Assembly (NCBI RefSeq): GCF_000455365.1
Contig: NZ_HG315685.1
Span: 478,794-542,793 of the forward strand
Origin: Halopiger djelfimassiliensis
Lineage (GTDB): Archaea > Halobacteriota > Halobacteria > Halobacteriales > Natrialbaceae
Length of the DNA: 64,000 nucleotides
Direction of reading: 5' to 3'
Part shown: in pieces, positions 1 through 64,000 of the stretch
How positions within the stretch are numbered: the first letter of the stretch is position 1
How the letters are laid out: each line of letters starts with the position of its first letter
Notes under the pieces: model-generated
The model's database searches: none
The model's input: the letters and a program-made list of their open reading frames with translations, nothing else
What the model was told of the DNA's origin: nothing
Program-made: the position numbers and the translations under genes

Positions 1-1393
1 AATCGGCTCTCGGCCCCTCGAGTGCCGACGTGGATGGGGACGGAGACTCACCATCGAGCAGCGGCGTCCCGTCGGCTTTCGGGCCGAGTTGCGGGCCGAA
101 CGGCGGGTCGTCGGGGTCGAGGACGCGCCTACTCTCGTAGTCGGTCGAGCGCTCGACCGGCACCCGACCGATCGAGGAGATCATGTCGACGTAGTCGGCG
201 ACCGAGCGGAACTCGCCGTACTCGCCGCCGGCGCGCTTGGTGATCTCCTCCGACAGGATCGTCCCCATGAAGTCGTCGGCACCGCAGTTCAGCATCTTCA
301 ACCCCTGCTGGTCGCCGTACTTGACCCACGAGGACTGGATGTGATCGATGTTGTCGAGGAACAGCCGGGAGACGGCGATCATCAGTTCGTCCTCGTCCGT
401 ACTCGGCCCGCCGGCGACGACGTCGTGTTCGAAAAGCGGCGTGTTCCGGTGGACGAACGAGAGGGGAACGAACTCCGTGATCGCTCCGTCGACCCGTTCC
501 TGAAGCTCCCGGACCCGTTTGAGGTGCATGGCGCGGTGGGCCTCGTTTTCGACGTGGCCGTACATGATCGTCGCCGTGAGTCCGAGGCCGACGCTCGCGG
601 CGGCTTCCATCGCCTCGAGCCACTCGTCGGTCCCGATCTTGCCGGGACAGATCACCTCGCGAACCTCCTCGACGAGGATTTCGGCGGCCGTTCCGGGAAC
701 CGTATCCAGCCCCCCCGCCTGCAGTCGCCGGTAGACCTCCTCGTAGGACCAGTCGGTGCCGCGACGGGCGTGGTAGGCCTCCTCGGGAGTCATCGAGTGG
801 ACGTGGACGTCGTCGACGCTCATCGCGGAAATCTGTGCCGTGTAGGTCCCGGGATCGGTCTCGTAGCGTTCGGGTGGCTTGTAGTTGACCGCTTTCGGCT
901 CCGGGTGGGCCTCGAGCACCTCGAGGTGTTCCTCGTCGAGCGCGAACGCGGGGTGGAGTCCGGAGACCGAACACACCTCGTAGATCCCTCGCTCGACCGC
1001 GTCGGCGACGATTTCGCGCGACTGTGCTGGCGTCTTGGTGAACCCTGCGGTCTCGACGTCGGTATCGCGCTCGAAGGTGTGGGCGGCGTCCTTGAAGTTA
1101 CAGAAGAGACAGCCGACGTTACAGGCCGTCGTAACGTTGTTGTTCAGGTTCGCGACGAAGGTGACCTCCTCGCCGACGACGTCGGCGCGGCGACGGTCGG
1201 CCGCCTCGAGCACCAGTTCCTTGCGCCGGCGGTCGATCCCCTCGACGTCCGTTCCGGTCGTGAGTAACTCAATGGCGTCGTCGACGGTGAGTCGGTCGCC
1301 GGCGCGTGCCTTCTCGAGTGCGTTCTCGAACGACTGGTCGGTCTCGGGAACGTGGTCGAACGTGAGGTCGGCCTCGGTCACCGGTCGGTCCAT
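1..1393 (-). CDS. cofH: CofH, FO synthase subunit 2 (3' end outside window)
   Basis: Radical SAM enzyme that, with CofG, builds the deazaflavin FO, the chromophore of coenzyme F420. The start is the ATG at 1393; the frame stays open to base 1, so the C-terminus is missing. The cluster CNVGCLFC at about residues 92-99 is the CX3CX2C motif that binds the 4Fe-4S cluster. The following sequence (NYKPPERY, ending in the region DYVDMI) matches the CofH family rather than CofG. It is transcribed away from purC, with a short intergenic region between them. Family assignment is firm; the partner CofG is not visible here. Confidence 0.93.
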   Translation of the reverse strand, partial: MDRPVTEADLTFDHVPETDQSFENALEKARAGDRLTVDDAIELLTTGTDVEGIDRRRKELVLEAADRRRADVVGEEVTFVANLNNNVTTACNVGCLFCNFKDAAHTFERDTDVETAGFTKTPAQSREIVADAVERGIYEVCSVSGLHPAFALDEEHLEVLEAHPEPKAVNYKPPERYETDPGTYTAQISAMSVDDVHVHSMTPEEAYHARRGTDWSYEEVYRRLQAGGLDTVPGTAAEILVEEVREVICPGKIGTDEWLEAMEAAASVGLGLTATIMYGHVENEAHRAMHLKRVRELQERVDGAITEFVPLSFVHRNTPLFEHDVVAGGPSTDEDELMIAVSRLFLDNIDHIQSSWVKYGDQQGLKMLNCGADDFMGTILSEEITKRAGGEYGEFRSVADYVDMISSIGRVPVERSTDYESRRVLDPDDPPFGPQLGPKADGTPLLDGESPSPSTSALEGPRAD

Positions 1394-1514
1394 CGACGTA
1401 TCAATACCGGTACAGCGAGAAAAGCGTGATGGATCCGCAACGAATCGGTCGGGACCGGCGCTCGGGTCGTCCGATACTGAAACCTTCTTGAGCCACCGCC
1501 CCGGCAACTGGGGT

Positions 1515-1562
1515 ATGGACGACGGCGACCGGTACGTTGTCATCGCGGGGTGGCGAGCGTGA
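1515..1562 (+). CDS. 15-codon mini-ORF overlapping the purC start
   Basis: ATG at 1515 opens a 15-residue reading frame ending in Gly-Trp-Arg-Ala. Its TGA (1560-1562) overlaps the GTG start of purC at 1559. A weak BRE/TATA-like stretch (tgaaaccttctt, 1478-1489) lies at the spacing expected for a leaderless transcript beginning at this ATG. The last codons read through ggggtgg, which also looks like the purC Shine-Dalgarno. It could be a translated leader that couples to purC, or chance. An analogous frame precedes purQ. Confidence 0.3.
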   Translation: MDDGDRYVVIAGWRA

Positions 1563-2578
1563 CCAGCGTCAAGGAGTTTCGCATCGAAGACGAGGCGACC
1601 GCCGACTCGCTCGGCCGCGGCTCGTTCGTCTTTACCGACGACTACTCGGTGTTCGACTGGGGGAAGATGCCCGACGAGATCCCCGACAAGGGCGCGAGCC
1701 TCTGTTCGATGGGCGCGTTCAACTTCGAACTGCTCGAGGCCGAGGGGGTCCCGACCCACTACCGCGGCGTCGTCGAGGACGGCGCGGTCGTCTCCCTCGA
1801 GGACGCGACGGCCCCGCCCCGGGAGATGGCGATCGATCTCACGCAGGTCCCCGACCTGCCGAACGACGGGCGGGACTACGACTACGAGCACTACCACGAC
1901 GCGGCCGGGGAGAACTACCTGATTCCCCTCGAGATCGTCTTCCGCAACCGGGTTCCGGTCGGCTCGAGCCTGCGCAGCCGCACCGAACCGGCCGACCACG
2001 GTCTCGAGATGGATCGCTGGCCGGCGGAGGCGGTCGATCTCTCGGAGCCGATCGTCGAGTTCTCGACGAAGTACGAGGAGAGCGATCGATATCTCGACCG
2101 CGACGAAGCCGACGCCATCGCGGGCAAGGCGGTCATCGACGACCTCGAGTCGCTGGCCCGCGAGGTCAATCGGATCGTCACTGAACGAGCGGACGAAGCC
2201 GGACTCGATCATCAGGACGGCAAGATCGAGTGTCTCTACTACGACGGCGAGATCCGCGTGGCCGACGTCGTCGGAACCTTCGACGAGAACCGCTTTAGCT
2301 ACGAGGGCACGCAGCTCTCCAAGGAGGTCCTCCGGCAGTACCACAAGCGCACGCAGCCGGAGTGGGTCCAGGCCGTCGAGGCCGCGAAAGCGGACGCGAA
2401 ACGGGAGGGCGTCGCCGACTGGAAGGGCCGCTGTGACGAACAGCCCGAACCCCTCGCCGATAGCGTCGTCGAAACCGCCCGCGACATGTACTGTGCGGGT
2501 GCAAACGCCTACATCGGACGGGAGCTGTTCGACGCCCCGCCCCTCTCGAGTGCGATCGGGGCGGTCCAGCGGCTGTAA
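1559..2578 (+). CDS. purC: PurC, SAICAR synthetase
   Basis: Phosphoribosylaminoimidazole-succinocarboxamide synthase; joins CAIR and aspartate with ATP in de novo purine synthesis. The 339-residue haloarchaeal form is longer than bacterial PurC (about 240). Recognisable are the N-terminal TDDYSVFDWG, DKGASLC, and the active-site stretch SKEVLRQ near residue 255. GTG at 1559 is preferred because it gives the usual start MTSVKEF and has the Shine-Dalgarno-like ggggtgg at 1547-1553; GTG at 1550 is the alternative. purS and purQ lie 2.5 kb downstream on the same strand, with purU on the opposite strand between them. Confidence 0.93.
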   Translation: MTSVKEFRIEDEATADSLGRGSFVFTDDYSVFDWGKMPDEIPDKGASLCSMGAFNFELLEAEGVPTHYRGVVEDGAVVSLEDATAPPREMAIDLTQVPDLPNDGRDYDYEHYHDAAGENYLIPLEIVFRNRVPVGSSLRSRTEPADHGLEMDRWPAEAVDLSEPIVEFSTKYEESDRYLDRDEADAIAGKAVIDDLESLAREVNRIVTERADEAGLDHQDGKIECLYYDGEIRVADVVGTFDENRFSYEGTQLSKEVLRQYHKRTQPEWVQAVEAAKADAKREGVADWKGRCDEQPEPLADSVVETARDMYCAGANAYIGRELFDAPPLSSAIGAVQRL

Positions 2579-2675
2579 CTCGAGGGCAGCAACACCGTTC
2601 GTGGTACCATTCCACATTCGCGATCGAACAAAGTAACCCTCATATTGCGGGCGGAAACACATTCCGACGAGAGCA

Positions 2676-2888
2676 ATGAGTCTCGCCACTGCCAGCGGAA
2701 TCGTCTCGAGTATCGTCCCGTTCGACCTCACCGTCGGTCTCGTCGCCCTCGCATCCGTGATGCTGGCGATATTCGTCCTCGCGATGGTGTTTTTCGCAGT
2801 CGCACCGCTGGTTTCCTCGACCTGGGCCGACCGGCTGAGCGCGGAGCCGACCAGCGGCCCCTCCCTCGACGCCAGCAACGCCGACTGA
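2676..2888 (+). CDS. Small single-span membrane protein
   Basis: A 70-residue protein with one strong hydrophobic segment (about residues 19-46, rich in Val, Leu, Ala and Phe) and a short polar C-terminus ending SLDASNAD. I do not recognise a family. The gene sits 97 bases after purC on the same strand and is followed by the DUF2267 gene. High GC at third positions and the acidic tail look like a genuine haloarchaeal gene. Function unknown. Confidence 0.65.
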   Translation: MSLATASGIVSSIVPFDLTVGLVALASVMLAIFVLAMVFFAVAPLVSSTWADRLSAEPTSGPSLDASNAD

Positions 2889-2988
2889 AAACCGACTGTT
2901 TGCCGCCGCCGGCCGCCGCTCGAGAGCGGCGGCCCGGCTTGCAACTGAGTGCCCAACCCCGATACCGCCGCCCGTCGATCCATCGGGT

Positions 2989-3396
2989 ATGCAGGAAAAC
3001 GAGTTCTACGGGCTCGTACAGCAGGCAGGACACCTCGATACGATCGACCGAACGCGGATCGCAACGGAGGCCGTCCTGACGACGCTCGGGGAAGCGCTGA
3101 CGGGTGGCGAAGCCGAGGATATCGCGAGCCAGTTGCCCGACGACCTCGCGGGCGTGCTTCGGGACGCCGAACACGACGGCGCAGGATACGACCGGGAGGA
3201 GTTCGTCGAACGGGTCTCCGAGCACCTCCGGGGGACGGACCTCGAGTCCGACGACGCCGACCGCTACGCGGATGCGGTCACCGATGCGGTGGCGGTCGCG
3301 CTCACGGAGGGCGAACTCCAGAACCTGAAAGCACAGCTCGAGGCCGACCTCCAGCCGCTGTTCGAGGGCGTGACGATCGACCGAGAGGACGTGTAA
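2989..3396 (+). CDS. DUF2267 domain protein
   Basis: A 135-residue soluble, strongly acidic protein. The pattern of paired helices (AVLTTLGEALTGGEAEDIASQ, then LPDDLAGVL, then FVERVSEHL) matches the DUF2267 fold, which has two copies of a helix bundle (about residues 10-60 and 70-130). The biochemical role of DUF2267 is unknown; in bacteria it is often near stress genes. The stop is 2 bases from the stop of purU, so the two genes converge with no spacer. Confidence 0.75.
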   Translation: MQENEFYGLVQQAGHLDTIDRTRIATEAVLTTLGEALTGGEAEDIASQLPDDLAGVLRDAEHDGAGYDREEFVERVSEHLRGTDLESDDADRYADAVTDAVAVALTEGELQNLKAQLEADLQPLFEGVTIDREDV

Positions 3397-3398
3397 CG

Positions 3399-4349
3399 CT
3401 ACTGATCTTCGGCGACCGCGCTGCCGATTCCGTCGACCGGTCGATCCGGCGTGATCTCGCCGACCTCGTCGGGGAGGCCGAGCTGATACTGCGTGCCGTT
3501 CTCGCGGACCGACGTCCGGCCGCGGTGGACCGACACGTCGCCGTTGAGATGCAGCTTCACCGCCTCGAGCAGGGCGTCGGCCTCGAGGGGTTGGCCGCGG
3601 CGTTTCATCTCCGCGAGGTCGGCGTCGTCGGGGACGTCGAACGCCCGCTGGGTGATGATCGGCCCCTGATCGAGGTCGGTCGTCACGTAGTGAGCGGTGA
3701 CGCCGGCGACGCGCACTCCTTCGTCGAGCGCCTGCCGGTAGGCTTCCGCACCGGGGAACGCCGGCAGGAGGGAGGGATGGACGTTGATGATGCGGTCCTC
3801 GTAGCGGAAGACGACGTTCGGGCTGAGGATCCGCATGTACCGGGCCAGCACGATCAGATCGACGTCGTACTCCGCGAGCAACTCGAGGAGTTGCTCCTCG
3901 TTTTGTTGGCCCTTCTCGTCGCCGATGTCGTGGAACGGCACGTCGTAGTGTTCGGCAAGCGGCTGCAGGTCGTCGTGGTTCCCCATGACGACGCCGATGT
4001 CAGCGCCGAGTTCGTCGTTGGCCCAGGCCTCGAACAGCGCCTCGAGACAGTGACTCTCCTTCGTAACGAGGACGGCGATCCGCTGGGTCTCCCGGTCCGC
4101 GGGGAACCGAACCTGTACGTCGAGTCCGAGGTCGGCCCCGAGTTCGTGGAGGTCCTCCCGAAGCGTGCTCTCGGTACAGACCATCTCGGACGTGTCGACG
4201 GCGAGGTACATCCGGAAGACGCCGTCACGAACCGCCTGATCGAGGTCTTCGATGTTGATCCCGCGCTCGAACAGGAGGCTCGTTACCCGGGCGACGAGTC
4301 CCGTGTCGTCGTCCCCGATAACCGTAATTTCGGTCACGTCGTTCGTCAT
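3399..4349 (-). CDS. purU: PurU, formyltetrahydrofolate deformylase
   Basis: Hydrolyses 10-formyl-THF to formate and THF, feeding formate to purine synthesis and balancing one-carbon pools. Residues 5-90 form an ACT-type regulatory domain (TVIGDDDTGLVARVTSLL). From about 95 on is the formyltransferase fold: LVTKESHCLEALFEAW, then the catalytic region NVHPSLLPAFPGAEAY, and GVTAHYVTTDLDQGPII with the catalytic Asp. ATG at 4349 is chosen over the upstream GTG at 4358. Its length of 316 is slightly above the bacterial norm of about 280, because of a C-terminal extension. It lies amid purC and purSQ but on the opposite strand. Confidence 0.93.
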   Translation of the reverse strand: MTNDVTEITVIGDDDTGLVARVTSLLFERGINIEDLDQAVRDGVFRMYLAVDTSEMVCTESTLREDLHELGADLGLDVQVRFPADRETQRIAVLVTKESHCLEALFEAWANDELGADIGVVMGNHDDLQPLAEHYDVPFHDIGDEKGQQNEEQLLELLAEYDVDLIVLARYMRILSPNVVFRYEDRIINVHPSLLPAFPGAEAYRQALDEGVRVAGVTAHYVTTDLDQGPIITQRAFDVPDDADLAEMKRRGQPLEADALLEAVKLHLNGDVSVHRGRTSVRENGTQYQLGLPDEVGEITPDRPVDGIGSAVAEDQ

Positions 4350-4526
4350 CGCAGCCACCTCCGCCCGAGCGTTCGTCGGTACATCACTACGGGTCTCAGT
4401 CCACGGGCGGCTAAAAGTCCTGCTTTCCGCGAATCTTCTCTCTGGCTTTCATTTATTATTGACTATCGTAGTTACTGGTTTCGTTATTCCGGCCTCGGCT
4501 ACCGGTTCAGCGTCGAGCGTCGGCCG

Positions 4527-4934
4527 TCACTCCAGCGAGCGTTCGAGGTCGCGGTCGGTCGCCGACTGCTCGGTCTCGGGATCGCTCTCGAGGTACCGTT
4601 CGACGTCGGCCACGGTTTCGGTCTCGACAAGTGCCTCGAGTCGTCGCTCGAACTCCGCGTGTGAGAGTTCGCCATCGGCGTAGCGGTTGCGCAGTCGCGC
4701 TAACGGATCGTCGGCGGTTGCCGCTTCGTCGTCGAGCCGGTCCGGCGGCTCGTCCGCCAGTTCCGTCGTGACGTACTCGAGCAACTCCCCGCCGAAGATG
4801 AACGCGAAGATCACGAGGACGATCGCAACGCCGGGGTTGAGGGTCGTGAGCGCAACGAGCGTCCCGAGGAGCGCGACGACGGTAAGGATCACCGCGGGCG
4901 TCGAAACGTGAATTACCGGCCGTTCCTCGGTCAT
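4527..4934 (-). CDS. SHOCT-domain membrane protein
   Basis: A 135-residue protein with two hydrophobic segments (about residues 12-30 and 33-52) followed by an acidic linker and a C-terminal SHOCT motif (DPLARLRNRYADGELSHAEF, about 78-100). SHOCT is a short helical oligomerisation domain common at the C-terminus of small membrane proteins. The N-terminus is cytosolic or short. Function is unknown. Its start at 4934 faces purS (5122) across a 187-base divergent intergenic region. Confidence 0.85.
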   Translation of the reverse strand: MTEERPVIHVSTPAVILTVVALLGTLVALTTLNPGVAIVLVIFAFIFGGELLEYVTTELADEPPDRLDDEAATADDPLARLRNRYADGELSHAEFERRLEALVETETVADVERYLESDPETEQSATDRDLERSLE

Positions 4935-5121
4935 ATTCGGGACTTCACGGACGACTCACAAAAACTCACGTACAGTGCTATCTATTGACAAAACCTGCTG
5001 TCGCCGTCGGCATCGTGCCGGCCCGGGCAGCGGACTCCGGTTCACCCTATGGATATCCACAAACGTGTATTACGGAAGCAACCCGAAAGCGTTTTTGATC
5101 ACGGTTACGGGGTATCAGGTA

Positions 5122-5373
5122 ATGACCGGCTACACCGCGACGGTGACGGTTCGACTCAAACACGGCGTGTTGGATCCCGAGGCCGAAACCACGAAACAGG
5201 CCCTCGAACGGTTGGGGTTCGAACTCGAGGCCCTGCGGTCGGCCGACCGCTTCGAGGTCGATCTCGAGGCCGACTCGGCCGACGACGCCCGCGAGCGCGC
5301 ACAGGAGATGGCGGAACGGTTGCTGGCGAACCCGACCATCCATGACTACGACGTGGAGGTCGAGGAACGGTAG
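5122..5373 (+). CDS. purS: PurS, FGAM synthase small subunit
   Basis: An 83-residue subunit of phosphoribosylformylglycinamidine synthase; it bridges PurL and the glutaminase PurQ. The sequence TVTVRLKHGVLDPEAETTKQ and the ending HDYDVEVEE are typical of PurS. ATG at 5122 gives the normal length; a longer frame upstream starts inside non-coding AT-richer sequence. Its stop TAG (5371-5373) directly abuts an ATG that opens a 20-codon frame leading into purQ, so purS and purQ form one operon. The large subunit purL is not in the window. Confidence 0.94.
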   Translation: MTGYTATVTVRLKHGVLDPEAETTKQALERLGFELEALRSADRFEVDLEADSADDARERAQEMAERLLANPTIHDYDVEVEER

Positions 5374-5436
5374 ATGACGGTCGCACAACTGGCGATCGCG
5401 ACCGTCGGTCGCACCACCAAGGGGTGGCGACTGTGA
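5374..5436 (+). CDS. 20-codon mini-ORF bridging purS and purQ
   Basis: Its ATG (5374) follows the purS stop with no gap and its TGA (5434-5436) overlaps the purQ GTG (5433). It ends Gly-Trp-Arg-Leu because its last codons read the purQ Shine-Dalgarno ggggtgg (5421-5427). The spacer is thus fully read through from purS to purQ. It may be a coupling device or a chance open frame; the peptide itself has no recognisable feature. Confidence 0.25.
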   Translation: MTVAQLAIATVGRTTKGWRL

Positions 5437-6125
5437 CGGTCGCGATCGTTCGATTCGGCGGGTCGAACTGCGACCGAGACGCCGCGCGCGCGCTCGAGCA
5501 CCTCGGGATCGACGCCGAAATCGTCTGGCACGAGGACGGGCTGCCGGCGGAGACGTCCGGGGTCGTCCTTCCGGGCGGGTTCTCCTACGGTGACTACCTC
5601 CGTGCGGGCGCGATGGCCGCGCGCTCGCCGATCATGGACGAGGTACGCGAGGCCGTCGCCGACGGCGTGCCGGTTCTCGGCGTCTGTAACGGCGCACAGA
5701 TCGGCTGCGAGTCGGGACTCACCGAGGGGGCGTTCACGACCAACGAGAGCGCCCGGTTCCAGTGTGAGCACGTCCACCTGCGCGTCGAGCGCGACGATAC
5801 GCCCTGGACGAGCGCCTACGACGAGGGCGAGGTCATCGAAGTCCCCATCGCCCACGGCGAAGGCCGGTACGAAATCGACGACGAGCGGCTGGCGGAACTC
5901 GAGGACGACGGCCGGGTGCTCTTTCGGTACTGCGACGAAAACGGCGAGACGGATGCGGACGTCAACCCGAACGGATCGAAACACAACGTCGCGGGCGTCC
6001 TCGGCGACCGCGAGACCGTCGCGGTGTTGATGCCCCATCCCGAACGCGCGACGCTTCCGGACGTCGGACCGACGGACGGACAGGGGATCCTTCGCGGCTT
6101 CCGGACGGCCGAAAACGGCTCGTAG
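5433..6125 (+). CDS. purQ: PurQ, FGAM synthase glutaminase subunit
   Basis: Class I glutamine amidotransferase subunit that supplies ammonia to PurL in the FGAR to FGAM step. The N-terminus VRFGGSNCDRD is typical. The nucleophile Cys is at about residue 85 in LGVCNGAQIG, and the His/Glu pair lies in MPHPER near the C-terminus. The start is GTG at 5433, with ggggtgg 6 bases upstream; GTG at 5424 is less likely since it would use the Shine-Dalgarno itself. Length 230, normal for archaeal PurQ. It follows purS by 59 bases. Confidence 0.95.
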   Translation: MTVAIVRFGGSNCDRDAARALEHLGIDAEIVWHEDGLPAETSGVVLPGGFSYGDYLRAGAMAARSPIMDEVREAVADGVPVLGVCNGAQIGCESGLTEGAFTTNESARFQCEHVHLRVERDDTPWTSAYDEGEVIEVPIAHGEGRYEIDDERLAELEDDGRVLFRYCDENGETDADVNPNGSKHNVAGVLGDRETVAVLMPHPERATLPDVGPTDGQGILRGFRTAENGS

Positions 6126-6163
6126 TCGGGCTCGCGTCCTGCGCTCGGGGTGAACCCGTGGAC

Positions 6164-6184
6164 TCGGCTCAGTAACTGAGCCGA
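6164..6184. promoter_or_regulatory. 21-bp perfect palindrome after purQ
   Basis: Arms TCGGCTCAGT and ACTGAGCCGA are perfectly complementary around one central A. It lies 39 bases after the purQ stop and about 190 bases before the convergent stop of the RaSEA gene, followed on the plus strand by the AT-rich cttaaacagtaataac. It could form a stable RNA hairpin (3' end or processing signal) or be a protein-binding site. No T-tract of the classic archaeal terminator type is present. Confidence 0.5.
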
Positions 6185-6373
6185 CTTAAACAGTAATAAC
6201 GCCCCGGGTCGTCGTGTCCGGTGGGGAATAGAGGGAGCACGGTCGCGGCAACCGAATCGAGTGCGCACGTCGCGGCGCGAGAACTGCCGTCGGTGCGACT
6301 CGAGCGCTGTCTCGGATGGGAGACCATTGCGAACGGCAACGGAGTGTGGAACGTCCGACCACTCACCTCAGTT

Positions 6374-7474
6374 TTACTGCGTCAACGGCTGGTTAAAACT
6401 CCGTTCGCGCTCTATGACGACGTCCCACGTCGCCTCGCACTCACAGGAAACCTGCTCGAAGACCGACGGATCCTGTCGCAGGTCAAAGTCCTTGATCGCC
6501 TTCTGGACGAGGTCGTCACACTCCCCGCAGTTGTGTGGGCCGCGATCCGACCCGTGACCGACCGGATCGGAGACGACGATGGCGTCGACGTCGGCCGTCT
6601 CCTCGAGAACGTGTGCGACCGACCACAGCCACGGCGGCCGGTAGCCGTCGTTGAAGTAGAGATCGTCGACCATCGTGTAGCGCTGGACGTTACAGGGGTT
6701 CATCGAGACGGTGTGACAGCCCTCGACGTCGGCACAGCGCTCGATCGAGGAGATCATGTCCGCGGCGGCTTCGGACTCGGTGAGGAAGGGCGGCTTCATC
6801 AGCAGGTACGCCTTGATCCCGGCGTCGGCGTCGCTGCCGGCCTCGTCGTCGGCCGCAGCGGCTTCCGCGCAGGCGTCCTCGAAGTCCGCGAAGTCGAAGT
6901 ACTTGTTCACGCAGTCGTGGCGCACGCGGTCGGTGGCCGTCTCGAGGCCGATCGCGACGTCCGTGTCGAGTCCCTGCTGGGTGAAGTCAGCGATCTTCTC
7001 GCGGTCGACGAAGTCCGGCAGGGATTCGACGACGATTCGGTCGCGGTCGGCGAAGGTGTCGGCGATCGCTCGGCGGGTCTCCGCGCCGACCTCGCGCTCG
7101 TCGAGGAACGAGCCGGAGGTGTAGATCTTGATCAGACCGGCGGGCTCGTCGGCGTTTTCCTCCTCGTGCTCGAGACAGACGTCGATCTGGTCCAGCAGGG
7201 CCTCGTGAGAGACGCTGCCGCCGTCGACGCTCTCGGCGACGTAGCCACACATCGTACAGCCGCCGGCACGCGCCCAGCGACAACCGCCCGTGTTGAGGAT
7301 GATCGTCAGGCTCTCTTTGACCCCGTCGGGCGTGTTGTCCTCGTCGAGCCAGACGCGGGTAGGTTCGTGCGGATCGTAGCTGGCCTCCTTGCGCGAGCGG
7401 ATCTCGCGCATGACCTTGTTGTGGGCGTCCATGCCCTTGCCCTGCTCGTAGACCTCGGGCGTGGGTTGACTCAT
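6374..7474 (-). CDS. raSEA: RaSEA, archaeosine synthase radical SAM subunit
   Basis: Radical SAM lyase that works with ArcS to turn the lysine adduct of preQ0 on tRNA position 15 into archaeosine (G+). The cluster motif is C-X7-C-X2-C at about residues 65, 73 and 76 within GGCRWARAGGCTMCGY, as in the Elp3-like RaSEA family. IYTSGSFLDEREV and the C-terminal HNCGECDDL also fit. The ATG at 7474 (MSQPTPEVYEQGKGM) is chosen; a longer upstream frame extends through the AT-rich divergent promoter. arcS and tgtA lie 26-30 kb away in this window. Confidence 0.9.
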   Translation of the reverse strand: MSQPTPEVYEQGKGMDAHNKVMREIRSRKEASYDPHEPTRVWLDEDNTPDGVKESLTIILNTGGCRWARAGGCTMCGYVAESVDGGSVSHEALLDQIDVCLEHEEENADEPAGLIKIYTSGSFLDEREVGAETRRAIADTFADRDRIVVESLPDFVDREKIADFTQQGLDTDVAIGLETATDRVRHDCVNKYFDFADFEDACAEAAAADDEAGSDADAGIKAYLLMKPPFLTESEAAADMISSIERCADVEGCHTVSMNPCNVQRYTMVDDLYFNDGYRPPWLWSVAHVLEETADVDAIVVSDPVGHGSDRGPHNCGECDDLVQKAIKDFDLRQDPSVFEQVSCECEATWDVVIERERSFNQPLTQ

Positions 7475-7570
7475 TGGCACCCGATAGCCGACCGAGCGGT
7501 AAAGGCTCATCGTCCTCACACTGGGACGGCGAGTCCGATTAATAGTAATATTTCCTATGGTTACTAACAA

Positions 7571-7582
7571 TTAAATATATAC
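7571..7582 (+). promoter_or_regulatory. TATA box of the PKD-protein gene
   Basis: The AT-rich ttaaatatatac lies about 20-27 bases before the ATG at 7598, the normal archaeal TATA spacing for a leaderless or very short leader transcript. The whole 123-base gap between the divergent starts (7475-7597) is AT-rich compared with its surroundings. Confidence 0.55.
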
Positions 7583-7597
7583 ATAACACACGAAAGA

Positions 7598-8302
7598 ATG
7601 ATGCCAACGGACAATAATCGCAGATGTGGTGTCGGATCTCGGTCGACGAGTCGTCGCAGGCTACTCGCAACGGTCGGTGCTGCTGGAACGATGATCGCGA
7701 CGAGCGGGCTAGCAAGTGCAACGAACGCCGACGCCGAACCGGTAGCGAATATCGACCTCACGCCTCGGGACCCGGTCTACAACCCGATTACGTTCGACGC
7801 CAGCGGCTCCCGGACGCCCGCCGATGGGATCGAACGATACGACTGGTATTTCACAAACCGGACACACAATCCCGACGAACCGCTTTTCGGTTCCGAGCCG
7901 GTCAGATCCGGAGCAACGATCGAAGCGGAGTTTCCTGACGGGGAAACCTTCGAAGTCGGGCTCGAGGTCGTCGATTCGGCCGCCAATACTGGCCGAACCA
8001 CGACGACGTTCACGCCGAAGACCGATCCCACCACGCCCAAGGCGGTGATCGACCGGAGCCCTGACGGGAAGTTCGCGTCGAACCCGATCACCCTCGACGC
8101 CAGCGGGTCGACGAGTCCGAACGGTGACATCGTCGAGTACAACTGGGAAATCCACGACGAGACCGGTGCCACGCGGTCCGAAACCGGCGAGACGATCGAA
8201 CTGACGCTTGATCCCGAAGTACGGCAGACGGCGCAGCTGACCGTCGTCGACGAAACGGGGGCGACCGAGACCGAACGCGGCCGCTCGTTCTGGCCGCAGT
8301 AG
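7598..8302 (+). CDS. Tat-secreted protein with two PKD domains
   Basis: A 234-residue exported protein. The N-terminus has a twin-arginine signal (SRRRLLATVGAAGT, about residues 17-30) and a likely cleavage after ASATNA. Two PKD-like beta-sandwich domains follow: residues about 50-135 (ITFDASGSRTP, YDWYF) and about 145-232 (ITLDASGSTSPNGDIVEYNW). PKD domains mediate protein or glycan contacts on cell surfaces. No membrane anchor is visible. ATG at 7598 is followed directly by ATG at 7601. It is divergent from RaSEA. Confidence 0.85.
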   Translation: MMPTDNNRRCGVGSRSTSRRRLLATVGAAGTMIATSGLASATNADAEPVANIDLTPRDPVYNPITFDASGSRTPADGIERYDWYFTNRTHNPDEPLFGSEPVRSGATIEAEFPDGETFEVGLEVVDSAANTGRTTTTFTPKTDPTTPKAVIDRSPDGKFASNPITLDASGSTSPNGDIVEYNWEIHDETGATRSETGETIELTLDPEVRQTAQLTVVDETGATETERGRSFWPQ

Positions 8303-8377
8303 CTGTCTCCGCGGCCGGGTTCTCTCACGCGTCCGGTTTCGTTCCGCGGCTTCGATACCCGGACGCGGCCCTCGCGT

Positions 8378-8797
8378 TCAATCCGTCCACTCGTCTTTTC
8401 GCTCGAGCCGAGACCGGATCTCGGAGACTCGCTCGGGCTGGCTGCGTGCGATATCGGTCATCGTAACGATTCCCGCGAGGTCGATGCCATCGATGACGGG
8501 GAGTTTCTTGACGGTGTGGTGGGCCATCGTCTCGAGCGCTGCATCGATTGACGTCGACGGCTGGATCGTGACGACGTCGTCGGTCATGGCATCGCGGGCG
8601 GTCAGTTCCGGAAGCGGCGTTTCGGCGCGATACTGTGTCCGTAACACGTCCGAGCGAGTCAGGATGCCGACGACGCCCGGATCGACCACGACGACGCTTC
8701 CGATCCGGTGGCGCAACATCGTGCCGACGATTTCGTGAAGCGTCTCCCGCGGCGGTGCCGTCACCGCCGGCGAGGACATGATTTGTGTGATTTGCAT
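8378..8797 (-). CDS. Two-CBS-domain protein
   Basis: A 139-residue cytoplasmic protein made of two CBS motifs (about residues 5-62 and 70-128), with VVVDPGVVGILTRSDVL and KLPVIDGIDLAGIVTMTDI as the diagnostic strands. CBS pairs bind adenosyl nucleotides. ATG at 8797 gives MQITQIMSSP; the upstream extension would overlap the UspA gene. It lies 22 bases after the UspA gene, which suggests a two-gene stress-related operon. The target is unknown. Confidence 0.88.
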   Translation of the reverse strand: MQITQIMSSPAVTAPPRETLHEIVGTMLRHRIGSVVVVDPGVVGILTRSDVLRTQYRAETPLPELTARDAMTDDVVTIQPSTSIDAALETMAHHTVKKLPVIDGIDLAGIVTMTDIARSQPERVSEIRSRLERKDEWTD

Positions 8798-8819
8798 GGG
8801 GGATCGCCGTCGAGTGGGG

Positions 8820-9329
8820 TTAGCCGTTCCCGTCGCCGGCTCGCTCCGGGTCGATCCCGACGGAACTGCCGTCCGCAACTACCTCCACGGCGTCCGTTCG
8901 GTCGTCGAGGCTGACGGTCAGCACCGACGTCGGTGCCGAGCGGACGACCCGTTCGGCAACGCTGCCGAGCAGGTACCGCTCGTATCCCGTCCGGCCGTGG
9001 GTCCCCATGACGATCAGATCGATCCCGTTCTCGACGGCGTAGCTGACGATGACGTGCGCCGGCGGCCCGGTTCGGAGCTCCCGCGTCACCGCAACGTCCG
9101 ACTCGATCGCGCGCTCGGCGACGGAGCGGGTCGCGGCCTCGCCGTCCTCGCGCAACCGCTCTCGAACCGGCCCGCGGGCGTCCGGGGGGATCGACGTGTA
9201 CGCCCGCTCGTCGATCGCATGCAGCGCGTGAACGGTCGCGCCATAGCGGTCGGCGAGTTCGATCGCTTCCTCGATCACCCGCCCCATCCGCTCGTTGCCG
9301 TCGGTCGGGACCAGGATCTCCCGATACAT
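8820..9329 (-). CDS. Universal stress protein (UspA family)
   Basis: A 169-residue protein of the UspA alpha/beta fold. The N-terminus YREILVPTDGNERM and the ATP-binding signature GTHGRTGYERYLLGSVAERVV (G-2X-G-9X-G-S/T) at about residues 118-138 place it with ATP-binding Usp proteins. About 25 residues are added at the C-terminus. It is the first gene of a pair with the downstream CBS protein. The signal or client is not known. Confidence 0.92.
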   Translation of the reverse strand: MYREILVPTDGNERMGRVIEEAIELADRYGATVHALHAIDERAYTSIPPDARGPVRERLREDGEAATRSVAERAIESDVAVTRELRTGPPAHVIVSYAVENGIDLIVMGTHGRTGYERYLLGSVAERVVRSAPTSVLTVSLDDRTDAVEVVADGSSVGIDPERAGDGNG

Positions 9330-9442
9330 AGTGTGATGTTAGCATATATCACAAATAAAGCTCGTGGCCGTCACTCTCGTCCCCGTACCCGCCGCTATCC
9401 GTCGTTTCGCCCCGGTGGGTTCGTTTCGTTCTCCGGCCCGGG

Positions 9443-9631
9443 TTAGAGGCGCATCTCCCTGGTCTCGACGGCCCCACAGGCTGGACAGACGAACTGATAC
9501 TGGACGCGACTGCCCGACGTGGTCACGCGCCACCCTCCCTCGTCGGCGAGGTAGCCACACTGGCGACACTCCAGCTCCGAGTCGTCGAACTTTGCCCGGA
9601 GTCGTTCGAACGGCGAGCGGTATGCTGACAT
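9443..9631 (-). CDS. Small zinc-ribbon protein (HVO_0649-like)
   Basis: A 62-residue protein with two CxxC knuckles (CRQC near residue 22 and CPAC near residue 51), predicted to bind one zinc. The pattern ERLRAKFDDSELEC and the ending GAVETREMRL match a small haloarchaeal zinc-finger family. The start ATG at 9631 is divergent from the Bat-like regulator gene (9731) with a short shared promoter region. The role is unknown; possibly nucleic acid or protein binding. Confidence 0.75.
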   Translation of the reverse strand: MSAYRSPFERLRAKFDDSELECRQCGYLADEGGWRVTTSGSRVQYQFVCPACGAVETREMRL

Positions 9632-9730
9632 GACACAGTATACACTCTGTGTGGTATTAACACTCATGGTTCTGGCGGGAACGACCAGCGCCCGGCAACC
9701 ACCATGGTACTTGAGTATCCCCTGCCTAGG

Positions 9731-11590
9731 ATGGCCATGGAGAACGTCGACGCGGAACGGGGAGTCGGCGACGGCGACGCCACGCCGGCGGCGACTGCGC
9801 TCGAGCACGTCGTCGATCCAGTGGTTGCCGTCGCGAACGGGCGGATTACGTACGCGAACGGGGCGGCTCGGGACGCGTTCGATGTCCCCGACGGGCGCGG
9901 CCACGATCCGGCGCTCCTCGAGGAGTGGGACTCGATCGCGGCAGCTATCGACGAAACGACCGTCGGGACCGCTCGCGCCGTCGAACTCGACGGCGAGTGC
10001 GACGCCCGCGTCCACCGGGGTCCGGACGGGGCGACGATCACGTTCGAATCCGTCGAGGATACCGAGCCGACGACGAGCGATCGCGCGGTCAAAGAGCGGA
10101 CGATCGACGAAGCGCCGGTCGGGATCACCATCTCCGACCCCGGCCGGGACGACAACCCGCTCGTGTACGTCAACGACGCGTATCAGCGGATTACCGGGTA
10201 CGGCTTCGACGAGGTCGTCGGACGGAACTGCAGGTTCCTGCAGGGGGAAGACTCCGACGAGGACGCCGTCGCCGAGATGGCGGCGGCCATCGACGAACAG
10301 CGCCCGGTCACCGTGGAACTGAAGAACTACCGGAAAGACGGCACCGAATTCTGGAACGAAGTCACGATCGCACCCGTCCGGAACGATCGGGACGAGGTCA
10401 CACACTACGTCGGGTTCCAGAACGACGTCACCGCCCGCAAGGAAGCCCAGCTCCAGCTCGAGCGCCGCACCGACGAACTCGAGTACATCCTCGACCGCGT
10501 CGAGGGACTCGTTCAGGACGTCACGGATGCCGTCGCCGGGGCGACGGATCGCCCGGGACTCGAGGCCGCCGTCTGCGACCGGATCGCGGCGGAGTCGGCC
10601 TACGACGGGGCCTGGATCGGCGAGCGAAATCCCGCAACCGGAACGATCGAGGTCCGTACGAGTACGGGCGTCTCGCCCGAGCACGTCCCGTCGGACGCCG
10701 GCCATCCGGCCGCCGAGACGCTCGCCAGCGACAGCGTCGCGATCGACACCGTCGACGGGCGGACACACGCCGCGTTTCCGCTCTCGTACAACGGCATCGA
10801 GTACGGCGTCCTGACCGTGTGTCCCGACTGTGACCGTGCCATCGACGACCGGGAGTCCGTGATCCTCTCGGCGCTGGCCCGGGCGGTCGCAAGCGGCGTC
10901 AACGCCCGAGAGACCAGTCGGGTACTCGAGACCGACGCCGTCGTCGCCGTCGAACTCGACCTCACCGACCGCGCCGTCGCTCCCGTTGCCCTCTCGCGGG
11001 AAACGGACGGTCGACTCGAGTACCGTCGATCGATCCACCGGCGGAACGACGAGACGGCGTCGCTGTTTACCGTGACCGGGATCGATGCCGACGAACTCGC
11101 GGCGGCCGTCGACTCGATGCCGGACGTCGACTGCCGGGTCGTCGTCGAACGCGACCGCGAGTGTCTGATCGAGCTGACCGGCGAGGACGATCCCATCGCC
11201 TGGCTCTCCGAGCGGGGCGTCCGAACGCGGGCCATCGAGAGCGAGGACGGCCGGGCCCGGCTTACGCTCGAGATTCCCCGCTCGGCCAACGTCCGATCGG
11301 TTATCGAGGCCATCGAGGACCGCTACGAGGGGACCGACGTCATCTCCTTCCAGCAACGCGACCGCGAGGGCGAGACCCGCGAGGAGTTCGCGGCCCGTCT
11401 CGACGCGGCCCTGACCGACCGTCAGTTCGCCGTCCTCCAGCGGGCGTACCTCGGCGGCTACTTCGAGTGGCCGCGCCCGACGACCGGCGAGGAACTCGCG
11501 GAGACGATGGGCGTCTCGCGGCCGACCTTTCACGAACACCTGCGGACGGCGGAAGCGAAACTCTGTCGGGCGTTTTTCGGCGACGAGTAA
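9731..11590 (+). CDS. Bat-like regulator: LOV/PAS, GAF, HTH-10
   Basis: A 619-residue soluble regulator with the domain order of the bacterio-opsin activator. A PAS domain (about 125-235) contains GRNCRFLQGE, the flavin-adduct Cys motif of LOV photoreceptors, with the Cys at about residue 167. A GAF domain (about 265-410), a bacterioopsin-activator beta domain, and a C-terminal HTH-10 (LTDRQFAVLQRAYLGGYFEWPR, then TGEELAETMGVSRPTFHEHL) follow. Starts at 9704, 9731 and 9737 are all in frame; 9731 is taken. No opsin gene is in the window, so its target is unknown. Confidence 0.88.
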   Translation: MAMENVDAERGVGDGDATPAATALEHVVDPVVAVANGRITYANGAARDAFDVPDGRGHDPALLEEWDSIAAAIDETTVGTARAVELDGECDARVHRGPDGATITFESVEDTEPTTSDRAVKERTIDEAPVGITISDPGRDDNPLVYVNDAYQRITGYGFDEVVGRNCRFLQGEDSDEDAVAEMAAAIDEQRPVTVELKNYRKDGTEFWNEVTIAPVRNDRDEVTHYVGFQNDVTARKEAQLQLERRTDELEYILDRVEGLVQDVTDAVAGATDRPGLEAAVCDRIAAESAYDGAWIGERNPATGTIEVRTSTGVSPEHVPSDAGHPAAETLASDSVAIDTVDGRTHAAFPLSYNGIEYGVLTVCPDCDRAIDDRESVILSALARAVASGVNARETSRVLETDAVVAVELDLTDRAVAPVALSRETDGRLEYRRSIHRRNDETASLFTVTGIDADELAAAVDSMPDVDCRVVVERDRECLIELTGEDDPIAWLSERGVRTRAIESEDGRARLTLEIPRSANVRSVIEAIEDRYEGTDVISFQQRDREGETREEFAARLDAALTDRQFAVLQRAYLGGYFEWPRPTTGEELAETMGVSRPTFHEHLRTAEAKLCRAFFGDE

Positions 11591-11657
11591 TCGATTCGAT
11601 TGAATGGCGGCTTAACCGACCTGTAGCCGGAACTTAGCGCGTATACGGTCGACGGCG

Positions 11658-11666
11658 TTTATATGT
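11658..11666 (+). promoter_or_regulatory. TATA box of the DUF1328 gene
   Basis: tttatatgt is centred 26 bases before the ATG at 11688, which predicts a leaderless transcript. Confidence 0.5.
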
Positions 11667-11687
11667 ACCCTCGTGATACCACGCTCT

Positions 11688-11876
11688 ATGCTCGAGTTCG
11701 CAACTCCGCTTCAGATCGGCGGCGGTGGCTTTCTGTACTGGGCGATCGTTTTCTTCGTCCTCGCTCTCATCGCCGCAGCGGTCGGGGCCCGCGGCGTCGC
11801 CGGGATCTCGATGGAGATCGCACGGATCTTCGTGCTGATATTCATCATCCTCGCGATCGTTGCCCTCCTCCTCTAG
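11688..11876 (+). CDS. DUF1328-type small membrane protein
   Basis: A 62-residue protein with two hydrophobic segments (about 13-31 and 40-60) joined by the conserved turn GARGVAGIS. This is the DUF1328 (YtjA-like) pattern. It is likely a two-span inner membrane protein of unknown function. ATG at 11688 is preferred over an in-frame ATG 15 bases upstream because of the TATA spacing. Confidence 0.82.
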
Positions 11877-12049
11877 GGCGACGGATGCGCCACATCCGCC
11901 GCTCGAGCGGAGCAGTCGGAGCACCCGCCATCGCCGTGCCTGTCCGCGTATCGGCTGGTGTTGCGGTCGTCTACTGTAACCGACCCTCGTTACCCTTGAG
12001 TGGCAACGACTAACATTGTAGGCGTCCAATTGAACACCTACCGGTTACC

Positions 12050-13996
12050 ATGACTACACTCGGCGGTTTCCAAGACAGGGTCGCTCGCATCGACCTCTCC
12101 GAGGGCTCGATCGCCTACGAGTCGATCGACGAGGAGGATGCGAAGAAGTACATCGGTGCGCGGGGGTTAGGTGTAAAGTACGTTTTCGAACAGGGGCCGG
12201 ACGTCGATCCGCTGGGACCGGAGAACCTGCTGGCGTTTATGAACGGACCGCTGTCGGGGACGCAGGTGACCATGAGCGGACGGATCGCCGTCTGTACGAA
12301 ATCACCGTTGACCGGTACCGTCACCGACAGTCACCACGGCGGCTGGTCCGGTGCGCGATTGAAGTGGGCCGGTTTCGACGGGCTGTTGTTCGACGGACAG
12401 GCCGACGAGCCGGTCTATGCGGTCGTCGAGGACGGGGAGGTCGAACTCCGGGACGCCTCTCACCTCTGGGGAACGGGCGTCCACGAAACACGGGACGCGA
12501 TCGAGGAGGAGGTAGACGGGTCCTACGGAAAGAACCTCTCGATCATGGCTATCGGTCCCGGCGGGGAAAACGAGGTCCGGTACGCCTGTATCATAAACGA
12601 GGACGATCGGGCCTCCGGTCGCGGCGGCACCGGCTGCGTCATGGGGTCGAAACGGCTCAAGGCGATCGTCGTCAAATCGAACACGAAGATGCCCCAGCCC
12701 GCCGATAAGGAGACGTTCATGGAGGGCCACAAGCAGGCGATGCAGGCCATTCAGGAATCCGACGTGACCGCCCCCAACGAGGGCGGGCTCTCGCAGTTCG
12801 GAACGAACGTCCTCATGAACATCACCGAGGAGATGTCCGGACTGCCGACGCGAAACGGGAAGTACACGTCGACCCGGGACGCCCGCGAGGACGGGTTCGC
12901 GGGCGAGGAGTTCGACTCCGAGAAGGTCTCCGGCGAGAACGTCCGCGAGAACATCCTCGTCGACGAACCGACCTGTCACTCCTGTCCGGTCGCCTGCAAG
13001 AAGGAAGTCGAAGTCCAAGCGATGCACAAAGGCGAGGAACTGAACGTCCGAACGGAGTCCTACGAGTTCGAGTCGGCGTACGCGCTCGGGCCGAACTCCG
13101 GACACACCGACCGCGACGACGTCGCGTTGATGATCGACCGCTGTAACGACATGGGCGTCGACACCATCGACACGGGCAACATGATGGCGATGGCCATGGA
13201 GATGACCGAGGAGGGGAAACTCGAGGATGTCGGTGCCGACGGGCAGGGCCTCGACTGGGGCGACACCGAGACCATGCTCGAACTGATCGAAAAAATCGCC
13301 CACCGCGACGGCGAACTCGCGGACCTGCTCGCCGACGGCCCCCGCCGCGTCGCCGAGGCCCGCGACGCACACGACAACTCGCTTGCGGTCAAAGGCCAGA
13401 CCATCGCTGCCTACGATCCACGCTGCATGAAGGGGATGGGCATCGGCTACGCTACCTCGAACCGCGGGGCGTGCCATCTCCGGGGGTATACGCCGGCCGC
13501 GGAGATCCTCGGCATCCCCGAGAAGGTCGACCCCTACGAATGGGAGGGCAAAGGCGAACTCACCGCCCAGTTCCAGGACCTCCACGCGATCAGCGATTCG
13601 TTCGACATCTGCAAGTTCAACGCCTTCGCCGAAGGGATCGAGGAGTACGTTACCCAGTACAACGGCATGACCGGCCGCGACGTCAGCGAGGACGACCTGC
13701 TGGAAGCCGGCGAACGGATCTACAACCTCGAGCGGTACTACAACAACCTCGTGGGCTTCGACGGCGACGACGACACCCTCCCCGACCGTTTCCTCGAGGA
13801 CGGCGTTCGGGGACAGGGTGCAAGCGACGGCGAGTACTGCGAACTCGAGGAGATGAAAGCCGAGTACTACGATTACCGCGGCTGGATCGACGGCGTCGTT
13901 CCCGACGGGAAACTCGCCGAACTCGGGATCAAAATCGGTCCCGGAACCGGCGTCAGCGCCGAGGACGGCGGCGCAGCGGCACCCGGCGACGACTGA
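12050..13996 (+). CDS. aor: Aldehyde:ferredoxin oxidoreductase (tungsten AOR family)
   Basis: A 648-residue enzyme of the AOR family that oxidises aldehydes to acids with ferredoxin, using a tungsten bis-pterin cofactor and one 4Fe-4S cluster. Residues 5-210 form the pterin-binding domain (GARGLGVKYVFE, SGRGGTGCVMGSKRLKAI). The cluster cysteines are C309, C312 and C316 in CHSCPVAC and C521 in DICKFN, all present. The subtype (substrate) cannot be read from the sequence. It stands alone, with no adjacent MoaD/ThiS-like or ferredoxin gene; a SAMP1/MoaD-like gene is 12 kb away. Confidence 0.92.
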   Translation: MTTLGGFQDRVARIDLSEGSIAYESIDEEDAKKYIGARGLGVKYVFEQGPDVDPLGPENLLAFMNGPLSGTQVTMSGRIAVCTKSPLTGTVTDSHHGGWSGARLKWAGFDGLLFDGQADEPVYAVVEDGEVELRDASHLWGTGVHETRDAIEEEVDGSYGKNLSIMAIGPGGENEVRYACIINEDDRASGRGGTGCVMGSKRLKAIVVKSNTKMPQPADKETFMEGHKQAMQAIQESDVTAPNEGGLSQFGTNVLMNITEEMSGLPTRNGKYTSTRDAREDGFAGEEFDSEKVSGENVRENILVDEPTCHSCPVACKKEVEVQAMHKGEELNVRTESYEFESAYALGPNSGHTDRDDVALMIDRCNDMGVDTIDTGNMMAMAMEMTEEGKLEDVGADGQGLDWGDTETMLELIEKIAHRDGELADLLADGPRRVAEARDAHDNSLAVKGQTIAAYDPRCMKGMGIGYATSNRGACHLRGYTPAAEILGIPEKVDPYEWEGKGELTAQFQDLHAISDSFDICKFNAFAEGIEEYVTQYNGMTGRDVSEDDLLEAGERIYNLERYYNNLVGFDGDDDTLPDRFLEDGVRGQGASDGEYCELEEMKAEYYDYRGWIDGVVPDGKLAELGIKIGPGTGVSAEDGGAAAPGDD

Positions 13997-14185
13997 GTTG
14001 CTTTCGCCACAGTACTGCCGTCGCTGACGTTCCCTTCCCGATCACACTCCGTACTATCGCATATGACTAGATCTACTAGCCCATTGGAGTGAACATATCG
14101 AATAATAATTTCTACTACCGGTGGGAAATCGGATGGTCGTGTGCTTTTCCGGTACATTATTGTAGTATTGGAATTACCGGGTTGT

Positions 14186-14740
14186 ATGAGCCTCCTCAAA
14201 CAGTGGAAGGGAGTGAACGGCTACATGATTCGCAACCCGGGAACGTTCTTCTCGGAGTACAACGAAACCCACGGCGTCGGCTACCCGCTTCAGTTCCTGT
14301 TGCTGACGTTTGCGGTGATTATGACACCGCTTGCGCTGCTGATGGTCCTTGCCAACGTCACGTCACCGACCGATGCGGCTCTCGGGGCGGCTATCATCGT
14401 CTTTCTGGGACTCCTGATGTGGGTCTCCGTCGTCATCGAGGCAGTGCTTGCCCACGGTATCGCGTCGCTACTTGGGGCCAGCGGCGTCTCCCGAACGCTC
14501 GAGGCGTACGCGTTTCCGTCGCTCATCCGATACGGGCTGTGGTGGTTCCCCCTGATCAACTTCGTCTTCGGGCTGTACGGCTGGTATCTCCAGATCAAGG
14601 CCCTCGCGTCGTTTCACGACATCTCGGCGGGGAAAGCGCTGGTAGCGACGCTGATCGCGTCCCTGTTGCCGGTTATTTTCATGCTGATCGTCATTCCCGT
14701 ACTCCTCGTCTTCACGATGGATATGGGGCAGCCGCCGTAA
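14186..14740 (+). CDS. YIP1-like integral membrane protein
   Basis: A 184-residue protein with five hydrophobic segments (about 35-57, 65-88, 110-125, 128-145, 155-178). The N-terminal helix (MSLLKQWKGVNGYMIRNPGTFF) and the overall pattern fit the YIP1 family of small membrane proteins. ATG at 14186 has an AT-rich region about 26 bases upstream. It is the last chromosomal gene before the inverted-repeat element. Function unknown. Confidence 0.75.
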   Translation: MSLLKQWKGVNGYMIRNPGTFFSEYNETHGVGYPLQFLLLTFAVIMTPLALLMVLANVTSPTDAALGAAIIVFLGLLMWVSVVIEAVLAHGIASLLGASGVSRTLEAYAFPSLIRYGLWWFPLINFVFGLYGWYLQIKALASFHDISAGKALVATLIASLLPVIFMLIVIPVLLVFTMDMGQPP

Positions 14741-14944
14741 GTTTCGATCGCCGTCGAACCGGACCGGTCATCGAAGCACCGTCTCGCTCGAGGCGGCCGA
14801 TTCCCCGTGCTCGAGTCCGTGCGAGTCCGCGAACCGATCGGTCACCGCGTCGGTAAAACGTGGGATTTGCAGCGGACAACGCGATCGAGCGATGGGGAAG
14901 CCACCGAACGGCCGACGACTTCTGTGGGCTCTCGGGTCGATGAG

Positions 14945-14982
14945 CATATCAGTTGTTGTGAATACGATTTCTTTATTCACGG
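14945..14982 (+). repeat. Left terminal inverted repeat
   Basis: A 38-base repeat starting CATATCAGTTGTTGTGAAT; the reverse complement occurs at 20675-20711. Within it GTGAATA and TATTCAC form a 7-bp palindrome around cgatttctt, a likely transposase-binding site. It lies 38 bases beyond the transposase stop. Confidence 0.85.
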
Positions 14983-15020
14983 GCAACCTCGGAATGATGT
15001 TGCCCTCTTTCATGGTCTGT

Positions 15021-16850
15021 TCACGCCAAATTAAATCCTTGTAGGAAGTGCGTGGTTTCTGATACCTCTGGTGGATCGTCCAGGTCCAGCGTCACCTCAT
15101 CGTCCTCGAACGCACGAGTGAATCTGTTCGCCTTGACGAAGTTCCCCGAACTCAAATCATGACCCTGTTCCTCGGCACCCAGCACGTTTGCCACCGTCCA
15201 CATGTTGTACATCAGGATGGCGAACTTGAAGTAGAACATCCGGGTCGCCAGCCGGGGCGATCCCGACTGCGCCAGGAAGTCGTGCTTGAGCTTCCGGTAA
15301 CTCGTCTCGACGCCCCACCGGTTGCGGAAGTCGGTGGCCAACTCCAACGGGTCGACGTCGTCGGCATCGAGCGGGATGTTCGTGTAGAAGATGATCCAGT
15401 CGTCGGTCGGATCATCGGGTTCGCCCTGCCGGAGGCGGGACCGCTTCTGGGACTTCACGGTGAACAACCAGTGCTTCTCGTCGTCGATCCCGCCGAGGCC
15501 GTGGGGCACCGCTTCAACCTCGCTCTCCTTGGCGACAGCGAGCCGCTGGAGGCCCTCGATCTTCCGGCCCTTGTCCGGGGCCTGGATGATGAACTCCGTC
15601 CCGGTAGACTCGAGCGCACGGACGGCGTCAGTAGTGTAGAACCCGCTGTCCAAGTACGCCCGGTTGAACGATGTCACCTGCGCGGCGTAGCGGAGCAGCC
15701 GGCGCACGAGCGTTCCTTTGTCGGTGCCCGCCCGCGTCGGGACGGCCCGCATCGTCATCGGCGTGTTCGTGCCGACGAGAGCGAGCGTGGTGAACTGCCA
15801 TGAGTAGTAGAAGTTCCGCTGGGGCTTCGTCTTCTGGATGTCCCGGCTGGCATCACCCTGTCCGTACCACCCCCAGTCCGTACTGTCGATGGCGACCTCG
15901 TTGGTGTCATCGAAGTACTCGTGCTCGAAGGCGATGTCGAACAGGGCACCGTTGGCCTGCCGGAACATTCGCGTGACGGTGGCCGGGTCGAACTTCAGAA
16001 GCTGGTGCCGGACGTTACTCGGGTCGACCGAGGTGCCCTCACCGACCCACGACTTCAGTTCCATGTTCTCGCACGCCTGGTTCATGTGGATGTCATGGAT
16101 CGCCGCGCTGACGAAGATCCGCAGGAGGAAGTCCCGCTTGAACTTGATGCTGTCGTCGCGGTCGAAGCTGAGGTGTCGGAAGACCTCAGACCGGAGTTCA
16201 CGGCTGAGCTTCTTGGTGTACGGCGGTTTCCGTTCCTCGATGTCTGGCGAGGGCAGTTCGTCGAACTGGTCGGCGTACCGGGAATCCTCGATGGCGGCGA
16301 GGACCTGCGCGACGACGCGGTCGAAATACCGCATCTGCCGTTCGGTCAGCCGGTCGCCGAGTCGGTTCAGCGTGGGCTGGCTCACCGTCTCCGTGACGTT
16401 CAGTCGGTCCCGGAACTCGGGGTCATCCAGGTTCTTCGCCACGTCCGTCTCCCCTTCATCAGTCAGTCGGAGGTAGAGGTACACGCGGAAGAACTCCAGC
16501 GCGTCGAGTTTGCGCGAGAGGTCGTCGTGTTCCTCAACGCCGATGAAGAGGTCCCGCAGCGGGAGGCGGCCAATCGCGCGGGCGAGATCGCCGTCGGCCC
16601 AGTGGATGGCGGCGTAGAGGGCCTGCGGGAGATTCACCCCCTCGTAGGGTGGGTCGTCGCCGGGGACCAGCGGGGCAGCACCCCAGTCGCCTTCCTCGAG
16701 GTAGTACGACTCGGGGAACTGGCCTGCTTCGGAGACTCGAACCACGTCGTCGTTCTCGTCGAGGTCGCCGGGAAACCAGTCGGTATCGACGAACGCACCG
16801 CGGGCGAAGTGGTAGAGTTCCGTTTGGTTCTCGTCGGACTCGTCGCTCAT
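15021..16850 (-). CDS. DDE transposase (IS4-like), 609 aa
   Basis: Probably catalyses cut-and-paste movement of the element. The catalytic core shows the first Asp in AIDSTDWGWYG (about residue 320), the second in YLDSGFYTTDAV, and the E motif in RWGVETSYRKLKHDF (about 510), the Y-R-E-K signature of IS4-type transposases. The N-terminal 230 residues are acidic and not recognised. The frame appears intact. Its start overlaps the stop of the small upstream gene by four bases. IS subgroup not determined. Confidence 0.88.
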   Translation of the reverse strand: MSDESDENQTELYHFARGAFVDTDWFPGDLDENDDVVRVSEAGQFPESYYLEEGDWGAAPLVPGDDPPYEGVNLPQALYAAIHWADGDLARAIGRLPLRDLFIGVEEHDDLSRKLDALEFFRVYLYLRLTDEGETDVAKNLDDPEFRDRLNVTETVSQPTLNRLGDRLTERQMRYFDRVVAQVLAAIEDSRYADQFDELPSPDIEERKPPYTKKLSRELRSEVFRHLSFDRDDSIKFKRDFLLRIFVSAAIHDIHMNQACENMELKSWVGEGTSVDPSNVRHQLLKFDPATVTRMFRQANGALFDIAFEHEYFDDTNEVAIDSTDWGWYGQGDASRDIQKTKPQRNFYYSWQFTTLALVGTNTPMTMRAVPTRAGTDKGTLVRRLLRYAAQVTSFNRAYLDSGFYTTDAVRALESTGTEFIIQAPDKGRKIEGLQRLAVAKESEVEAVPHGLGGIDDEKHWLFTVKSQKRSRLRQGEPDDPTDDWIIFYTNIPLDADDVDPLELATDFRNRWGVETSYRKLKHDFLAQSGSPRLATRMFYFKFAILMYNMWTVANVLGAEEQGHDLSSGNFVKANRFTRAFEDDEVTLDLDDPPEVSETTHFLQGFNLA

Positions 16851-17074
16851 TCGTCGCAGACAACCTCACGGATTTCATCCAGAAGCTCTGGATCGTGTTC
16901 TCGGAGGTGTTCGATGTCCTCGCGGAGCGGACCATCCAGTCGTGATCGAATCCGAGAACGGGTCTCGTACTCCCGTTGTTTCTCGTGCTCGCCCGCAAGG
17001 CACTCTCGTTCATACTCGGTCAACAAACCGCGTCCAGTAGCCATACCGGATTTGTCGTTCGGTGGCATCATCAT
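16847..17074 (-). CDS. Small helical protein upstream of the transposase
   Basis: A 75-residue, charged, helical protein (LLTEYERECLAGEHEKQREYE, later DIEHLREHDPELLDEIREVVC). Similar short proteins occur widely in haloarchaeal plasmids, viruses and IS elements; the function is unknown. Three consecutive ATG codons (17074, 17071, 17068) can start it; an ATG at 17044 (MATGRGLL) is also plausible. Its TGA overlaps the transposase ATG, so the two genes are coupled. It may regulate transposition. Confidence 0.7.
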   Translation of the reverse strand: MMMPPNDKSGMATGRGLLTEYERECLAGEHEKQREYETRSRIRSRLDGPLREDIEHLREHDPELLDEIREVVCDE

Positions 17075-17090
17075 AGTGTTGGTTAGTATG

Positions 17091-17104
17091 GCCCATAAAT
17101 GGGC
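17091..17104. promoter_or_regulatory. Palindromic operator in the divergent promoter
   Basis: GCCCAT-AA-ATGGGC is a 14-bp inverted repeat lying just upstream of the transposase pair. The half-site ATGGGCACA recurs as a direct copy at 17148-17156, and ggttagtatggcc and ggttatattggcc are similar AT-rich boxes at 17081 and 17121. The arrangement suggests one regulator controlling both the transposase genes (leftward) and the cargo operon (rightward). Confidence 0.55.
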
Positions 17105-17200
17105 ACAAACAAGCAAGGTTGGTTATATTGGCCAAGTATTAAGTGGTATGGGCACATACGACCAAGTAGGAAGCACGGGACGCCGGTCAGAAGTTGGCCG

Positions 17201-17248
17201 GGACGGGTTGCAGCCCGTCCGACCGTGCTTCGCTGGACACGAAGCATG
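17201..17248 (+). promoter_or_regulatory. Two tandem hairpins in the operon leader
   Basis: The first hairpin has arms GGACGGG (17201-17207) and CCCGTCC (17214-17220). The second has arms TGCTTCG (17226-17232) and CGAAGCA (17240-17246), extendable to cover the ATG at 17246-17248, so the start codon of the first operon gene would be buried in a stem. This predicts translational control in cis of the cargo operon. Confidence 0.55.
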
Positions 17249-17392
17249 GCAACCAACGAGACCCGCGAACTTCAAGAGTTCGCAACGACCGAGGAATCGG
17301 ACGAAAACGACGACTGCGACTGCGCCGACCCGAGCGGCGACTTCCCGTGCTGGGAATGCGTCCGCACCGGCAAGCGCGAGGTCCCCAACTGA
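17246..17392 (+). CDS. 48-aa Cys-rich plasmid-type protein
   Basis: A small acidic protein with the cysteine run DDCDCADPSGDFPCWECVRTG, which could bind zinc through four cysteines (CxC and CxxC). Such short proteins are frequent on haloarchaeal plasmids and beside similar small genes. It is the first gene of the rightward operon and its stop is 2 bases before the next ATG. Function unknown. Confidence 0.65.
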   Translation: MATNETRELQEFATTEESDENDDCDCADPSGDFPCWECVRTGKREVPN

Positions 17393-17394
17393 TC

Positions 17395-17748
17395 ATGAGC
17401 GGGATCGCCACGGTCACTGCGACACCGGATCAGCTGTTCGAGGGCTACACCGTCGGCTCCGGCGGGAAAGCTGCCTGTACCGGATGTCAGCGCACGGTCC
17501 GGGACGGCGACCCGGTCGGGATCTACGCCCACCAGACCAGTGACGCCGCGCGGTGGGACATCGCCCGCCTGTTCTGCGTCGATTGTCGGGAGACCGCGAT
17601 CCAGCACCCGACGACCGGCGCGACCGAGGTCGTCCTCCACGCCCGCTTGGGCGTCACGTCGGATGCAGCAACTCAATCCGCGCGACTGACGCTGCGCGAC
17701 ATCGAGACGATGCAGCTCTCCCCGCCCGAAGATGGAGGTGAACTCTGA
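17395..17748 (+). CDS. Zinc-binding protein of haloarchaeal plasmid type
   Basis: A 117-residue protein with two zinc knuckles, CTGC (about 26-29) and CVDC (about 62-65), and the stretch YTVGSGGKAACTGC. I associate it with a family common in haloarchaeal mobile elements (DUF8112-like; assignment from memory). By position it precedes the Cas7-like gene as Zn-binding Csf1 does in type IV CRISPR operons, but I see no sequence support for homology. Starts 2 bases after the previous stop; its stop abuts the next start. Confidence 0.75.
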   Translation: MSGIATVTATPDQLFEGYTVGSGGKAACTGCQRTVRDGDPVGIYAHQTSDAARWDIARLFCVDCRETAIQHPTTGATEVVLHARLGVTSDAATQSARLTLRDIETMQLSPPEDGGEL

Positions 17749-18036
17749 ATGGACGACGCCGAGAAGTGGCGCGAAGTCGGGCGCAAGGCCGTCGGGATGG
17801 AGCTCGAAGACGCCCGGTACGACGTCGAATCGGCGTTGTACGCCATCACGGTAGACACGATGTTCAAGGGCGGTGACCCGACGCCCGAGCAGGTCAAAGA
17901 GGCCCGGATGGCGCTGAACCTCGCCCACCGAATTCTCGAACAGTACGTCGCCCCTGCCGCCGGCTGCGAACCGTGGGGCGACCCCGTGCCGGACATGCCC
18001 TACGGCCGGGCGAAAGAGGTGTACCACCTCGAATGA
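17749..18036 (+). CDS. 95-aa helical protein of plasmid type
   Basis: A 95-residue, mostly helical protein (EKWREVGRKAVGMELEDARYD, then TPEQVKEARMALNLAHRILEQY). Its ATG follows the previous stop directly. Similar proteins are paired with the upstream zinc protein on haloarchaeal plasmids, which argues for a general element function. Its size and helical nature also resemble the Cas11 small subunit found between csf1 and csf2 in some type IV loci; this is only positional. A 60-base gap separates it from the Cas7-like gene. Confidence 0.7.
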   Translation: MDDAEKWREVGRKAVGMELEDARYDVESALYAITVDTMFKGGDPTPEQVKEARMALNLAHRILEQYVAPAAGCEPWGDPVPDMPYGRAKEVYHLE

Positions 18037-18096
18037 CCGAATCAAGAAATCGCGTTTCCAACAGCTTCGAAATAACTGAAGTGACCCATCACGCAG

Positions 18097-18960
18097 ATGA
18101 TTGAAGATATCAACAACGACGTGTTCGTGCGAATTCAGACCGACCTGTTGGTGGTCGGGGACAGTATCATGACCGACCGGCATCACGCCTCGAACGGTAA
18201 CTACGAGGATGATGACCCGCAGAACCAGATCGGCGGCATCATCCCCGCATTCCCGCTCTCGGGCTGGCTTCGCCACGGGATGGAAGAGACCGTTCAGGAG
18301 TACGGAGGGACGGCCTGCCACCCCGGCGAGGCCAACGCGAACTTCATGAAGGACGGCGTCTACGACCGCGACCTGGACGCCGGCTACCACGAGAAGGGCG
18401 CGTGTACCGACGACCCGAAGGAGGACGACGGCTGTGTGGTGTTCGACCTCTTCGGCGGCTTCGGCGGCGTCCCCGGAAAGGTGATGCGGCGGCCGATCAA
18501 GTTCAACCCCGTCCGCTCCAGCGTGGACTACACGCGTGGACAGGCCGAAGGCCACTACCGCCGGCTCAATCGGAACGTCGTCTCCCGCAACGAGGAAGAC
18601 AACCGGGAGCCACTTCGGAACGCGGAGATCGACGCCGTCGCCAATCTCGACGGCTGCTGGCACCTCTCCTTCCGGGAGACGAAACCCGAGTTCCTAGGTC
18701 TGCTGGTCGAGGACATCGACTTCCTCGATGCACACAAGACCGACTTCATGCACCAGCTGGGCGGTGCCCGCAACTTCGGCGCGGGAATCGTCGACTGCGA
18801 GCTCATCAACCCGCTCTACGAAGAGCGCGAACTGAAGCGCGTCTTCGACCGCGGGAAAGGCAACACGAACGCGATGGACGAGAAGGACGACCAGTGGGCC
18901 GAAGAGTACCGCCCGGCGTTCGTCGACGCGCTCGAGGAGCGCATTGAGGAGGGACCATGA
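18097..18960 (+). CDS. RAMP superfamily protein, Cas7 (Csm3/Csf2)-like
   Basis: A 287-residue protein with Cas7 hallmarks. PAFPLSGWLRHGMEE (about 50-64) matches the PxIPGSSLKGxLR helix of Csm3/Cmr4. FDLFGGFGGVPGK (about 114-126) matches the conserved LFG motif, and LGGARNFGAGIVDCEL (about 220-235) is the RAMP glycine-rich loop. Cas7 proteins polymerise along guide RNA. Asp22 in VVGDSIMTD is near the position of the Csm3 cleavage Asp, but alignment would be needed. First of three overlapping genes; no Cas10, Cas1/2 or repeats nearby. Csf2-like is the alternative. Confidence 0.78.
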   Translation: MIEDINNDVFVRIQTDLLVVGDSIMTDRHHASNGNYEDDDPQNQIGGIIPAFPLSGWLRHGMEETVQEYGGTACHPGEANANFMKDGVYDRDLDAGYHEKGACTDDPKEDDGCVVFDLFGGFGGVPGKVMRRPIKFNPVRSSVDYTRGQAEGHYRRLNRNVVSRNEEDNREPLRNAEIDAVANLDGCWHLSFRETKPEFLGLLVEDIDFLDAHKTDFMHQLGGARNFGAGIVDCELINPLYEERELKRVFDRGKGNTNAMDEKDDQWAEEYRPAFVDALEERIEEGP

Positions 18961-19697
18961 GCGACGGCGCGATGGTGGCGGCCTACCGCCACGATGCTCA
19001 CAAGATGAACGGCCAGCCCCACGACTACGCCCCAGAGACGTTCGCGGGCGTTCCCGTGAACCAGACGGTCTCCCACGGCGCGGACGGCGATGCGTCGGCA
19101 CTCAGCCGGCCCAGCGGCCAGCCTGAGCAGACCGTAGAAAACCACGAGACGCTCTACCGGCTATCGCTCATCGAGGGCGAGAGTCGGTACGACCCACAGG
19201 AGTTCACGCGCAACGGCGTCGAGAGCGTCGTGAGAGAACTCCTGACCGAAGACGACCCAGAGACGATGCATCGGGCGTGGTTGGACAGCAACGTCGTCTC
19301 GGCGTTCACGGAGAGCGTCTACTACCCCTACACGAGCCTGAAGTACCACACGCTCCTCGTGGCAGCACTGCTGGACAACTACCGCGACGGCCACGAGTTC
19401 GCCGACCTCCGGCTGGTCGTCGACGACGCCGACGAGATAGTCCCTCATCGGACGGTCTACGCGGGCGAGGAGTTCGCCCTGCGGATCGATGTCGACGCTC
19501 GAGGTCAGCCGTCGGCCCGACTCGGGAGCCGTCCGTGGCGGTCGTGGGCGTCGGCGTGGAACCGCTTGGAGGAACACCCGCTGGACACGGCGCATGACAA
19601 GTACGACATGGTGCTGGATGCGAACCTCCGCCGGATTGGCGCGTGGTCGACGGCGCTCCAGTACATCGAGGACTTCCGGGAGGCGTTCGACCAGTGA
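18957..19697 (+). CDS. Unknown protein between two RAMP genes
   Basis: A 246-residue protein starting in a four-base ATGA overlap with the Cas7-like gene and ending in a GTGA overlap with the next RAMP gene, so it is almost certainly part of the same complex. No glycine-rich loop or nuclease motif is visible. It has a central hydrophobic strand-helix region (YPYTSLKYHTLLVAALLDNY, about 123-142) followed by beta-rich sequence. By operon position it could be a large- or small-subunit equivalent or a divergent RAMP. Family not recognised. Confidence 0.75.
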   Translation: MSDGAMVAAYRHDAHKMNGQPHDYAPETFAGVPVNQTVSHGADGDASALSRPSGQPEQTVENHETLYRLSLIEGESRYDPQEFTRNGVESVVRELLTEDDPETMHRAWLDSNVVSAFTESVYYPYTSLKYHTLLVAALLDNYRDGHEFADLRLVVDDADEIVPHRTVYAGEEFALRIDVDARGQPSARLGSRPWRSWASAWNRLEEHPLDTAHDKYDMVLDANLRRIGAWSTALQYIEDFREAFDQ

Positions 19698-20626
19698 CGC
19701 GCATTCAGCAGGTTCACTGGGAGCTGGAGATGGACTACATCGGCCACCCGTACTACGTCTCGGGGAACGCCATCCTCCACGCCCTCGGCCAGCACGTCTC
19801 GCACGACGTCCACCAGCACCTCCACGCCAGCCACGGGATGTTCGCCCCCGGCCAGTTCGGGACGTTCCCCGAAGAGCACTCCCAGAGCGGCATTCGACCG
19901 TACCTCGGGAGCGGCCTGCCGGACGTCGAGAGCTACGACGACCTGTTCCTGATGCGGAACCCGGCCCATCGTTGGCTTCTCGACAGCCGACCGCGGGACG
20001 CCCTGAACACGCACGACATCCGCCCGCAGAGCGGGCACCCGGCGCTGTCCCACGAGACGATCATGGGCAAGCCGGAGGGTGCTCGCAAGCAGCAGCAGAC
20101 CACGAAGTGGTACATCAACGCTTACCTGCACGCCGATGACCCCGATGCGCTCCCGCTGGACGAGGACGTGCTTGACGGCCTCCAGTTCGGGGGCAAACGG
20201 AACTACGGCTACGGCATCACGCGGCTGAAGGACACGCAGGTTGTCGACCTCGACGACCTGGACTACTCCCGGCTCGAGGACGGCGATGCCTTCCTCGTGG
20301 AGGTGACGATGCCGTTCGTGCTGGAGTCGGAGTACCCCAAGGCCGCCGACCAGGACGTCCCGTGGTGGTGGAAGGAGAGTCGACGCGATCTCCGTGAGCG
20401 AGAGGAGAAGATCCTCGAGCAACGGGAGGTCTACAAGCTCCAAACCGTCGACCACGGGCAGGTCGTGAAGTACGAGGGCGACCGCCCCATCGAGACCGCG
20501 AAGAGCGGTATCCTTCGGGTCGGCAGTCACTCGAAGTACGGCTTCGGAGAGCTCCGAGTGAAGCCCGTCGAACCCCGGTCAGACCAGTGTAAGAACTCAG
20601 AGAAGAACGGCGAAACAACGGAGTGA
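19694..20626 (+). CDS. RAMP superfamily protein with two G-loops, Cas5/Cas6-like
   Basis: A 310-residue protein from the GTG at 19694. Two glycine-rich loops typical of RAMP ferredoxin folds are present: FGGKRNYGYGITRL (about 165-178) and RVGSHSKYGFGELRV (about 276-290). The N-terminal third has a His-rich helix (HVSHDVHQHLHASHG, about 34-48) that could serve RNA binding or catalysis. The arrangement suits a Cas5-like cap (Csf3-like) or a Cas6-like crRNA nuclease; I cannot decide. It ends 48 bases before the right terminal repeat, so it is the last cargo gene. Confidence 0.72.
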   Translation: MTRIQQVHWELEMDYIGHPYYVSGNAILHALGQHVSHDVHQHLHASHGMFAPGQFGTFPEEHSQSGIRPYLGSGLPDVESYDDLFLMRNPAHRWLLDSRPRDALNTHDIRPQSGHPALSHETIMGKPEGARKQQQTTKWYINAYLHADDPDALPLDEDVLDGLQFGGKRNYGYGITRLKDTQVVDLDDLDYSRLEDGDAFLVEVTMPFVLESEYPKAADQDVPWWWKESRRDLREREEKILEQREVYKLQTVDHGQVVKYEGDRPIETAKSGILRVGSHSKYGFGELRVKPVEPRSDQCKNSEKNGETTE

Positions 20627-20674
20627 GAAATCCGAACGATGACAGGCGAATCGGCGACTAAACATCACGCGGTT

Positions 20675-20711
20675 CCGTGAATAAAGAAATCGTATTCACA
20701 CAACTGATATG
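20675..20711 (-). repeat. Right terminal inverted repeat
   Basis: A 37-base reverse complement of the left end, lacking one T in the TTGTTGTG run (TTGTGTG). It contains the same inner GTGAATA / TATTCAC palindrome. It ends 26 bases before the start of the next chromosomal gene, so the element abuts that gene's promoter. Confidence 0.85.
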
Positions 20712-20737
20712 CGAGCGCCGTTCCTATCCCGGATACC

Positions 20738-21370
20738 ATGATGGCTACTACCCACGTTTTCGCGGCGCTTGCCGTCGCCGTCGTCGTCGCTGCCGTCGCG
20801 CCGCAGTTCGCGGGCGTCGTCGCGGCCGCGGCGATCCTCGGCGGCCTCTTTCCCGACTTCGACCTCGTCGCGGGCCACCGACGAACCCTCCATTTCCCCG
20901 TCTACTACGCGGTGTTTGCCGTCCTCGCGGGCCTCGTCGCAGCGATCGTTCCGACCGACGTGACCGTCGGCCTCGCCGCGTTCCTCCTCGCCGCCGCCCT
21001 GCACTCGGGCGCGGATCTCCTCGGCGGCGGCCTCGAGTTGAAGCCGTGGCGGGCCACGTCCGATCGTGCGGTCTACAGCCACTACCACGGCCGGTGGCTC
21101 GCGCCACGACGGTGGGTGCGTTACGACGGCGCACCGGAGGACCTCGCACTCGCGGCCGTGCTCGCGCTCCCGGCGCTGTTCGTTTTCGACGGCCGCGTTC
21201 GATCGGTCGTGATCGTCATGCTCGTGGTTTCGATCGGCTACACCGTCGTTCGAAAACGGCTCGCGAACGCCGGCGAGTGGCTCTTCGGCCGAGTTCCGGC
21301 GTCGGTCCTGTCGGTCGTCCCACAGCGAGTGGTTCCGGTCGAGGACGATCGCGAGCGGACCGCTGAATGA
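20738..21370 (+). CDS. DUF457-like membrane metal-dependent hydrolase
   Basis: A 210-residue membrane protein with about five hydrophobic segments. GGLFPDFDLVAGHRR (about 40-54) and LHSGADLLGGGLELKPW (about 88-104) carry the acidic and His residues typical of the DUF457/YdjM metal-dependent hydrolase family. Double ATG (20738, 20741). Its promoter would fall within or beside the right terminal repeat of the transposon, so insertion may have changed its expression. A second member of this family is at 59.7 kb. Confidence 0.8.
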   Translation: MMATTHVFAALAVAVVVAAVAPQFAGVVAAAAILGGLFPDFDLVAGHRRTLHFPVYYAVFAVLAGLVAAIVPTDVTVGLAAFLLAAALHSGADLLGGGLELKPWRATSDRAVYSHYHGRWLAPRRWVRYDGAPEDLALAAVLALPALFVFDGRVRSVVIVMLVVSIGYTVVRKRLANAGEWLFGRVPASVLSVVPQRVVPVEDDRERTAE

Positions 21371-21458
21371 AAAGCGTTTCTCGCCGTTCGAAACAGCAGA
21401 TACCGATCCGAATCGGCCGCTACGGTGTGACCCACCGGCTGACGGTCGGCTCCACCGG

Positions 21459-21854
21459 TCAGTCGCCGGCCACCGCGGGGTGGGAGGCGGCGTTCGACTC
21501 GGTTCCGGCGTCGGGTTTCGTCATTTCGATCTCGATGTGGCCCCCGTCGGCGACGGAGACGACGACGTCGTCGAAGCACTTGCGGTATTCGGTGGCGTGT
21601 TTGCCGGAGGTGTTGATCCGGACCCGCTCCTCGACGAGGTCGGCGTCCGCCAGTTTCTCGACTTTTCGGTAGGCCGTCGACATCGGGATGTCACACTGCT
21701 CCGAGAGTTCGGTCGCCGTCAGCGACTCGTCGCTCGTCGCCTCGAGGATGGCTCGACAGGCGTCGTCGTCCAGTGCGGCAAGCACTGTCTGGGGATCCGC
21801 GGGGGTTTCGTCGGTGGGCCATCCTCGCTTCGTTCCGGAGTTCGTAGCGGTCAT
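21459..21854 (-). CDS. Winged-helix transcriptional regulator (ArsR-like)
   Basis: A 131-residue regulator. The winged HTH spans about residues 22-90: VLAALDDDACRAILEA, then LTATELSEQCDIPMSTAYRKVEKL, then the wing ERVRINTSGKHATEY. A beta-rich C-terminus follows (VVVSVADGGHIEIEM). No metal-binding Cys pair is visible, so it is probably not a metal sensor. It is divergent from the HTH-10 gene at 22074 across 219 bases. Confidence 0.85.
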   Translation of the reverse strand: MTATNSGTKRGWPTDETPADPQTVLAALDDDACRAILEATSDESLTATELSEQCDIPMSTAYRKVEKLADADLVEERVRINTSGKHATEYRKCFDDVVVSVADGGHIEIEMTKPDAGTESNAASHPAVAGD

Positions 21855-22073
21855 CGTTCACTACCTAGTAGCGACCGGACCCCCTCCAAATGAGTCCCAA
21901 TAAATACAGGGCACTTTAAGTACCGCCTCGGAATTCGGCGGTCGGAACCGTCTCGCCCGCGTTTCGATGGGGGGTCGAACGACGGGTGCCGCTCGTGGTC
22001 CGCCCGAACGGCTGGCGGGTTCTCGACGATCGTGACGCAGGGTTTAGGAGGCTCGCGCCACCATCGGTAGCCA

Positions 22074-22736
22074 ATGGCGTCGGGGATCCGTGCGGAGGTG
22101 AAAATCGACGACCCGTCCGACTGCGTGGTGACGCAGGCCGCCGGCGAGGCCGGCGGTCGCGTCCAGTCGGTCTCGAAGAGCACCAACCCGGACGCACCCG
22201 AGCGCGTGACCGAGGAGTTCATGCTCGAAGCCGAGGACGAACCCGACGAGTTCGAGGCCGACGCGGATCTCTCGCGGGTCTTCTCGTACGGCTCGAGTTC
22301 GGTCTACCGGTTCGAACGCGAACTCGGTCGGGGCTGTCCCTGCGAGTGTATCGAACGGTTCGACTGTCCGGTGACGGAGGTCAGATCGAGAGGCACTGCG
22401 CTGTTTCTGACGTTCCACGCGCCGGACATGGAAGGGCTCCAGTCGATCATCGGTGCACTCAAGACCCGGTACGACACCCTCGACGTCCAGCGGTTGCTCC
22501 AGTCACAGCAGGACCACTCCGAGCGAAACCTCGTCTTCGTCGATCGAAGCACCCTGACCGATCGGCAACTCGAAGTCCTCGAGACGGCCCACCGGATGGG
22601 CTACTTCGAGCACCCGAAGGGAGCAAACGCCGGCGAGGTAGCCGACGAACTCGGCATCACCGGGACGACCTTCAGCGAACACCTCGCTGCAGCCCAGACG
22701 AAACTCCTCGAGGCGATCCTCGAATACGGCGACTGA
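22074..22736 (+). CDS. HTH-10 (bat-type) regulator with Cys cluster
   Basis: A 220-residue regulator. The C-terminal HTH-10 domain (LTDRQLEVLETAHRMGYFEHP, then EVADELGITGTTFSEHL) is clear. The centre has a cysteine cluster GCPCECIERFDCPV (about 84-97), giving four closely spaced cysteines that could hold an Fe-S cluster or metal, as in DmsR-like redox regulators of haloarchaea. The N-terminal domain is about 130 residues and beta-rich. Target unknown. Start ATG at 22074. Confidence 0.85.
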   Translation: MASGIRAEVKIDDPSDCVVTQAAGEAGGRVQSVSKSTNPDAPERVTEEFMLEAEDEPDEFEADADLSRVFSYGSSSVYRFERELGRGCPCECIERFDCPVTEVRSRGTALFLTFHAPDMEGLQSIIGALKTRYDTLDVQRLLQSQQDHSERNLVFVDRSTLTDRQLEVLETAHRMGYFEHPKGANAGEVADELGITGTTFSEHLAAAQTKLLEAILEYGD

Positions 22737-22790
22737 GTCACGGGTCAAGAAAGCTTCGGGACCTACCGGATCCCAGCACCGAACCGCAAC

Positions 22791-22800
22791 CCTATATATA
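22791..22800 (+). promoter_or_regulatory. TATA box before the 49-aa zinc-ribbon gene
   Basis: cctatatata is the strongest TATA match in this area; initiation about 26 bases on would fall near 22821, giving a leader of about 38 bases before the ATG at 22859. Confidence 0.5.
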
Positions 22801-22858
22801 GTGGACGCACAGCTATGAACGTAGCCGAACAACGATTGACACAAATCTACGCCCCGTC

Positions 22859-23008
22859 ATGAGCAGATACGAATTCACCTGTCCCGAGTGCGGCCAAGAG
22901 ATCGAGGTCAACGAGTCGATGCGTGAGGCTACGCTCTCACATGGCTGTCCCGTCTGTGGCGCAGCGGTTTCCACGTCGGCTTTCGCGCAGAAACAGCCCA
23001 CCGAGTAA
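22859..23008 (+). CDS. 49-aa zinc-ribbon protein
   Basis: MSRYEFTCPECGQEIEV opens a tiny protein with two CxxC knuckles (CPEC about 8-11, CPVC about 31-34), a one-zinc ribbon, and a tail ending QKQPTE. It resembles the DUF7560-type zinc ribbons of haloarchaea (from memory). Its own TATA box lies 59-68 bases upstream. The ATG overlaps the TGA of a 15-codon frame that starts at 22815, but that frame probably begins before the transcript does. Confidence 0.78.
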   Translation: MSRYEFTCPECGQEIEVNESMREATLSHGCPVCGAAVSTSAFAQKQPTE

Positions 23009-23074
23009 TCACCGCGTCTCGCTCCCTCGAGTCTCAGTCCAGCACCGGGTCCGTCTCGTCCGCGCGGCGGCTGG

Positions 23075-23527
23075 TCACTCTTCGCGGTCGACTTCGGTCC
23101 GACGGCCATCGAGCGACTCCGGCACGAGTCGATAGAGTTCGATGTCGAGTTCGTCTTTTCCTTGCGCCCAGATCTCGAACAACGGCCGTTTTGCCTCGCC
23201 GTACTGTGCGATCTGGTCCGGCGTCAGTTCCGCGGGCGGGATGTCCTCGAGCGTCCCCGTGGCGATGACGCTTCGGTACGTCGACTCCTGCTCGTCGTAG
23301 ACGACGAGCCGCGCCTGGGGCGCCGACTCGAGGAACTCGCGTTTCTCGCTGTCGGGCGTCGACACCAGCCGCATGTAGAACTCCCGCCTGTCCGTATCGT
23401 ACCCATACGAGATCGGAATCGCGTACGGATCGTTTTCCCGCGCGAGCGACAACACCCCGGTTTCGTGACGGCCGAGGAAGTCGTCCACCTCCGCGTCGGT
23501 CATTTCGGTTTCCTGGTCGATAGCCAT
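23075..23527 (-). CDS. Pyridoxamine 5'-phosphate oxidase family protein
   Basis: A 150-residue split-barrel flavin-binding protein. ETGVLSLARENDPYAIPISYGYD and FYMRLVSTPDSEKREFL mark the FMN-binding barrel of the PNPOx-like family; ATGTLEDI follows the usual pattern. Members bind FMN, F420 or haem. ATG at 23527 (MAIDQETEM) is chosen over an upstream frame that would run into the promoter. No operon partner. Confidence 0.85.
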   Translation of the reverse strand: MAIDQETEMTDAEVDDFLGRHETGVLSLARENDPYAIPISYGYDTDRREFYMRLVSTPDSEKREFLESAPQARLVVYDEQESTYRSVIATGTLEDIPPAELTPDQIAQYGEAKRPLFEIWAQGKDELDIELYRLVPESLDGRRTEVDREE

Positions 23528-23591
23528 CGTCTCAGTGTTTTGGGCAAGGTGAAACACTATCTTTATAGTTGCCATCGACTGCCGGCGTTCG

Positions 23592-23960
23592 TTACGCCGC
23601 CCCGTCGGTGCCGATCACCACCGGCTCCCTGATCTCGAGGGCCGTCTCGAACTCCGGTTCGCGGTCGCTCCGGCGGCCGACGCGCAGTAACTGCTCCTCG
23701 TGTGCGCGTCGGACCGCCGAGCGCTCGCGTGCGGTCAGAGATAGCTCCTCGCCGAGTTCGTCCCAGTGGCCCCACTTGACGAGAAACGCCTCGAACGTCT
23801 CTCCCTCGTAAACGCGCTCGTACTCGCGGCGGTACCGCTCGCGCCTCGAGTCCAGAACCGCCTGCGCGCGATCGACGAGGGCCGGCAGTCGATTCGGCGG
23901 GACGCTCGCTTTCGCAGCGGTAAGCAGAAGCACCTGCCCCTCGATCGGTTCGCCCCCCAT
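23592..23960 (-). CDS. Conserved haloarchaeal hypothetical protein
   Basis: A 122-residue, Arg- and Glu-rich helical protein with a basic central region (LDSRRERYRREYERVYEG, about 33-50) and KWGHWDELGEEL. It starts in a one-base TGATG overlap with the upstream small gene, so the two are translated together. No known motif is recognised. The C-terminus is beta-like (EPVVIGTDGAA). Confidence 0.65.
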   Translation of the reverse strand: MGGEPIEGQVLLLTAAKASVPPNRLPALVDRAQAVLDSRRERYRREYERVYEGETFEAFLVKWGHWDELGEELSLTARERSAVRRAHEEQLLRVGRRSDREPEFETALEIREPVVIGTDGAA

Positions 23961-24226
23961 CAGCCGCCTGCACGCATCGCTTTCTGTGCGAATCGCTCGA
24001 CGAGCGGTTCGACGGTGTCGACGTCCCCTTCGAAGACGACCGTCACCTCTGTCAGGGTCAGCGACGGCCCGACGCCGACCGTCTCGGAAGAGAGCGTCGC
24101 GGTCCACCCCTCGCCCTCGACGGCGTTCTCGCCGACGCGCTCGCCGCCGAGGCTCGTCAGATACCGGACCGCGAGCCGTTCGGAAATGCCCCGAAAGGAC
24201 CGTTCGATGTGCGTTTCGCGAGCCAT
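23960..24226 (-). CDS. Small conserved haloarchaeal protein
   Basis: An 88-residue alpha/beta protein (MARETHIERSFRGISERLAV, then LGGERVGENAVEGEGWTATL, and a final FVERFAQKAMRAGG-like helix, here EPLVERFAQKAMRAGG). Similar sequences are common in haloarchaea but no function is known to me. The ATG at 24226 starts it; its stop overlaps the start of the following gene by one base. Confidence 0.7.
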   Translation of the reverse strand: MARETHIERSFRGISERLAVRYLTSLGGERVGENAVEGEGWTATLSSETVGVGPSLTLTEVTVVFEGDVDTVEPLVERFAQKAMRAGG

Positions 24227-24324
24227 ACCCCGGGTTCGGCAGCCGGACCGATAAATCCGCGCACGGCGCGGTCCCGGATGCCCGTCAGCCGAGCGCCCTG
24301 AAAGCCACCACGCCGACGACCCCG

Positions 24325-24603
24325 CTACACAGCGCAAGCAAGGATGTTCTCCGTCCGCCACATGACGAGGCCCACGAGCCCGGCCGCCCCCCACTCTGCC
24401 GGCCCGCCGGCCGCAAGCTCCGGGCCAAGTACCGCGATCACGATCGCACCGGGGACCACCGAGAGGCCGGCCTCGAGCCGCTCGCTGAGTTCGACGCGTC
24501 GTACGAGCCAGACGCCGCCGACTTTCGTGAGCACCGTCACGGCGGCCATCGCGAGGACCACGGCGACCACCCGCGGCTCGAGCGAGAGCGCCTCACTCGC
24601 CAT
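24325..24603 (-). CDS. azlD: AzlD family transporter subunit
   Basis: A 92-residue membrane protein with three hydrophobic spans, matching the small AzlD partner of AzlC-type branched-chain amino-acid exporters. GLSVVPGAIVIAVLGPEL is typical. Its ATG lies 11 bases inside the end of azlC, so the two are coupled. The stop TAG at 24325 makes it a little shorter than the usual 100-110 residues. Confidence 0.85.
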   Translation of the reverse strand: MASEALSLEPRVVAVVLAMAAVTVLTKVGGVWLVRRVELSERLEAGLSVVPGAIVIAVLGPELAAGGPAEWGAAGLVGLVMWRTENILACAV

Positions 24604-25357
24604 GGCGGATCACCTCGGCGACGGCTGCGGCCAGTCCGCCACAGAGGATGTACCAGCGGCCCGGAACGAGTGCCGCCGTGACGAGGGCGCTTCCGAGCGC
24701 GACGGCCCACGGGACGACCGTCGATCGTCCCTCCCAGAGTTCGGCCGCGAGCGCGGCGAAGACGGCGACGAGGATGAAATCGGCTCCGTACCGGGTCGGG
24801 TCGCCGACGGTTTCGCCGGCGACCGCACCGACGATCGTCGCGCCGACCCAGAAGACCCAGATCGCGATGCCGCTCCCGAGCAGAAACGCCCCTCTCCCGT
24901 TGCCGGACGTGAGCTCTCGCATCGTCAACGCCCAGTTCTCGTCGGCCATGAAATAGAGACTCACGTACGTCTGGGCCGACGAGAGGCGGCGAAACCACGG
25001 CTGTAGCGCCGCCCCCATCAGCGAGTAGCGCAGGTTGATCGCGAACGTCGTGGTGACGATCGCGGCAACGGGGAGCGGGTCCGCCCAGAGCTCGACGGCG
25101 ACGATCTGTGACGCACCGGCCAGTACAGTCGCGCTCATCAGCGTCGCCTCCGCGACGCTCAGGCCGGCCTGACTGGCCAACACGCCGAACGCGATCCCGT
25201 AGCCGGCGACGCCAAGCGCGATCGGCACGCAGGTGAGAAACCCGGCGGAAAGTCCCTCCCGATCGAACGTCACTTCCTCACGGTCCCCGCTCGAGGCCTC
25301 GGCGGCGGATGGACTGTCAGCCGTTCGGCTGCCGTCTCCGCCCGCGCCAGCCGGCAT
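24593..25357 (-). CDS. azlC: AzlC family transporter (branched-chain amino acid exporter)
   Basis: A 254-residue membrane protein with about seven spans. After an acidic, Ser-rich N-terminal tail of 40 residues come the AzlC hallmarks: GLSAGFLTCVPIALGVAGYGIAFG, MSATVLAGASQIVAVEL and TTFAINLRYSLMGAAL. With AzlD it forms an exporter of branched-chain amino acids or related compounds. ATG at 25357 is preferred; an ATG at 25441 would add 28 residues of poor composition. Confidence 0.9.
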   Translation of the reverse strand: MPAGAGGDGSRTADSPSAAEASSGDREEVTFDREGLSAGFLTCVPIALGVAGYGIAFGVLASQAGLSVAEATLMSATVLAGASQIVAVELWADPLPVAAIVTTTFAINLRYSLMGAALQPWFRRLSSAQTYVSLYFMADENWALTMRELTSGNGRGAFLLGSGIAIWVFWVGATIVGAVAGETVGDPTRYGADFILVAVFAALAAELWEGRSTVVPWAVALGSALVTAALVPGRWYILCGGLAAAVAEVIRHGE

Positions 25358-25453
25358 TTCGCGTCCGTCTCCCACGCTGCCGGCGACGCGGACGACGGAT
25401 AAAATCCTCTCGAAACCGATCGCCGGTTCCGGCGTGGTCACAGAGTGCCGACG

Positions 25454-25654
25454 TCACGCGCCGTACGCGACGAGCGTTCCGCCAACGACCGCAACCGCCA
25501 GTCCGTACAAATACCCGATCGAAACGGCGGCTCCGACCGCGAGCAACAACAGGACGACGCCCAGAAACAGGCAGGCCCACTGGGTGCCCGTCCGATCCGG
25601 GTTCCGGTCGACGAGGGCGTGAAACACCCCCTCGAGCAGCAACTCGAGCAACAT
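25454..25654 (-). CDS. Small two-span membrane protein
   Basis: A 66-residue protein: a charged N-terminus (MLLELLLEGVFHALVDRNP) and two hydrophobic segments (about 28-43 and 46-64) ending VVGGTLVAYGA. Family not recognised. It lies between azlC and the SAMP1-like gene on the same strand. Confidence 0.6.
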   Translation of the reverse strand: MLLELLLEGVFHALVDRNPDRTGTQWACLFLGVVLLLLAVGAAVSIGYLYGLAVAVVGGTLVAYGA

Positions 25655-25755
25655 CTGCGGTACAGTTCCTCCGGAGCGGTGAAAACCGTTCGGTCGCGTT
25701 TCGTCCGCGTACCCCCGGAACACTCGCTGTCGGAGCGACGCGGGTATGGGTGCCG

Positions 25756-26034
25756 TCAGCCGCCGGCGACCGGCGGGAACACCGACACCACGTCACCCTC
25801 CTCGAGTTCCGTCCCCGTCCCGTCCATGTGGACCACGTTGCGCCCGTTTTTCAACACGTTCAACTGGTCCCTGACCGCTCCCTGCTCCAGTAACTGCCCT
25901 TCGAGCCCGTCGTACTCGTCCTCGAGAGCGACGAGCACGTCGCCGACGGTCGCCTCGTCGTCGAAAACGCGCGTTCGCTCTTTCTGCCCGACCGCGTCGC
26001 GGAAGGTAGCGAAAAACCGCAACTCGATCTCCAT
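25756..26034 (-). CDS. SAMP1/MoaD-like ubiquitin-fold protein
   Basis: A 92-residue beta-grasp protein ending in Gly-Gly, the residue pair that is adenylated by the E1-like UbaA for protein conjugation (SAMP) or thiocarboxylated for molybdopterin synthesis (MoaD). FFATFRDAVGQKE at the start and VSVFPPVAGG at the end are diagnostic. In haloarchaea SAMP1 does both jobs. No moaE or ubaA is adjacent. The tungsten AOR at 12 kb would need such a pterin pathway. Confidence 0.9.
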   Translation of the reverse strand: MEIELRFFATFRDAVGQKERTRVFDDEATVGDVLVALEDEYDGLEGQLLEQGAVRDQLNVLKNGRNVVHMDGTGTELEEGDVVSVFPPVAGG

Positions 26035-26089
26035 ACGTCACGGTCGGCGCGGGACGACATAAGTCCGGCCGATCAGCAGGACGGGTGGC

Positions 26090-26440
26090 TCACGCCGGGG
26101 CGGTCGTCGGCGCGGACGTGTACGAAACCGCGTCGACGCCGGCGGCGTCCAGCGCATCGTCGATCGCGTTCGCGCCGACCTCGGCCGCCCGGTCGTCGCC
26201 GTCGGCATCGACGACGACGGTCACCGTAAACTCGATCGTGATCGTGTACGGATCGAACGGGGCCGTCGGGTGTTCGTACACGTCGGCGTCGTCGATCTCC
26301 CAGCCGTCGATCGTGCCGTCGGTCGAGAGCGACTCGAGCGTCGCCGCGAGCGATCGTCTCGCGTCGTCGCAGGCAGTCGTTTCGCTGCCACCCTGAAGCG
26401 TCACGAGCGCGGCCCCGTCCCGGGACACTGCAAACTCCAT
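26090..26440 (-). CDS. Haloarchaeal hypothetical protein
   Basis: A 116-residue acidic protein, beta-rich in the middle (YTITIEFTVTVVVDADG) with a helix (AAEVGANAIDDALDAAGVD) near the C-terminus. No signal peptide or known motif. ATG at 26440; a longer upstream reading is very Arg/Pro-rich and not credible. Function unknown. Confidence 0.6.
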   Translation of the reverse strand: MEFAVSRDGAALVTLQGGSETTACDDARRSLAATLESLSTDGTIDGWEIDDADVYEHPTAPFDPYTITIEFTVTVVVDADGDDRAAEVGANAIDDALDAAGVDAVSYTSAPTTAPA

Positions 26441-26571
26441 ACCGTGGCGTATCGACCGAACGGAGTTGAACCCTTGGGATACGTTCCCGCCCGCCGTCCC
26501 GCCACCGGTTTCCGTCCCAACCACGCGAGTGTCGGCTATCGCTTTATTCGCCTTGGGCTGGCATCTCCGGT

Positions 26572-26829
26572 ATGGTCCGTGAAAACAGGCTGACACGACG
26601 TCGCACGCTCGGAACGATCGGCGCTGCAGTATCGACGGTGGTCGTGGCCGGGTGTGGCGGCCCGGGCGAAGAGGGCAACGAAACGGAACCGGCGGGCGAG
26701 GAAGAACCCGGCGAGGAAAACGAGACGGGCCAGGAAACCGACAACGAGTCGGACGATGAACTCGAGTCCGAGGAGGGAACGGGCAACGGGCAGGATATCG
26801 AGGAGGAGGAAAACGAAACCGGAACCTGA
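26572..26829 (+). CDS. Short acidic Tat lipoprotein
   Basis: An 85-residue protein. TRRRTLGTIGAAVSTVVVAGC is a twin-arginine signal ending in a lipobox with the Cys at residue 28. The mature part is about 57 residues of Glu, Asn, Gly and Thr only (NETE and NETG motifs give N-glycosylation sequons), with no predicted fold. It is probably a lipid-anchored, possibly glycosylated surface peptide. Similar low-complexity text occurs in the two paralogues at 29-32 kb. Confidence 0.8.
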   Translation: MVRENRLTRRRTLGTIGAAVSTVVVAGCGGPGEEGNETEPAGEEEPGEENETGQETDNESDDELESEEGTGNGQDIEEEENETGT

Positions 26830-26910
26830 ACCCCCACCGATCCGTTCCGGCGCGGACTGGACTCCCCTCGAGTCGCAACCGTTACCGGCGTCCGGCCTCT
26901 CTCGAGCGGT

Positions 26911-27657
26911 ATGACCGACGACCGTGGTCTCGACCTCGAGATCGACGAGGCTGGAGGCGTCGCCCGCAACCGTGACGCGGTGGTCTCCCGCGTCAGAACC
27001 CAGGCCGGCGAAATCGCGCGGGAACTCGCGGTGCTAACAGGTGGGGACTACGGCCGTGAGACCTTCGACACCGACAGCGGAAGCTGGACGCTGGCCTACG
27101 AGGCGGGTGACGTCCAGTACCTGCGCTACGAGCCGCGGTCCGGGTCGGAGACGTACGTCGTCTCGAGCAAACAGCCCCCGGAACCCGCGGCGCTCGACGA
27201 CGCGATGGACGACTACGAGGCGTTCGTCGCGGCATACAACGAACACGTCGCCTCGTTCGAGGGGCTGTTTACCGACGTTCCCGACGAGTTTCCCGAGGTC
27301 GCGTCGACGGCAGCGCTGGCCGCCGAACGCGACCGGATCGTCGAACGGATCCGCGAGGTCGCCGACGCGATGGCGAGCGAACTCCACCGGTACGATGGGG
27401 AGTACGGCACCTACGCGACGACGGTGACCGGAACCCGGTGGGAACTGAAGTGGGACGGCGACGTCGCATCGTACCTTCGGGTCGGCGGATCCGACGGCAC
27501 GTACCTCCTCTCGCAGTACGGTCCCCCGTCCGCCCCCGACGTTCGTCGCCTCGTCGGCGATGTCGGCGCGTTCGTCGAAGCGTTCAACGAGCACGTCGAG
27601 TCCGTTGAGGCCGATCTCTCGACGGTCTCGTTCGACGAACTGCAGCCGGATCAGTGA
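26911..27657 (+). CDS. Internally duplicated haloarchaeal protein
   Basis: A 248-residue soluble acidic protein made of two copies of a domain of about 95 residues (about 22-118 and 138-236). The copies share a helix, a Trp- and Tyr-rich sheet (SWTLAYEAGDVQYLRY and RWELKWDGDVASYLRV), and the ending AAYNEHVASFEGLF / EAFNEHVESVEADL. No known family recognised. The fold may be a small ligand- or protein-binding module. It stands alone on the plus strand. Confidence 0.78.
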   Translation: MTDDRGLDLEIDEAGGVARNRDAVVSRVRTQAGEIARELAVLTGGDYGRETFDTDSGSWTLAYEAGDVQYLRYEPRSGSETYVVSSKQPPEPAALDDAMDDYEAFVAAYNEHVASFEGLFTDVPDEFPEVASTAALAAERDRIVERIREVADAMASELHRYDGEYGTYATTVTGTRWELKWDGDVASYLRVGGSDGTYLLSQYGPPSAPDVRRLVGDVGAFVEAFNEHVESVEADLSTVSFDELQPDQ

Positions 27658-27996
27658 GTCCACGTCCGGCGCGTACGGAACCCCTTCGACTGTTCACGTC
27701 GCCCTACACACCGGTTAACGGTCCCAAACGGGGCCTCGTAACGTCCCATCACCGCCACTGAACACCGCTCGGAGCCGCTTCTCGGTTCGGCCCTCGAGAG
27801 CGAACCGTTCGCGGATTCAATCGAGGGCTACCCGGTTGCAGCACGGTTCCGTTCAGTCTCCGTCCGTGTGCGGGGTTCGATCGTTCGATTGAAGCAGTCG
27901 GTCGTTACGACGCGTCCTCGAGTCCCGGCGGCGGTACTCGCGAGATGAACGCAGCCGCGACACAGTATCCGTGATGACGAAATGAATGGCCAGGAG
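27658..27996. other. Intergenic region without a recognisable gene
   Basis: About 340 bases between the duplicated-domain gene and the PadR gene (both ending here). No frame has a credible start and codon pattern, and no strong promoter, hairpin or repeat stands out apart from the short palindrome-like gttcgatcgttcgatt. Confidence 0.5.
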
Positions 27997-28272
27997 CTAG
28001 ACGTCGACGTACTGGTCGACCCACTCCTGACGGCGTTGCAGCACGCGTCGGCCTTTCGGTGTCAGCGCGTAGTAGTTCGTCCGCCGGTCGAGTTGCCCCT
28101 TTTCGACGAGTTCCTTCTCGACGAGGGTGTCGAGGTTCGGGTACAGCCGGCCGTGGGTGACCGGCTGGTCGATGTAGCGGTTGATATCGTCGAGGATCTC
28201 CTGTCCTGACGGCCGGTCTTTGCCTGCGATCACGTACAGTAAGTCACGCTGGAATCCTGTGAGCTGATCCAT
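27997..28272 (-). CDS. PadR family transcriptional regulator
   Basis: A 91-residue winged-HTH protein: DLLYVIAGKDRPSGQEILDDI, then VTHGRLYPNLDTLVEKELVEK with the PadR GRLYPxLxxLxxxGL pattern, and the wing RRTNYYALTPKGRRVL. It is a minimal PadR without the long C-terminal dimer helix, a common haloarchaeal form. It is divergent from the Nudix gene. Ligand and target are unknown. Confidence 0.92.
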   Translation of the reverse strand: MDQLTGFQRDLLYVIAGKDRPSGQEILDDINRYIDQPVTHGRLYPNLDTLVEKELVEKGQLDRRTNYYALTPKGRRVLQRRQEWVDQYVDV

Positions 28273-28448
28273 GGATCACCCTCTGAGTACCGACGTTCAC
28301 CGATTCGTGGCTTTGTTATAGAGCAGGTACGTCGTCGCACCGCTCGAGAACGGACCGCGTAGGAACGGACCGGACCACCGACGCCGACTGACCGACTCGC
28401 GTCGGCCATGACGGGGTGCTTTTGATGCTCACCGCCAAACCAGGCCGT

Positions 28449-29006
28449 ATGCCAACTGATCCACTCGCCTGGGAAACGCTGGATCGGCGGACCGCCTACA
28501 CGTGCCCCGGCTTCGATATCGTTAACGAATCCGTTCGCCTCCCCGACGGGACCGAAACCGAGTTCGATTACCTCTCGGAGCCGGCGAGCGTCTGTCTCCT
28601 CCCGTTTACCCCCGACGGCGAGGTCGTCTGTATCGAGGAGTGGCGACAGGCAGTCTCCCGCGTCAACCGCGGCCTCCCCGTCGGCGGCACCGAACCGGAC
28701 GACGAGGACCTCGAGTCCGCCGCTCGGCGCGAACTCACCGAAGAGACCGGCTACGAAGCCGACGACCTCGAGCCGCTGGTGACCGTCGAACCGGCAAACG
28801 GGATCGCCGACGCGGTGTTGCACTTTTTCGTCGCTACCGGCTGTCGTCCGACCGCCGAACAACGACTCGATCACAACGAGAGCATCCGGGTGATGACGAT
28901 GGGTTTCGAGGAACTGCTCGATGCGGTCGGGGCGGGTGAGATCCGCGATGGACGGACGGTACTGGCTCTGTCGTACTACCAGTTGTTCGGCGACCGGGAA
29001 CGGTAA
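28449..29006 (+). CDS. Nudix hydrolase (ADP-ribose pyrophosphatase-like)
   Basis: A 185-residue hydrolase of nucleoside diphosphates linked to another moiety. The full Nudix box is present at about residues 80-102: G-x5-E-x7-RELTEETGY. The preceding SRVNRGLPVGGTEP and the following DDLEPL match NudF/ADP-ribose pyrophosphatase-like members. ATG at 28449 (MPTDPLAWE). Substrate inferred only from family resemblance. Confidence 0.9.
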   Translation: MPTDPLAWETLDRRTAYTCPGFDIVNESVRLPDGTETEFDYLSEPASVCLLPFTPDGEVVCIEEWRQAVSRVNRGLPVGGTEPDDEDLESAARRELTEETGYEADDLEPLVTVEPANGIADAVLHFFVATGCRPTAEQRLDHNESIRVMTMGFEELLDAVGAGEIRDGRTVLALSYYQLFGDRER

Positions 29007-29085
29007 CGCGGCCGCTCGAGCCGTCTACTGGGGTGACATCGAAAAAACGGCGGTGAACGACGGGGTCCCGGCGCGGTCGTGCCGA

Positions 29086-30258
29086 TCAGCGAAGCGCTGC
29101 AAGCGACTGCTGCTCGTCCTCTGTGGCCGTTTCGTTGTCCGCTTCGGTTTCGTTGTCCGCTTCGGTCTCGTTCCCGTCCATCGTCGTCTCCTCGAGTTCC
29201 TGTGCGTCGCCGAGGGTCACGGTCTCGGCGGTCGAGTCACCGATCGTGATCACGGACGCGGAGGCCTGCGAGACGGTTTCGCCGGCGGTTTCGTTGTCCT
29301 CCATGTCGGTTTCGTTGTTCTCGGCAGTCTCGTTGTCCGCCATGTCGGTTTCGTTGTCTTCGGCGGTCTCGTTGTCTCCGGCTTCGCCGCCGTCCGCTTC
29401 CTCGAGCGTCTGGATGGTCATCGATTGCATCGAGATCTCGTCGACGTCGAACTGCTCGATCGTGAGCTCCTCGATCTCTTCGCTCACGGTCTCTTCGGTC
29501 TCGTTAGCAGCGCCGTCGTCTTCGGCGGTTTCGTTTTCGCCTTCCGTGTCACCCTCGTCACCGCCGCCGAAGATACCTTCGAAGAAGTCACCGATCTGGT
29601 CGAGGACGCCCTGATCTTCCTCGACGGTCAGGTCGTCGATCGTCATCTGCTCGACGTCCATCGTCTCGATGGTGAGGTTCTGGACGGTGAGTTCGTCGGC
29701 GTCCTCGGCGATCAGATCCTGCCCGGCGTCGGTCTCGTTGTCCTCCATCTCAGTCTCGTTGTCCTCCATCTCGGTCTCGTTGTCCTCCATCTCGGTCTCG
29801 TTGTCCTCCATCTCGGTCTCGTTATCTTCCATCTCCTCACCGTCGAGTTCGAGGTCCTCCATCGTGACGTCCTCGAGTTCGAGCGATTCGATCTCGATAT
29901 TGGAGATGTTCACGTCTTCAGCCGTCTGATTTTCGCCGTCGGTGGTCTCGTTGTCCTCGGTCTCGTTGTCCTCGGTCTCGTTGTCCTCGGTCTCGTTCTC
30001 TTGGCCCTCGTCGAGTTGCTCGGTGAGTTGCTGGGTATCGCCCTCGAGTTGGCCGATGTTCAGCTCCTCGATGGTGGCGTTCTCGATGGTGGCGTTCTCG
30101 AGCTCGAGCGTCCCCACCTGGATGTTTTCGAGTGTTGCGCTCACGTCTCCGGTGCCGTCGTTCGTGCCCGTGGTTGCTCCGGCGAGGGCGGGACCCCCCG
30201 ACAGCGCAACCAGCAGTGCGACGAAGACGACTCCGAATTGCTGTGGTCGTGTAACCAT
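29086..30258 (-). CDS. Secreted acidic NET-repeat surface protein A
   Basis: A 390-residue secreted protein. A Sec-type signal (FVALLVALSGGPALA) is cleaved near residue 27. The mature protein alternates beta-type repeats (TLELENATIENATIEELNI, LTIETMDVEQMTIDDLTV) with runs of EDNETEM. It contains about 24 N-x-S/T sequons, mostly NET, so it could be densely N-glycosylated. A Gly-rich turn (IFGGGDEG) lies in the middle. There is no C-terminal anchor. A paralogue follows upstream at 30510-31859, and the first 25 residues of both are nearly identical. Function unknown. Confidence 0.85.
   Translation of the reverse strand: MVTRPQQFGVVFVALLVALSGGPALAGATTGTNDGTGDVSATLENIQVGTLELENATIENATIEELNIGQLEGDTQQLTEQLDEGQENETEDNETEDNETEDNETTDGENQTAEDVNISNIEIESLELEDVTMEDLELDGEEMEDNETEMEDNETEMEDNETEMEDNETEMEDNETDAGQDLIAEDADELTVQNLTIETMDVEQMTIDDLTVEEDQGVLDQIGDFFEGIFGGGDEGDTEGENETAEDDGAANETEETVSEEIEELTIEQFDVDEISMQSMTIQTLEEADGGEAGDNETAEDNETDMADNETAENNETDMEDNETAGETVSQASASVITIGDSTAETVTLGDAQELEETTMDGNETEADNETEADNETATEDEQQSLAALR
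29730..29834 (-). repeat. Coding tandem repeat, five copies of 21 bp
   Basis: Five near-perfect copies of a 21-base unit encode MEDNETE on the minus strand. A second tandem array (four 15-base copies encoding EDNET) is at 29943-30002. Copy number could change by slippage without breaking the frame. Confidence 0.8.
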
Positions 30259-30300
30259 ACGCGCTGGGCTACAGCCGTTTCCTCGCTAAAACGAGGCGAC

Positions 30301-30326
30301 TGTTACAGTATTGTCGCGGTGAAACC
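30301..30326. promoter_or_regulatory. Degenerate inverted repeat upstream of surface protein A
   Basis: TGTTACAGTA and CGGTGAAACC around ttgtcg is a decayed copy of the perfect inverted repeat found at the same distance before the paralogue. It lies 43-68 bases upstream of the start, just beyond the TATA-like cgttttag on the minus strand. Confidence 0.5.
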
Positions 30327-30509
30327 CGCTGTTGGCGTCCGTTCCATGCGCTTTAATCGCCGGTTCATCCGCCGATCGGTGCATCGCTTTCCGCGCGTGT
30401 CGCTTCGCACGCCGGATCCGAACCGTCGTTCTAGTCGGCCTCGGGTGGTCGAGAAAAAGTGGATCGGGTGGCGTTCGTCCGGGTGCGGCGATAGCGGCGT
30501 TCGTGCCGA

Positions 30510-31859
30510 TCAGCGCTTGGCGATCGAGGGCTGGTCCGCTTCGTCGGTGAGGTTGTCGTCCATCTCGCCGTCCTCGATGACCTCCGTTTCGTCTTCGTCG
30601 GTGAGGTTGTCGTCCATCTCGTCGTCAGTCGTTTCGTTCATTTCGGTGGCCGCAGTGTCGCCGACGCCTTCGAGGTCGGAAGCGTCGCCGAGCGTCAGCG
30701 TCTCTCCCATCGCGTCCTCGATCATGATCGTCGACGCGGAGACGTGGGAGATCGTGTGCCCGTCAGTGTCGTCCTCGGTATCGAGACCGTTCTCGTCGTC
30801 AGTGACGTTGTCATCCATCTCGTCTTCGACGGTGACGTTGTCATCCATCTCGTCGTCCTCGCCAACGACGGTGACGTTGTCCTCGTCGTCCTCCATCTCG
30901 TCCTCGCCGACGGTGTCGGCAGCGTCGTCGGCTTCTTCGACTGATTCGACCGTCATCGACTCGATACTGATCTCCTCGACGTCGAACTGCTCGATCGTGA
31001 GCTCCTCGAGTTCCTCCGCCTGTGCGGCGGTGTCCATCTCGTCGTCCTCGGTGACCTCCGTTTCGTCTTCGTCGGTGACGTTGTCCATCTCGTCGTCCTC
31101 GCCAACGACGGTGACGTTGTCCTCTTCGTCTTCCATCCCGTCGTCGGTGAGGTTGTCGTCCATGGTTTCGGCGGTGTCCGTCCCGACGCTCAGATCGTCG
31201 ATCGTCAGCCGCTCGACGTCCATCGTCTCGATAGTGAGTTCCTGGACCGTCAGTTCATCAGCGTCTTCACTGATCAACTCTCCGTCCATTCCGTCGTCGG
31301 AGACGTTGTCGCCCATCTCGTCGTCCTCGGCGAGCTCGTCTCCAGTCTCGTCCTCAGTGAGGGTGTCGTCGTCTTCCATCTCGTCCTCAGCGAGGGTGTC
31401 GTCGTCTTCCATCTCGTCGTCCTCGGTGAGGTTGTCACCCATCCCGTTGCCGTCGTGTTCGATGTCCTCGATCGAGACGCCCTCGAGTTCGAGCGACTCG
31501 ATCTGGATGTCGGAGATGGTGACCTCCTCGGTCATGTTGTCTCCGACGCCGTCGTCAGTCGTCTCGGTTTCCTCCTCTTCAGTAGTCGCGTTGTCCGCGG
31601 TGTCGGTCGCCCCCTCGAGTTCGTCCTGGAGTTCCTGTACGTCCGCGTCGAACTGTTCGACGTTCAGCTCTTCGATCGTCGCGTTCTCGACGGTGACGTT
31701 CTCGAGCTCGAGCGTCTCGACCTGTACGTTTTCCAGCGTTGCGCCCATGTCTCCGGCGTCGTTCGCAGCGGTAGTCGCGCCAGCGAGGGCAGGACCCCCC
31801 GAGAGCGCAACCAGCAGTGCGACGAAGACGACGCCGAGTGTGTGCGGTCGTGAAACCAT
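30510..31859 (-). CDS. Secreted acidic sequon-rich surface protein B
   Basis: A 449-residue paralogue of the adjacent protein A. The signal peptide (FVALLVALSGGPALAGATT) and the beta repeats (VETLELENVTVENATIEELN; LTIETMDVERLTIDDLSV) are shared. The low-complexity parts differ: EMEDDDT, DDNLTDED, EDNVTVV, with about 15 sequons (NVT, NLT, NAT, NMT, NVS, NET). Asp and Glu make up a very large share. No anchor motif. Both copies are transcribed leftward with related upstream regions, so they arose by tandem duplication of gene plus promoter. Confidence 0.85.
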   Translation of the reverse strand: MVSRPHTLGVVFVALLVALSGGPALAGATTAANDAGDMGATLENVQVETLELENVTVENATIEELNVEQFDADVQELQDELEGATDTADNATTEEEETETTDDGVGDNMTEEVTISDIQIESLELEGVSIEDIEHDGNGMGDNLTEDDEMEDDDTLAEDEMEDDDTLTEDETGDELAEDDEMGDNVSDDGMDGELISEDADELTVQELTIETMDVERLTIDDLSVGTDTAETMDDNLTDDGMEDEEDNVTVVGEDDEMDNVTDEDETEVTEDDEMDTAAQAEELEELTIEQFDVEEISIESMTVESVEEADDAADTVGEDEMEDDEDNVTVVGEDDEMDDNVTVEDEMDDNVTDDENGLDTEDDTDGHTISHVSASTIMIEDAMGETLTLGDASDLEGVGDTAATEMNETTDDEMDDNLTDEDETEVIEDGEMDDNLTDEADQPSIAKR

Positions 31860-31901
31860 GCGGGCTGAGCTACAGCTATCGACCGGCTAAAACGAGGTGA
31901 C

Positions 31902-31927
31902 TGTTTCAGCGTTATCTCGCTGAAACA
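31902..31927. promoter_or_regulatory. Perfect 10-bp inverted repeat upstream of surface protein B
   Basis: TGTTTCAGCG and CGCTGAAACA flank ttatct. It is 43-68 bases upstream of the ATG at 31859, and a TATA-like cgttttagcc (minus strand, about 31886-31895) lies between it and the gene. Position fits a regulator site adjoining BRE/TATA. A decayed version lies before the paralogue. Confidence 0.62.
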
Positions 31928-32111
31928 CACCGTTAGAACCGTGCAAGGGTGCCTAATCCGTCGTTCACGCTGTCGAATCCCGTGACCGTCACCGGTCTCG
32001 AAACGCCGGGGTGTCGATCGATTTGCATCGGCGTTGTGCTTGCGATCGCCCCGCCGTATCTCGTTGTCGGAGAACGGAACGCTTACCGCTGCGGTCGTCA
32101 ACACACGGTCG

Positions 32112-33587
32112 ATGCGCGAGTGCTTCGAACTCCGGGATACCGACGCCGGCGGGCGGATCGGACGGCTCACCGTACCGCGTGCCGACGTTACCGTCGAGAC
32201 GCCGGCGCTGCTGCCGGTGATTAACCCCAATTTGGATACGATCAGCCCCCGCCGGCTCGCCGACGAGTTCGGTGCCGAAATCCTCATCACGAACTCCTAT
32301 ATCATCCACGGCACCGACGACGTCCGCGAGCGGGCCCTCGAGGAGGGGCTCCACGAGATGCTCGATTTCCCGGGGGCGATCATGACCGACTCCGGCTCGT
32401 TTCAGCTCTCCGAGTACGGCGAGATCGACGTGACGACCGAGGAGATCCTCGAGTTCCAGCACGCCATCGGTTCGGACATCGGTACGCCGGTGGACATCCC
32501 GACGCCGCCGGACGTCAGCCGCGAGCGCGCTGCGGACGACCTCGAGACCACACAGGAACGCCTCGAAACCGCCGAGACCGTCGATACGGGCGAGATGCTC
32601 GTCACCGCGCCCGTCCAGGGGTCGACCTACCCGGACCTGCGCGAGGCGGCCGGCCGGCACGCCGACGAGACCGATCTCGACGTCTTCCCCGTCGGCGCGG
32701 TCGTCCCGCTGATGAACGACTACCGGTACGACGACATGGTCGACGTCGTCGCCGCCGCAAAGCGCGGGCTGGGTGCCGACGCGCCGGTCCACCTCTTCGG
32801 TGCCGGCCATCCGATGATGTTCGCACTCGGGGTCGCGATGGGCTGTGACCTGTTCGATTCGGCAGCCTACGCGCTGTACGCCCGCGACGATCGCTATCTG
32901 ACGGTTCGGGGAACACACCAGCTCGAGGATCTGGACTACCTGCCCTGTTCGTGTCCCGTCTGTACCGAGCATTCGCCCGACGAGCTTCGCGCGCTCCCCG
33001 AGAAACCGCGCGAAACGGAGCTTGCGGCGCACAATCTGCACGTTACCTTCGAGGAGATCCATCGGATCAAACAGGCGATCCGCGCGGGGAACCTCCTCGA
33101 ACTCGTCGAACAGCGCGCTCGCTCCCATCCGACGATGCTCGATGGGTACCGGACGCTGCTCGATCACGCCGCCCAGCTCGAGCGCTCCGACCCCGTCTCG
33201 AAGGGAGCCTTCTTCTATACGTCCCACGAGAGCGCACGACGGCCGGAAGTCCGTCGCCACCACAGCCGTCTCGAGCGGCTCTCGGTGCCGAACTCGCTAT
33301 TTTTGACCGAAGGCCAGCCGGCTCGCGGCGACGAGTTCGACGAGTCGTGGCGGGTCGAACCGCCGTTCGGCCCGTTTCCGCGAGCGCTTTCGAAGAGCTA
33401 CCCGCTTACGGCCGAAGTCCCCGACCGGGTCGACCGGGCGGCACTCGAGGCCGCCGCCGACGGCATCACCCGTCTCGCCGAGGCGAATCCGGACGCCGAA
33501 ATCACGCTGGGACACCGCGGATGGCCGGATGGCGCGCTCGACCGGCTTCCGCCAAGCGTCGAACTGATCGATCTCAACAGTGACTAG
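32112..33587 (+). CDS. tgtA: TgtA, archaeal tRNA-guanine(15) transglycosylase
   Basis: Exchanges G15 of tRNA for preQ0, the first tRNA-bound step to archaeosine. A 491-residue catalytic protein. The catalytic Asp lies in [15 protein letters not shown], and the zinc site is [14 protein letters not shown] (about 277-290). The PUA domain present in some TgtA proteins is short or absent here; the C-terminus ends in DLNSD. ATG at 32112 gives the usual MRECFELRD. It diverges from surface protein B. arcS lies 1.6 kb downstream. Confidence 0.95.
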
Positions 33588-33637
33588 GCTCTCACGAAAA
33601 ACAGCAACAACCGGTCGCGTCGTGAGCGGTATCCGTT

Positions 33638-34003
33638 TCAGACGCCGGTGACGGATTCGTCGGACATCCCGACCGTTGCGGTCGAAACCGGGTCGGCTAT
33701 CGGCTTCCCGTCGACGGTGATCTCGAGGTCGTCGGTGCACTCGACGACGACGTCGTGGCCGTCGTAGTGAAACTCGAGTCGGCCACGCCGCGGCCCACGC
33801 GTTCGGCTCGGCTCGAAGAGCGCATCCAGCGCGTCGGGGTCGATCCACTCGTACAGCGGCGGGAGTTCGGTCGGGGCGACGTTCCGTCGCGCCGCGATCG
33901 CAGTAACGACGGCGATACTCACGGAGCCGTCGAACCCGTCGTCAGCCGAACTGATGGATGAATTACTCACGATGTACTCGAGCGGATGGATACGTAAAAG
34001 CAT
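33638..34003 (-). CDS. HalOD1 output-domain protein
   Basis: A protein of up to 121 residues with the HalOD1 domain (about 25-105), recognised by AVAARRNVAPTELPPLYEWIDPDALDALF-like sequence; here VAPTELPPLYEWIDPDALD. HalOD1 is a haloarchaeal output module of two-component systems with unknown activity. A GTG about 11 codons downstream (SNSSISSADD) may be the real start. It lies convergent with tgtA. Confidence 0.82.
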   Translation of the reverse strand: MLLRIHPLEYIVSNSSISSADDGFDGSVSIAVVTAIAARRNVAPTELPPLYEWIDPDALDALFEPSRTRGPRRGRLEFHYDGHDVVVECTDDLEITVDGKPIADPVSTATVGMSDESVTGV

Positions 34004-34092
34004 AGCGGCGATAGCGAAACTTTACTCAGTTATTCGGCGCTCGATTTCGGTAACCGAAATCGAACCGGCTCGATCTACGGCGGAGCACTCCC

Positions 34093-34566
34093 TCAACTGT
34101 TGACGGCGTTGGCTCCGAAGTTATCGAACGGCTGGCGATACTCGGCTTTGAGCAGTTCCTCCTCCTCGATGTCGAGCCCGGTGCGCTGGAGTCGGCTAAC
34201 GGCCGCCGTGATCTCGTCGGTGTCCTCCGCGACGAGGTCGATCCGGAGGTTCCGGTGACCGGTCATGAGTTCGCGGACGGCGACGACGCCATCGACCGAA
34301 AGCGCATCCGTTGCCAACGTTCCGCGCTTGTGGATCGGGACGGTGCACTGGACGACCATGTGCATCGATTTCCCGGTTCGTTCGTAATCGAGCACCGGCA
34401 TGTACCCCGTGATCACGCCCTCGTCCTCGAGCCGCTGGATCCGGTTGCGGACGGTATTTGCCGTCACGTCGACGTCCTCGGCGATGTCCGACGCCGTCGT
34501 GTGTCTGGCGTCGTCCTGTAGCCGGTGAAGAATTCCACGGTCGATATCGTCGAGTTCGAACTTCAT
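34093..34566 (-). CDS. Lrp/AsnC family transcriptional regulator
   Basis: A 157-residue regulator. HTH: LDDIDRGILHRLQDDARHTT, then DIAEDVDVTANTVRNRIQRLEDEGVI. The RAM-type ligand domain (about 65-150) begins YMPVLDYERTGK. It is similar in layout to the Lrp-type protein at 55254-55742, with which it shares the EGVI-GY-PVLDYE pattern. Ligand unknown. Confidence 0.92.
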   Translation of the reverse strand: MKFELDDIDRGILHRLQDDARHTTASDIAEDVDVTANTVRNRIQRLEDEGVITGYMPVLDYERTGKSMHMVVQCTVPIHKRGTLATDALSVDGVVAVRELMTGHRNLRIDLVAEDTDEITAAVSRLQRTGLDIEEEELLKAEYRQPFDNFGANAVNS

Positions 34567-34732
34567 AGCGATCGTTTTCCGGCCAGTGGCAAGCGCCTAT
34601 TGGTTCGTGATTGCGTGACACAACGTCAGGAACGGAAACCGGAACGATCCGTGGCCTGTCCGGAACGAACTCCAACCTGATACCCGAACCGACACCGCAA
34701 CACCGATAGTGGACGCGAGAGCTGGTTCGAGT

Positions 34733-35092
34733 ATGCTCGAGGTTGCGTCGGTGCTCTTCGGTACGATGGTCGCCGTCGTGTTCGGCTCGTGGGCGATCAA
34801 ACGGTATCGTGGTGCCCGTTCGGCGGACCGACGGGAGTCTTTCGAGCGCCACAGGGCGGCCCAGCAGCGCGATCCGCCGGTCGATATCGGCGATGTCGAG
34901 GCGGTCGGCATCCACGAGTTCACCGAGCATCATACCGGCGAGCGGCAGGCGGTCTGTAAGATCGAGGGGTTCGTCGTCTTCGTCGAGGACGTTCCCGCCC
35001 ACCTCGAGGAGGGCGACGTGATCCGTCTCAAACTGCTCTCGTTTAACCGGGGCCGGACGTCGGCGACGGCGACGTTTCTCGAGACCGCCTGA
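34733..35092 (+). CDS. Membrane-anchored TRAM-like protein
   Basis: A 119-residue protein. A hydrophobic N-terminal segment (VASVLFGTMVAVVFGSWAI, about 4-22) is followed by a basic linker and a beta-barrel that looks like a TRAM RNA-binding domain: CKIEGFVVFVEDVPAHLEEGDVIRLKLLSFN (about 72-103). TRAM domains bind tRNA/rRNA or act as cold RNA chaperones. It is directly upstream of arcS on the same strand, 109 bases apart. TRAM assignment is by pattern. Confidence 0.7.
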   Translation: MLEVASVLFGTMVAVVFGSWAIKRYRGARSADRRESFERHRAAQQRDPPVDIGDVEAVGIHEFTEHHTGERQAVCKIEGFVVFVEDVPAHLEEGDVIRLKLLSFNRGRTSATATFLETA

Positions 35093-35201
35093 CCGGGAGC
35101 AGCGCTCGGGGCGTCCGTGTGAGTTTTCCGCCCCGCGGGGCGTCTCACCGATCGCCGGGCGCTATCGACAGCCTCTTTCGCGCGCCGCGGCCATATCCGG
35201 T

Positions 35202-36959
35202 ATGACCGACTACTTCGAAGTCCACGAGCGCGATGGGGCCGCGCGCGTGGGTGAACTCCGCCTGGAGTCGCCGGTGACGACCCCCGCGCTCGTCGACGAC
35301 GTCCTCGAGGATGCGGGGTCGCTCTGGAGCGCCGATCGGGATCTTCCCGACGGCGACGAATCGAAACTCACCGTCTTGCCCCACCGGGCGTTTCCCGGCG
35401 GTACTGCCGAAGAAGTTCAGGAGTCCTTCGCGGTCGAGTATCCCGACGTGGCGTATCCAAGCGTCGCCGTCGTCTCGAGCGAGACCGCAGCCGATCACGG
35501 AACGGACGCCTACGCCGTCTCCGACGTCCAGTCCGTGATGGGCCACGGCGCGGCGCTTGTCGAGGCCGTCGTGACCGTTCGCGAGGCGATCCCCGCCGAT
35601 ACCGCGCTTCTCTTTTCCGGCGTCGCCACGCCGCGTAACGTGGCCCTGCTGGCCTACGCCGGCGTCGATCTCGTCGACGAAACCGCGGCCGTCGTGAAAG
35701 GCACCGAGGGCCGATACCTGACGACCGACGAGGCGTACTTCCTCGAAGACCTCGAGGAACTCCCCTGCTCGTGTTCGGCCTGTCAGCAACCGCGCGAGGA
35801 GTTCACCCGGGAGGACTGCGTCGAGCACAACCGAAACGCCCTGCGGGCGGAACTGGGGATCGTCCGCCGTCGCATCCGCGACGGCCGCCTGCGGGACTAC
35901 GTCGAGGGACAGGCCCGCCACGACCAGTGGCTCACGGCTGCCATGCGCGAACTCGACGACCAGTGGGGCTATCTCGAGGAACGCACGCCAATCCTGCGGG
36001 ACGCCCAGATCAACGCCGCGACGGAAGATACCCTCCGCCGGGTCGAAATCCAGCGCTTTGCCGACCGCGTCACGACGCGGTACCGCAACCGGTTCAAGAA
36101 CCCGCTCGTGCTCGTCCCCTGTTCGGCGACCAAGCCCTACAGCGAATCCCAGAGCCACCGCCAGTTCCACGACGCCATCCAGTGGCGCGGCCATCTCGTT
36201 TCGATGACGAGTCCCATCGGCGTCGTGCCACAGGAACTCGAGACGACCTATCCGGCCCAACACTACGACACCGTGGTCACGGGCCGGTGGTCCGAAGACG
36301 AGAAAGAGTTCGTCAGCGAAGTCCTGCGTCGGTACCTCGAGCGCAACGAGTATCCGGCGATCATCGCCCACGTCCCCGACGAGGGCTACCGCGACATCGT
36401 CGAGCGCGTCGAGAAGCGACTCGAACTCGACGTGACCTACACCGTCCCCGAGGGCGGTCACCCCACCGACGATGAGTCCATTTCGAACCTCTCCGAGGCG
36501 CTGTCGGGCGAGTTGAAGTACTCCAAGCGCGAGCGCGAGCACAACACCGTCCGTGCCATCGCGGACTACCTGCTCGGTGACGGTGCCGGGGACGCCCTCT
36601 TCGAGGAGATCAAAACGACGAGTCGCTACCCCAAGATTCAGGTCCGGGACGACGAGGACACCCAGCTCGCGACGATGGTTCCCCAGTACGGCACCCTCTC
36701 GTTTACGCTCGCGGGCGCACGCCGATGGGTCGAAAGCGACGCGCCCGTCAAGCGCGTCGAGATCGACGGCTTCGTCCCCCACGGGAGCGTGCTCGCGCCC
36801 GGCATCGTCGACGCGGACGAGGACATTCGGGTCGGCGACGAGGTAGTCGTCGAGGGACCGAAGGCCTTCGGCGTCGGCCGCGCCGAGATGTTCGGCCGTG
36901 AGATGGCAGAGAGCACGCGGGGGATCGCTTGCGAGATCCGCCACGTCGAAGAGAAGTAA
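35202..36959 (+). CDS. arcS: ArcS, archaeosine synthase lysine-preQ0 subunit
   Basis: A 585-residue enzyme that attaches lysine to preQ0 on tRNA position 15; RaSEA then releases archaeosine. The N-terminal half is Tgt-like without the catalytic Asp of TgtA (contains PCSCSACQQPREEF zinc ligands). The ArcS core has the signature LVPCSATKPYSESQSHRQF with Cys307 and the following conserved His. The C-terminal 75 residues are a PUA domain (APGIVDADEDIRVGDEVVVEG). Full length and intact. RaSEA at 6.4 kb is the partner. Confidence 0.95.
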   Translation: MTDYFEVHERDGAARVGELRLESPVTTPALVDDVLEDAGSLWSADRDLPDGDESKLTVLPHRAFPGGTAEEVQESFAVEYPDVAYPSVAVVSSETAADHGTDAYAVSDVQSVMGHGAALVEAVVTVREAIPADTALLFSGVATPRNVALLAYAGVDLVDETAAVVKGTEGRYLTTDEAYFLEDLEELPCSCSACQQPREEFTREDCVEHNRNALRAELGIVRRRIRDGRLRDYVEGQARHDQWLTAAMRELDDQWGYLEERTPILRDAQINAATEDTLRRVEIQRFADRVTTRYRNRFKNPLVLVPCSATKPYSESQSHRQFHDAIQWRGHLVSMTSPIGVVPQELETTYPAQHYDTVVTGRWSEDEKEFVSEVLRRYLERNEYPAIIAHVPDEGYRDIVERVEKRLELDVTYTVPEGGHPTDDESISNLSEALSGELKYSKREREHNTVRAIADYLLGDGAGDALFEEIKTTSRYPKIQVRDDEDTQLATMVPQYGTLSFTLAGARRWVESDAPVKRVEIDGFVPHGSVLAPGIVDADEDIRVGDEVVVEGPKAFGVGRAEMFGREMAESTRGIACEIRHVEEK

Positions 36960-36962
36960 CCG

Positions 36963-37268
36963 CTATTCTCCCGGACACTCCTTGAGCAAGTGCTCGTGGT
37001 AGGTCGCTGCAGGCACCTGTTCGCCACAGCATTCGCACTCGCGGCGTTCGTGACGGTCTCGATCCGCGGTCCCGGTCACGGTTTCCGTTCGGCCTCGAGT
37101 TTCCTTGGCGTTTCGAAACCTTCCATCGGAAAGCGTACGACTTCGCTTCGGGTGCTGGAGACGGACGGGAACGTCGTGTTCGCCGCGCTCTCTCGTCCCA
37201 CCGTGGGCCGATCGAACGTCGACGGTGACACCATCTCCAGCTCGGTATACCCAGCCTGCGAATTTCAT
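36963..37268 (-). CDS. Small protein with C-terminal zinc finger
   Basis: Up to 101 residues. Only the C-terminal 30 are recognisable: RRECECCGEQVPAATYHEHLLKECPG, split as CECC...H...H...C, a C2H(C)-type zinc-binding motif. The N-terminal part is basic and low in structure, and a GTG at 37079 would give a 38-residue protein with just the finger. Its stop is 3 bases from the arcS stop (convergent). Gene is likely, start is uncertain. Confidence 0.45.
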   Translation of the reverse strand: MKFAGWVYRAGDGVTVDVRSAHGGTRERGEHDVPVRLQHPKRSRTLSDGRFRNAKETRGRTETVTGTADRDRHERRECECCGEQVPAATYHEHLLKECPGE

Positions 37269-37417
37269 ATCGCGCTATACACTATATGAGCGCTCCTCGA
37301 GATCACGATCCAACCCGGTGGTCTGGTATCGATTCAACTGTTTGCAACGCTCGAGACGCTGTATCGCCGGATTCTGACCGGTTCGGGTTCGGAACAGACT
37401 GTCAAACCATATATTTG

Positions 37418-37426
37418 TTATATATA
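37418..37426 (+). promoter_or_regulatory. TATA box of the HdeD-like gene
   Basis: ttatatata, preceded by atattt, is centred 26-28 bases before the GTG at 37450 and supports that start as leaderless. Confidence 0.5.
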
Positions 37427-37449
37427 CGCACACGTCGTAGGATAACCTG

Positions 37450-38055
37450 GTGATTCAGGTGAACACACCCACACTCAACGACGGATCGTACGGCGACTCC
37501 ATTTCGGGCGGATGGCGGATGCTCGCTATCGCGGGTGCGGTCGTCGGACTGATCGGCCTTCTCGCGGTCGCGTTCCCGGTTGTGACGGGACTATCGCTGA
37601 CGATCGGGCTCGGCGCGTTGCTCGTACTGAGCGGCGTCGTTCACGGCGCTCACGCTGTTACCACGCGCGGGTGGAGCGGCTCCCTCTGGCAGTTCGCGCT
37701 CGCCGTCGTCTCGGTGATCGGCGGCATCGTCCTGCTCGCAAACCCCGTCCTCGGCCTCGTGACCCTCACGCTCGTGCTGGTCGCGTACCTGTTGGTCGAC
37801 GGCGTCGCTGAACTGTGGATGGCGATGCGCATGGCCGACCGACCCGGCCGCGCCTCCATCGCCGTCAGCGGCGTCGTCTCGTTCGTCCTTGCCGGACTGC
37901 TCTGGGCCGGATTCCCCGCCGACGCGGCCTGGGCGTTCGGACTCCTCGTGGGTGTCAGTCTCTTCATGACCGGCCTCTCGATGAGCGTCGTGGCGATTTC
38001 GGGACGGAACGCGGACGAATCGACGCCGCCCGCGGCCGAGCCGCGCGGCGCGTAG
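37450..38055 (+). CDS. HdeD family (DUF308) membrane protein
   Basis: A 201-residue protein with six hydrophobic segments arranged in three pairs, the HdeD/DUF308 pattern of a repeated two-helix unit (WRMLAIAGAVVGLIGLLAVAF, SLTIGLGALLVLSGVVHG, ALAVVSVIGGIVLLANPVLG). In E. coli HdeD helps acid resistance at high density; the role in archaea is unknown. GTG at 37450 fits the TATA box; GTG at 37459 is the alternative. Confidence 0.88.
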   Translation: MIQVNTPTLNDGSYGDSISGGWRMLAIAGAVVGLIGLLAVAFPVVTGLSLTIGLGALLVLSGVVHGAHAVTTRGWSGSLWQFALAVVSVIGGIVLLANPVLGLVTLTLVLVAYLLVDGVAELWMAMRMADRPGRASIAVSGVVSFVLAGLLWAGFPADAAWAFGLLVGVSLFMTGLSMSVVAISGRNADESTPPAAEPRGA

Positions 38056-38162
38056 ATCCTTTTTGAGCGAACCGCTGTCCGTTCACTCGAGCCGTTCGAA
38101 CACTGTTGTCCTCGACGGAACCGTGACGAACGGTTATTCTGCGTGCATCACTGAACGCCGAT

Positions 38163-39182
38163 GTGAACCTCTCCATCGTCGATCTCGCGCCCGTACCGGA
38201 CGGCGGGAACGCAACCGAGGCGTACGACAACACGCTCGAACTCGCACGGCGAGCCGACGAACTCGGCTACTCCCGGTTCTGGGTCGCCGAACACCACGGG
38301 ATGGCCGACGCGATCGCGAGCACGACTCCGGAGGTGCTGATCGCCCGTCTCGCGGCCGAAACCGACGACATTCGGGTCGGTTCCGGTACCGTCTTGCTCA
38401 ACCACTACCGGCCGTTCAAGGTCGCGGAAACGTTCGCATCCCTCGACGCGCTGGCCCCGGGACGGATCGATCTCGGCCTCGGTCGAGCAACGGGGATTCC
38501 GGCCGCCGACCGGGCGCTTGGAACCGACCGAAAGAAACGCGACCCCGACGCGGACCACGCCGAGAAGATCGAAGCGACAGTGTCCCACCTCTACGACGGG
38601 TTTTCGGCCGACCACCCCTACGCAGATCTCCAGTTGCCGCGCTCGGCCGACGGCGCTCCGGAACCGTGGGTTCTCGGCTCGAGCCCCTCGAGCGCGGCGA
38701 TCGCCGGTGAACTCGGTCTGCGGTACTGTTTCGCCGCGTTCATCAGACCCGAACTGGCAGAGACCGCCTTCGAGGCCTACCGCGAGGCGTTCAGTCCTTC
38801 GCCGCTCGGAGCGGGACCGGACGAACCCGAGGGGATGCTCGCGGTCAACGTCGCCTGTGCCGAAACCGATCGCGAGGCGGCCCGGTTGCGCGCGAGCGCC
38901 GAGGCGTCCTATCAGCGCATGCGACGCGGGGTCGTCGGTTCGATCCCGGCGGTCGAGGACGCGATCGACGAACTCGGCGGCGTTCCGGAGCCGACACCGA
39001 CCCCGCTCGCGGACCGCGAGTGGCCCCGGTCGATCTCCGGACGCCCGTCGACGGTGCGGACGCTACTCGAAGAGCTGACGGAGCGGGTCGGCGTCGATGA
39101 CGTCATCGTCCAGAACCTCATCGCCGACCACGACGACGTGCTGCGCTCGCACGAACTCCTGGCCGACGGCGTCGGGATTTAA
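38163..39182 (+). CDS. LLM class flavin-dependent oxidoreductase
   Basis: A 339-residue luciferase-like TIM-barrel monooxygenase. Diagnostic are SRFWVAEHHGMADAIASTTPEVL, RVGSGTVLLNHYRPFKVAETFASLDAL and RIDLGLGRATG. The family uses FMN, or F420 in archaea; cofH elsewhere in the window shows that F420 is made. The start is GTG at 38163. It is a single gene; the substrate cannot be inferred. Confidence 0.92.
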   Translation: MNLSIVDLAPVPDGGNATEAYDNTLELARRADELGYSRFWVAEHHGMADAIASTTPEVLIARLAAETDDIRVGSGTVLLNHYRPFKVAETFASLDALAPGRIDLGLGRATGIPAADRALGTDRKKRDPDADHAEKIEATVSHLYDGFSADHPYADLQLPRSADGAPEPWVLGSSPSSAAIAGELGLRYCFAAFIRPELAETAFEAYREAFSPSPLGAGPDEPEGMLAVNVACAETDREAARLRASAEASYQRMRRGVVGSIPAVEDAIDELGGVPEPTPTPLADREWPRSISGRPSTVRTLLEELTERVGVDDVIVQNLIADHDDVLRSHELLADGVGI

Positions 39183-39198
39183 CGCGATCGTCGGCCGA

Positions 39199-40932
39199 TC
39201 ACTCCCCGAGGACGGAGTCGAAGAACTTCCGCTCGGCGGTCCGCAGGTGCTGGTTGAAGGTCGCAGGCGCGATGCCGAGGCGCTCGGCGATCTCCTCGCC
39301 GGTACTCTCGCGGGGCCAGTCGAAATACCCCGCGAAGTACGCCGTCTCGAGGGCGGCACGCTGTTTGTCGGTGAGTCGTTCCTCGAGAACCGACGAGGTC
39401 CCGGCGTCCGACCGGTCGCTGCGTTCGGTCGTCCGCTGTGCGAGGTACGCGACGTCGTCGCGTTGGTTCTGGATGAGTTCGATCATCTGGCGGGTGTCAC
39501 GTCCCCGCGGGAGTTCGACGACGAACCGGAACTCGCCGTCGGTAATCCGTGCCGACTCGACGCGACCGCCGTGGGTGGCGATCGTCTCGAACAGCGAGAC
39601 GGCGACCGGAGCGACGAGTTCGAACTCGAATTCGTCGCGTCTGACCGCGAGGAATCGCACGTCGCTGATCCCGTCCGTTTCCGCGACGGCGTCGCTGAAC
39701 GCGTCCTGTGAGACGTTCTGTGCGGACCCGTATGCGAGCAACGTTTCGTCGCCACGAACCAGTTGTTCGATCGCGATCGTACAGGACTCGGTTGCCGACA
39801 GTTCGACTAGCGGCTTGGCCAGCTCCTCGACCCGAAACTCGAGTTCGATGACCGTGTCGCTGACCAGCGCGTCCCGTCGTTCGATCGCCGTGATCGCGTG
39901 AGCGACGACGTCGCCGATCCGGGCGAGAATGGTCGTTTCCGGCTCCGTGAACGCCCGCGATGACGACGAATAGACGTTCAAAACGCCGTAGACGAGGTCC
40001 TCGTGGACGATCGGGATCGCTGCGGAGGACCGGTAGCCCCGTGCTTGGGCTTCCTCACGCCAGGGTTCGAACTGGGGATCAGTGTGGACGTCGTTCATTA
40101 CCTGGACCGAGCCGGTTCGGATCGCCGTTCCTGCTGGCCCCCGTCCCGTCTCGTCGTCTTCGTCGGCACTGATCTGGACCTCCTCGAGATAGCCCTCCTC
40201 GACTCCGGCCGCCGCCTTCGGGACGATGCGGTCGCTGCCCGGGTTGACCTCGCCGATCCAGGCGAATCGGTAGGCGTCGGATTCGACGAGTCGATCACAG
40301 ACTTCCTGTTCGAGTTCCTCGCGGGCTTCGGTCGTAATGACCGAGTGGGTGATGTCGTTGCCGATACGATTGAGTCGATTGAGCGCCTCTAACTGTTCCC
40401 GCTGGCGTCTGCGTTCGCGTTCCTGCCGTGCCCGTTCGATCGCGTGGTGGATCGTCCGTACCAGCAACTCGCTCGTTACCTCGTCTTTGACGAGGAAGTC
40501 CTGTGCGCCCCGCTGGATCGCCTGCACGCCGACCTGTTGATCTCGGACGCCGGTCAGCACGACGATCGGCGTCTCGTCGCTTGCCTCGTAAACCGCCTCG
40601 AGCGTCTCGAGTCCCTCGCTGTCGGGCAGGTTCAAGTCGAGCAACACCACGTCGGTCGTGGAGCTCCCGAGTTTTTCGAGTCCGCCCTCGAGTCGGGTTT
40701 CGCGGGTAATATCCGGCGTGTGTCCCGCCGCCTCATCGGGGCTAATTCGCTGGACGAGTTCCTCGGTATCCCGAAGCATCTCCTCGATCAGTCGAGCGTC
40801 ACCGGGATTGTCCTCGATCAACAGGATCCGGAGCGTCTCGTCGATGTCGGCTTCCGGGTCCCGTTGGTCGACGGCGCTGTTCTCGCTGCGTTCGGTTCGT
40901 CGCTGCTCGGATTCAGTCGTCGTGTCGCTCAT
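39199..40932 (-). CDS. Response regulator: receiver, GAF, HTH-10
   Basis: A 577-residue protein. A receiver domain (about 33-155) has the phosphoacceptor Asp in [14 protein letters not shown] and Lys in DFLVKDEV. A coiled linker is followed by a GAF domain (about 195-345) and a bacterioopsin-activator domain. The C-terminal HTH-10 ([37 protein letters not shown]) binds DNA. It is the last gene of a kinase operon; its ATG overlaps the stop of the single-domain regulator by four bases. Target promoters unknown. Confidence 0.92.
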
Positions 40933-41393
40933 GATCGTTCGACCTCCGGTGGCAACCGTACGACCGAGAACCAGAACTTCTCGAACGCACGAACGGTTTC
41001 GATGAACTCGTCCGGATCGACTGGCTTCGTGAGATAGGCGTTTGCGTGCAGTTCGTAGGACCGCACGACGTCCTCTTCGGCTCTCGAACTCGTCAGAACG
41101 ATCACCGGGATCGATCGGAGCTCCGAATCCTCTTTGAGTTCCTCGAGCACTTCCTCGCCGTCCGTCCGCGGAAGATTGAGATCGAGCAGGATGAGATCCG
41201 GCCGCGGCGCGTCCGCGTACTCGCCGCGCCTGTAGAGGAACTCGAGGGCTTCGGTGCCATCGGAGACGACGTAGAGGTCGTTCTCGATCCGGCCCTGCTT
41301 GAACGCTTCCTCCGTTAGTCGGACATCACCGGGGTTGTCCTCGACTAACAGGATCTGTGCTGGGTCGGGTCGGGTTGCTCCTGAGTCATTCAT
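40929..41393 (-). CDS. Single-domain response regulator
   Basis: A 154-residue stand-alone receiver. [18 protein letters not shown] gives the acidic pocket, the phosphorylated Asp is in [13 protein letters not shown], the Thr in VIVLTSSR and the Lys in AYLTKPVD. It resembles the Rcp1-type regulators paired with phytochrome-like kinases. ATG at 41393. Start and stop overlap both neighbours in the operon, so kinase, receiver and HTH-10 regulator are co-translated. Confidence 0.92.
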
Positions 41394-44300
41394 TGCTGTG
41401 ACAGTCCGTTCGTCGGGCGAACCCGTATTCGGACTCGGATTCGGATACCGCTTCGGATTCGGTCGCTGACCGCGTTGGCAGCGCAACCGAAAACGTCGAT
41501 CCCACACCGGGCTGGGAATCGACCCGGATCTCGCCGTCGTGGCGTTCGACGATCCGCTGACAGAGCGCGAGTCCGATGCCGGTACCGTCGTACTCGCCGA
41601 TACTGTGCAGGCGGTCGAACACCTGGAAGATGCGATCCGTATCGTCGGGGTCGATTCCGATCCCCTGATCACGAACCGAGATCACCCACTCTCGATCGTC
41701 CTTCTCCGCGAACACGGATATACGTGGGGCCTGCTCGCCCGAATACGTGATCGCGTTGTCCACGAGGTTCTGAAACAGTTGGCGTAACTGACCGGGGTCG
41801 CCGTAAACGCGTGGCAGCGAGTCGACCTCGAGTTCGGTGTCGGTCTCGTGGATGCGCATCTCGAGGTCGGCGCGGACGTCCGCGAGCACGTCCTCGAGAT
41901 CGACGACCCGGAACGGGTTCCCCTTCGTATCGATCCGGGAGTACGCGAGCAAGCCGTCGATCATATCGCGCATCCGCTCTGCGCCGTTGACGGCGAACGC
42001 GATGAATTCCGCTGCGTCCTCGTCGAGTTCCGTCGCGTACCGGCGTTCGAGCAGAGTGAGATAGCTCGAGATCATCCGCAACGGTTCCTGCAGGTCGTGG
42101 GACGCCGCGTAGGCGAACTGCTCCAGTCGCTCGTTCGATTCCGCCAGATCCGTCACGAGTTGCTCGAGTCGACGCTGGGTGGCTTTTCGATCGGTGATGT
42201 CCCGACCGATCCCGGTCACGACGGGGGACCCGGACGGGTCCTCGAGCGCGGCAGCGGCGAACTCGTAGGGGATCGATTCGCCCGTTTTCGTCGTCACCGT
42301 CGCCTCGACGCGTGCCTGCCCGGTTTCGAACACCTCGGCGATCGCCTCCTCGATCGCCGCCCGATCCTCCCCGTCGAAGAACTCGAGCGCGCTCATGCCG
42401 TCGACTTCGTCGTCGGTATACCCCGTCACCGAACAGAGGGCCTCGTTCCAGCGCTGGAGGCTGCCCTCGTCGTCGAGGACGTAAAACACGTCGTCGATCG
42501 CGTCCAGAATGTCGTCGGTGTAGGCCGTCACCCGTTCGAGACGCGACTCGCGCTCGCGGAGTTGGCGTTCGCGCGCGTTCCGTTCGGTTACGTCCTGAAC
42601 CATGATCATGCCCGCGAAGACGGAGCCGTGATTGTCCGCGATCGGGAGGGTGTACGCGAGCCACTCGCGGCCGTGTAACTGGAACTCGAAGGTCCGTTGT
42701 TCACCGTCGAGGGCCGCCCGGAAGTTCGATTCGAACGCCTCGAGCGTCTCCCCGTCGTACCGTTCCTGAACGGTTCGACCGACGAACTCGTCGGCCGAGA
42801 TGTCGAGTTCGTCGAGGATCTGGCCGTCTGCGAGCGTATAGCGGAGGTCGTCGTCGAACAGTGCGACGATCCCGTTCGGGAAGTGTTCGGCCAGCGTCCG
42901 GTATCGTCGCTCGCTTTCCTCGAGTTCGCGCTGGCGATGTCGGCGCTCGAGTTCGTAACTCACCCACTGGGTTGCGAGCTCGACGAACGACTGCTCGGCG
43001 GCGGTAAACTCCGCCTCGCGGGACGAGCGGCTGCCGAAACAGAGCGTCCCGTACAGGTCGTCGTCGACGAACACGCTGCCGCCGAGATAGCAGTCGAGTT
43101 CCCACCGCCGGTAGGTATCGCTCCCGATCGGGCCCGCTACCGGGTCGTCGGTGAACCCCAGAAGCCCATCGGCTCGGATCGTCCGCTGGCAGTACGTGTC
43201 CGACAGCGACGCGCTCGTTCCCGGCCGGAGTTGCTCGTCATCGCCGATCGAGTGTGTCACCTCGAAGCGATCCCTGCGCTCGTCGGTTCTGGCCAGAAAC
43301 CCGACGTCGAGACCGAGACGTTCGCGGCCGAGTTCGAGTAGTTCGTCGATCTTCTCGTCGAACGTGCGGTCGCTATCGGCGGTGATTTCGTACAGCCGGT
43401 GGAGCGTCCGGTTGGTTTCGCGGAGTTCCCGTTTCATCCGCTTTCTCTCGGTAACGTCCCGGAAGTAGACCGACAGACCCGTCTCGGAGGGGTACGCGTT
43501 GACCTCGAACCACGTCGAAAGCGGCGGAAAGTACGCTTCGAACGTCGTCGGCTCCTGGGTCGCCATCGCCTGCCGGTACTCCCGCTCGAACCGGGAGTCG
43601 ACGGCGGCCGGGAACACCTCCCAGATGTTTTCACCGACCAGCCCGTCGCCTTCGGGATCGATCAACTCCCGTGCACGGTCGTTGACGTAGGTGACGTTCC
43701 ACTCCGCATCGAGGCCGAAGACCCCGTCCGTGATCCGATCGAACAGCGACTCGAGTTCGTTCTCGAGGCGGCGCTGTTCCGTGACGTCCTCGAGTACGTA
43801 TATTGCTCCGTCGAACGCACCCGCGTCGTACAGCGGCGCACAGTGTGTCGACAGCCACACTCGTGACCCGTCGGGATGGTCGATCCCGACGATTTCGCCG
43901 AAGACCGGTTCGCCGGTCCGCTGAACCCTGGAAAACGGCAGTTCGTCGGCCGACAGCGGGTCGCCGTGGACGTCCACCAGGTTCCATCGATCGTCGGCGT
44001 GATCGTAGTGTCTGAGTTCCGCCAGCGGGCGACCGAGGAGTTCCTCGGCACGATCGTTCGCGAAGACGTTCATGCCGTCAGCGCCGATGAACGTGATCCC
44101 GACCGGACTCGTCTCGACGATCCGGTTTTTGAGCATCGTTTCCGCTTCGAGCCGGCGCGTTACCCGTTCGGTTTCGATCGCCGACCCGAGCACGTTCGCG
44201 ACGCTCCGGACGAAAGCAACCTCGGGTTCGGTAAACTCTCGGCAGTCGGTCGCGTGGACGCCGAGTATCCCCCACGGATCTTCCGACGCTCCGATGACGA

Positions 44301-44682
44301 CGCCGACCCCGCTCGTGACGCCGCAGTCGCGGAATAGCTCCGGCATCGGAACACGGTCCTCGGCGGGATAGTCGTCGACGATCACCGGTTCGGCGGTGGC
44401 GAGCGTCTCCCCCACATGGGAGTCCCGCGGTATCGTCCGCGAGCCGACGACCCCGGACTGCCAGCCGACGCCTGCACTGAGCAGCAGGTCCTCCGATTCG
44501 GGAAGCGTCTCGAAGACCGTACAGTACTGTGCTCCCAGCGTTTCCCGGACGGCAGCGGTCGCATCGTCCAGCAACTGCTCGAGGTCGTCGGCCTCGAGTG
44601 CCTGCCGGCCGAGGGTGGCGACGACCTCCTGCTGGCGGACGGATGAGCACCGCTGGTCCGGTGACCGATCGGAGGATGCCAT
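41386..44682 (-). CDS. Soluble multi-PAS/GAF sensor histidine kinase
   Basis: A 1098-residue cytoplasmic kinase with no membrane spans. Domain order by pattern: GAF (about 15-180), PAS (183-305), PAS (310-420), GAF (430-580), PAS (590-710), PAS (715-835), HisKA with the phosphorylated His in [12 protein letters not shown] (about 861), HATPase with [10 protein letters not shown] and [18 protein letters not shown] (to about 1090). Ends in a Ser/Glu-rich tail. ATG at 44682. No Cys of phytochrome type was seen in the GAF domains, so the signals are unknown. Confidence 0.93.
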
Positions 44683-44729
44683 GAGTCGAGTGCTGTTTAC
44701 AAGCCGACTGAGAAGGTTAAGTGTAGTGC

Positions 44730-44781
44730 TCGAAACTCCGTTTCGACACAACTTCAGGCCTGATTGACGGTAATTCCGTCA
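44730..44781. promoter_or_regulatory. Two interrupted palindromes upstream of the kinase operon
   Basis: TCGAAAC-TCC-GTTTCGA (44730-44746) and TGACGG-TAATT-CCGTCA (44765-44781) lie 48-99 bases upstream of the kinase ATG. A TATA-like cacttaacc (minus strand, about 44715-44723) follows, so the first palindrome is in the position of an activator or repressor site. The second may belong to the same promoter. Confidence 0.45.
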
Positions 44782-44961
44782 GAGCCGTTCAGCCTCTCGA
44801 GCGGTGGCTGCCGCCCCACCGGATCCGGACGGTGAACCGGGCTGTAGCCCGCTACGTGCCGTCATCGAGGCCGACGACTCGATCGGTTCGGCCCCGAGGT
44901 TCCCGTCGCCCCGAGCAGGGAGTTCCGCAAGGTCCGGTCGATTCTTGGGGTCTCGACGCGC

Positions 44962-45765
44962 TTACTCCGTCGTCCCCGACTCGGATCGTACCCGGCGTCC
45001 GACCACGATAGCAGTTCGGTGCGTGAAATACAGCTCGCCGTCCTCTGAAAACGGGCGCGTCCCGCTCAGGTCGTGTTTCGCGTCCGCTTCGATCAGTTTT
45101 CGAACCGTATCGGCACGCGGTTCCGGCGTTTGTGCGAGGTCGAGCCACTGCGCTACGTTCTGGACGACGGTTCCGGAACGCACGTCCGTGATCTCTATTC
45201 CTTGCTCGGTGACCAGTGCGAGCAGCTCACTCCGTTGCAGCGCACGGACGTGGGACGGGTCCCGAAGTCGCTCGAAACGGTTTTGGTACGACGCCCGCTC
45301 GGGAAATTCGCTCACGACGATGTCGGCGACGGCGACCGTCCCACCTGTGCGACAGACCCTCGCCATCTCCCGAAGGACCAGCGACGGGTTTTCGAGGTGG
45401 TGAAACGCGAGACGACAGACAACGATGTCGAAACTGGCGGTTGCAAAGGGGAGGTTCCCGGCATCCGCCTGCCCGAAGTGGATATTCGCACTACTGCGCT
45501 GTTGGTTCCGTTCCGTGGCGATCTCGAGCGGGGCTCTCGTGATGTCGACGCCAACGACTTCGTCACAGACCGCCGCAAACCCGAACGCGACGTGTCCGGG
45601 TCCCGTCGCAACGTCGAGGACACGCGCTTTGGAGGACGGCTCGGTTGCGCGGATCAGCCGCCCGATTTTCTCCGGATCCGAGAGGACCGAACGTTCCGCG
45701 TAGTCACTCGCCTGTTTCGTAAACGCTTCGCGGACAGTGCGTTCGTGATCCGCCGGGTCGGGCAT
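44962..45765 (-). CDS. Class I SAM-dependent methyltransferase
   Basis: A 267-residue methyltransferase. Motif I VLDVATGPGHVAFGFA (about 48-63), acidic loop GVDITRAPLEIA, motif IV DIVVCRLAFHHLENP, and GGTVAVADIVVSE mark the UbiE/Arsenite-methyltransferase-like group (methyltransferase domain 11). There are few cysteines, so arsenite methylation is unlikely. It is followed by the kinase operon promoter region on the same strand. Substrate unknown. Confidence 0.9.
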   Translation of the reverse strand: MPDPADHERTVREAFTKQASDYAERSVLSDPEKIGRLIRATEPSSKARVLDVATGPGHVAFGFAAVCDEVVGVDITRAPLEIATERNQQRSSANIHFGQADAGNLPFATASFDIVVCRLAFHHLENPSLVLREMARVCRTGGTVAVADIVVSEFPERASYQNRFERLRDPSHVRALQRSELLALVTEQGIEITDVRSGTVVQNVAQWLDLAQTPEPRADTVRKLIEADAKHDLSGTRPFSEDGELYFTHRTAIVVGRRVRSESGTTE

Positions 45766-46834
45766 TACTGGTCCCTTCTACCCGGTCACATATGGTTTTT
45801 GAAGGGATGCCGCCGACGCGCCGGCGTCCCAGAGTGGCCGTGTTTCGAAGGGTGCTGATTACTAGATAGTCATCGAATTGGGGAGCCATTTCGTATCGCG
45901 ACATGTGATTTATTTCTCGTGATGTCGCCGAACGACGACTGTGAGAGAGGGGAGACTGGGTCGTCGTGCGTGCAGGTACGCTCGAGACGGTTCCTCCGTC
46001 GATCCGGACGGCAGTGTCGATACCGGAGATCGGTGCAGTATCGGGACTTCGACCTATCCAACGGCCACTCGAGGAGCGCGCTCTCGAAGATGAAAGTGCC
46101 CCGCTCGATGTGGCGCGACCGAGGCCGAGTGAACCGGCACTTCGCTTCGGTGTATCCGAGTGTCGGTCATGCAGTCTCCCGCCGAACGGTCATGAAATTC
46201 AAGCGGTCGCGACTGCGGATATTTTCGGCGAGGACCGGTGTGGTCCGGCAGGGATAACCTGCGCACGGCTTCGGCTCTGGAGACACCAACGGGCCAACCC
46301 GGGAACAGCCATAGAAGAACCCTGCGAGGATACTCGAGAGGATGCTCGAGATCGATGTTCACTACCGGCTACCTTCAGATACCATCGACCACCCGCAGTC
46401 ATTTACCCAACACTCACGAGGGGACCCTCGTCGTTATCCGGCCGGACATATCCACAGTTGCGGTACTCGCGATAGCGTGTGGACCGTCCCCCTCCTCTTG
46501 GTGGAGAAACGGCGTTCGTTCACTGGAGTCTCTTCGTCCCCGGTACCGCGATACATAAATTGTATACCACGATATAGAATGGTCGGAGTCCAGGTGGCTA
46601 CGGATTCTGCGTTTGGTTTTACCAAACCACTAACTAAGCAATACTTCTTGTAGGGTCATCCGACCATCTGCTTGGTATCGGTATTTCAGAGAATTGTCCT
46701 CTGATACAGTCTACACCGCCGAGCGAATCATAAATTAGTAGCTCGTAACATTTCAATTTAGTAAAATCTCAATCTATTATATTAGGGAAAAGAAATAACA
46801 GTGTGTAAGATGAGGGCATAGTTGGAGTTAACTT
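45766..46834. other. 1.1-kb gene-poor stretch leading into an AT-rich island
   Basis: No frame shows a recognisable protein family. Open frames at 45919-46257, 45966-46475 and 46054-46362 overlap in different frames and have mixed codon use. Base composition changes from GC-rich to AT-rich at about 46540-46600. A hairpin with arms GTTTGGT (46611-46617) and ACCAAAC (46621-46627) sits at this transition. The last 150 bases are strongly AT-rich and likely contain the promoter of the following gene. The stretch may be decayed DNA. Confidence 0.5.
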
Positions 46835-48139
46835 ATGACAAGGAATGACGGAAACGAATCAAGGAGATCGCTAACAACCAATCGCCGTAGTTTCGTTGCG
46901 GCAGCTGCATCCGTAGTTGGGGGAATCGGATTAACCAACTCCGCAATCGCTGGAACCCCATCTAGTCGAGTTCCAGAAACCGTTCCACCAGAATTGGCTC
47001 GAAAAGCAGCTGCACAAAAGCTCAAGCAAGTGGGAGGCGTTGGCAAATTTTCCGCCTGGAGTAACAGTACTCTTGACTCGCCGACTGCGTTCTACATGCG
47101 TGCTCCCGAAGACTCTTCTGAGAAGTACATTCGGAGTGCTTACGTTTTCCCAGTTCTCCAAAACGGCAGCGAGGTAGGGTACATTACAGCAGGAGCACAC
47201 CGATCGATGGAACCAATCCTCGAGTACAGTACTGAGGCATCACCCATCAAAAAGACATCAAAAGTAGCACAACAAACTAACTCCACAACTGGACGCCGAA
47301 TATACGAAGGTGGGGTCTCATATGGAATGGAACTTACAGATAACAAAGTGGTAGAGCCACACACTGCAAAGACCTATCACCTCGGTACTGGTTCACCAAA
47401 CGAGCTAGCATTCTCTTCCGTTCGGTCAGAGGAACGTTGGGAAGCTGCTCGAAGCGAGAACTACGGAGCAGAAAAGGAATACTCAACCGATGATGTATCA
47501 ATTATGGATGACAGCGTATCTGACGTTCCCTGCTGGACGACAAATGACGATTTAGACGGTGGCGATGCTGATGAAACAGAAATCGGGTATGGCGACGATG
47601 AATGGGACGACTGGGATGGTTGTACACCAATCGCAGCCTCGATGATCATTGGATACTACGAGGGAGTTTCCGAATACGAGGGAGACACACGAGAAGCCAT
47701 TATCGATCGGCTTCACATCAAGATGGAAACCAACGCAAGTGGAGGAACAGCACCATTTGTACTGGATCTTGATGGGGATGTTAGTTCTGCATCAGATCTG
47801 ATTCGAGATCCTATGTCTGAAGGAATCGAAGACTACACTGAGGGAAGCCACACCTACGATGCCTTCCAGCATGTAAATCCAGGAATCGAATTCGTCCTTG
47901 AGGAAATCGAGAACAACGATCGACCATACATGCTCAATATGTCGGGCGGGGGTCGAGCAAACGATTACCCAAGTGATAAATCGGAATATGGCAACCATTC
48001 GGTCACAGTCGTCGGATACCAAAACGACGGAACCGATATCGCATCCGAACTCGAGATCCACGACACATGGAATTCCAATAGTCATGTCCTCAGCTACGCA
48101 AACTGGTTTGCACACTCCTGTATAACAGTCGAAACGTAG
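46835..48139 (+). CDS. Tat-exported C39-like cysteine peptidase
   Basis: A 434-residue protein with an N-terminal twin-arginine signal (TTNRRSFVAAAASVVGG) and a papain-like C39_2 domain. The catalytic Cys263 lies in WDGCTPIAASMIIGYYEG, His388 in GNHSVTVVGYQ, and Asp410 in EIHDTW, a complete triad. The central acidic segment (about 235-260) is Asp/Glu-rich. Codon use is AT-rich relative to neighbours, so it was likely acquired. No ABC exporter or peptide precursor is nearby; a Tat lipoprotein gene follows on the opposite strand. Target unknown. Confidence 0.85.
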   Translation: MTRNDGNESRRSLTTNRRSFVAAAASVVGGIGLTNSAIAGTPSSRVPETVPPELARKAAAQKLKQVGGVGKFSAWSNSTLDSPTAFYMRAPEDSSEKYIRSAYVFPVLQNGSEVGYITAGAHRSMEPILEYSTEASPIKKTSKVAQQTNSTTGRRIYEGGVSYGMELTDNKVVEPHTAKTYHLGTGSPNELAFSSVRSEERWEAARSENYGAEKEYSTDDVSIMDDSVSDVPCWTTNDDLDGGDADETEIGYGDDEWDDWDGCTPIAASMIIGYYEGVSEYEGDTREAIIDRLHIKMETNASGGTAPFVLDLDGDVSSASDLIRDPMSEGIEDYTEGSHTYDAFQHVNPGIEFVLEEIENNDRPYMLNMSGGGRANDYPSDKSEYGNHSVTVVGYQNDGTDIASELEIHDTWNSNSHVLSYANWFAHSCITVET

Positions 48140-48209
48140 TAAATTGGCTTACGATTTAATTATTCCTCGCCACCTTTTATACCAATCCACTACACCAGAC
48201 AGATCACGT

Positions 48210-48629
48210 TCACCCTTCTTGGAGTGCGAAAATAATGTTCTCAGATCCATCGTAAATAATATGTAATGGCGACTGCTCAATCTGAACGTTTTCCCACTCA
48301 AATGTCTCACTGACCCCAGTATCAATTTCAACACTAACAGAGTAGCTACTGCCAGCTGGAAGTCGTTCTGTTTTTGTCGGGGAATCATCTCCAACAGCAG
48401 GAACCTCCATGACCTCTGAGATCATTGTTTCATCGCTGCTTAACGTTGTTACATCAACTGAGATCTGATGTGATGTTTCAGTCTTATTATGAACAATGAT
48501 GCTTGCTGATCCAGACTCTTGGCCCTGCATTTGACAACCAGCAAATATCGAAGTAGCGAAAATCATTCCTGTTGCCAGGAACTGACGGCGAGAAATCCGT
48601 ATAGTACTCGCGAAATTTCCCTCGTCCAT
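48210..48629 (-). CDS. Tat lipoprotein in the AT-rich island
   Basis: A 139-residue protein. ISRRQFLATGMIFATSIFAGC is a twin-arginine lipoprotein signal with lipobox Cys31. The mature part is beta-rich with DVTTLSSDETMISEV and SVEIDTGVSETFEWENV, like an Ig-fold secretory protein. It converges on the C39-like peptidase gene (70 bases between stops) and shares its low GC. A partner role, for example protection or inhibition of the peptidase, is only a guess. Confidence 0.78.
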   Translation of the reverse strand: MDEGNFASTIRISRRQFLATGMIFATSIFAGCQMQGQESGSASIIVHNKTETSHQISVDVTTLSSDETMISEVMEVPAVGDDSPTKTERLPAGSSYSVSVEIDTGVSETFEWENVQIEQSPLHIIYDGSENIIFALQEG

Positions 48630-48786
48630 TACCTAATATGAATATTGGTATGTATTGGCTTAAAAATACTGGCAAGAGGGCGTATCGAACTACGATGAAT
48701 TTATACACGCTGCCGAAGTAGACAATGCCGAACGAGATATAAATAAGCGGATCCCCGCCTCTGTGAATCCAAGAGGACTGTTTTAT

Positions 48787-48873
48787 CTACAATTTCGCCG
48801 TTTCCGTCCCAATCTCCGTAATGGGTTTCGGCATCCCCTTTCCGAGGAACGCCTCGAGTTCGTCCAGGTCCAT
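48787..48873 (-). pseudogene. Possible 5' gene fragment at the edge of the AT-rich island
   Basis: A 28-codon frame (MDLDELEAFLGKG...) with a good Shine-Dalgarno (aggagggg) just before its ATG at 48873 stops where the sequence turns AT-rich, at about 48780. Its codon use is of the chromosomal type. It looks like the first part of a chromosomal gene cut by the island, but I find no matching remainder. It may also be a chance frame. The rest of 48630-49056 shows no other gene. Confidence 0.3.
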
Positions 48874-49056
48874 CGTCCCCTCCTGTTCTCTACATTCGAT
48901 CTCTCCGATTTTCACACCGATTTGGCAACACCAACTCGTGAATTTTCCAGTTTTATCTGTAGGGTTATAAGAATGCGAAGGGAAAGAGGAGCGGCAGTAG
49001 CCGGCAGACGTGGGCCACATCCCGATGTACTTCCGGCTGGGGCACAAACGAGACGT

Positions 49057-49338
49057 ATGAGCGACGCTGACGGCGTCCGCGTCTGGCTCGTCGAGCGAAC
49101 GTATTCCGACGACGAGCAGAATCTCATCATCCTCACGTATGCAACACCGGACGGCAAGCGATACTTCCGCAAGGAGCGAGCACTCACCTCGTTTACCGGT
49201 CCGGAACGGACGACGCCAGCCGCTATCGACGCCGACCCCGACAATCTGGGGAGCGTCGACGACCCGGCTCGACGAGAGCAGTACGCTGCCGAAGCCAGCC
49301 GTATGGCCGACCGTCACGATCCCACAGACCCCATCTGA
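49057..49338 (+). CDS. Conserved haloarchaeal protein
   Basis: A 93-residue acidic protein: VRVWLVERTYSDDEQNLIILTYAT, then DGKRYFRKERALTSFTG, and a helical C-terminus (REQYAAEASRMADRHDP). This pattern is common in haloarchaea but no function is known to me. ATG at 49057 is chosen; the longer upstream reading has different composition and no features. It is 164 bases upstream of the GNAT gene on the same strand. Confidence 0.75.
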   Translation: MSDADGVRVWLVERTYSDDEQNLIILTYATPDGKRYFRKERALTSFTGPERTTPAAIDADPDNLGSVDDPARREQYAAEASRMADRHDPTDPI

Positions 49339-49501
49339 GCCAAAGCGTGAGGACGGCTCCGCTCACGGTACCGGCCCAAGTCATGGCCGTCCGATTCGGG
49401 GCGTCTCGAGACGTCCGCTCCGGCCCACGAACTCGGTGTCGCTCGCTGGGCCGGCGAATACGGGCAGTATACTAATAGTGCCGGTCGGTGCTGCGTTTCC
49501 T

Positions 49502-50338
49502 ATGCCTGCTCTATCGTCCGTTTCGTTCGACGACGAGATCCAGCGCAGGGTGTACGAGTACGTCGAGCGAAACGGGGCCGTCACGCGTCCCGAACTGATT
49601 CGCTCGGTCCGACTGGAGTCCGAATCGACACAGTCCAAACCCGCACGTTCGGGAACGTACACACACGAGGTACCGCCGTCGCCGGACGAACTCCGTTCGT
49701 GTGTCGAGACGCTACGGGACCGCGGGTATCTGGTCGAATCGAACGGCAAACTCCGTATCGCCCTACCGGGAGCTCCGAGCGAACACGACCTCGAGCCGGG
49801 ACGGGTCACGATCCGTCCGGCACGGGAAGCCGACCGGACCGGTATCGTCGAGACGATGCGGGCAGTCGCCGCAAACGGGAGTTACGTCGTCGCGGCCAAC
49901 CTCGCCGAACGGCTCGAACGGGAGTCAGCGCTCGTCCGCGTCGACGGCGACCGCTCGCGGATCTGCTTTGCCGCCGTCCTCGAGCCAGCAGCCGACGACT
50001 CCGGTTCCGACCGCCCGGAGCGAGATGTCGTCGGGTGGCTCCACCTCGAAGCTCCCGGGTTTCCGTCCCGTTCCCATGTCGCCGCGGTGACCGTCGGCGT
50101 CGATCCCGAACAGCGCCGTGTCGGAATCGGGTCGCGGTTGCTCGAGTACGGACTCGAGTGGGCCGACGACGCCGGCTATCGGAAGCTCTATCAGGGCGTT
50201 CCCGCGACGAACGACGGCGCGATCGAGTTTCTGGAGGAAAACGGCTGGCGACGCGAAGGAGAGCGCGAGGAACACTACTGCATCGACGACGAGTTCGTCG
50301 ACGAGGTGCTGTTGGCGATCTGGCCGTCGGAACGGTAG
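49502..50338 (+). CDS. GNAT N-acetyltransferase with N-terminal winged HTH
   Basis: A 278-residue protein. Residues 8-85 look like a winged helix (IQRRVYEYVERNGAVTRPELIRS, then ELRSCVETLRDRGYLVESNGKLRI). A GNAT domain follows (about 100-270) with the acetyl-CoA loop VDPEQRRVGIGSRLLEYGLEWA and IEFLEENGWRREG. Archaeal acetyltransferases with an HTH fusion may sense acetyl-CoA or modify proteins bound to DNA. ATG at 49502. A single gene. Confidence 0.88.
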   Translation: MPALSSVSFDDEIQRRVYEYVERNGAVTRPELIRSVRLESESTQSKPARSGTYTHEVPPSPDELRSCVETLRDRGYLVESNGKLRIALPGAPSEHDLEPGRVTIRPAREADRTGIVETMRAVAANGSYVVAANLAERLERESALVRVDGDRSRICFAAVLEPAADDSGSDRPERDVVGWLHLEAPGFPSRSHVAAVTVGVDPEQRRVGIGSRLLEYGLEWADDAGYRKLYQGVPATNDGAIEFLEENGWRREGEREEHYCIDDEFVDEVLLAIWPSER

Positions 50339-50521
50339 TCGTGACGGCTCGAATAGGGAATCAACGTCCGTTCAGTACATTACCCTTGTGGCCTATTGTC
50401 ACGAGGTAAACTATCAATCACTATCATTTGGCCGGAATGTTGAAACGACCGACAGCGGACACCAGACTATGGACAGTGGTCCGACTACGAGTGGTTGTGC
50501 GTGTGAGAGGTGGGGTCAGTG

Positions 50522-51781
50522 ATGAACCGAAGAATGAGCAGACGGCAGTGTCTGTCCGCGCTTTCGGGGAGCGCGGCCGTCTCGTTGGCTGGTTGTCTGA
50601 CGGATGGCATACGCGGCGGGAACAGTGAAACGCGGGCGGCGTTGTCCGAGCGGACGCTTCGGTACGGAGCGGTCGTTCCGTTGTCGGGTGGTCTCTCGAC
50701 GTTCGGAGACGCGCTCGCGAACGGCACGACGTTGCCGGTAGCCGAGCTCGAGGACGCCGATCTGGACGCGACGATCGAACACGACGTCGTCGACTCCGAA
50801 ACGACGCCGACAAGCGCGGTCGACGCGGCGGCAGGCCTGATCGACGACGGGTATCAGACGATCGTCGGTGCCGCCTCCTCGGGCGTCACGCTTCAGATGA
50901 CACAGCAGGCGACGATTCCCGCGGGGACCGTCTCCTGTTCGCCGATGAGTACGTCGCCGACGCTTTCGATCCTCAACGACCGTGGCTACTCGTTTCGAAC
51001 GGCACCGAACGACTCGTTACAGGGGGCCATCGCGGCGCAACTCGCGTCGACGGAACACGACGCCGAAACCGCCGCGACGTTGTACATGTCGGGCGACTAC
51101 GGCCGACAGCTTTCCGGTTCGTTCTCGGCGTCGTTCGACGGGACGCTCCAGCGGCAGGTGCCGTTTACCCCGGGTAGTGACTCCTACGCTGACCCACTGG
51201 AGCGGGCACTGGCCGATGATCCCGATATTCTGTTTCTCGTCAGTTACGTCGAGAGCGGGGTCGATCTGTTACGTGAATACTACGCCGACCACGAGAACGG
51301 CGAAGACGTGTTCGTCACCGACGGGTTACAGGGCGAAACGGTCCCCGACAAGGTCGGTCAGCCGCTGTCTAACGTCTTCGGGACGGCACCGAGTTCGAGC
51401 GGCCCCGGCCGAGACGGGTTCGAGTCCCTGTATCGAAGCGAGTACGGAACCGACCCGGCGCTGTTTACGTCGAACTGCTACGACGCCGCGGCGACCGTCC
51501 TGCTTGCAAACGCCGCTGCAGGGGTAAACGACGGAACGGAGATCAGGGCCCGAATGAACGAGGTTACGACCGGCGACGGAACGGAGATCCTCCCGGGCAA
51601 TCTCGCCGAGGGAATCGAACTCGCCGCAGCGGGCGAGCCGGTCCACTTCCGCGGTGCGTCCGGTGAAATCGAGTTCGACGAAAACGGCGACGGCGGATCG
51701 ACGACCTACGAGTACTTCACGTACGCTGATGGCGACATCTCCGTGCTCGGAGAGCGGACTCCCCAGGGGGTGGCAGAATGA
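50522..51781 (+). CDS. Tat lipoprotein, branched-chain amino-acid-type binding protein
   Basis: A 419-residue receptor of the LivJ/LivK type 1 periplasmic binding fold. MSRRQCLSALSGSAAVSLAGC is a Tat signal with a lipobox Cys25. YGAVVPLSGGLSTFGDALANG is the fold's first domain, and SDSYADPLERALADDPDILF is typical of it. No ABC permease follows; instead the stop overlaps the start of a chemotaxis transducer, the arrangement of BasB/BasT and CosB/CosT in Halobacterium. It therefore likely captures an amino acid for taxis. Ligand unproven. Confidence 0.88.
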   Translation: MNRRMSRRQCLSALSGSAAVSLAGCLTDGIRGGNSETRAALSERTLRYGAVVPLSGGLSTFGDALANGTTLPVAELEDADLDATIEHDVVDSETTPTSAVDAAAGLIDDGYQTIVGAASSGVTLQMTQQATIPAGTVSCSPMSTSPTLSILNDRGYSFRTAPNDSLQGAIAAQLASTEHDAETAATLYMSGDYGRQLSGSFSASFDGTLQRQVPFTPGSDSYADPLERALADDPDILFLVSYVESGVDLLREYYADHENGEDVFVTDGLQGETVPDKVGQPLSNVFGTAPSSSGPGRDGFESLYRSEYGTDPALFTSNCYDAAATVLLANAAAGVNDGTEIRARMNEVTTGDGTEILPGNLAEGIELAAAGEPVHFRGASGEIEFDENGDGGSTTYEYFTYADGDISVLGERTPQGVAE

Positions 51782-54225
51782 GCGATCAGGACCCACAGCA
51801 GCGGGCCGATGCCGGTGCCGAACCGGACACGAGCGACGAGGGTGACGACGCGGTACTGGGGGACCTCTCGAGTCTCGTCCCGTCGTTCATCCGCGGTAGC
51901 TACCGCGTGAAGTTCGTCATCTCGATTCTGCTCATCGTCGTCGTCCTCTCGGTCGTCGGCGGGATCGGCTACGTCGACGCCGAACGAACCGTCGAGAACG
52001 ACGCCGAACAACAGCTAACGGCGACCGTCGAGATGCACGCCGACTCCATCAACGAGTGGACGATCGCGATGGAATCTCACACCCGGTCGCTCTCCTCCGC
52101 GCCCGCCCTTTCCGGAACGGACGCGGAGACCGCCGAAGCACACGTGATTCAGGAACAGGCCAAGTTGCCGGTCGACGTTCGGGCCATTCACATCGTCGAT
52201 ACCAACGACGGGCAGGTCCTGACCAGCACCAACGGCGAACTCCGCGGGCAGTCGATCGCGAGCATCGACGAGCCCTGGACCGAAATCGAACCCGGCGTCG
52301 ACCTGACGGCGGCAAACGAGGTGTGGAACTCCCCGACCGCCTACCGGTCCGGGACGATGGACGATCAGGTGATCTCGTTTGCTAGCCCGGTCGAGGGTGA
52401 CGAATCCCGAATCGCCGTCGTCGTCGGAACGATCGAGTACCGGGTCAACGGCCTTCGCCAGCTCCACGAGGATCAGGAAACGATGATCCTCAACACCGAC
52501 GGCGAGACGGTACTGGCAAGCGACGAACTCGGCGGCGATCCGGACGCGGACATCGTCGAAGCGCTCGGTTCGGTCCGGGACGGTACCGCGTTCGAGCGCG
52601 ACGACGATCTGGTGACTGCCTACGCCGCAACCGCGGACAACAACTGGGTCGCAGTGACGACCGTTCCCTCCGAGCAGGCGTTTGCAGCGAGTAACGCGGT
52701 CGGATGGACGCTGCTTTCGGTCATCGGTGCCGGTCTCGTGACCCTCGTCCTCGGCGGGTTCTTCCTCGCCAAACAGACCGTGACGCCGCTCGAGGACCTC
52801 CGGAACCGCGCCGAGCGCATGGAAGACGGCGATCTGACGGTCGATCTCTCGACGAACCGGATCGACGAGGTCGGCCGACTCTACCGGGCGTTCGACGAGA
52901 TGCGCGAGACGCTTCAGGCACGGATCACCGAGGCGAAAGAAGCACAGGCGGACGCCGAGGCAGCACAGGCAGACGCCGAAGCGGCACAGGAGGAGGCCGA
53001 AGCCGCACGCGAGGAAGCCGAAGCCGAACGCGAACGCATGGCCGAGGTGACCGACGAACTGCAACGGGCAGCTGACCAGTACAGCCGAACGATGCGAGCC
53101 GCTGCGGACGGCGACCTCACCGTTCGCGCCACCGTCGACACCGACAACGAGCAGATGCGTGCGATCGGCGAGGAGTTCAACGCGATGCTCGACGAACTCG
53201 AGGCGACCGTCGAGAACGTCAAGCAGTTCGCCGACGACGTCTCGAGCGCCAGCACGGACGTCAAGGCCTCGAGTACGGAAGTTCAGCGGGCAAGCGAACA
53301 GGTCGCCGAGTCCATTCAGGAGATCTCGGACGTGGCCGACCGCCAGAGCGAACAGCTCCAGACCGTCGAAACCGAGATGTCCGACCTCTCGGCGAGCACC
53401 GAAGAGATCGCGTCGACGGCGACCGAGGTCGCGTCGGTGGCGGAACAGACGGTCGACTCGAGCCAGCGCGGTCGAGCGGCCGCGGAGGAGGCGATCTCGG
53501 AGATGGTCGAAGTCGAGTCCGAGGCCGAACGCGCCGTCGAAACGATCCAGTCCCTCGAAGAGGAGGTCGAACAGATCGGCGAACTCGTCGACGCGATTTC
53601 GGACGTCGCCGATCAGACGAACCTCTTGGCGTTGAACGCCAGCATCGAAGCGACGCGGGCCGGAACGGACGGGGACGCCGACGGGTTCGATATGGTCGCC
53701 CAGGAGATCAAGGAACTGTCTGCTGACGCGAAGGAAGCGGCGGCGGAGATCGAAAATCGGATCGCGACCATCCGCGAGAAGACCGACGAATCCGTCAGCG
53801 TCGTCGAAGAAACCAGCGACAAGGTCGAAGAAGGGACGAAGGCCGTCGAGCCGGCCGTCGAGTCGCTCGAGGAGATCGCCGAATACGCCGAGAGCACGAA
53901 CGACGGCGTGCAGGAAATCTCCGCTGCGACCGACGATCAGGCGTCCTCGACCGAGCAAGTCGTTACCGCCGTCGACGACGTCGCAAGCAGCAGCGAGGAG
54001 TCCGCGGCCGAAGCCGCGAACGTCTCCGCGGCCGCCGAAGAGCAGACGGCCTCGCTTACCGACGTCACCCAAAACGTCAGTACGCTCGCCGAACAGGCCT
54101 CGGAACTGTCCGAAATGCTCGAGCGGTTCGAGACGGAGGCGGACCGCGCGGGGACGAGTGCCGGCGGTCGGGCGACACCCGACTCCACGACGGCCCCCGA
54201 CGGCGGCTACGCTCGCGACGAGTAG
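51778..54225 (+). CDS. Methyl-accepting chemotaxis transducer (BasT/CosT-like)
   Basis: An 815-residue transducer. TM1 is at about 44-66, an extracellular sensory domain (about 70-300, dCache-like) follows, TM2 at about 305-328, then HAMP (about 330-382). A coiled coil with tandem AQADAEA heptads (about 385-425) leads to a second HAMP-like segment and the signalling domain, with the hairpin tip SDVADQTNLLALNASIEATRAG. Long Glu-rich helices hold methylation sites. It is co-translated with the binding protein (ATGA). No CheB/R/A in the window. Confidence 0.95.
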   Translation: MSDQDPQQRADAGAEPDTSDEGDDAVLGDLSSLVPSFIRGSYRVKFVISILLIVVVLSVVGGIGYVDAERTVENDAEQQLTATVEMHADSINEWTIAMESHTRSLSSAPALSGTDAETAEAHVIQEQAKLPVDVRAIHIVDTNDGQVLTSTNGELRGQSIASIDEPWTEIEPGVDLTAANEVWNSPTAYRSGTMDDQVISFASPVEGDESRIAVVVGTIEYRVNGLRQLHEDQETMILNTDGETVLASDELGGDPDADIVEALGSVRDGTAFERDDDLVTAYAATADNNWVAVTTVPSEQAFAASNAVGWTLLSVIGAGLVTLVLGGFFLAKQTVTPLEDLRNRAERMEDGDLTVDLSTNRIDEVGRLYRAFDEMRETLQARITEAKEAQADAEAAQADAEAAQEEAEAAREEAEAERERMAEVTDELQRAADQYSRTMRAAADGDLTVRATVDTDNEQMRAIGEEFNAMLDELEATVENVKQFADDVSSASTDVKASSTEVQRASEQVAESIQEISDVADRQSEQLQTVETEMSDLSASTEEIASTATEVASVAEQTVDSSQRGRAAAEEAISEMVEVESEAERAVETIQSLEEEVEQIGELVDAISDVADQTNLLALNASIEATRAGTDGDADGFDMVAQEIKELSADAKEAAAEIENRIATIREKTDESVSVVEETSDKVEEGTKAVEPAVESLEEIAEYAESTNDGVQEISAATDDQASSTEQVVTAVDDVASSSEESAAEAANVSAAAEEQTASLTDVTQNVSTLAEQASELSEMLERFETEADRAGTSAGGRATPDSTTAPDGGYARDE

Positions 54226-54296
54226 CCCCGATTCGGCCGTTCGATACCAGCGCGGACGTCTCTCGAACGGTCGCCGTGCCGTAATTTCTTGACAGT

Positions 54297-54312
54297 TCGT
54301 GGTATACCACGA
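54297..54312. promoter_or_regulatory. 16-bp perfect palindrome just before a start codon
   Basis: TCGTGGTA-TACCACGA is perfectly self-complementary and ends 4 bases before the ATG at 54316. It could be an operator for a dimeric regulator, or a hairpin over the start region. The 12-mer gtataccacgat recurs at 46562 in a gene-free area. Confidence 0.5.
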
Positions 54313-54315
54313 TTC

Positions 54316-54702
54316 ATGGACGATCTTTCACTCGGCGTTCCGGAACCGCTTCTCGAGCGACTGCCCGACGATGACGACGTCGCCGCGGCGGACATGCAGG
54401 AAGCGGTCGCCGACTGGGAACGACGGCTTAACCGCGCGATCGAGGACGCCGACGACGACCGCGAGGCCGCCGGACGGGTGCTCGAGGCCATCGATCGGTT
54501 CGAGCAACGATACGAGACCTACGACGAACTGATCCCCGAACTCCGCGCGTGGGGGCAGTCGCCGATTTACGCGATTGCGTGGCGGACGCTGTACGCGGAC
54601 GTGATCGCACAGTTGTACGACCACGACGACCTCGCCGACCACCTCGAACGCGAACGAAACGCACGGCTCGTCGAGGACGGGATTCGGCTCCGGGATCTGT
54701 AA
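54316..54702 (+). CDS. Haloarchaeal hypothetical protein
   Basis: A 128-residue, almost entirely helical and highly acidic protein (VADWERRLNRAIEDADDDRE, VLEAIDRFEQRYETYDELIPEL) with a C-terminal VEDGIRLRDL. I do not recognise a family. Its start lies against the 16-bp palindrome. It lies on its own, downstream of the chemotaxis transducer by 90 bases and may be in the same transcript. Confidence 0.6.
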   Translation: MDDLSLGVPEPLLERLPDDDDVAAADMQEAVADWERRLNRAIEDADDDREAAGRVLEAIDRFEQRYETYDELIPELRAWGQSPIYAIAWRTLYADVIAQLYDHDDLADHLERERNARLVEDGIRLRDL

Positions 54703-54764
54703 CGAGGCAGTTGCGTCGTGACTGCGTCGAACCCCTCGATATACGTGGTCCTCGAACGCAAGCG

Positions 54765-54962
54765 TCAATCCTCCACGGACTGCCCCTTGTCGGCGTCTGT
54801 CTCCTCGGTTGCCGCCGACCGTTCGACCGCCTCGTTTCGGATCTCCACCTCGTGGGAGCGATCGGCGTGCTCGTCGAAAAACTGCTGTGCGTTCGCAAGC
54901 CCCTCCATGACCGTCTCCCTTTCGCAGGTATAACAGACACACCGATAGACTCTGTCACTCAT
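54765..54962 (-). CDS. 65-aa CxxC protein
   Basis: A 65-residue protein. SDRVYRCVCYTCERETVMEG has three cysteines in CVCYTC, followed by a helical segment (ANAQQFFDEHADRSHEVEI) with two His that may complete a zinc site. ATG at 54962. Similar small haloarchaeal proteins exist (DUF7569-like; from memory). Function unknown. Confidence 0.7.
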   Translation of the reverse strand: MSDRVYRCVCYTCERETVMEGLANAQQFFDEHADRSHEVEIRNEAVERSAATEETDADKGQSVED

Positions 54963-55253
54963 CGGTTCGCTTCCGGTCTCGAACGGCACGAGTCGTCGTC
55001 GATCGACTCGCTCCCTCAGGTCTCTCACGGTCCGTTGTCTCGTCACCACTGGTTCTCCATCCCGAGACTGATCCCGGAGTTGCACCGTCCGATTCGTAAC
55101 CGATCAGTACGCGATTCGTCGACGAGGTCATCACCCCCGTCTTGTTCGTTCACGCAAAAATATTTCCGCCCAATCTATTTGGGGCTAAATCGCCCTTTAT
55201 TACTGGTGTAACATTCTACCTTCTATTCTCGAATAGTATCTCGAATTCAGGAG

Positions 55254-55742
55254 TCACTCGTCTTTCCCGACCGGCTCGGTAAAACGATCGAACGGCCGAC
55301 TGTGTCGCCGGCGAAGCAGTCGTTCTCGTTCGACCGTCACCGGGAGGCCGTCTATCCGAGTCGTGACCTCGTTGATCGCCTCGGGATTCGATGCCACGGC
55401 CAGCGGCCGGACGTTCTCGCGGGCGCTCAGCATTTCGTCGACGGCGACGACGTTGGGCACCTCGAGAAGTCGGTCGACGATTTCCCCGCGGTTCTGTGAC
55501 GGTGCCGTACAGGAAAACTGAAGCCGAAGGGGAAACCCCGCCTTCTCGTAATCGATAATGGGAACGTAGCCCTCGATGACCCCGTGTTCTTCCAGCTTTT
55601 CGATCCGGTTGCGGACGGTGGTATCGGTGACCGGCAATCGGTCGGCCATATCGACCGGCGTCGTCTCACGGGCGTTCTGCTGGAGGAGATGAAGGATGCC
55701 GTAGTCGATTTCGTCGAGTCCGTCAGCGATCATATACGACAT
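55254..55742 (-). CDS. Lrp/AsnC family transcriptional regulator
   Basis: A 162-residue regulator (or 159 residues from ATG at 55733). HTH: LDEIDYGILHLLQQNARETT, then ADRLPVTDTTVRNRIEKLEEHGVIEGY. A RAM-like C-terminal domain with PSQNRGEIVDRLLEVPNVVAVDEM follows. It is a haloarchaeal Lrp paralogue of the one at 34093-34566. Ligand and target unknown. Confidence 0.9.
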   Translation of the reverse strand: MSYMIADGLDEIDYGILHLLQQNARETTPVDMADRLPVTDTTVRNRIEKLEEHGVIEGYVPIIDYEKAGFPLRLQFSCTAPSQNRGEIVDRLLEVPNVVAVDEMLSARENVRPLAVASNPEAINEVTTRIDGLPVTVERERLLRRRHSRPFDRFTEPVGKDE

Positions 55743-56020
55743 ACCTGAATAGCTGTTCTTGGCTCTTTGGATCGGCGACTGAACGCAGAGCAGTAAGCGG
55801 GTTTCATACCATAATGAAACCGACATTTTCTGATTACTCATTCGAGGTTGATGCGTGGCCTTCCGGGGGGCAGTCGCGCTCGTGTAGGTTACGGCGAATC
55901 GAGCGTCGAACGTCGCTCGTCGGACCACCCGTGTGACCGCACGTCTCCGGACGGGTCCCGGACCCGTGGCCGCTACACTACCGAGAACGGCGATGAAAAC
56001 GATCGGGAAGAGACGGCGAG

Positions 56021-56539
56021 TCAGTCGTCCGCTGTCGCCTCCTGTTCTTCGATATGTTCGACGATCTCCGCTGTTTCGGCGACGAAGTCGTCGATATCGA
56101 TTTCGTTCCCGTGGAGTACCGTCGAGAAGTACTGTGTTGCACTGGCCAGGGTGATGGCCTCCTCGAGTTCGTCCTCCGTGACACCTTCCATTCGCGCCTC
56201 TTCTTTGTGGAAGTGACTGCAGTACGGGCACCTGATCGCAGCAGCTACACCCGCTCCGACGAGCGCTTTCTCCCGTGCGGACAGTTCGGTTTCGCCCAAC
56301 TCGAGGTCCCGAACGAGACCCCAGCTGTGGTCGCTCGCCGGCTCCGCGAGGACCGCGATCCAGTCGGGCACCTGCCCGAGATACTCCCGTATTTCCTCTC
56401 GAGTCTGATTGGTTACCATGTTCGCCTCCGCAACGAAAGGGACGGGTTCCGGGGATAGATAGCTATCGAGCGACAGTCCGTCACGTACCGGTTCCGGCCC
56501 ATCCGGTGCAAGCCGGTCACTGGCTGCGGGGACACTCAT
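56021..56539 (-). CDS. Carboxymuconolactone decarboxylase / AhpD-like protein
   Basis: Up to 172 residues, all-helical. The CxxC-x3-H motif RCPYCSHFHKEEARMEG (about 99-115 from the longest start) is the redox centre of AhpD-type proteins, which reduce peroxidases or act as thiol oxidoreductases. An ATG at 56419 would remove 40 N-terminal residues (LDSYLSPEPVPFVAEAN) that are unusual for the family. It ends 26 bases before the stop of nothing else; upstream is a four-span membrane gene. Partner peroxiredoxin not found here. Confidence 0.85.
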   Translation of the reverse strand: MSVPAASDRLAPDGPEPVRDGLSLDSYLSPEPVPFVAEANMVTNQTREEIREYLGQVPDWIAVLAEPASDHSWGLVRDLELGETELSAREKALVGAGVAAAIRCPYCSHFHKEEARMEGVTEDELEEAITLASATQYFSTVLHGNEIDIDDFVAETAEIVEHIEEQEATADD

Positions 56540-56565
56540 CGCGTGGGAAGCGGTCAAAAGCAGTG

Positions 56566-57099
56566 TCAGCGTCGGACACTGGCCTCCGCCGGCTGCGATT
56601 CGGACCGGATGCCCCTGTAGGAGAGGGCGGCCCCGACTACGAACACGATCGTTACGAGGTAGATCGGGCCGAGGTGGGTCACCCAATCGTGGGTAAAGAG
56701 GTCCATGTAGTGCATCGGGAGAGCGAGTCCCAGACCGACGACGGCGGCGACGACCGCGGTCGTCCACGCCCACAGCTGTCCGCTTCGCACGCCGTACCAC
56801 GCCAACGCCGCGAGGGCGATACCCGTCGAGATGATAAACGCCGCGGTGGCGACGTGGAGGTGCGTGATGTACTGAACGACGGCGGGGTCGACCGCGTTGA
56901 GGTCCGACCGGGTGACCCCGTTCAAGGTCGTAACGCCGAGTTCGAAGCCGGTACCGTAGAAGGCCCTGAGCAGGAAGGCTACCCCGTAGCCAACGAAGGC
57001 GACACCCGAAAGCGCCATGAGGAGTGCGCCGAGCCGTACCCCTCGTCCGTGTTCGTACCCGGTCCCGTGTCGGTCTACCGACGTGTGATCTACGCTCAT
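56566..57099 (-). CDS. Four-span membrane protein
   Basis: A 177-residue protein with four hydrophobic segments (about 25-48, 80-103, 112-132, 143-162). It has a His-rich N-terminus and a loop with RSDLNAVDPAVVQYITHLHV. The pattern resembles haloarchaeal DUF-type membrane proteins of unknown function. It lies 27 bases upstream of the AhpD-like gene, so the two may be co-transcribed. Confidence 0.7.
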   Translation of the reverse strand: MSVDHTSVDRHGTGYEHGRGVRLGALLMALSGVAFVGYGVAFLLRAFYGTGFELGVTTLNGVTRSDLNAVDPAVVQYITHLHVATAAFIISTGIALAALAWYGVRSGQLWAWTTAVVAAVVGLGLALPMHYMDLFTHDWVTHLGPIYLVTIVFVVGAALSYRGIRSESQPAEASVRR

Positions 57100-57283
57100 C
57101 GTATCACCGATGGACAGTACGGGACGGAGCCACGTGTAGGCATCTCGTGGTGTTCGCGCAGCCGCTGGCCCTCTTGCACCGACTGCGCGGTTGCCACTGA
57201 CTGCAATCGGTGGATCGACCGGATGCGGGCGGCCACCGTCTCGAGCGAGCCGCCGGTCCCGTGGGTTCCGAACGGCTCCGGTG

Positions 57284-58093
57284 TCAGTTCACGGCCGGTT
57301 CGACGGCGAGCGCTCGACACTGGTTTCGGACGGTCGTGCAGATCGCGTTCGCCCACTCGCGGGCCTCCGGTGTGTCGATGTCGATCACCACCCGCACCGT
57401 CCCGCTGTTCGGGTCGGAGCCGCTGATCGCGACCCGCTCGTCGAAGTGTCCGACGCCGTACGGCGGTAACTCCTCGTTGACGTGGACGGTGAGCGTACCG
57501 CTCTCTATGGCGTCGGCAAATTCCTCCGGACACGCCGAACGGATGGCGTCGCCCATGTTGGGCGGGCCGATGAGCTCCGTGTGCCTGCCGTCGGCGATCC
57601 GCCGTCGAAGTTCGTCCGTGCAGGGCTCGAGCAGGGCCACGTCACAGCCCACGAACCGAACCCGATCCGCCCCGTCGAGCAAGGACTGAAAGCGGTTCAC
57701 CGGACCGTACGGATCGTCGGCCGCGGCGACCGTCACGACTCCATCGGCCACCAGGTCGACGGTGAACCCGCTCGATTCGTCCGGCAGATACTGCCAGACG
57801 TGACGGAGGGCCTGTTCCGTTTCGAAGCGCTCGAGGAGGTCCTGCATCCCCTCCGAGACGAACGCCCCAAGCGGCGTCGCCTCGTAGTACCCCTCGTTCC
57901 TGCTGATCCAGTGGCGTTCGTCGAACGCGCGCAGCGTGCGCCCGATTGTCGACTGCGAAACGCCGATCGACTCCCGGAGGTCGGCCCGACGCTGTGGCCC
58001 CCGAGAGAGCGCAGCCAGCACGGCACTGCGGTGTTCCGACCGCGCGAGGAACTCGATATCTTCGATCGGCGAGAGGGCGTTATACAGTAGCAT
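57284..58093 (-). CDS. Winged-HTH regulator with C-terminal sensor domain
   Basis: A 269-residue regulator. N-terminal HTH: HRSAVLAALSRGPQRRADLRES, then IGVSQSTIGRTLRAFDERHWI. The C-terminal 180 residues contain a Rossmann-like alpha/beta region with RFVGCDVALLEPC and VHVNEELPPYGVGHFDERVAISG, similar to FilR1/TrmB-type sensor domains of archaeal regulators. Target unknown. It is divergent from small genes at 58.3 kb. Confidence 0.82.
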   Translation of the reverse strand: MLLYNALSPIEDIEFLARSEHRSAVLAALSRGPQRRADLRESIGVSQSTIGRTLRAFDERHWISRNEGYYEATPLGAFVSEGMQDLLERFETEQALRHVWQYLPDESSGFTVDLVADGVVTVAAADDPYGPVNRFQSLLDGADRVRFVGCDVALLEPCTDELRRRIADGRHTELIGPPNMGDAIRSACPEEFADAIESGTLTVHVNEELPPYGVGHFDERVAISGSDPNSGTVRVVIDIDTPEAREWANAICTTVRNQCRALAVEPAVN

Positions 58094-58304
58094 GGTAGTA
58101 GTAGGCTCGGAGATGGTATAGCTGTTCGTCCCGCCGAGTCCGCGGCGGCGCTCGAGCGGTGCCGAGACACGTCGAACGGAGCGGAAACTTCCACTCCCCG
58201 CCGCCGCGACGGCTGTGGTGACGGTTCGGACGCGTAGCCGTGCGCCCGTTCATACAAGTATTCCGACCAAAACATAGAAAAAGTATGGTTTGTTACCCGG
58301 AACT

Positions 58305-58493
58305 ATGTCTGCGACCGGGATTCCGTCCGTCGTTCAAAATCGATGCTGGTACAAGCGAACCTGTGATGGCGATCAGCCGGCACGATACCGTGTGAAAACG
58401 GCGGATGGAGTCCACGGCTGTTGTAGCGGTTGTCTCTCGCGACTGAGGTCAGAGGGAATCGTCGATCGATACGAACACGTCCTCGGTCGATAG
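58305..58493 (+). CDS. 62-aa Cys-rich protein
   Basis: A 62-residue basic protein with cysteines in NRCWYKRTCDGDQ (C-x5-C) and HGCCSGCLSRL (CCxxC), possibly forming a zinc site of four cysteines. Short haloarchaeal proteins of this type are known but without function. ATG at 58305, with an ATG 15 bases upstream also in frame. Confidence 0.6.
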   Translation: MSATGIPSVVQNRCWYKRTCDGDQPARYRVKTADGVHGCCSGCLSRLRSEGIVDRYEHVLGR

Positions 58494-58617
58494 CTCCGTT
58501 CGGAGCCCATGAGAGTCAGCATCGACGTGTAACTCCCGTTGAACTCGAGGTCGACACCGTTCTTCGCGAGCCACTCCCGGAATGGAAAGGACTCGGCGAC
58601 TCGTCGGAACGAACCAG

Positions 58618-58803
58618 TCACGCATCCGCTTTACCGCAGTGCTGACCCGGCGACGTCTCCGGGTCCGAAACTGCGACGCCGATGGCGGACCTGCGGCTCA
58701 ATCGAGCGGAGGTATCGCACTCGCTACACCAGTGGACGCGATCGGCGTCACCGAAGACCCGACGGAACCGGTCGGTGACGTATGCACCGCAGTGGACCCG
58801 CAC
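58618..58803 (-). CDS. Small protein of the DUF7563-like type
   Basis: A 61-residue protein from a GTG start, with CGAYVTDRFRRVFGDADRVHWCSECDTSAR as the core (given in parts: CGAYVTDRFRRVFGD and HWCSECDTSAR). Cysteines at residue 5 and in CSEC, plus His, could bind zinc. The tail DPETSPGQHCGKADA is typical of small haloarchaeal zinc proteins. Gene call is moderate because of size and the GTG start. Confidence 0.5.
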   Translation of the reverse strand: MRVHCGAYVTDRFRRVFGDADRVHWCSECDTSARLSRRSAIGVAVSDPETSPGQHCGKADA

Positions 58804-58859
58804 TCGAATTGCCTCGCGTCGCTACGCGCCGCTCGGCGGTGTTGAGTGCGGGAGTAGAA

Positions 58860-58932
58860 TGGGCCGGCGCAGATTCGAACTGCGGTTACGGCCACCCGAA
58901 GGCCGAAGGATACCAAGCTACCCCACCGGCCC
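58860..58932 (-). tRNA. tRNA-Pro (anticodon CGG)
   Basis: Reading the minus strand: acceptor GGGCCGG pairs with CCGGCCC; the D-arm contains GTAGCTTGGTA; the anticodon stem CGGCC/GGCCG encloses the loop TTCGGGT with anticodon CGG; the T-arm is CGCAG-TTCGAAT-CTGCG. No intron is visible and CCA is not encoded. The position-54 T of the T-loop is the target type for the Pus10 and TrmY enzymes encoded nearby. Confidence 0.93.
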
Positions 58933-59020
58933 GCATTCGGATTGTGAGCGTCCGTTCGTTTAACGCTTCCGAAAACTACCGTCGGGCCGCCGGCGTGCGG
59001 TTTGTTCCCTCGAGCAAGTC

Positions 59021-59623
59021 CTAAAAGCGGTCGTAGCCGTCCGTATCGAGGAAGTGGTGGGCGACGGTGATCGCCTGGTCGGCGTGTAACAGCGTGGGGC
59101 TTAACCGGAGTCGTCGGTCGGTGGCGTCCTCGAGTAGGGTCGTTTCCGCGGCCGTGAAATCGCGGTGGTCCGAGAGGACAAAGACGGGGTCCGCGAGGGC
59201 GGCGGGGTCGACGTCAACGACCGCATCCCCGTCCTCGTGAAGCTGGACGACGGGGCCGTCGCCGGCGAGTTCGGTCAGCGTCCCCTCGAGACCTCGTCGA
59301 TACACGGCGATGCCGGGACTCGGTTCCGCGGGCAAGGCACCGATGGCCTCGTCGCGGTGCTCGAGGGCGGTTCGAACCAGTGCGGCGGTGCTGCGCTCGT
59401 CGGGGTGGAGGTTCCGAAGGTCGCCGCCGTCGAAGCTGATGGTGAGTTCGTCCTGAGCGATTAGGTGGACGCGAACGTCCTCGCGGATGCCGTGGGAGGT
59501 GACGAACGCGGACGTGATCGACCGACAGAGCGCGTCGAGCCGACCGGCACCGCTCGCGAGGTCGTCGAGCGAGAAGTCCGGCTCGGTCGGAACGTCGTGG
59601 CCGATGAGTACGAACTGGCGCAT
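59021..59623 (-). CDS. trmY: TrmY, tRNA pseudouridine(54) N1-methyltransferase
   Basis: A 200-residue SPOUT-fold enzyme that methylates N1 of pseudouridine 54 to m1-pseudouridine in archaeal tRNAs. [21 protein letters not shown] at the start, [12 protein letters not shown] and [18 protein letters not shown] are characteristic. The knot region [14 protein letters not shown] lies near residue 150. Pus10, which provides its substrate, is at the right end of the window. Confidence 0.93.
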
Positions 59624-59695
59624 ACCGAACCGACGTCAAGCGCCGGGATAGCCGCCACGGTTTCGATCGACTGCACTTCCCGGCTGGATACGCTA

Positions 59696-60253
59696 TCAGT
59701 GACGCGGGTTGAGGCGATGCTCGAGGACGGTGTACGGAACCCGCAATCCGGGCATGCCGTGTCGGATCCACAGCAGTACAGCGGCGGCGAACAGTCCGAA
59801 CTGGAACGTTTCGTATGGCCCCATCGAGTAGTAGTGAAGAATCGCGTCGATGATCCCGTCGACTGACGTCTCGGAAGGTTGTTCGACCGCGGGCCAGAGG
59901 AGGTACGCAGCGCCCGAAACGTCACCTCGAAGCGCGGACAGCGGGAGGTCCGCGACGAGATGCGAGAGGTGACCGACGAGAAACGCAAGCCCGATCTGGC
60001 GGCGTCCGAGCCGGGTTGTGACCGTGTACACGGCCGGAACCAGGAGCGCGGCGACGAAAAGCGAGTGTGTGAACGTCCGGCCGCCCGGCAGCACGCCGAA
60101 CGACCACGCGAGCGGTTTGTCGATCAGGTCGGGGAACTGTGATCCGACGGCGACGGCGACCGCCGGAAGCGCACGCGGCGGTCGATCGAGCGTGCGGTAC
60201 GTATAGGCGGTATACAGCAGGTATGCGACGGCGAAGTGTCCCCATGGCCACAT
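59696..60253 (-). CDS. DUF457-like membrane metal-dependent hydrolase
   Basis: A 185-residue protein with about five hydrophobic segments. MWPWGHFAVAYLLYTAYTY, VGSQFPDLIDKPLAW and GRTFTHSLFV give the His/Asp positions of the DUF457/YdjM family, and GHLSHLVADLPLSALRGD the second His/Asp pair. ATG at 60253 gives the typical MWPW start. It is a second family member in the window (see 20738-21370). Confidence 0.82.
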   Translation of the reverse strand: MWPWGHFAVAYLLYTAYTYRTLDRPPRALPAVAVAVGSQFPDLIDKPLAWSFGVLPGGRTFTHSLFVAALLVPAVYTVTTRLGRRQIGLAFLVGHLSHLVADLPLSALRGDVSGAAYLLWPAVEQPSETSVDGIIDAILHYYSMGPYETFQFGLFAAAVLLWIRHGMPGLRVPYTVLEHRLNPRH

Positions 60254-60349
60254 CGCGTTTCGATTCGTCGGAGAGCGAGATAATCGCTTCGACTCCGGTT
60301 GCATAGCCAAGGCGAACCGTTTCCGGGGGCTTCGATGTGGAGTGACGAC

Positions 60350-60547
60350 ATGGCGAGTTCACAGCCATCGCGATCGGACGAGTCAGAAGGACAGTTGCTT
60401 TCGTTGCTCGAGGGGCGGACGTGTCCGGCCTGTTCGGACGGCGAACTCGAACGCGGCGTCTACAAGGACAAGCGGGCGGTGGTCTGTGATACCTGCGGAA
60501 CGCCGCGGGTGCAGGTATGGCATCCCGCACCCGTTCGGTCCTCGTGA
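60350..60547 (+). CDS. Zinc-finger protein, HVO_A0556-like
   Basis: A 65-residue protein with LLSLLEGRTCPACSDGELERG and VCDTCGTPRVQVW. Two CxxC pairs (CPAC and CDTC) form a zinc ribbon. Similar to the small HVO_A0556 zinc-finger family (from memory). ATG at 60350, or 60335 in frame. It is divergent from the DUF457-like gene. Confidence 0.75.
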   Translation: MASSQPSRSDESEGQLLSLLEGRTCPACSDGELERGVYKDKRAVVCDTCGTPRVQVWHPAPVRSS

Positions 60548-60563
60548 CCACGGACGCGCCGGA

Positions 60564-60722
60564 TCAGCGCTCGAGCGCTCCGATCCAGGCGTCGTCGCCG
60601 TGGACCGAACACCACGTTCCGTGAGCGTCGAAACAGCCGGGATCCATCGTTTTGCCGCACTCACACCAGTGTTGTCGGTCGTTGGGTATCGTTCGTCCGC
60701 AGAGTGGACACCGTGCGTGCAT
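60564..60722 (-). CDS. 52-aa zinc-binding protein
   Basis: A very small protein: CPLCGRTIPNDRQHWCECGK, then GCFDAHGTWCSVHGDDAWIGALER. Cysteines and histidines are arranged as two CxC/CxxC pairs plus CX9C, suggesting two zinc sites. It starts at ATG 60722 (or 60737, adding MRVTN). It converges on the gene at 60350. Confidence 0.65.
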   Translation of the reverse strand: MHARCPLCGRTIPNDRQHWCECGKTMDPGCFDAHGTWCSVHGDDAWIGALER

Positions 60723-60801
60723 GTTCGTAACTCTCATGGTTAGCCATTTAGCGCTTTCACGGTTTTCGACGGGATATCCGGCAGTGAAATAACGAAGCGG
60801 A

Positions 60802-60990
60802 TCACCGCGACCGCGACCCCGGGTACTCGTGGCCGACGACGAGCGCGACCACGTTGACCGTGATAAGTCCGAGAAACAGCGAGAGACGGGTTATCGAGTC
60901 GATTCCGGCGGCGACGACGGGGAGGTAGATGACCGGCAACAGTGTTCCAAGCCAGAAGCCGACGGTAGTGATGGAACTTCCGGGGTGCAT
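60802..60990 (-). CDS. 62-aa two-span membrane protein
   Basis: A small protein with two hydrophobic segments (about 9-28 and 36-52) and a polar end HEYPGSRSR. It begins 5 bases after the stop of the DUF7511 gene, so the two probably form one operon. Such small membrane proteins are common in haloarchaea; function unknown. Confidence 0.7.
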   Translation of the reverse strand: MHPGSSITTVGFWLGTLLPVIYLPVVAAGIDSITRLSLFLGLITVNVVALVVGHEYPGSRSR

Positions 60991-60994
60991 GACC

Positions 60995-61195
60995 TTACCG
61001 CATCGATTCGAGAGCGACGAACGACTCGTCGTGTGCTGTGATCCAGTTGGTCATCAGTTCCTCCTCGCTCGCTTCGCGCGGAAAGAGGGCACATTCGTCC
61101 GGGGCGTTTTCGTTTTCGATAGTAACGTGATCGAGTGCGATGGCGGCTGCCGTCTCCTCGGGCCCTGTGCGCTGGGTGTCGATGTCGTTAGTCAT
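60995..61195 (-). CDS. DUF7511-type small protein
   Basis: A 66-residue acidic protein with the conserved stretch DECALFPREASEEELMTNWI and ending FVALESMR, matching a haloarchaeal DUF7511 domain from memory. It is the first gene of a pair with the downstream membrane protein, 4 bases apart. Function unknown. Confidence 0.75.
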   Translation of the reverse strand: MTNDIDTQRTGPEETAAAIALDHVTIENENAPDECALFPREASEEELMTNWITAHDESFVALESMR

Positions 61196-61455
61196 TGGCA
61201 ACAGGCGGCGGTCGCGCCGTGTCGACGTTCGCGGCACACCCCCATTGTTATCGGTTCGCTAACGCGGTCAATCGAGTCTGGAACGGCGCTTCGATCCGTT
61301 TTCAGACGCCGTAATCGGGTGAAAAAGAACACCACAGGCGATGACGTGTACGTCCTCGTTATAGTCGCTGCTCGGCCCGGATCATCGACTACCGGGCTTG
61401 GAAACGAGAGCTTTCGGTCGGATCGTCGGTTCCCGGTCCGCGAGCAAACGGCTCG

Positions 61456-62565
61456 TTACTCGACTTCGGGTCGCGCTCCGAGCGAGAACTCCGTCGTCGT
61501 CTCCCGGCCGTTTCGCCAGAGCCGAAGTTCGAGGTCGTCGCCGGGGCTGGTTTCGAGGGCGAGATGCGACGAGAGCGCGTGGCGATCCGGGATCGGCTCG
61601 CCGTCCATCTCGAGGATGACGTCGCCGCCGACGGGGATCGGCTCGTTTCGCCGACGGACGAACCTGTCGGCCCCTTCGAGGGCTCCTTCGGCCGGCCCGT
61701 CGTTGACATCGACGACAGCGACGCCGGTCGCGCTGGGGAGGTCGTTCTCCTCGGCGATGAGCCGGTCGACCGTCCGGAGACGGATCCCCATGTAAGAGTG
61801 TCCGTACTCTCCGTTCTCGATGAGTGACGGGACGACGCGGCGGGTCAGCGCGGCCGAGATCGCGAACCCGATGTTGTCCCCGCCCGCGGCGTTGACGACG
61901 CCGATAACGTTGCCGTCGAGATCGACCAGCGGACCGCCGCTGTTGCCGGGGTTGACGGCGGCGTCAGTCTGGATGACGTTCGGGTACGAAAACCGTCTGT
62001 TGGGTGCATCGAGCGTCCGGTTGACGCCGCTGACGATTCCGTCCGTCATCGAGCCCTCGAGACCGAAGGGGTTGCCGATCGCGAGTACCTGCTGGCCGAC
62101 GACGGGACGGCGGTCGGTCAGCGACAGCGGCGTCGCCGAGTCGGGGACGTGGTCGACCTCGAGAACGGCCAGATCGCTGTAGTAATCGGTGCCGACGAGT
62201 CGGGTACCCGTCCAGTCACCGTTGATGTACTGGAGGTCGACGTCGGTGCCGCCGGCGACGACGTGGTCGTTCGTGACGATGTGACTGTCGTCGTAGAGGA
62301 AACCGGACCCCTGTCCCCGGCCCTCGTCACCGGTTCGGGGGTCGTCGACGCCGAAGACGCGGACCTGTGTGACCGAATCGATCGTCGCCTCGTAGACGTC
62401 AGTAAAGGTAGAGCCGTCCGCGAGGTTCTCCCGGTCGATCTCGTGGGAGGTGCTCCCCTCCATTGGATCGATGTTCCGGGGTTCCGAACAGCCGGCGACG
62501 GTACCGACGAGTCCGGCGCTCGCGGCTGCGAGAAACCGTCGCCGGTTCAGTCGAGAATCGTTCAT
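61456..62565 (-). CDS. HtrA/DegP-type serine protease (Tat lipoprotein)
   Basis: A 369-residue S1C protease. RRRFLAAASAGLVGTVAGC is a Tat lipoprotein signal with lipidated Cys26. The triad is complete: His101 in VTNDHVV, Asp131 in YYSDLAV, Ser209 in NPGNSGGPL. A C-terminal PDZ domain (about 265-365) with GDVILEMDGEPIPDRHAL follows. It acts in quality control outside the membrane. ATG at 62565. The long upstream open frame is antisense to pus10 and not coding. Confidence 0.93.
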   Translation of the reverse strand: MNDSRLNRRRFLAAASAGLVGTVAGCSEPRNIDPMEGSTSHEIDRENLADGSTFTDVYEATIDSVTQVRVFGVDDPRTGDEGRGQGSGFLYDDSHIVTNDHVVAGGTDVDLQYINGDWTGTRLVGTDYYSDLAVLEVDHVPDSATPLSLTDRRPVVGQQVLAIGNPFGLEGSMTDGIVSGVNRTLDAPNRRFSYPNVIQTDAAVNPGNSGGPLVDLDGNVIGVVNAAGGDNIGFAISAALTRRVVPSLIENGEYGHSYMGIRLRTVDRLIAEENDLPSATGVAVVDVNDGPAEGALEGADRFVRRRNEPIPVGGDVILEMDGEPIPDRHALSSHLALETSPGDDLELRLWRNGRETTTEFSLGARPEVE

Positions 62566-62778
62566 GTCCGACGGATAGAACCCCATCCATTTCAAGCACG
62601 GGGGGATCATCCCGGTGATGTTCGGCTGTCGGAGTGGTGATCGAATATGTTCGTTTTCCGTCGAGTGGCGTACTCGAGAGGGCGGGACGGTTCGGACTCG
62701 CAGACGGTGATCCGTCGCCGGGCACGCACGACGATCGAAGGGAAAACGTGTTACCCGCGGCACTCCGATCCTCGGGAC

Positions 62779-64000
62779 ATGAGTATCGAAGACGCCCGGG
62801 CGTTGCTCGAAACGGGGGTCGTCTGTGACTCCTGTCTCGGCCGGCCGTTCGCCGAGCGGAGTTTCGGACTGACAAACGCCGAGCGCGGTCGCGCGCTGCG
62901 AACGACGATCGCGATCGCCGACGACGACCCTTTCGAGCCCGTCGACCCCGCCGACTGCTGGGTCTGTGAGGGGTACTGTGGCAGCTTCGACGCCGTCGCG
63001 ACGACGATCGTCGACGCGCTCGAGGGGACCGATTTCGGGACCTATCAGGTCGGGACTCGCGTCCCGCCGCTGGTCGAGGAAAACGAGCGACTCCTCCGGG
63101 AAGACGCCGGACTCGAGCCCGACGCCGGCGAATCCCTCAAACGGGAGGTCAACCGGGAGGTTGGTCGTCGCGTCGGCGCGAAGACGGGAGCCGAGGTCGA
63201 TTTCGATCGCCCGGACGTCCTCGCGGTGGTCGATCTCGAGGCGTTCGATCCGCTCGACGCGATCGATGATTCCGTGACGGGACACGCGGTCGACGTGCAG
63301 GTGAATCCCGCCTTCGTCTACGGCCGGTACCGCAAACTCGAGCGGGACATCCCCCAGACGGAGTGGCCCTGTCGGGAGTGTGGCGGGAGCGGCGTCCAAC
63401 TGGGCGACGGCGGCGAGGAACCCTGTGACTACTGTGGCGGGTCGGGATACATGTACGAGACCAGCGTCGAGCAGACCGTCAGACCGTACGTCGTCGAGGC
63501 GATGGACGGCGACGAGGGGACGTTCCACGGCGCGGGCCGCGAGGACGTCGACGCCCGGATGCTCGGGGAAGGGCGGCCGTTCGTCCTCGAGGTGAAACGG
63601 CCTCGCAAGCGCGATCCCGACGTGGAGGCGCTCGAACGGGAGATCAACGACGCCGCCGACGGCGCGGTCGAGGTCGAAGGGTTGCGGCTGGCGACCTACG
63701 AGATGGTCGAGCGCGTCAAGGAACACGACGCCAGCAAGCACTACCGGGCGGACGTCGAGTTTGCGGACTCGGTCGAGGAAGACGCCTTCGGGACCGCGCT
63801 CGAGGAACTGTCCGGGACGACCGTCGAGCAGGAGACGCCCCAGCGGGTCGATCACCGGCGAGCGAGCCTTACGCGCGAACGAACGGTCTACGAGATCGAC
63901 GGCGAGTTGCTCGAGCCGACCGAGGCCGAGGTCCGGCTTCACGGCGAGGGTGGCCTCTACGTCAAGGAACTCATCAGCAGCGACGACGGCCGGACGGAAC
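62779..64000 (+). CDS. pus10: Pus10, tRNA pseudouridine(54/55) synthase (3' end outside window)
   Basis: Makes pseudouridine 54 and 55 in archaeal tRNA. The N-terminal THUMP-like zinc domain shows CDSCLGRPFAERSFGL (about 14-29) and CWVCEGYC; an inner CRECGG...CDYCGG pair (about 198-220) may bind a second zinc. The catalytic Asp lies in FHGAGREDVDARM-like sequence (about residue 255, motif REDVDARMLG). The reading frame is open to the end of the window. ATG at 62779. It diverges from the HtrA gene. TrmY, which uses its product, is 3 kb away. Confidence 0.93.
   Translation, partial: MSIEDARALLETGVVCDSCLGRPFAERSFGLTNAERGRALRTTIAIADDDPFEPVDPADCWVCEGYCGSFDAVATTIVDALEGTDFGTYQVGTRVPPLVEENERLLREDAGLEPDAGESLKREVNREVGRRVGAKTGAEVDFDRPDVLAVVDLEAFDPLDAIDDSVTGHAVDVQVNPAFVYGRYRKLERDIPQTEWPCRECGGSGVQLGDGGEEPCDYCGGSGYMYETSVEQTVRPYVVEAMDGDEGTFHGAGREDVDARMLGEGRPFVLEVKRPRKRDPDVEALEREINDAADGAVEVEGLRLATYEMVERVKEHDASKHYRADVEFADSVEEDAFGTALEELSGTTVEQETPQRVDHRRASLTRERTVYEIDGELLEPTEAEVRLHGEGGLYVKELISSDDGRTE

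Follow-up and report, generated by a model that had tools for sequence, protein, structure and literature searches.

Two neighbouring genes in the 64,000-nucleotide stretch of the Halopiger djelfimassiliensis genome analysed here (the window) raise the question of why a haloarchaeon should place so many potential N-glycosylation sites in a pair of putative secreted proteins, and whether these sites are likely to be used. Gene A (29086-30258, minus strand; 390 aa) and gene B (30510-31859, minus strand; 449 aa) are complete open reading frames with confirmed boundaries, separated by a gap of 251 bp. Their products align with 57% identity, and no further family members were found in the same genome. 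The original prediction described a tandem pair with 24 (A) and 15 (B) N-x-S/T sequons, mainly NET in A and NVT or NLT in B, together with signal peptides, acidic runs, beta-like repeats and tandemly repeated codons; the counts proved exact, NET recurs almost throughout A, and each of these features was recovered. Whole-protein shuffles would lead us to expect only 4.8 and 3.1 sequons, respectively (z = 10.4 and 7.2). Both proteins start with a hydrophobic signal sequence (residues 1-26; 30181..30258 in A and 31782..31859 in B, both minus strand) that ends in GGPALA followed by GA, is conserved in a 36-row alignment and is presumably cleaved after ALA. Both are also extremely acidic and nearly free of Lys and Arg, and possess neither a lipobox nor any Cys in the mature part. 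Their C-termini (...QQSLAALR and ...QPSIAKR) carry neither a PGF-CTERM sorting signal nor a transmembrane anchor. A 989-aa stop-free open reading frame antisense to both genes (28921-31890, plus strand) is most likely a shadow of acidic GC-rich coding sequence and not a gene. A further sequon-rich putative exported protein is encoded nearby by an 85-aa open reading frame (26572-26829, plus strand), which, with RRRT... and a VAGC lipobox, resembles a Tat lipoprotein; NET and NES sequons occur in its acidic tail.

The alignment of 123 full-length relatives revealed a signal peptide and five conserved blocks of ~25-35 residues each, with linkers of 3 to 121 residues between them. In A, the blocks span residues 43-73 (30040..30132), 114-139 (29842..29919), 180-213 (29620..29721), 255-289 (29392..29496) and 325-358 (29185..29286), all on the minus strand, with block 1 delimited by the alignment and blocks 2-5 by the alignment and AlphaFold2. 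Similarly, the alignment places the blocks of B at residues 42-72 (31644..31736), 111-136 (31452..31529), 193-226 (31182..31283), 277-311 (30927..31031) and 366-399 (30663..30764), again on the minus strand. A five-residue periodicity, as in LTIEQ FDVDE ITIES MTVES L, runs through the blocks, and an AlphaFold2 model built with 74 relatives renders the best blocks as strands with pLDDT around 90, in keeping with the beta-like repeats noted at the outset, and most linkers at low confidence. Profile searches of A and B against Pfam and NCBIfam returned no significant family (Pfam none at E <= 1), Foldseek returned no confident neighbour in PDB or BFVD (nothing below E 3), and B has no significant relative among PDB sequences. 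The blocks are probably pentapeptide-like beta-helix coils, for which the sole profile support comes from one distant relative (L216) that matches PF13599 weakly (E 2.4e-4, under the curated cut-off). The five linkers of A hold its sequons, and linker 3 of A-type members additionally contains an amphipathic helix, GVLDQIGDFFEGIFG, which AlphaFold2 and paralogue comparison place at residues 218-228 of A (29575..29607, minus strand) and which is absent from the otherwise A-like B. Of the 36 genomes that encode two full members, 35 have the helix in exactly one of the pair, which suggests that A and B are old, separate paralogues.

A and B belong to an unnamed, unannotated haloarchaeal family that is present in most Natrialbaceae. 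The search for homologues suggested in the original prediction found relatives in 99 of 125 Natrialbaceae genomes, and more distant ones in other families of the order. In most loci the gene or gene pair is flanked by tgtA on one side and a Nudix/PadR pair on the other. Synteny is preserved, inheritance of the locus is vertical, and the blocks are strongly conserved. In Natrinema (L074-L089) the ancestral tandem pair is split, with B beside tgtA and a RaSEA-like radical SAM gene and A beside the Nudix gene; some 30 kb separates the two copies, with an inversion in several genomes. A phage or plasmid origin was rejected, as tblastn of B against phage and plasmid collections gave no match in either. 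The PadR-family regulator gene (27997-28272, minus strand in the window) adjoins the A/B locus in 127 of 144 entries and is a candidate regulator of the pair. Most members are preceded, ~30-50 bp ahead of the start codon, by a promoter-like element with the consensus GTAACAGTCGCCTCGTTTTAGC. The copy before A, AACAGTCGCCTCGTTTTAGC (30285..30304, minus strand), includes a TATA-like TTTTAG ~33 bp ahead of the ATG, and a matching copy, conserved in relatives, precedes B (31886..31905, minus strand). Allowing up to three mismatches, the element was matched in the genome of H. djelfimassiliensis at these two sites only, which suggests a private control that is probably common to both genes. A partial dyad just upstream of the element (~48% complementarity vs a median of 24%) is too incomplete to be claimed as one. 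Distant homologues retain the signal peptide and block 1, with further block-like stretches recognisable by eye, and their linkers vary in kind, from N-x-S/T arrays (NESEMD repeats, L208) to Thr-rich arrays (e.g. EETTMAAEETT in L219 and TETPGE in L218) and acidic mixtures. This variation makes the linkers look like exchangeable carriers of glycans or charge around a conserved core. The Thr-rich or PT-rich linkers of L218, L219 and L222 (the last with EAPTTT, and also with DUF7282) appear to be O-glycosylation counterparts of linkers with N-sequons.

The density of sequons in A and B is a property of some genomes and not of others. Among the 96 genomes with loci examined, 55 are sequon-rich and 41 are not; none is mixed, and two (G007 and G021) are intermediate. 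Linker statistics were based on full-length members alone (54 rich and 37 poor genomes), with each linker shuffled separately. Rich linkers contain 1574 sequons against 317 ± 14 expected, a fivefold excess that corresponds to 10.6 sequons per 100 aa (~one site per ten residues) and places 93% of linker Asn in sequons. Poor linkers contain 12 against 24.8 ± 4.8 expected, a modest depletion, with ~1% of their Asn in sequons; when whole proteins are shuffled locally instead, the poor set looks neutral (70 vs 81.5 ± 8.5). In the rich set the sequons occur in 669 distinct 6-mer contexts, and the Ser/Thr frequency around Asn reaches 86% at position +2 and at most 35% at any other offset within eight residues. 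A slight difference in locus GC content (64.6 vs 62.8%) was rejected as the cause, since its direction should work against Asn codons in rich genomes. That the sequons merely result from low-complexity DNA repeats and from the D/E/N/T composition typical of halophile linkers, without selection for glycosylation, is scarcely credible despite the tandem codon repeats in the linkers and the length shifts between close relatives, because a fivefold excess over linker-wise shuffles in so many contexts rules out chance, a repeat artefact or copies of one unit, the signal is confined to +2, and poor linkers are equally repeat-structured and hold 8.3% Asn, yet almost none of it in sequons.

The composition of the linkers also bears on whether the switch might reflect Asn chemistry at high pH, where disordered extracellular Asn would deamidate and alkaliphiles would drop it, with no glycan function involved. 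The alkaliphiles identified here are indeed among the poor genomes. However, Asn is retained in poor linkers, where the next residue is most often Asp or Gly, and Asn-Gly is itself a deamidation-prone pair. What vanishes is Ser/Thr, from 18% of linker residues in the rich set to 3% in the poor set, and we therefore regard this explanation as very improbable. At the same time, Asp and Glu rise from 36% of rich linkers to ~61% of poor ones, and mature proteins of the poor set carry a net negative charge of 0.50 per residue, as against 0.30 in the rich set.

Whether N-glycosylation could operate on these linkers depends on the oligosaccharyltransferase AglB, which is encoded in H. djelfimassiliensis (G000; TIGR04154 match, E 2.1e-265, above the curated cut-off) and in all 111 near-complete genomes, whether rich or poor. 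The switch is thus not a matter of enzyme loss, and the presence or absence of AglB was ruled out as its cause. As putative exported proteins with sequons in which x is not Pro, in a host that encodes AglB, A and B have the sequence features expected of AglB-dependent N-glycoproteins. We consider it likely, judging from sequence, that the linker Asn residues are heavily glycosylated. In Haloferax volcanii, AglB attaches a uronic-acid-rich N-glycan at N-x-S/T (PMC8241124), so that added Asp/Glu could make up for the charge of the missing glycans.

The same tripeptides could be kept for another reason, such as the binding of divalent cations by D-N-x-T/S loops, which would be lost where soda-lake carbonate removes Ca and Mg. 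Motifs resembling DDNETD and EDNETE are abundant in the linkers, and soda brines are described in one account as low in divalent cations (PMC4766312). However, a range of residues (E, A, V, D, Q, L, M) is freely accepted at the x position and in the flanks, N-P never occurs, and the third residue can be either T or S, a pattern expected of AglB sequons and unlike that of a metal-binding loop. Furthermore, PGF-CTERM surface proteins of the same genomes (L134-L163) show a sequon trend of equal direction, with 1.40 sequons per 100 aa in rich genomes (126 vs 79 expected) and 0.56 in poor ones (48 vs 42 expected). Cation binding is therefore a quite unlikely explanation. The PGF-CTERM trend is weaker than that of A and B, and hints at a secretome-wide shift.

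The distribution of the two states across species indicates repeated switching and a possible connection with brine pH. On a TgtA tree about 15 state changes are needed, of which at least 6 are forced by well supported branches, and close relatives can occupy opposite states (G094 rich, G089 poor), even though the clustering of states is partly phylogenetic. Poor members include Natrialba magadii, Natronococcus occultus (from Lake Magadi), Natronorubrum daqingense (optimum pH 10; PMC10342064), Natrarchaeobaculum sulfurireducens (an obligate alkaliphile; PMC6176080), Natronorubrum bangense ('haloalkaliphilic' in the title of its original description, as cited in PMC8530250) and Natronosalvus amylolyticus (optimum pH 8.0-8.5; PMC10963439). 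Rich members include Haloterrigena turkmenica, Halopiger xanaduensis, Halobiforma lacisalsi, Natrinema zhouii, Natronococcus sp. CG52 and AD-5, Natronosalvus rutilus and Haloterrigena alkaliphila. All five documented or soda-lake alkaliphiles are poor. The rich state is found in 29 of 29 genomes of the Natrinema genus group and 6 of 6 of the Haloterrigena group, both described as neutral, with optima of pH 6.0-8.2 and pH 7.0-8.0, respectively, in the emended genus descriptions (PMC8530250), and Natronorubrum, described as alkaliphilic or neutrophilic (PMC8530250), holds both rich and poor members. Haloterrigena alkaliphila, rich despite its name, is a possible exception, and a literature search for its pH optimum found none. 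Because of this name and the incomplete coverage of pH optima among rich species, the link with pH is a supported hypothesis rather than a result, and that brine pH drives the switch is a tentative proposal to which we give slightly less than even chances.

Another possibility is that A and B, though glycosylated, evolve under diversifying selection as adhesins, virus decoys or S-layer partners, with the switch following phages or neighbours instead of pH. Fast linker turnover, repeated switching even between close relatives, and paralogue pairs with one amphipathic-helix form each are all compatible with such a role. On the other hand, the high conservation of the blocks, the syntenic and vertically inherited locus, and the alkaliphiles all falling on one side argue against it, and we judge it unlikely.

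The reading we favour, and consider somewhat probable on the sequence evidence, is that A and B are exported beta-block proteins with AglB-glycosylated acidic linkers, forming a mucin-like coat whose chemistry is set per genome. The five beta blocks would fold into a core or rod, from which the five disordered acidic linkers would loop out as dense acceptor arrays for N-glycosylation by AglB. Glycans together with Asp/Glu could then create a hydrated, negatively charged coat on or around the cell. Gain and loss of repeats would lengthen and shorten the linkers. In A, linker 2 carries a 21-bp unit x 5.1 (95% match; 29729..29835, minus strand) encoding MEDNETE, and linker 1 a 15-bp unit x 3.6 (100% match; 29944..29997, minus strand) encoding EDNET, while B contains units of 33 and 36 bp. 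In orthologue pairs whose blocks are 99% identical, single linkers differ in length by 31 and 57, or by 15 and 59, residues, and no indels occur in the blocks of pairs whose linkers differ by up to 59 residues; length differences confined to the linkers at such block identity support repeat gain and loss between species. Coat chemistry would rely on glycan sites in some lineages and on plain Asp/Glu in others, including the alkaliphiles identified here. We hold it possible, though just short of an even bet, that, around folded blocks that are retained, the linkers of all paralogues in a genome have switched together, time and again, between saturation with sequons (over 90% of linker Asn) and near absence as an adaptation to brine pH, with Asp/Glu replacing presumably acidic glycans.

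Compared with the original prediction, heavy glycosylation has gained strong sequence support from the fivefold enrichment and the presence of AglB while still being a prediction, and the proposed variation in length through repeats holds between species, within the repeated linkers. The 'mucin-like surface layers' went beyond the evidence: the 37 genomes almost without linker sequons indicate that the family can do without the glycan sites, and with no recognised anchor the proteins may be released. To us, a mucin-like coat role stands at about even odds. The original prediction had missed that the proteins are built of blocks, that they are conserved across the family and that their linker sequons switch in an all-or-none manner. 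The family offers many natural replicates of the gain and loss of a dense coat of glycan sites in one syntenic orthologue, AglB being retained in rich and poor genomes alike. It bears on the reasons for surface-protein glycosylation in haloarchaea and on the adaptation of the cell exterior in their alkaliphilic members. Rich and poor orthologues provide a test case for N-glycans and peptide acidity as interchangeable routes to a hydrated, charged surface, and A and B are strong candidate substrates for archaeal glycoproteomics. If the adaptation to pH is true, sequon content would be a readable genomic record of alkaliphily.

Several known systems resemble parts of this architecture. Animal mucins share disordered, length-variable, glycan-acceptor linkers between folded parts; this is an analogy only, as the sites in A and B are of the N-linked type and those of mucins are O-linked, and there is no homology. 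Pentapeptide-repeat proteins (PF00805/PF13599 clan) share the five-residue rhythm and alternating inward hydrophobics of the blocks, whereas A and B have no Pfam match, place large residues where A(D/N)LXX has small ones, and interrupt their blocks with long disordered linkers. The S-layer glycoprotein (TIGR04216) and PGF-CTERM surface proteins are likewise exported and acidic, with AglB-type sequons and the same rich/poor direction, but A and B lack a PGF-CTERM or transmembrane anchor, consist of five beta blocks instead of an S-layer fold, and reach in the family's linkers about eightfold the sequon density of PGF-CTERM proteins (10.6 vs 1.4 per 100 aa). Halomucin (HmuI) of Haloquadratum walsbyi is a secreted, repeat-rich glycoprotein with a Sec signal, proposed to form a water-holding cloud, and its repeat part changes length between strains (PMC3119063). 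Compared by description, A and B are similarly secreted, repeat-rich, haloarchaeal and variable in repeat length. HmuI is about 8,000-9,000 aa long and sporadic, whereas A and B are about 400 aa (390 and 449) and syntenic in most of the family. Halomucin is the closest functional analogue of A and B, which by their size stand outside the halomucin group.
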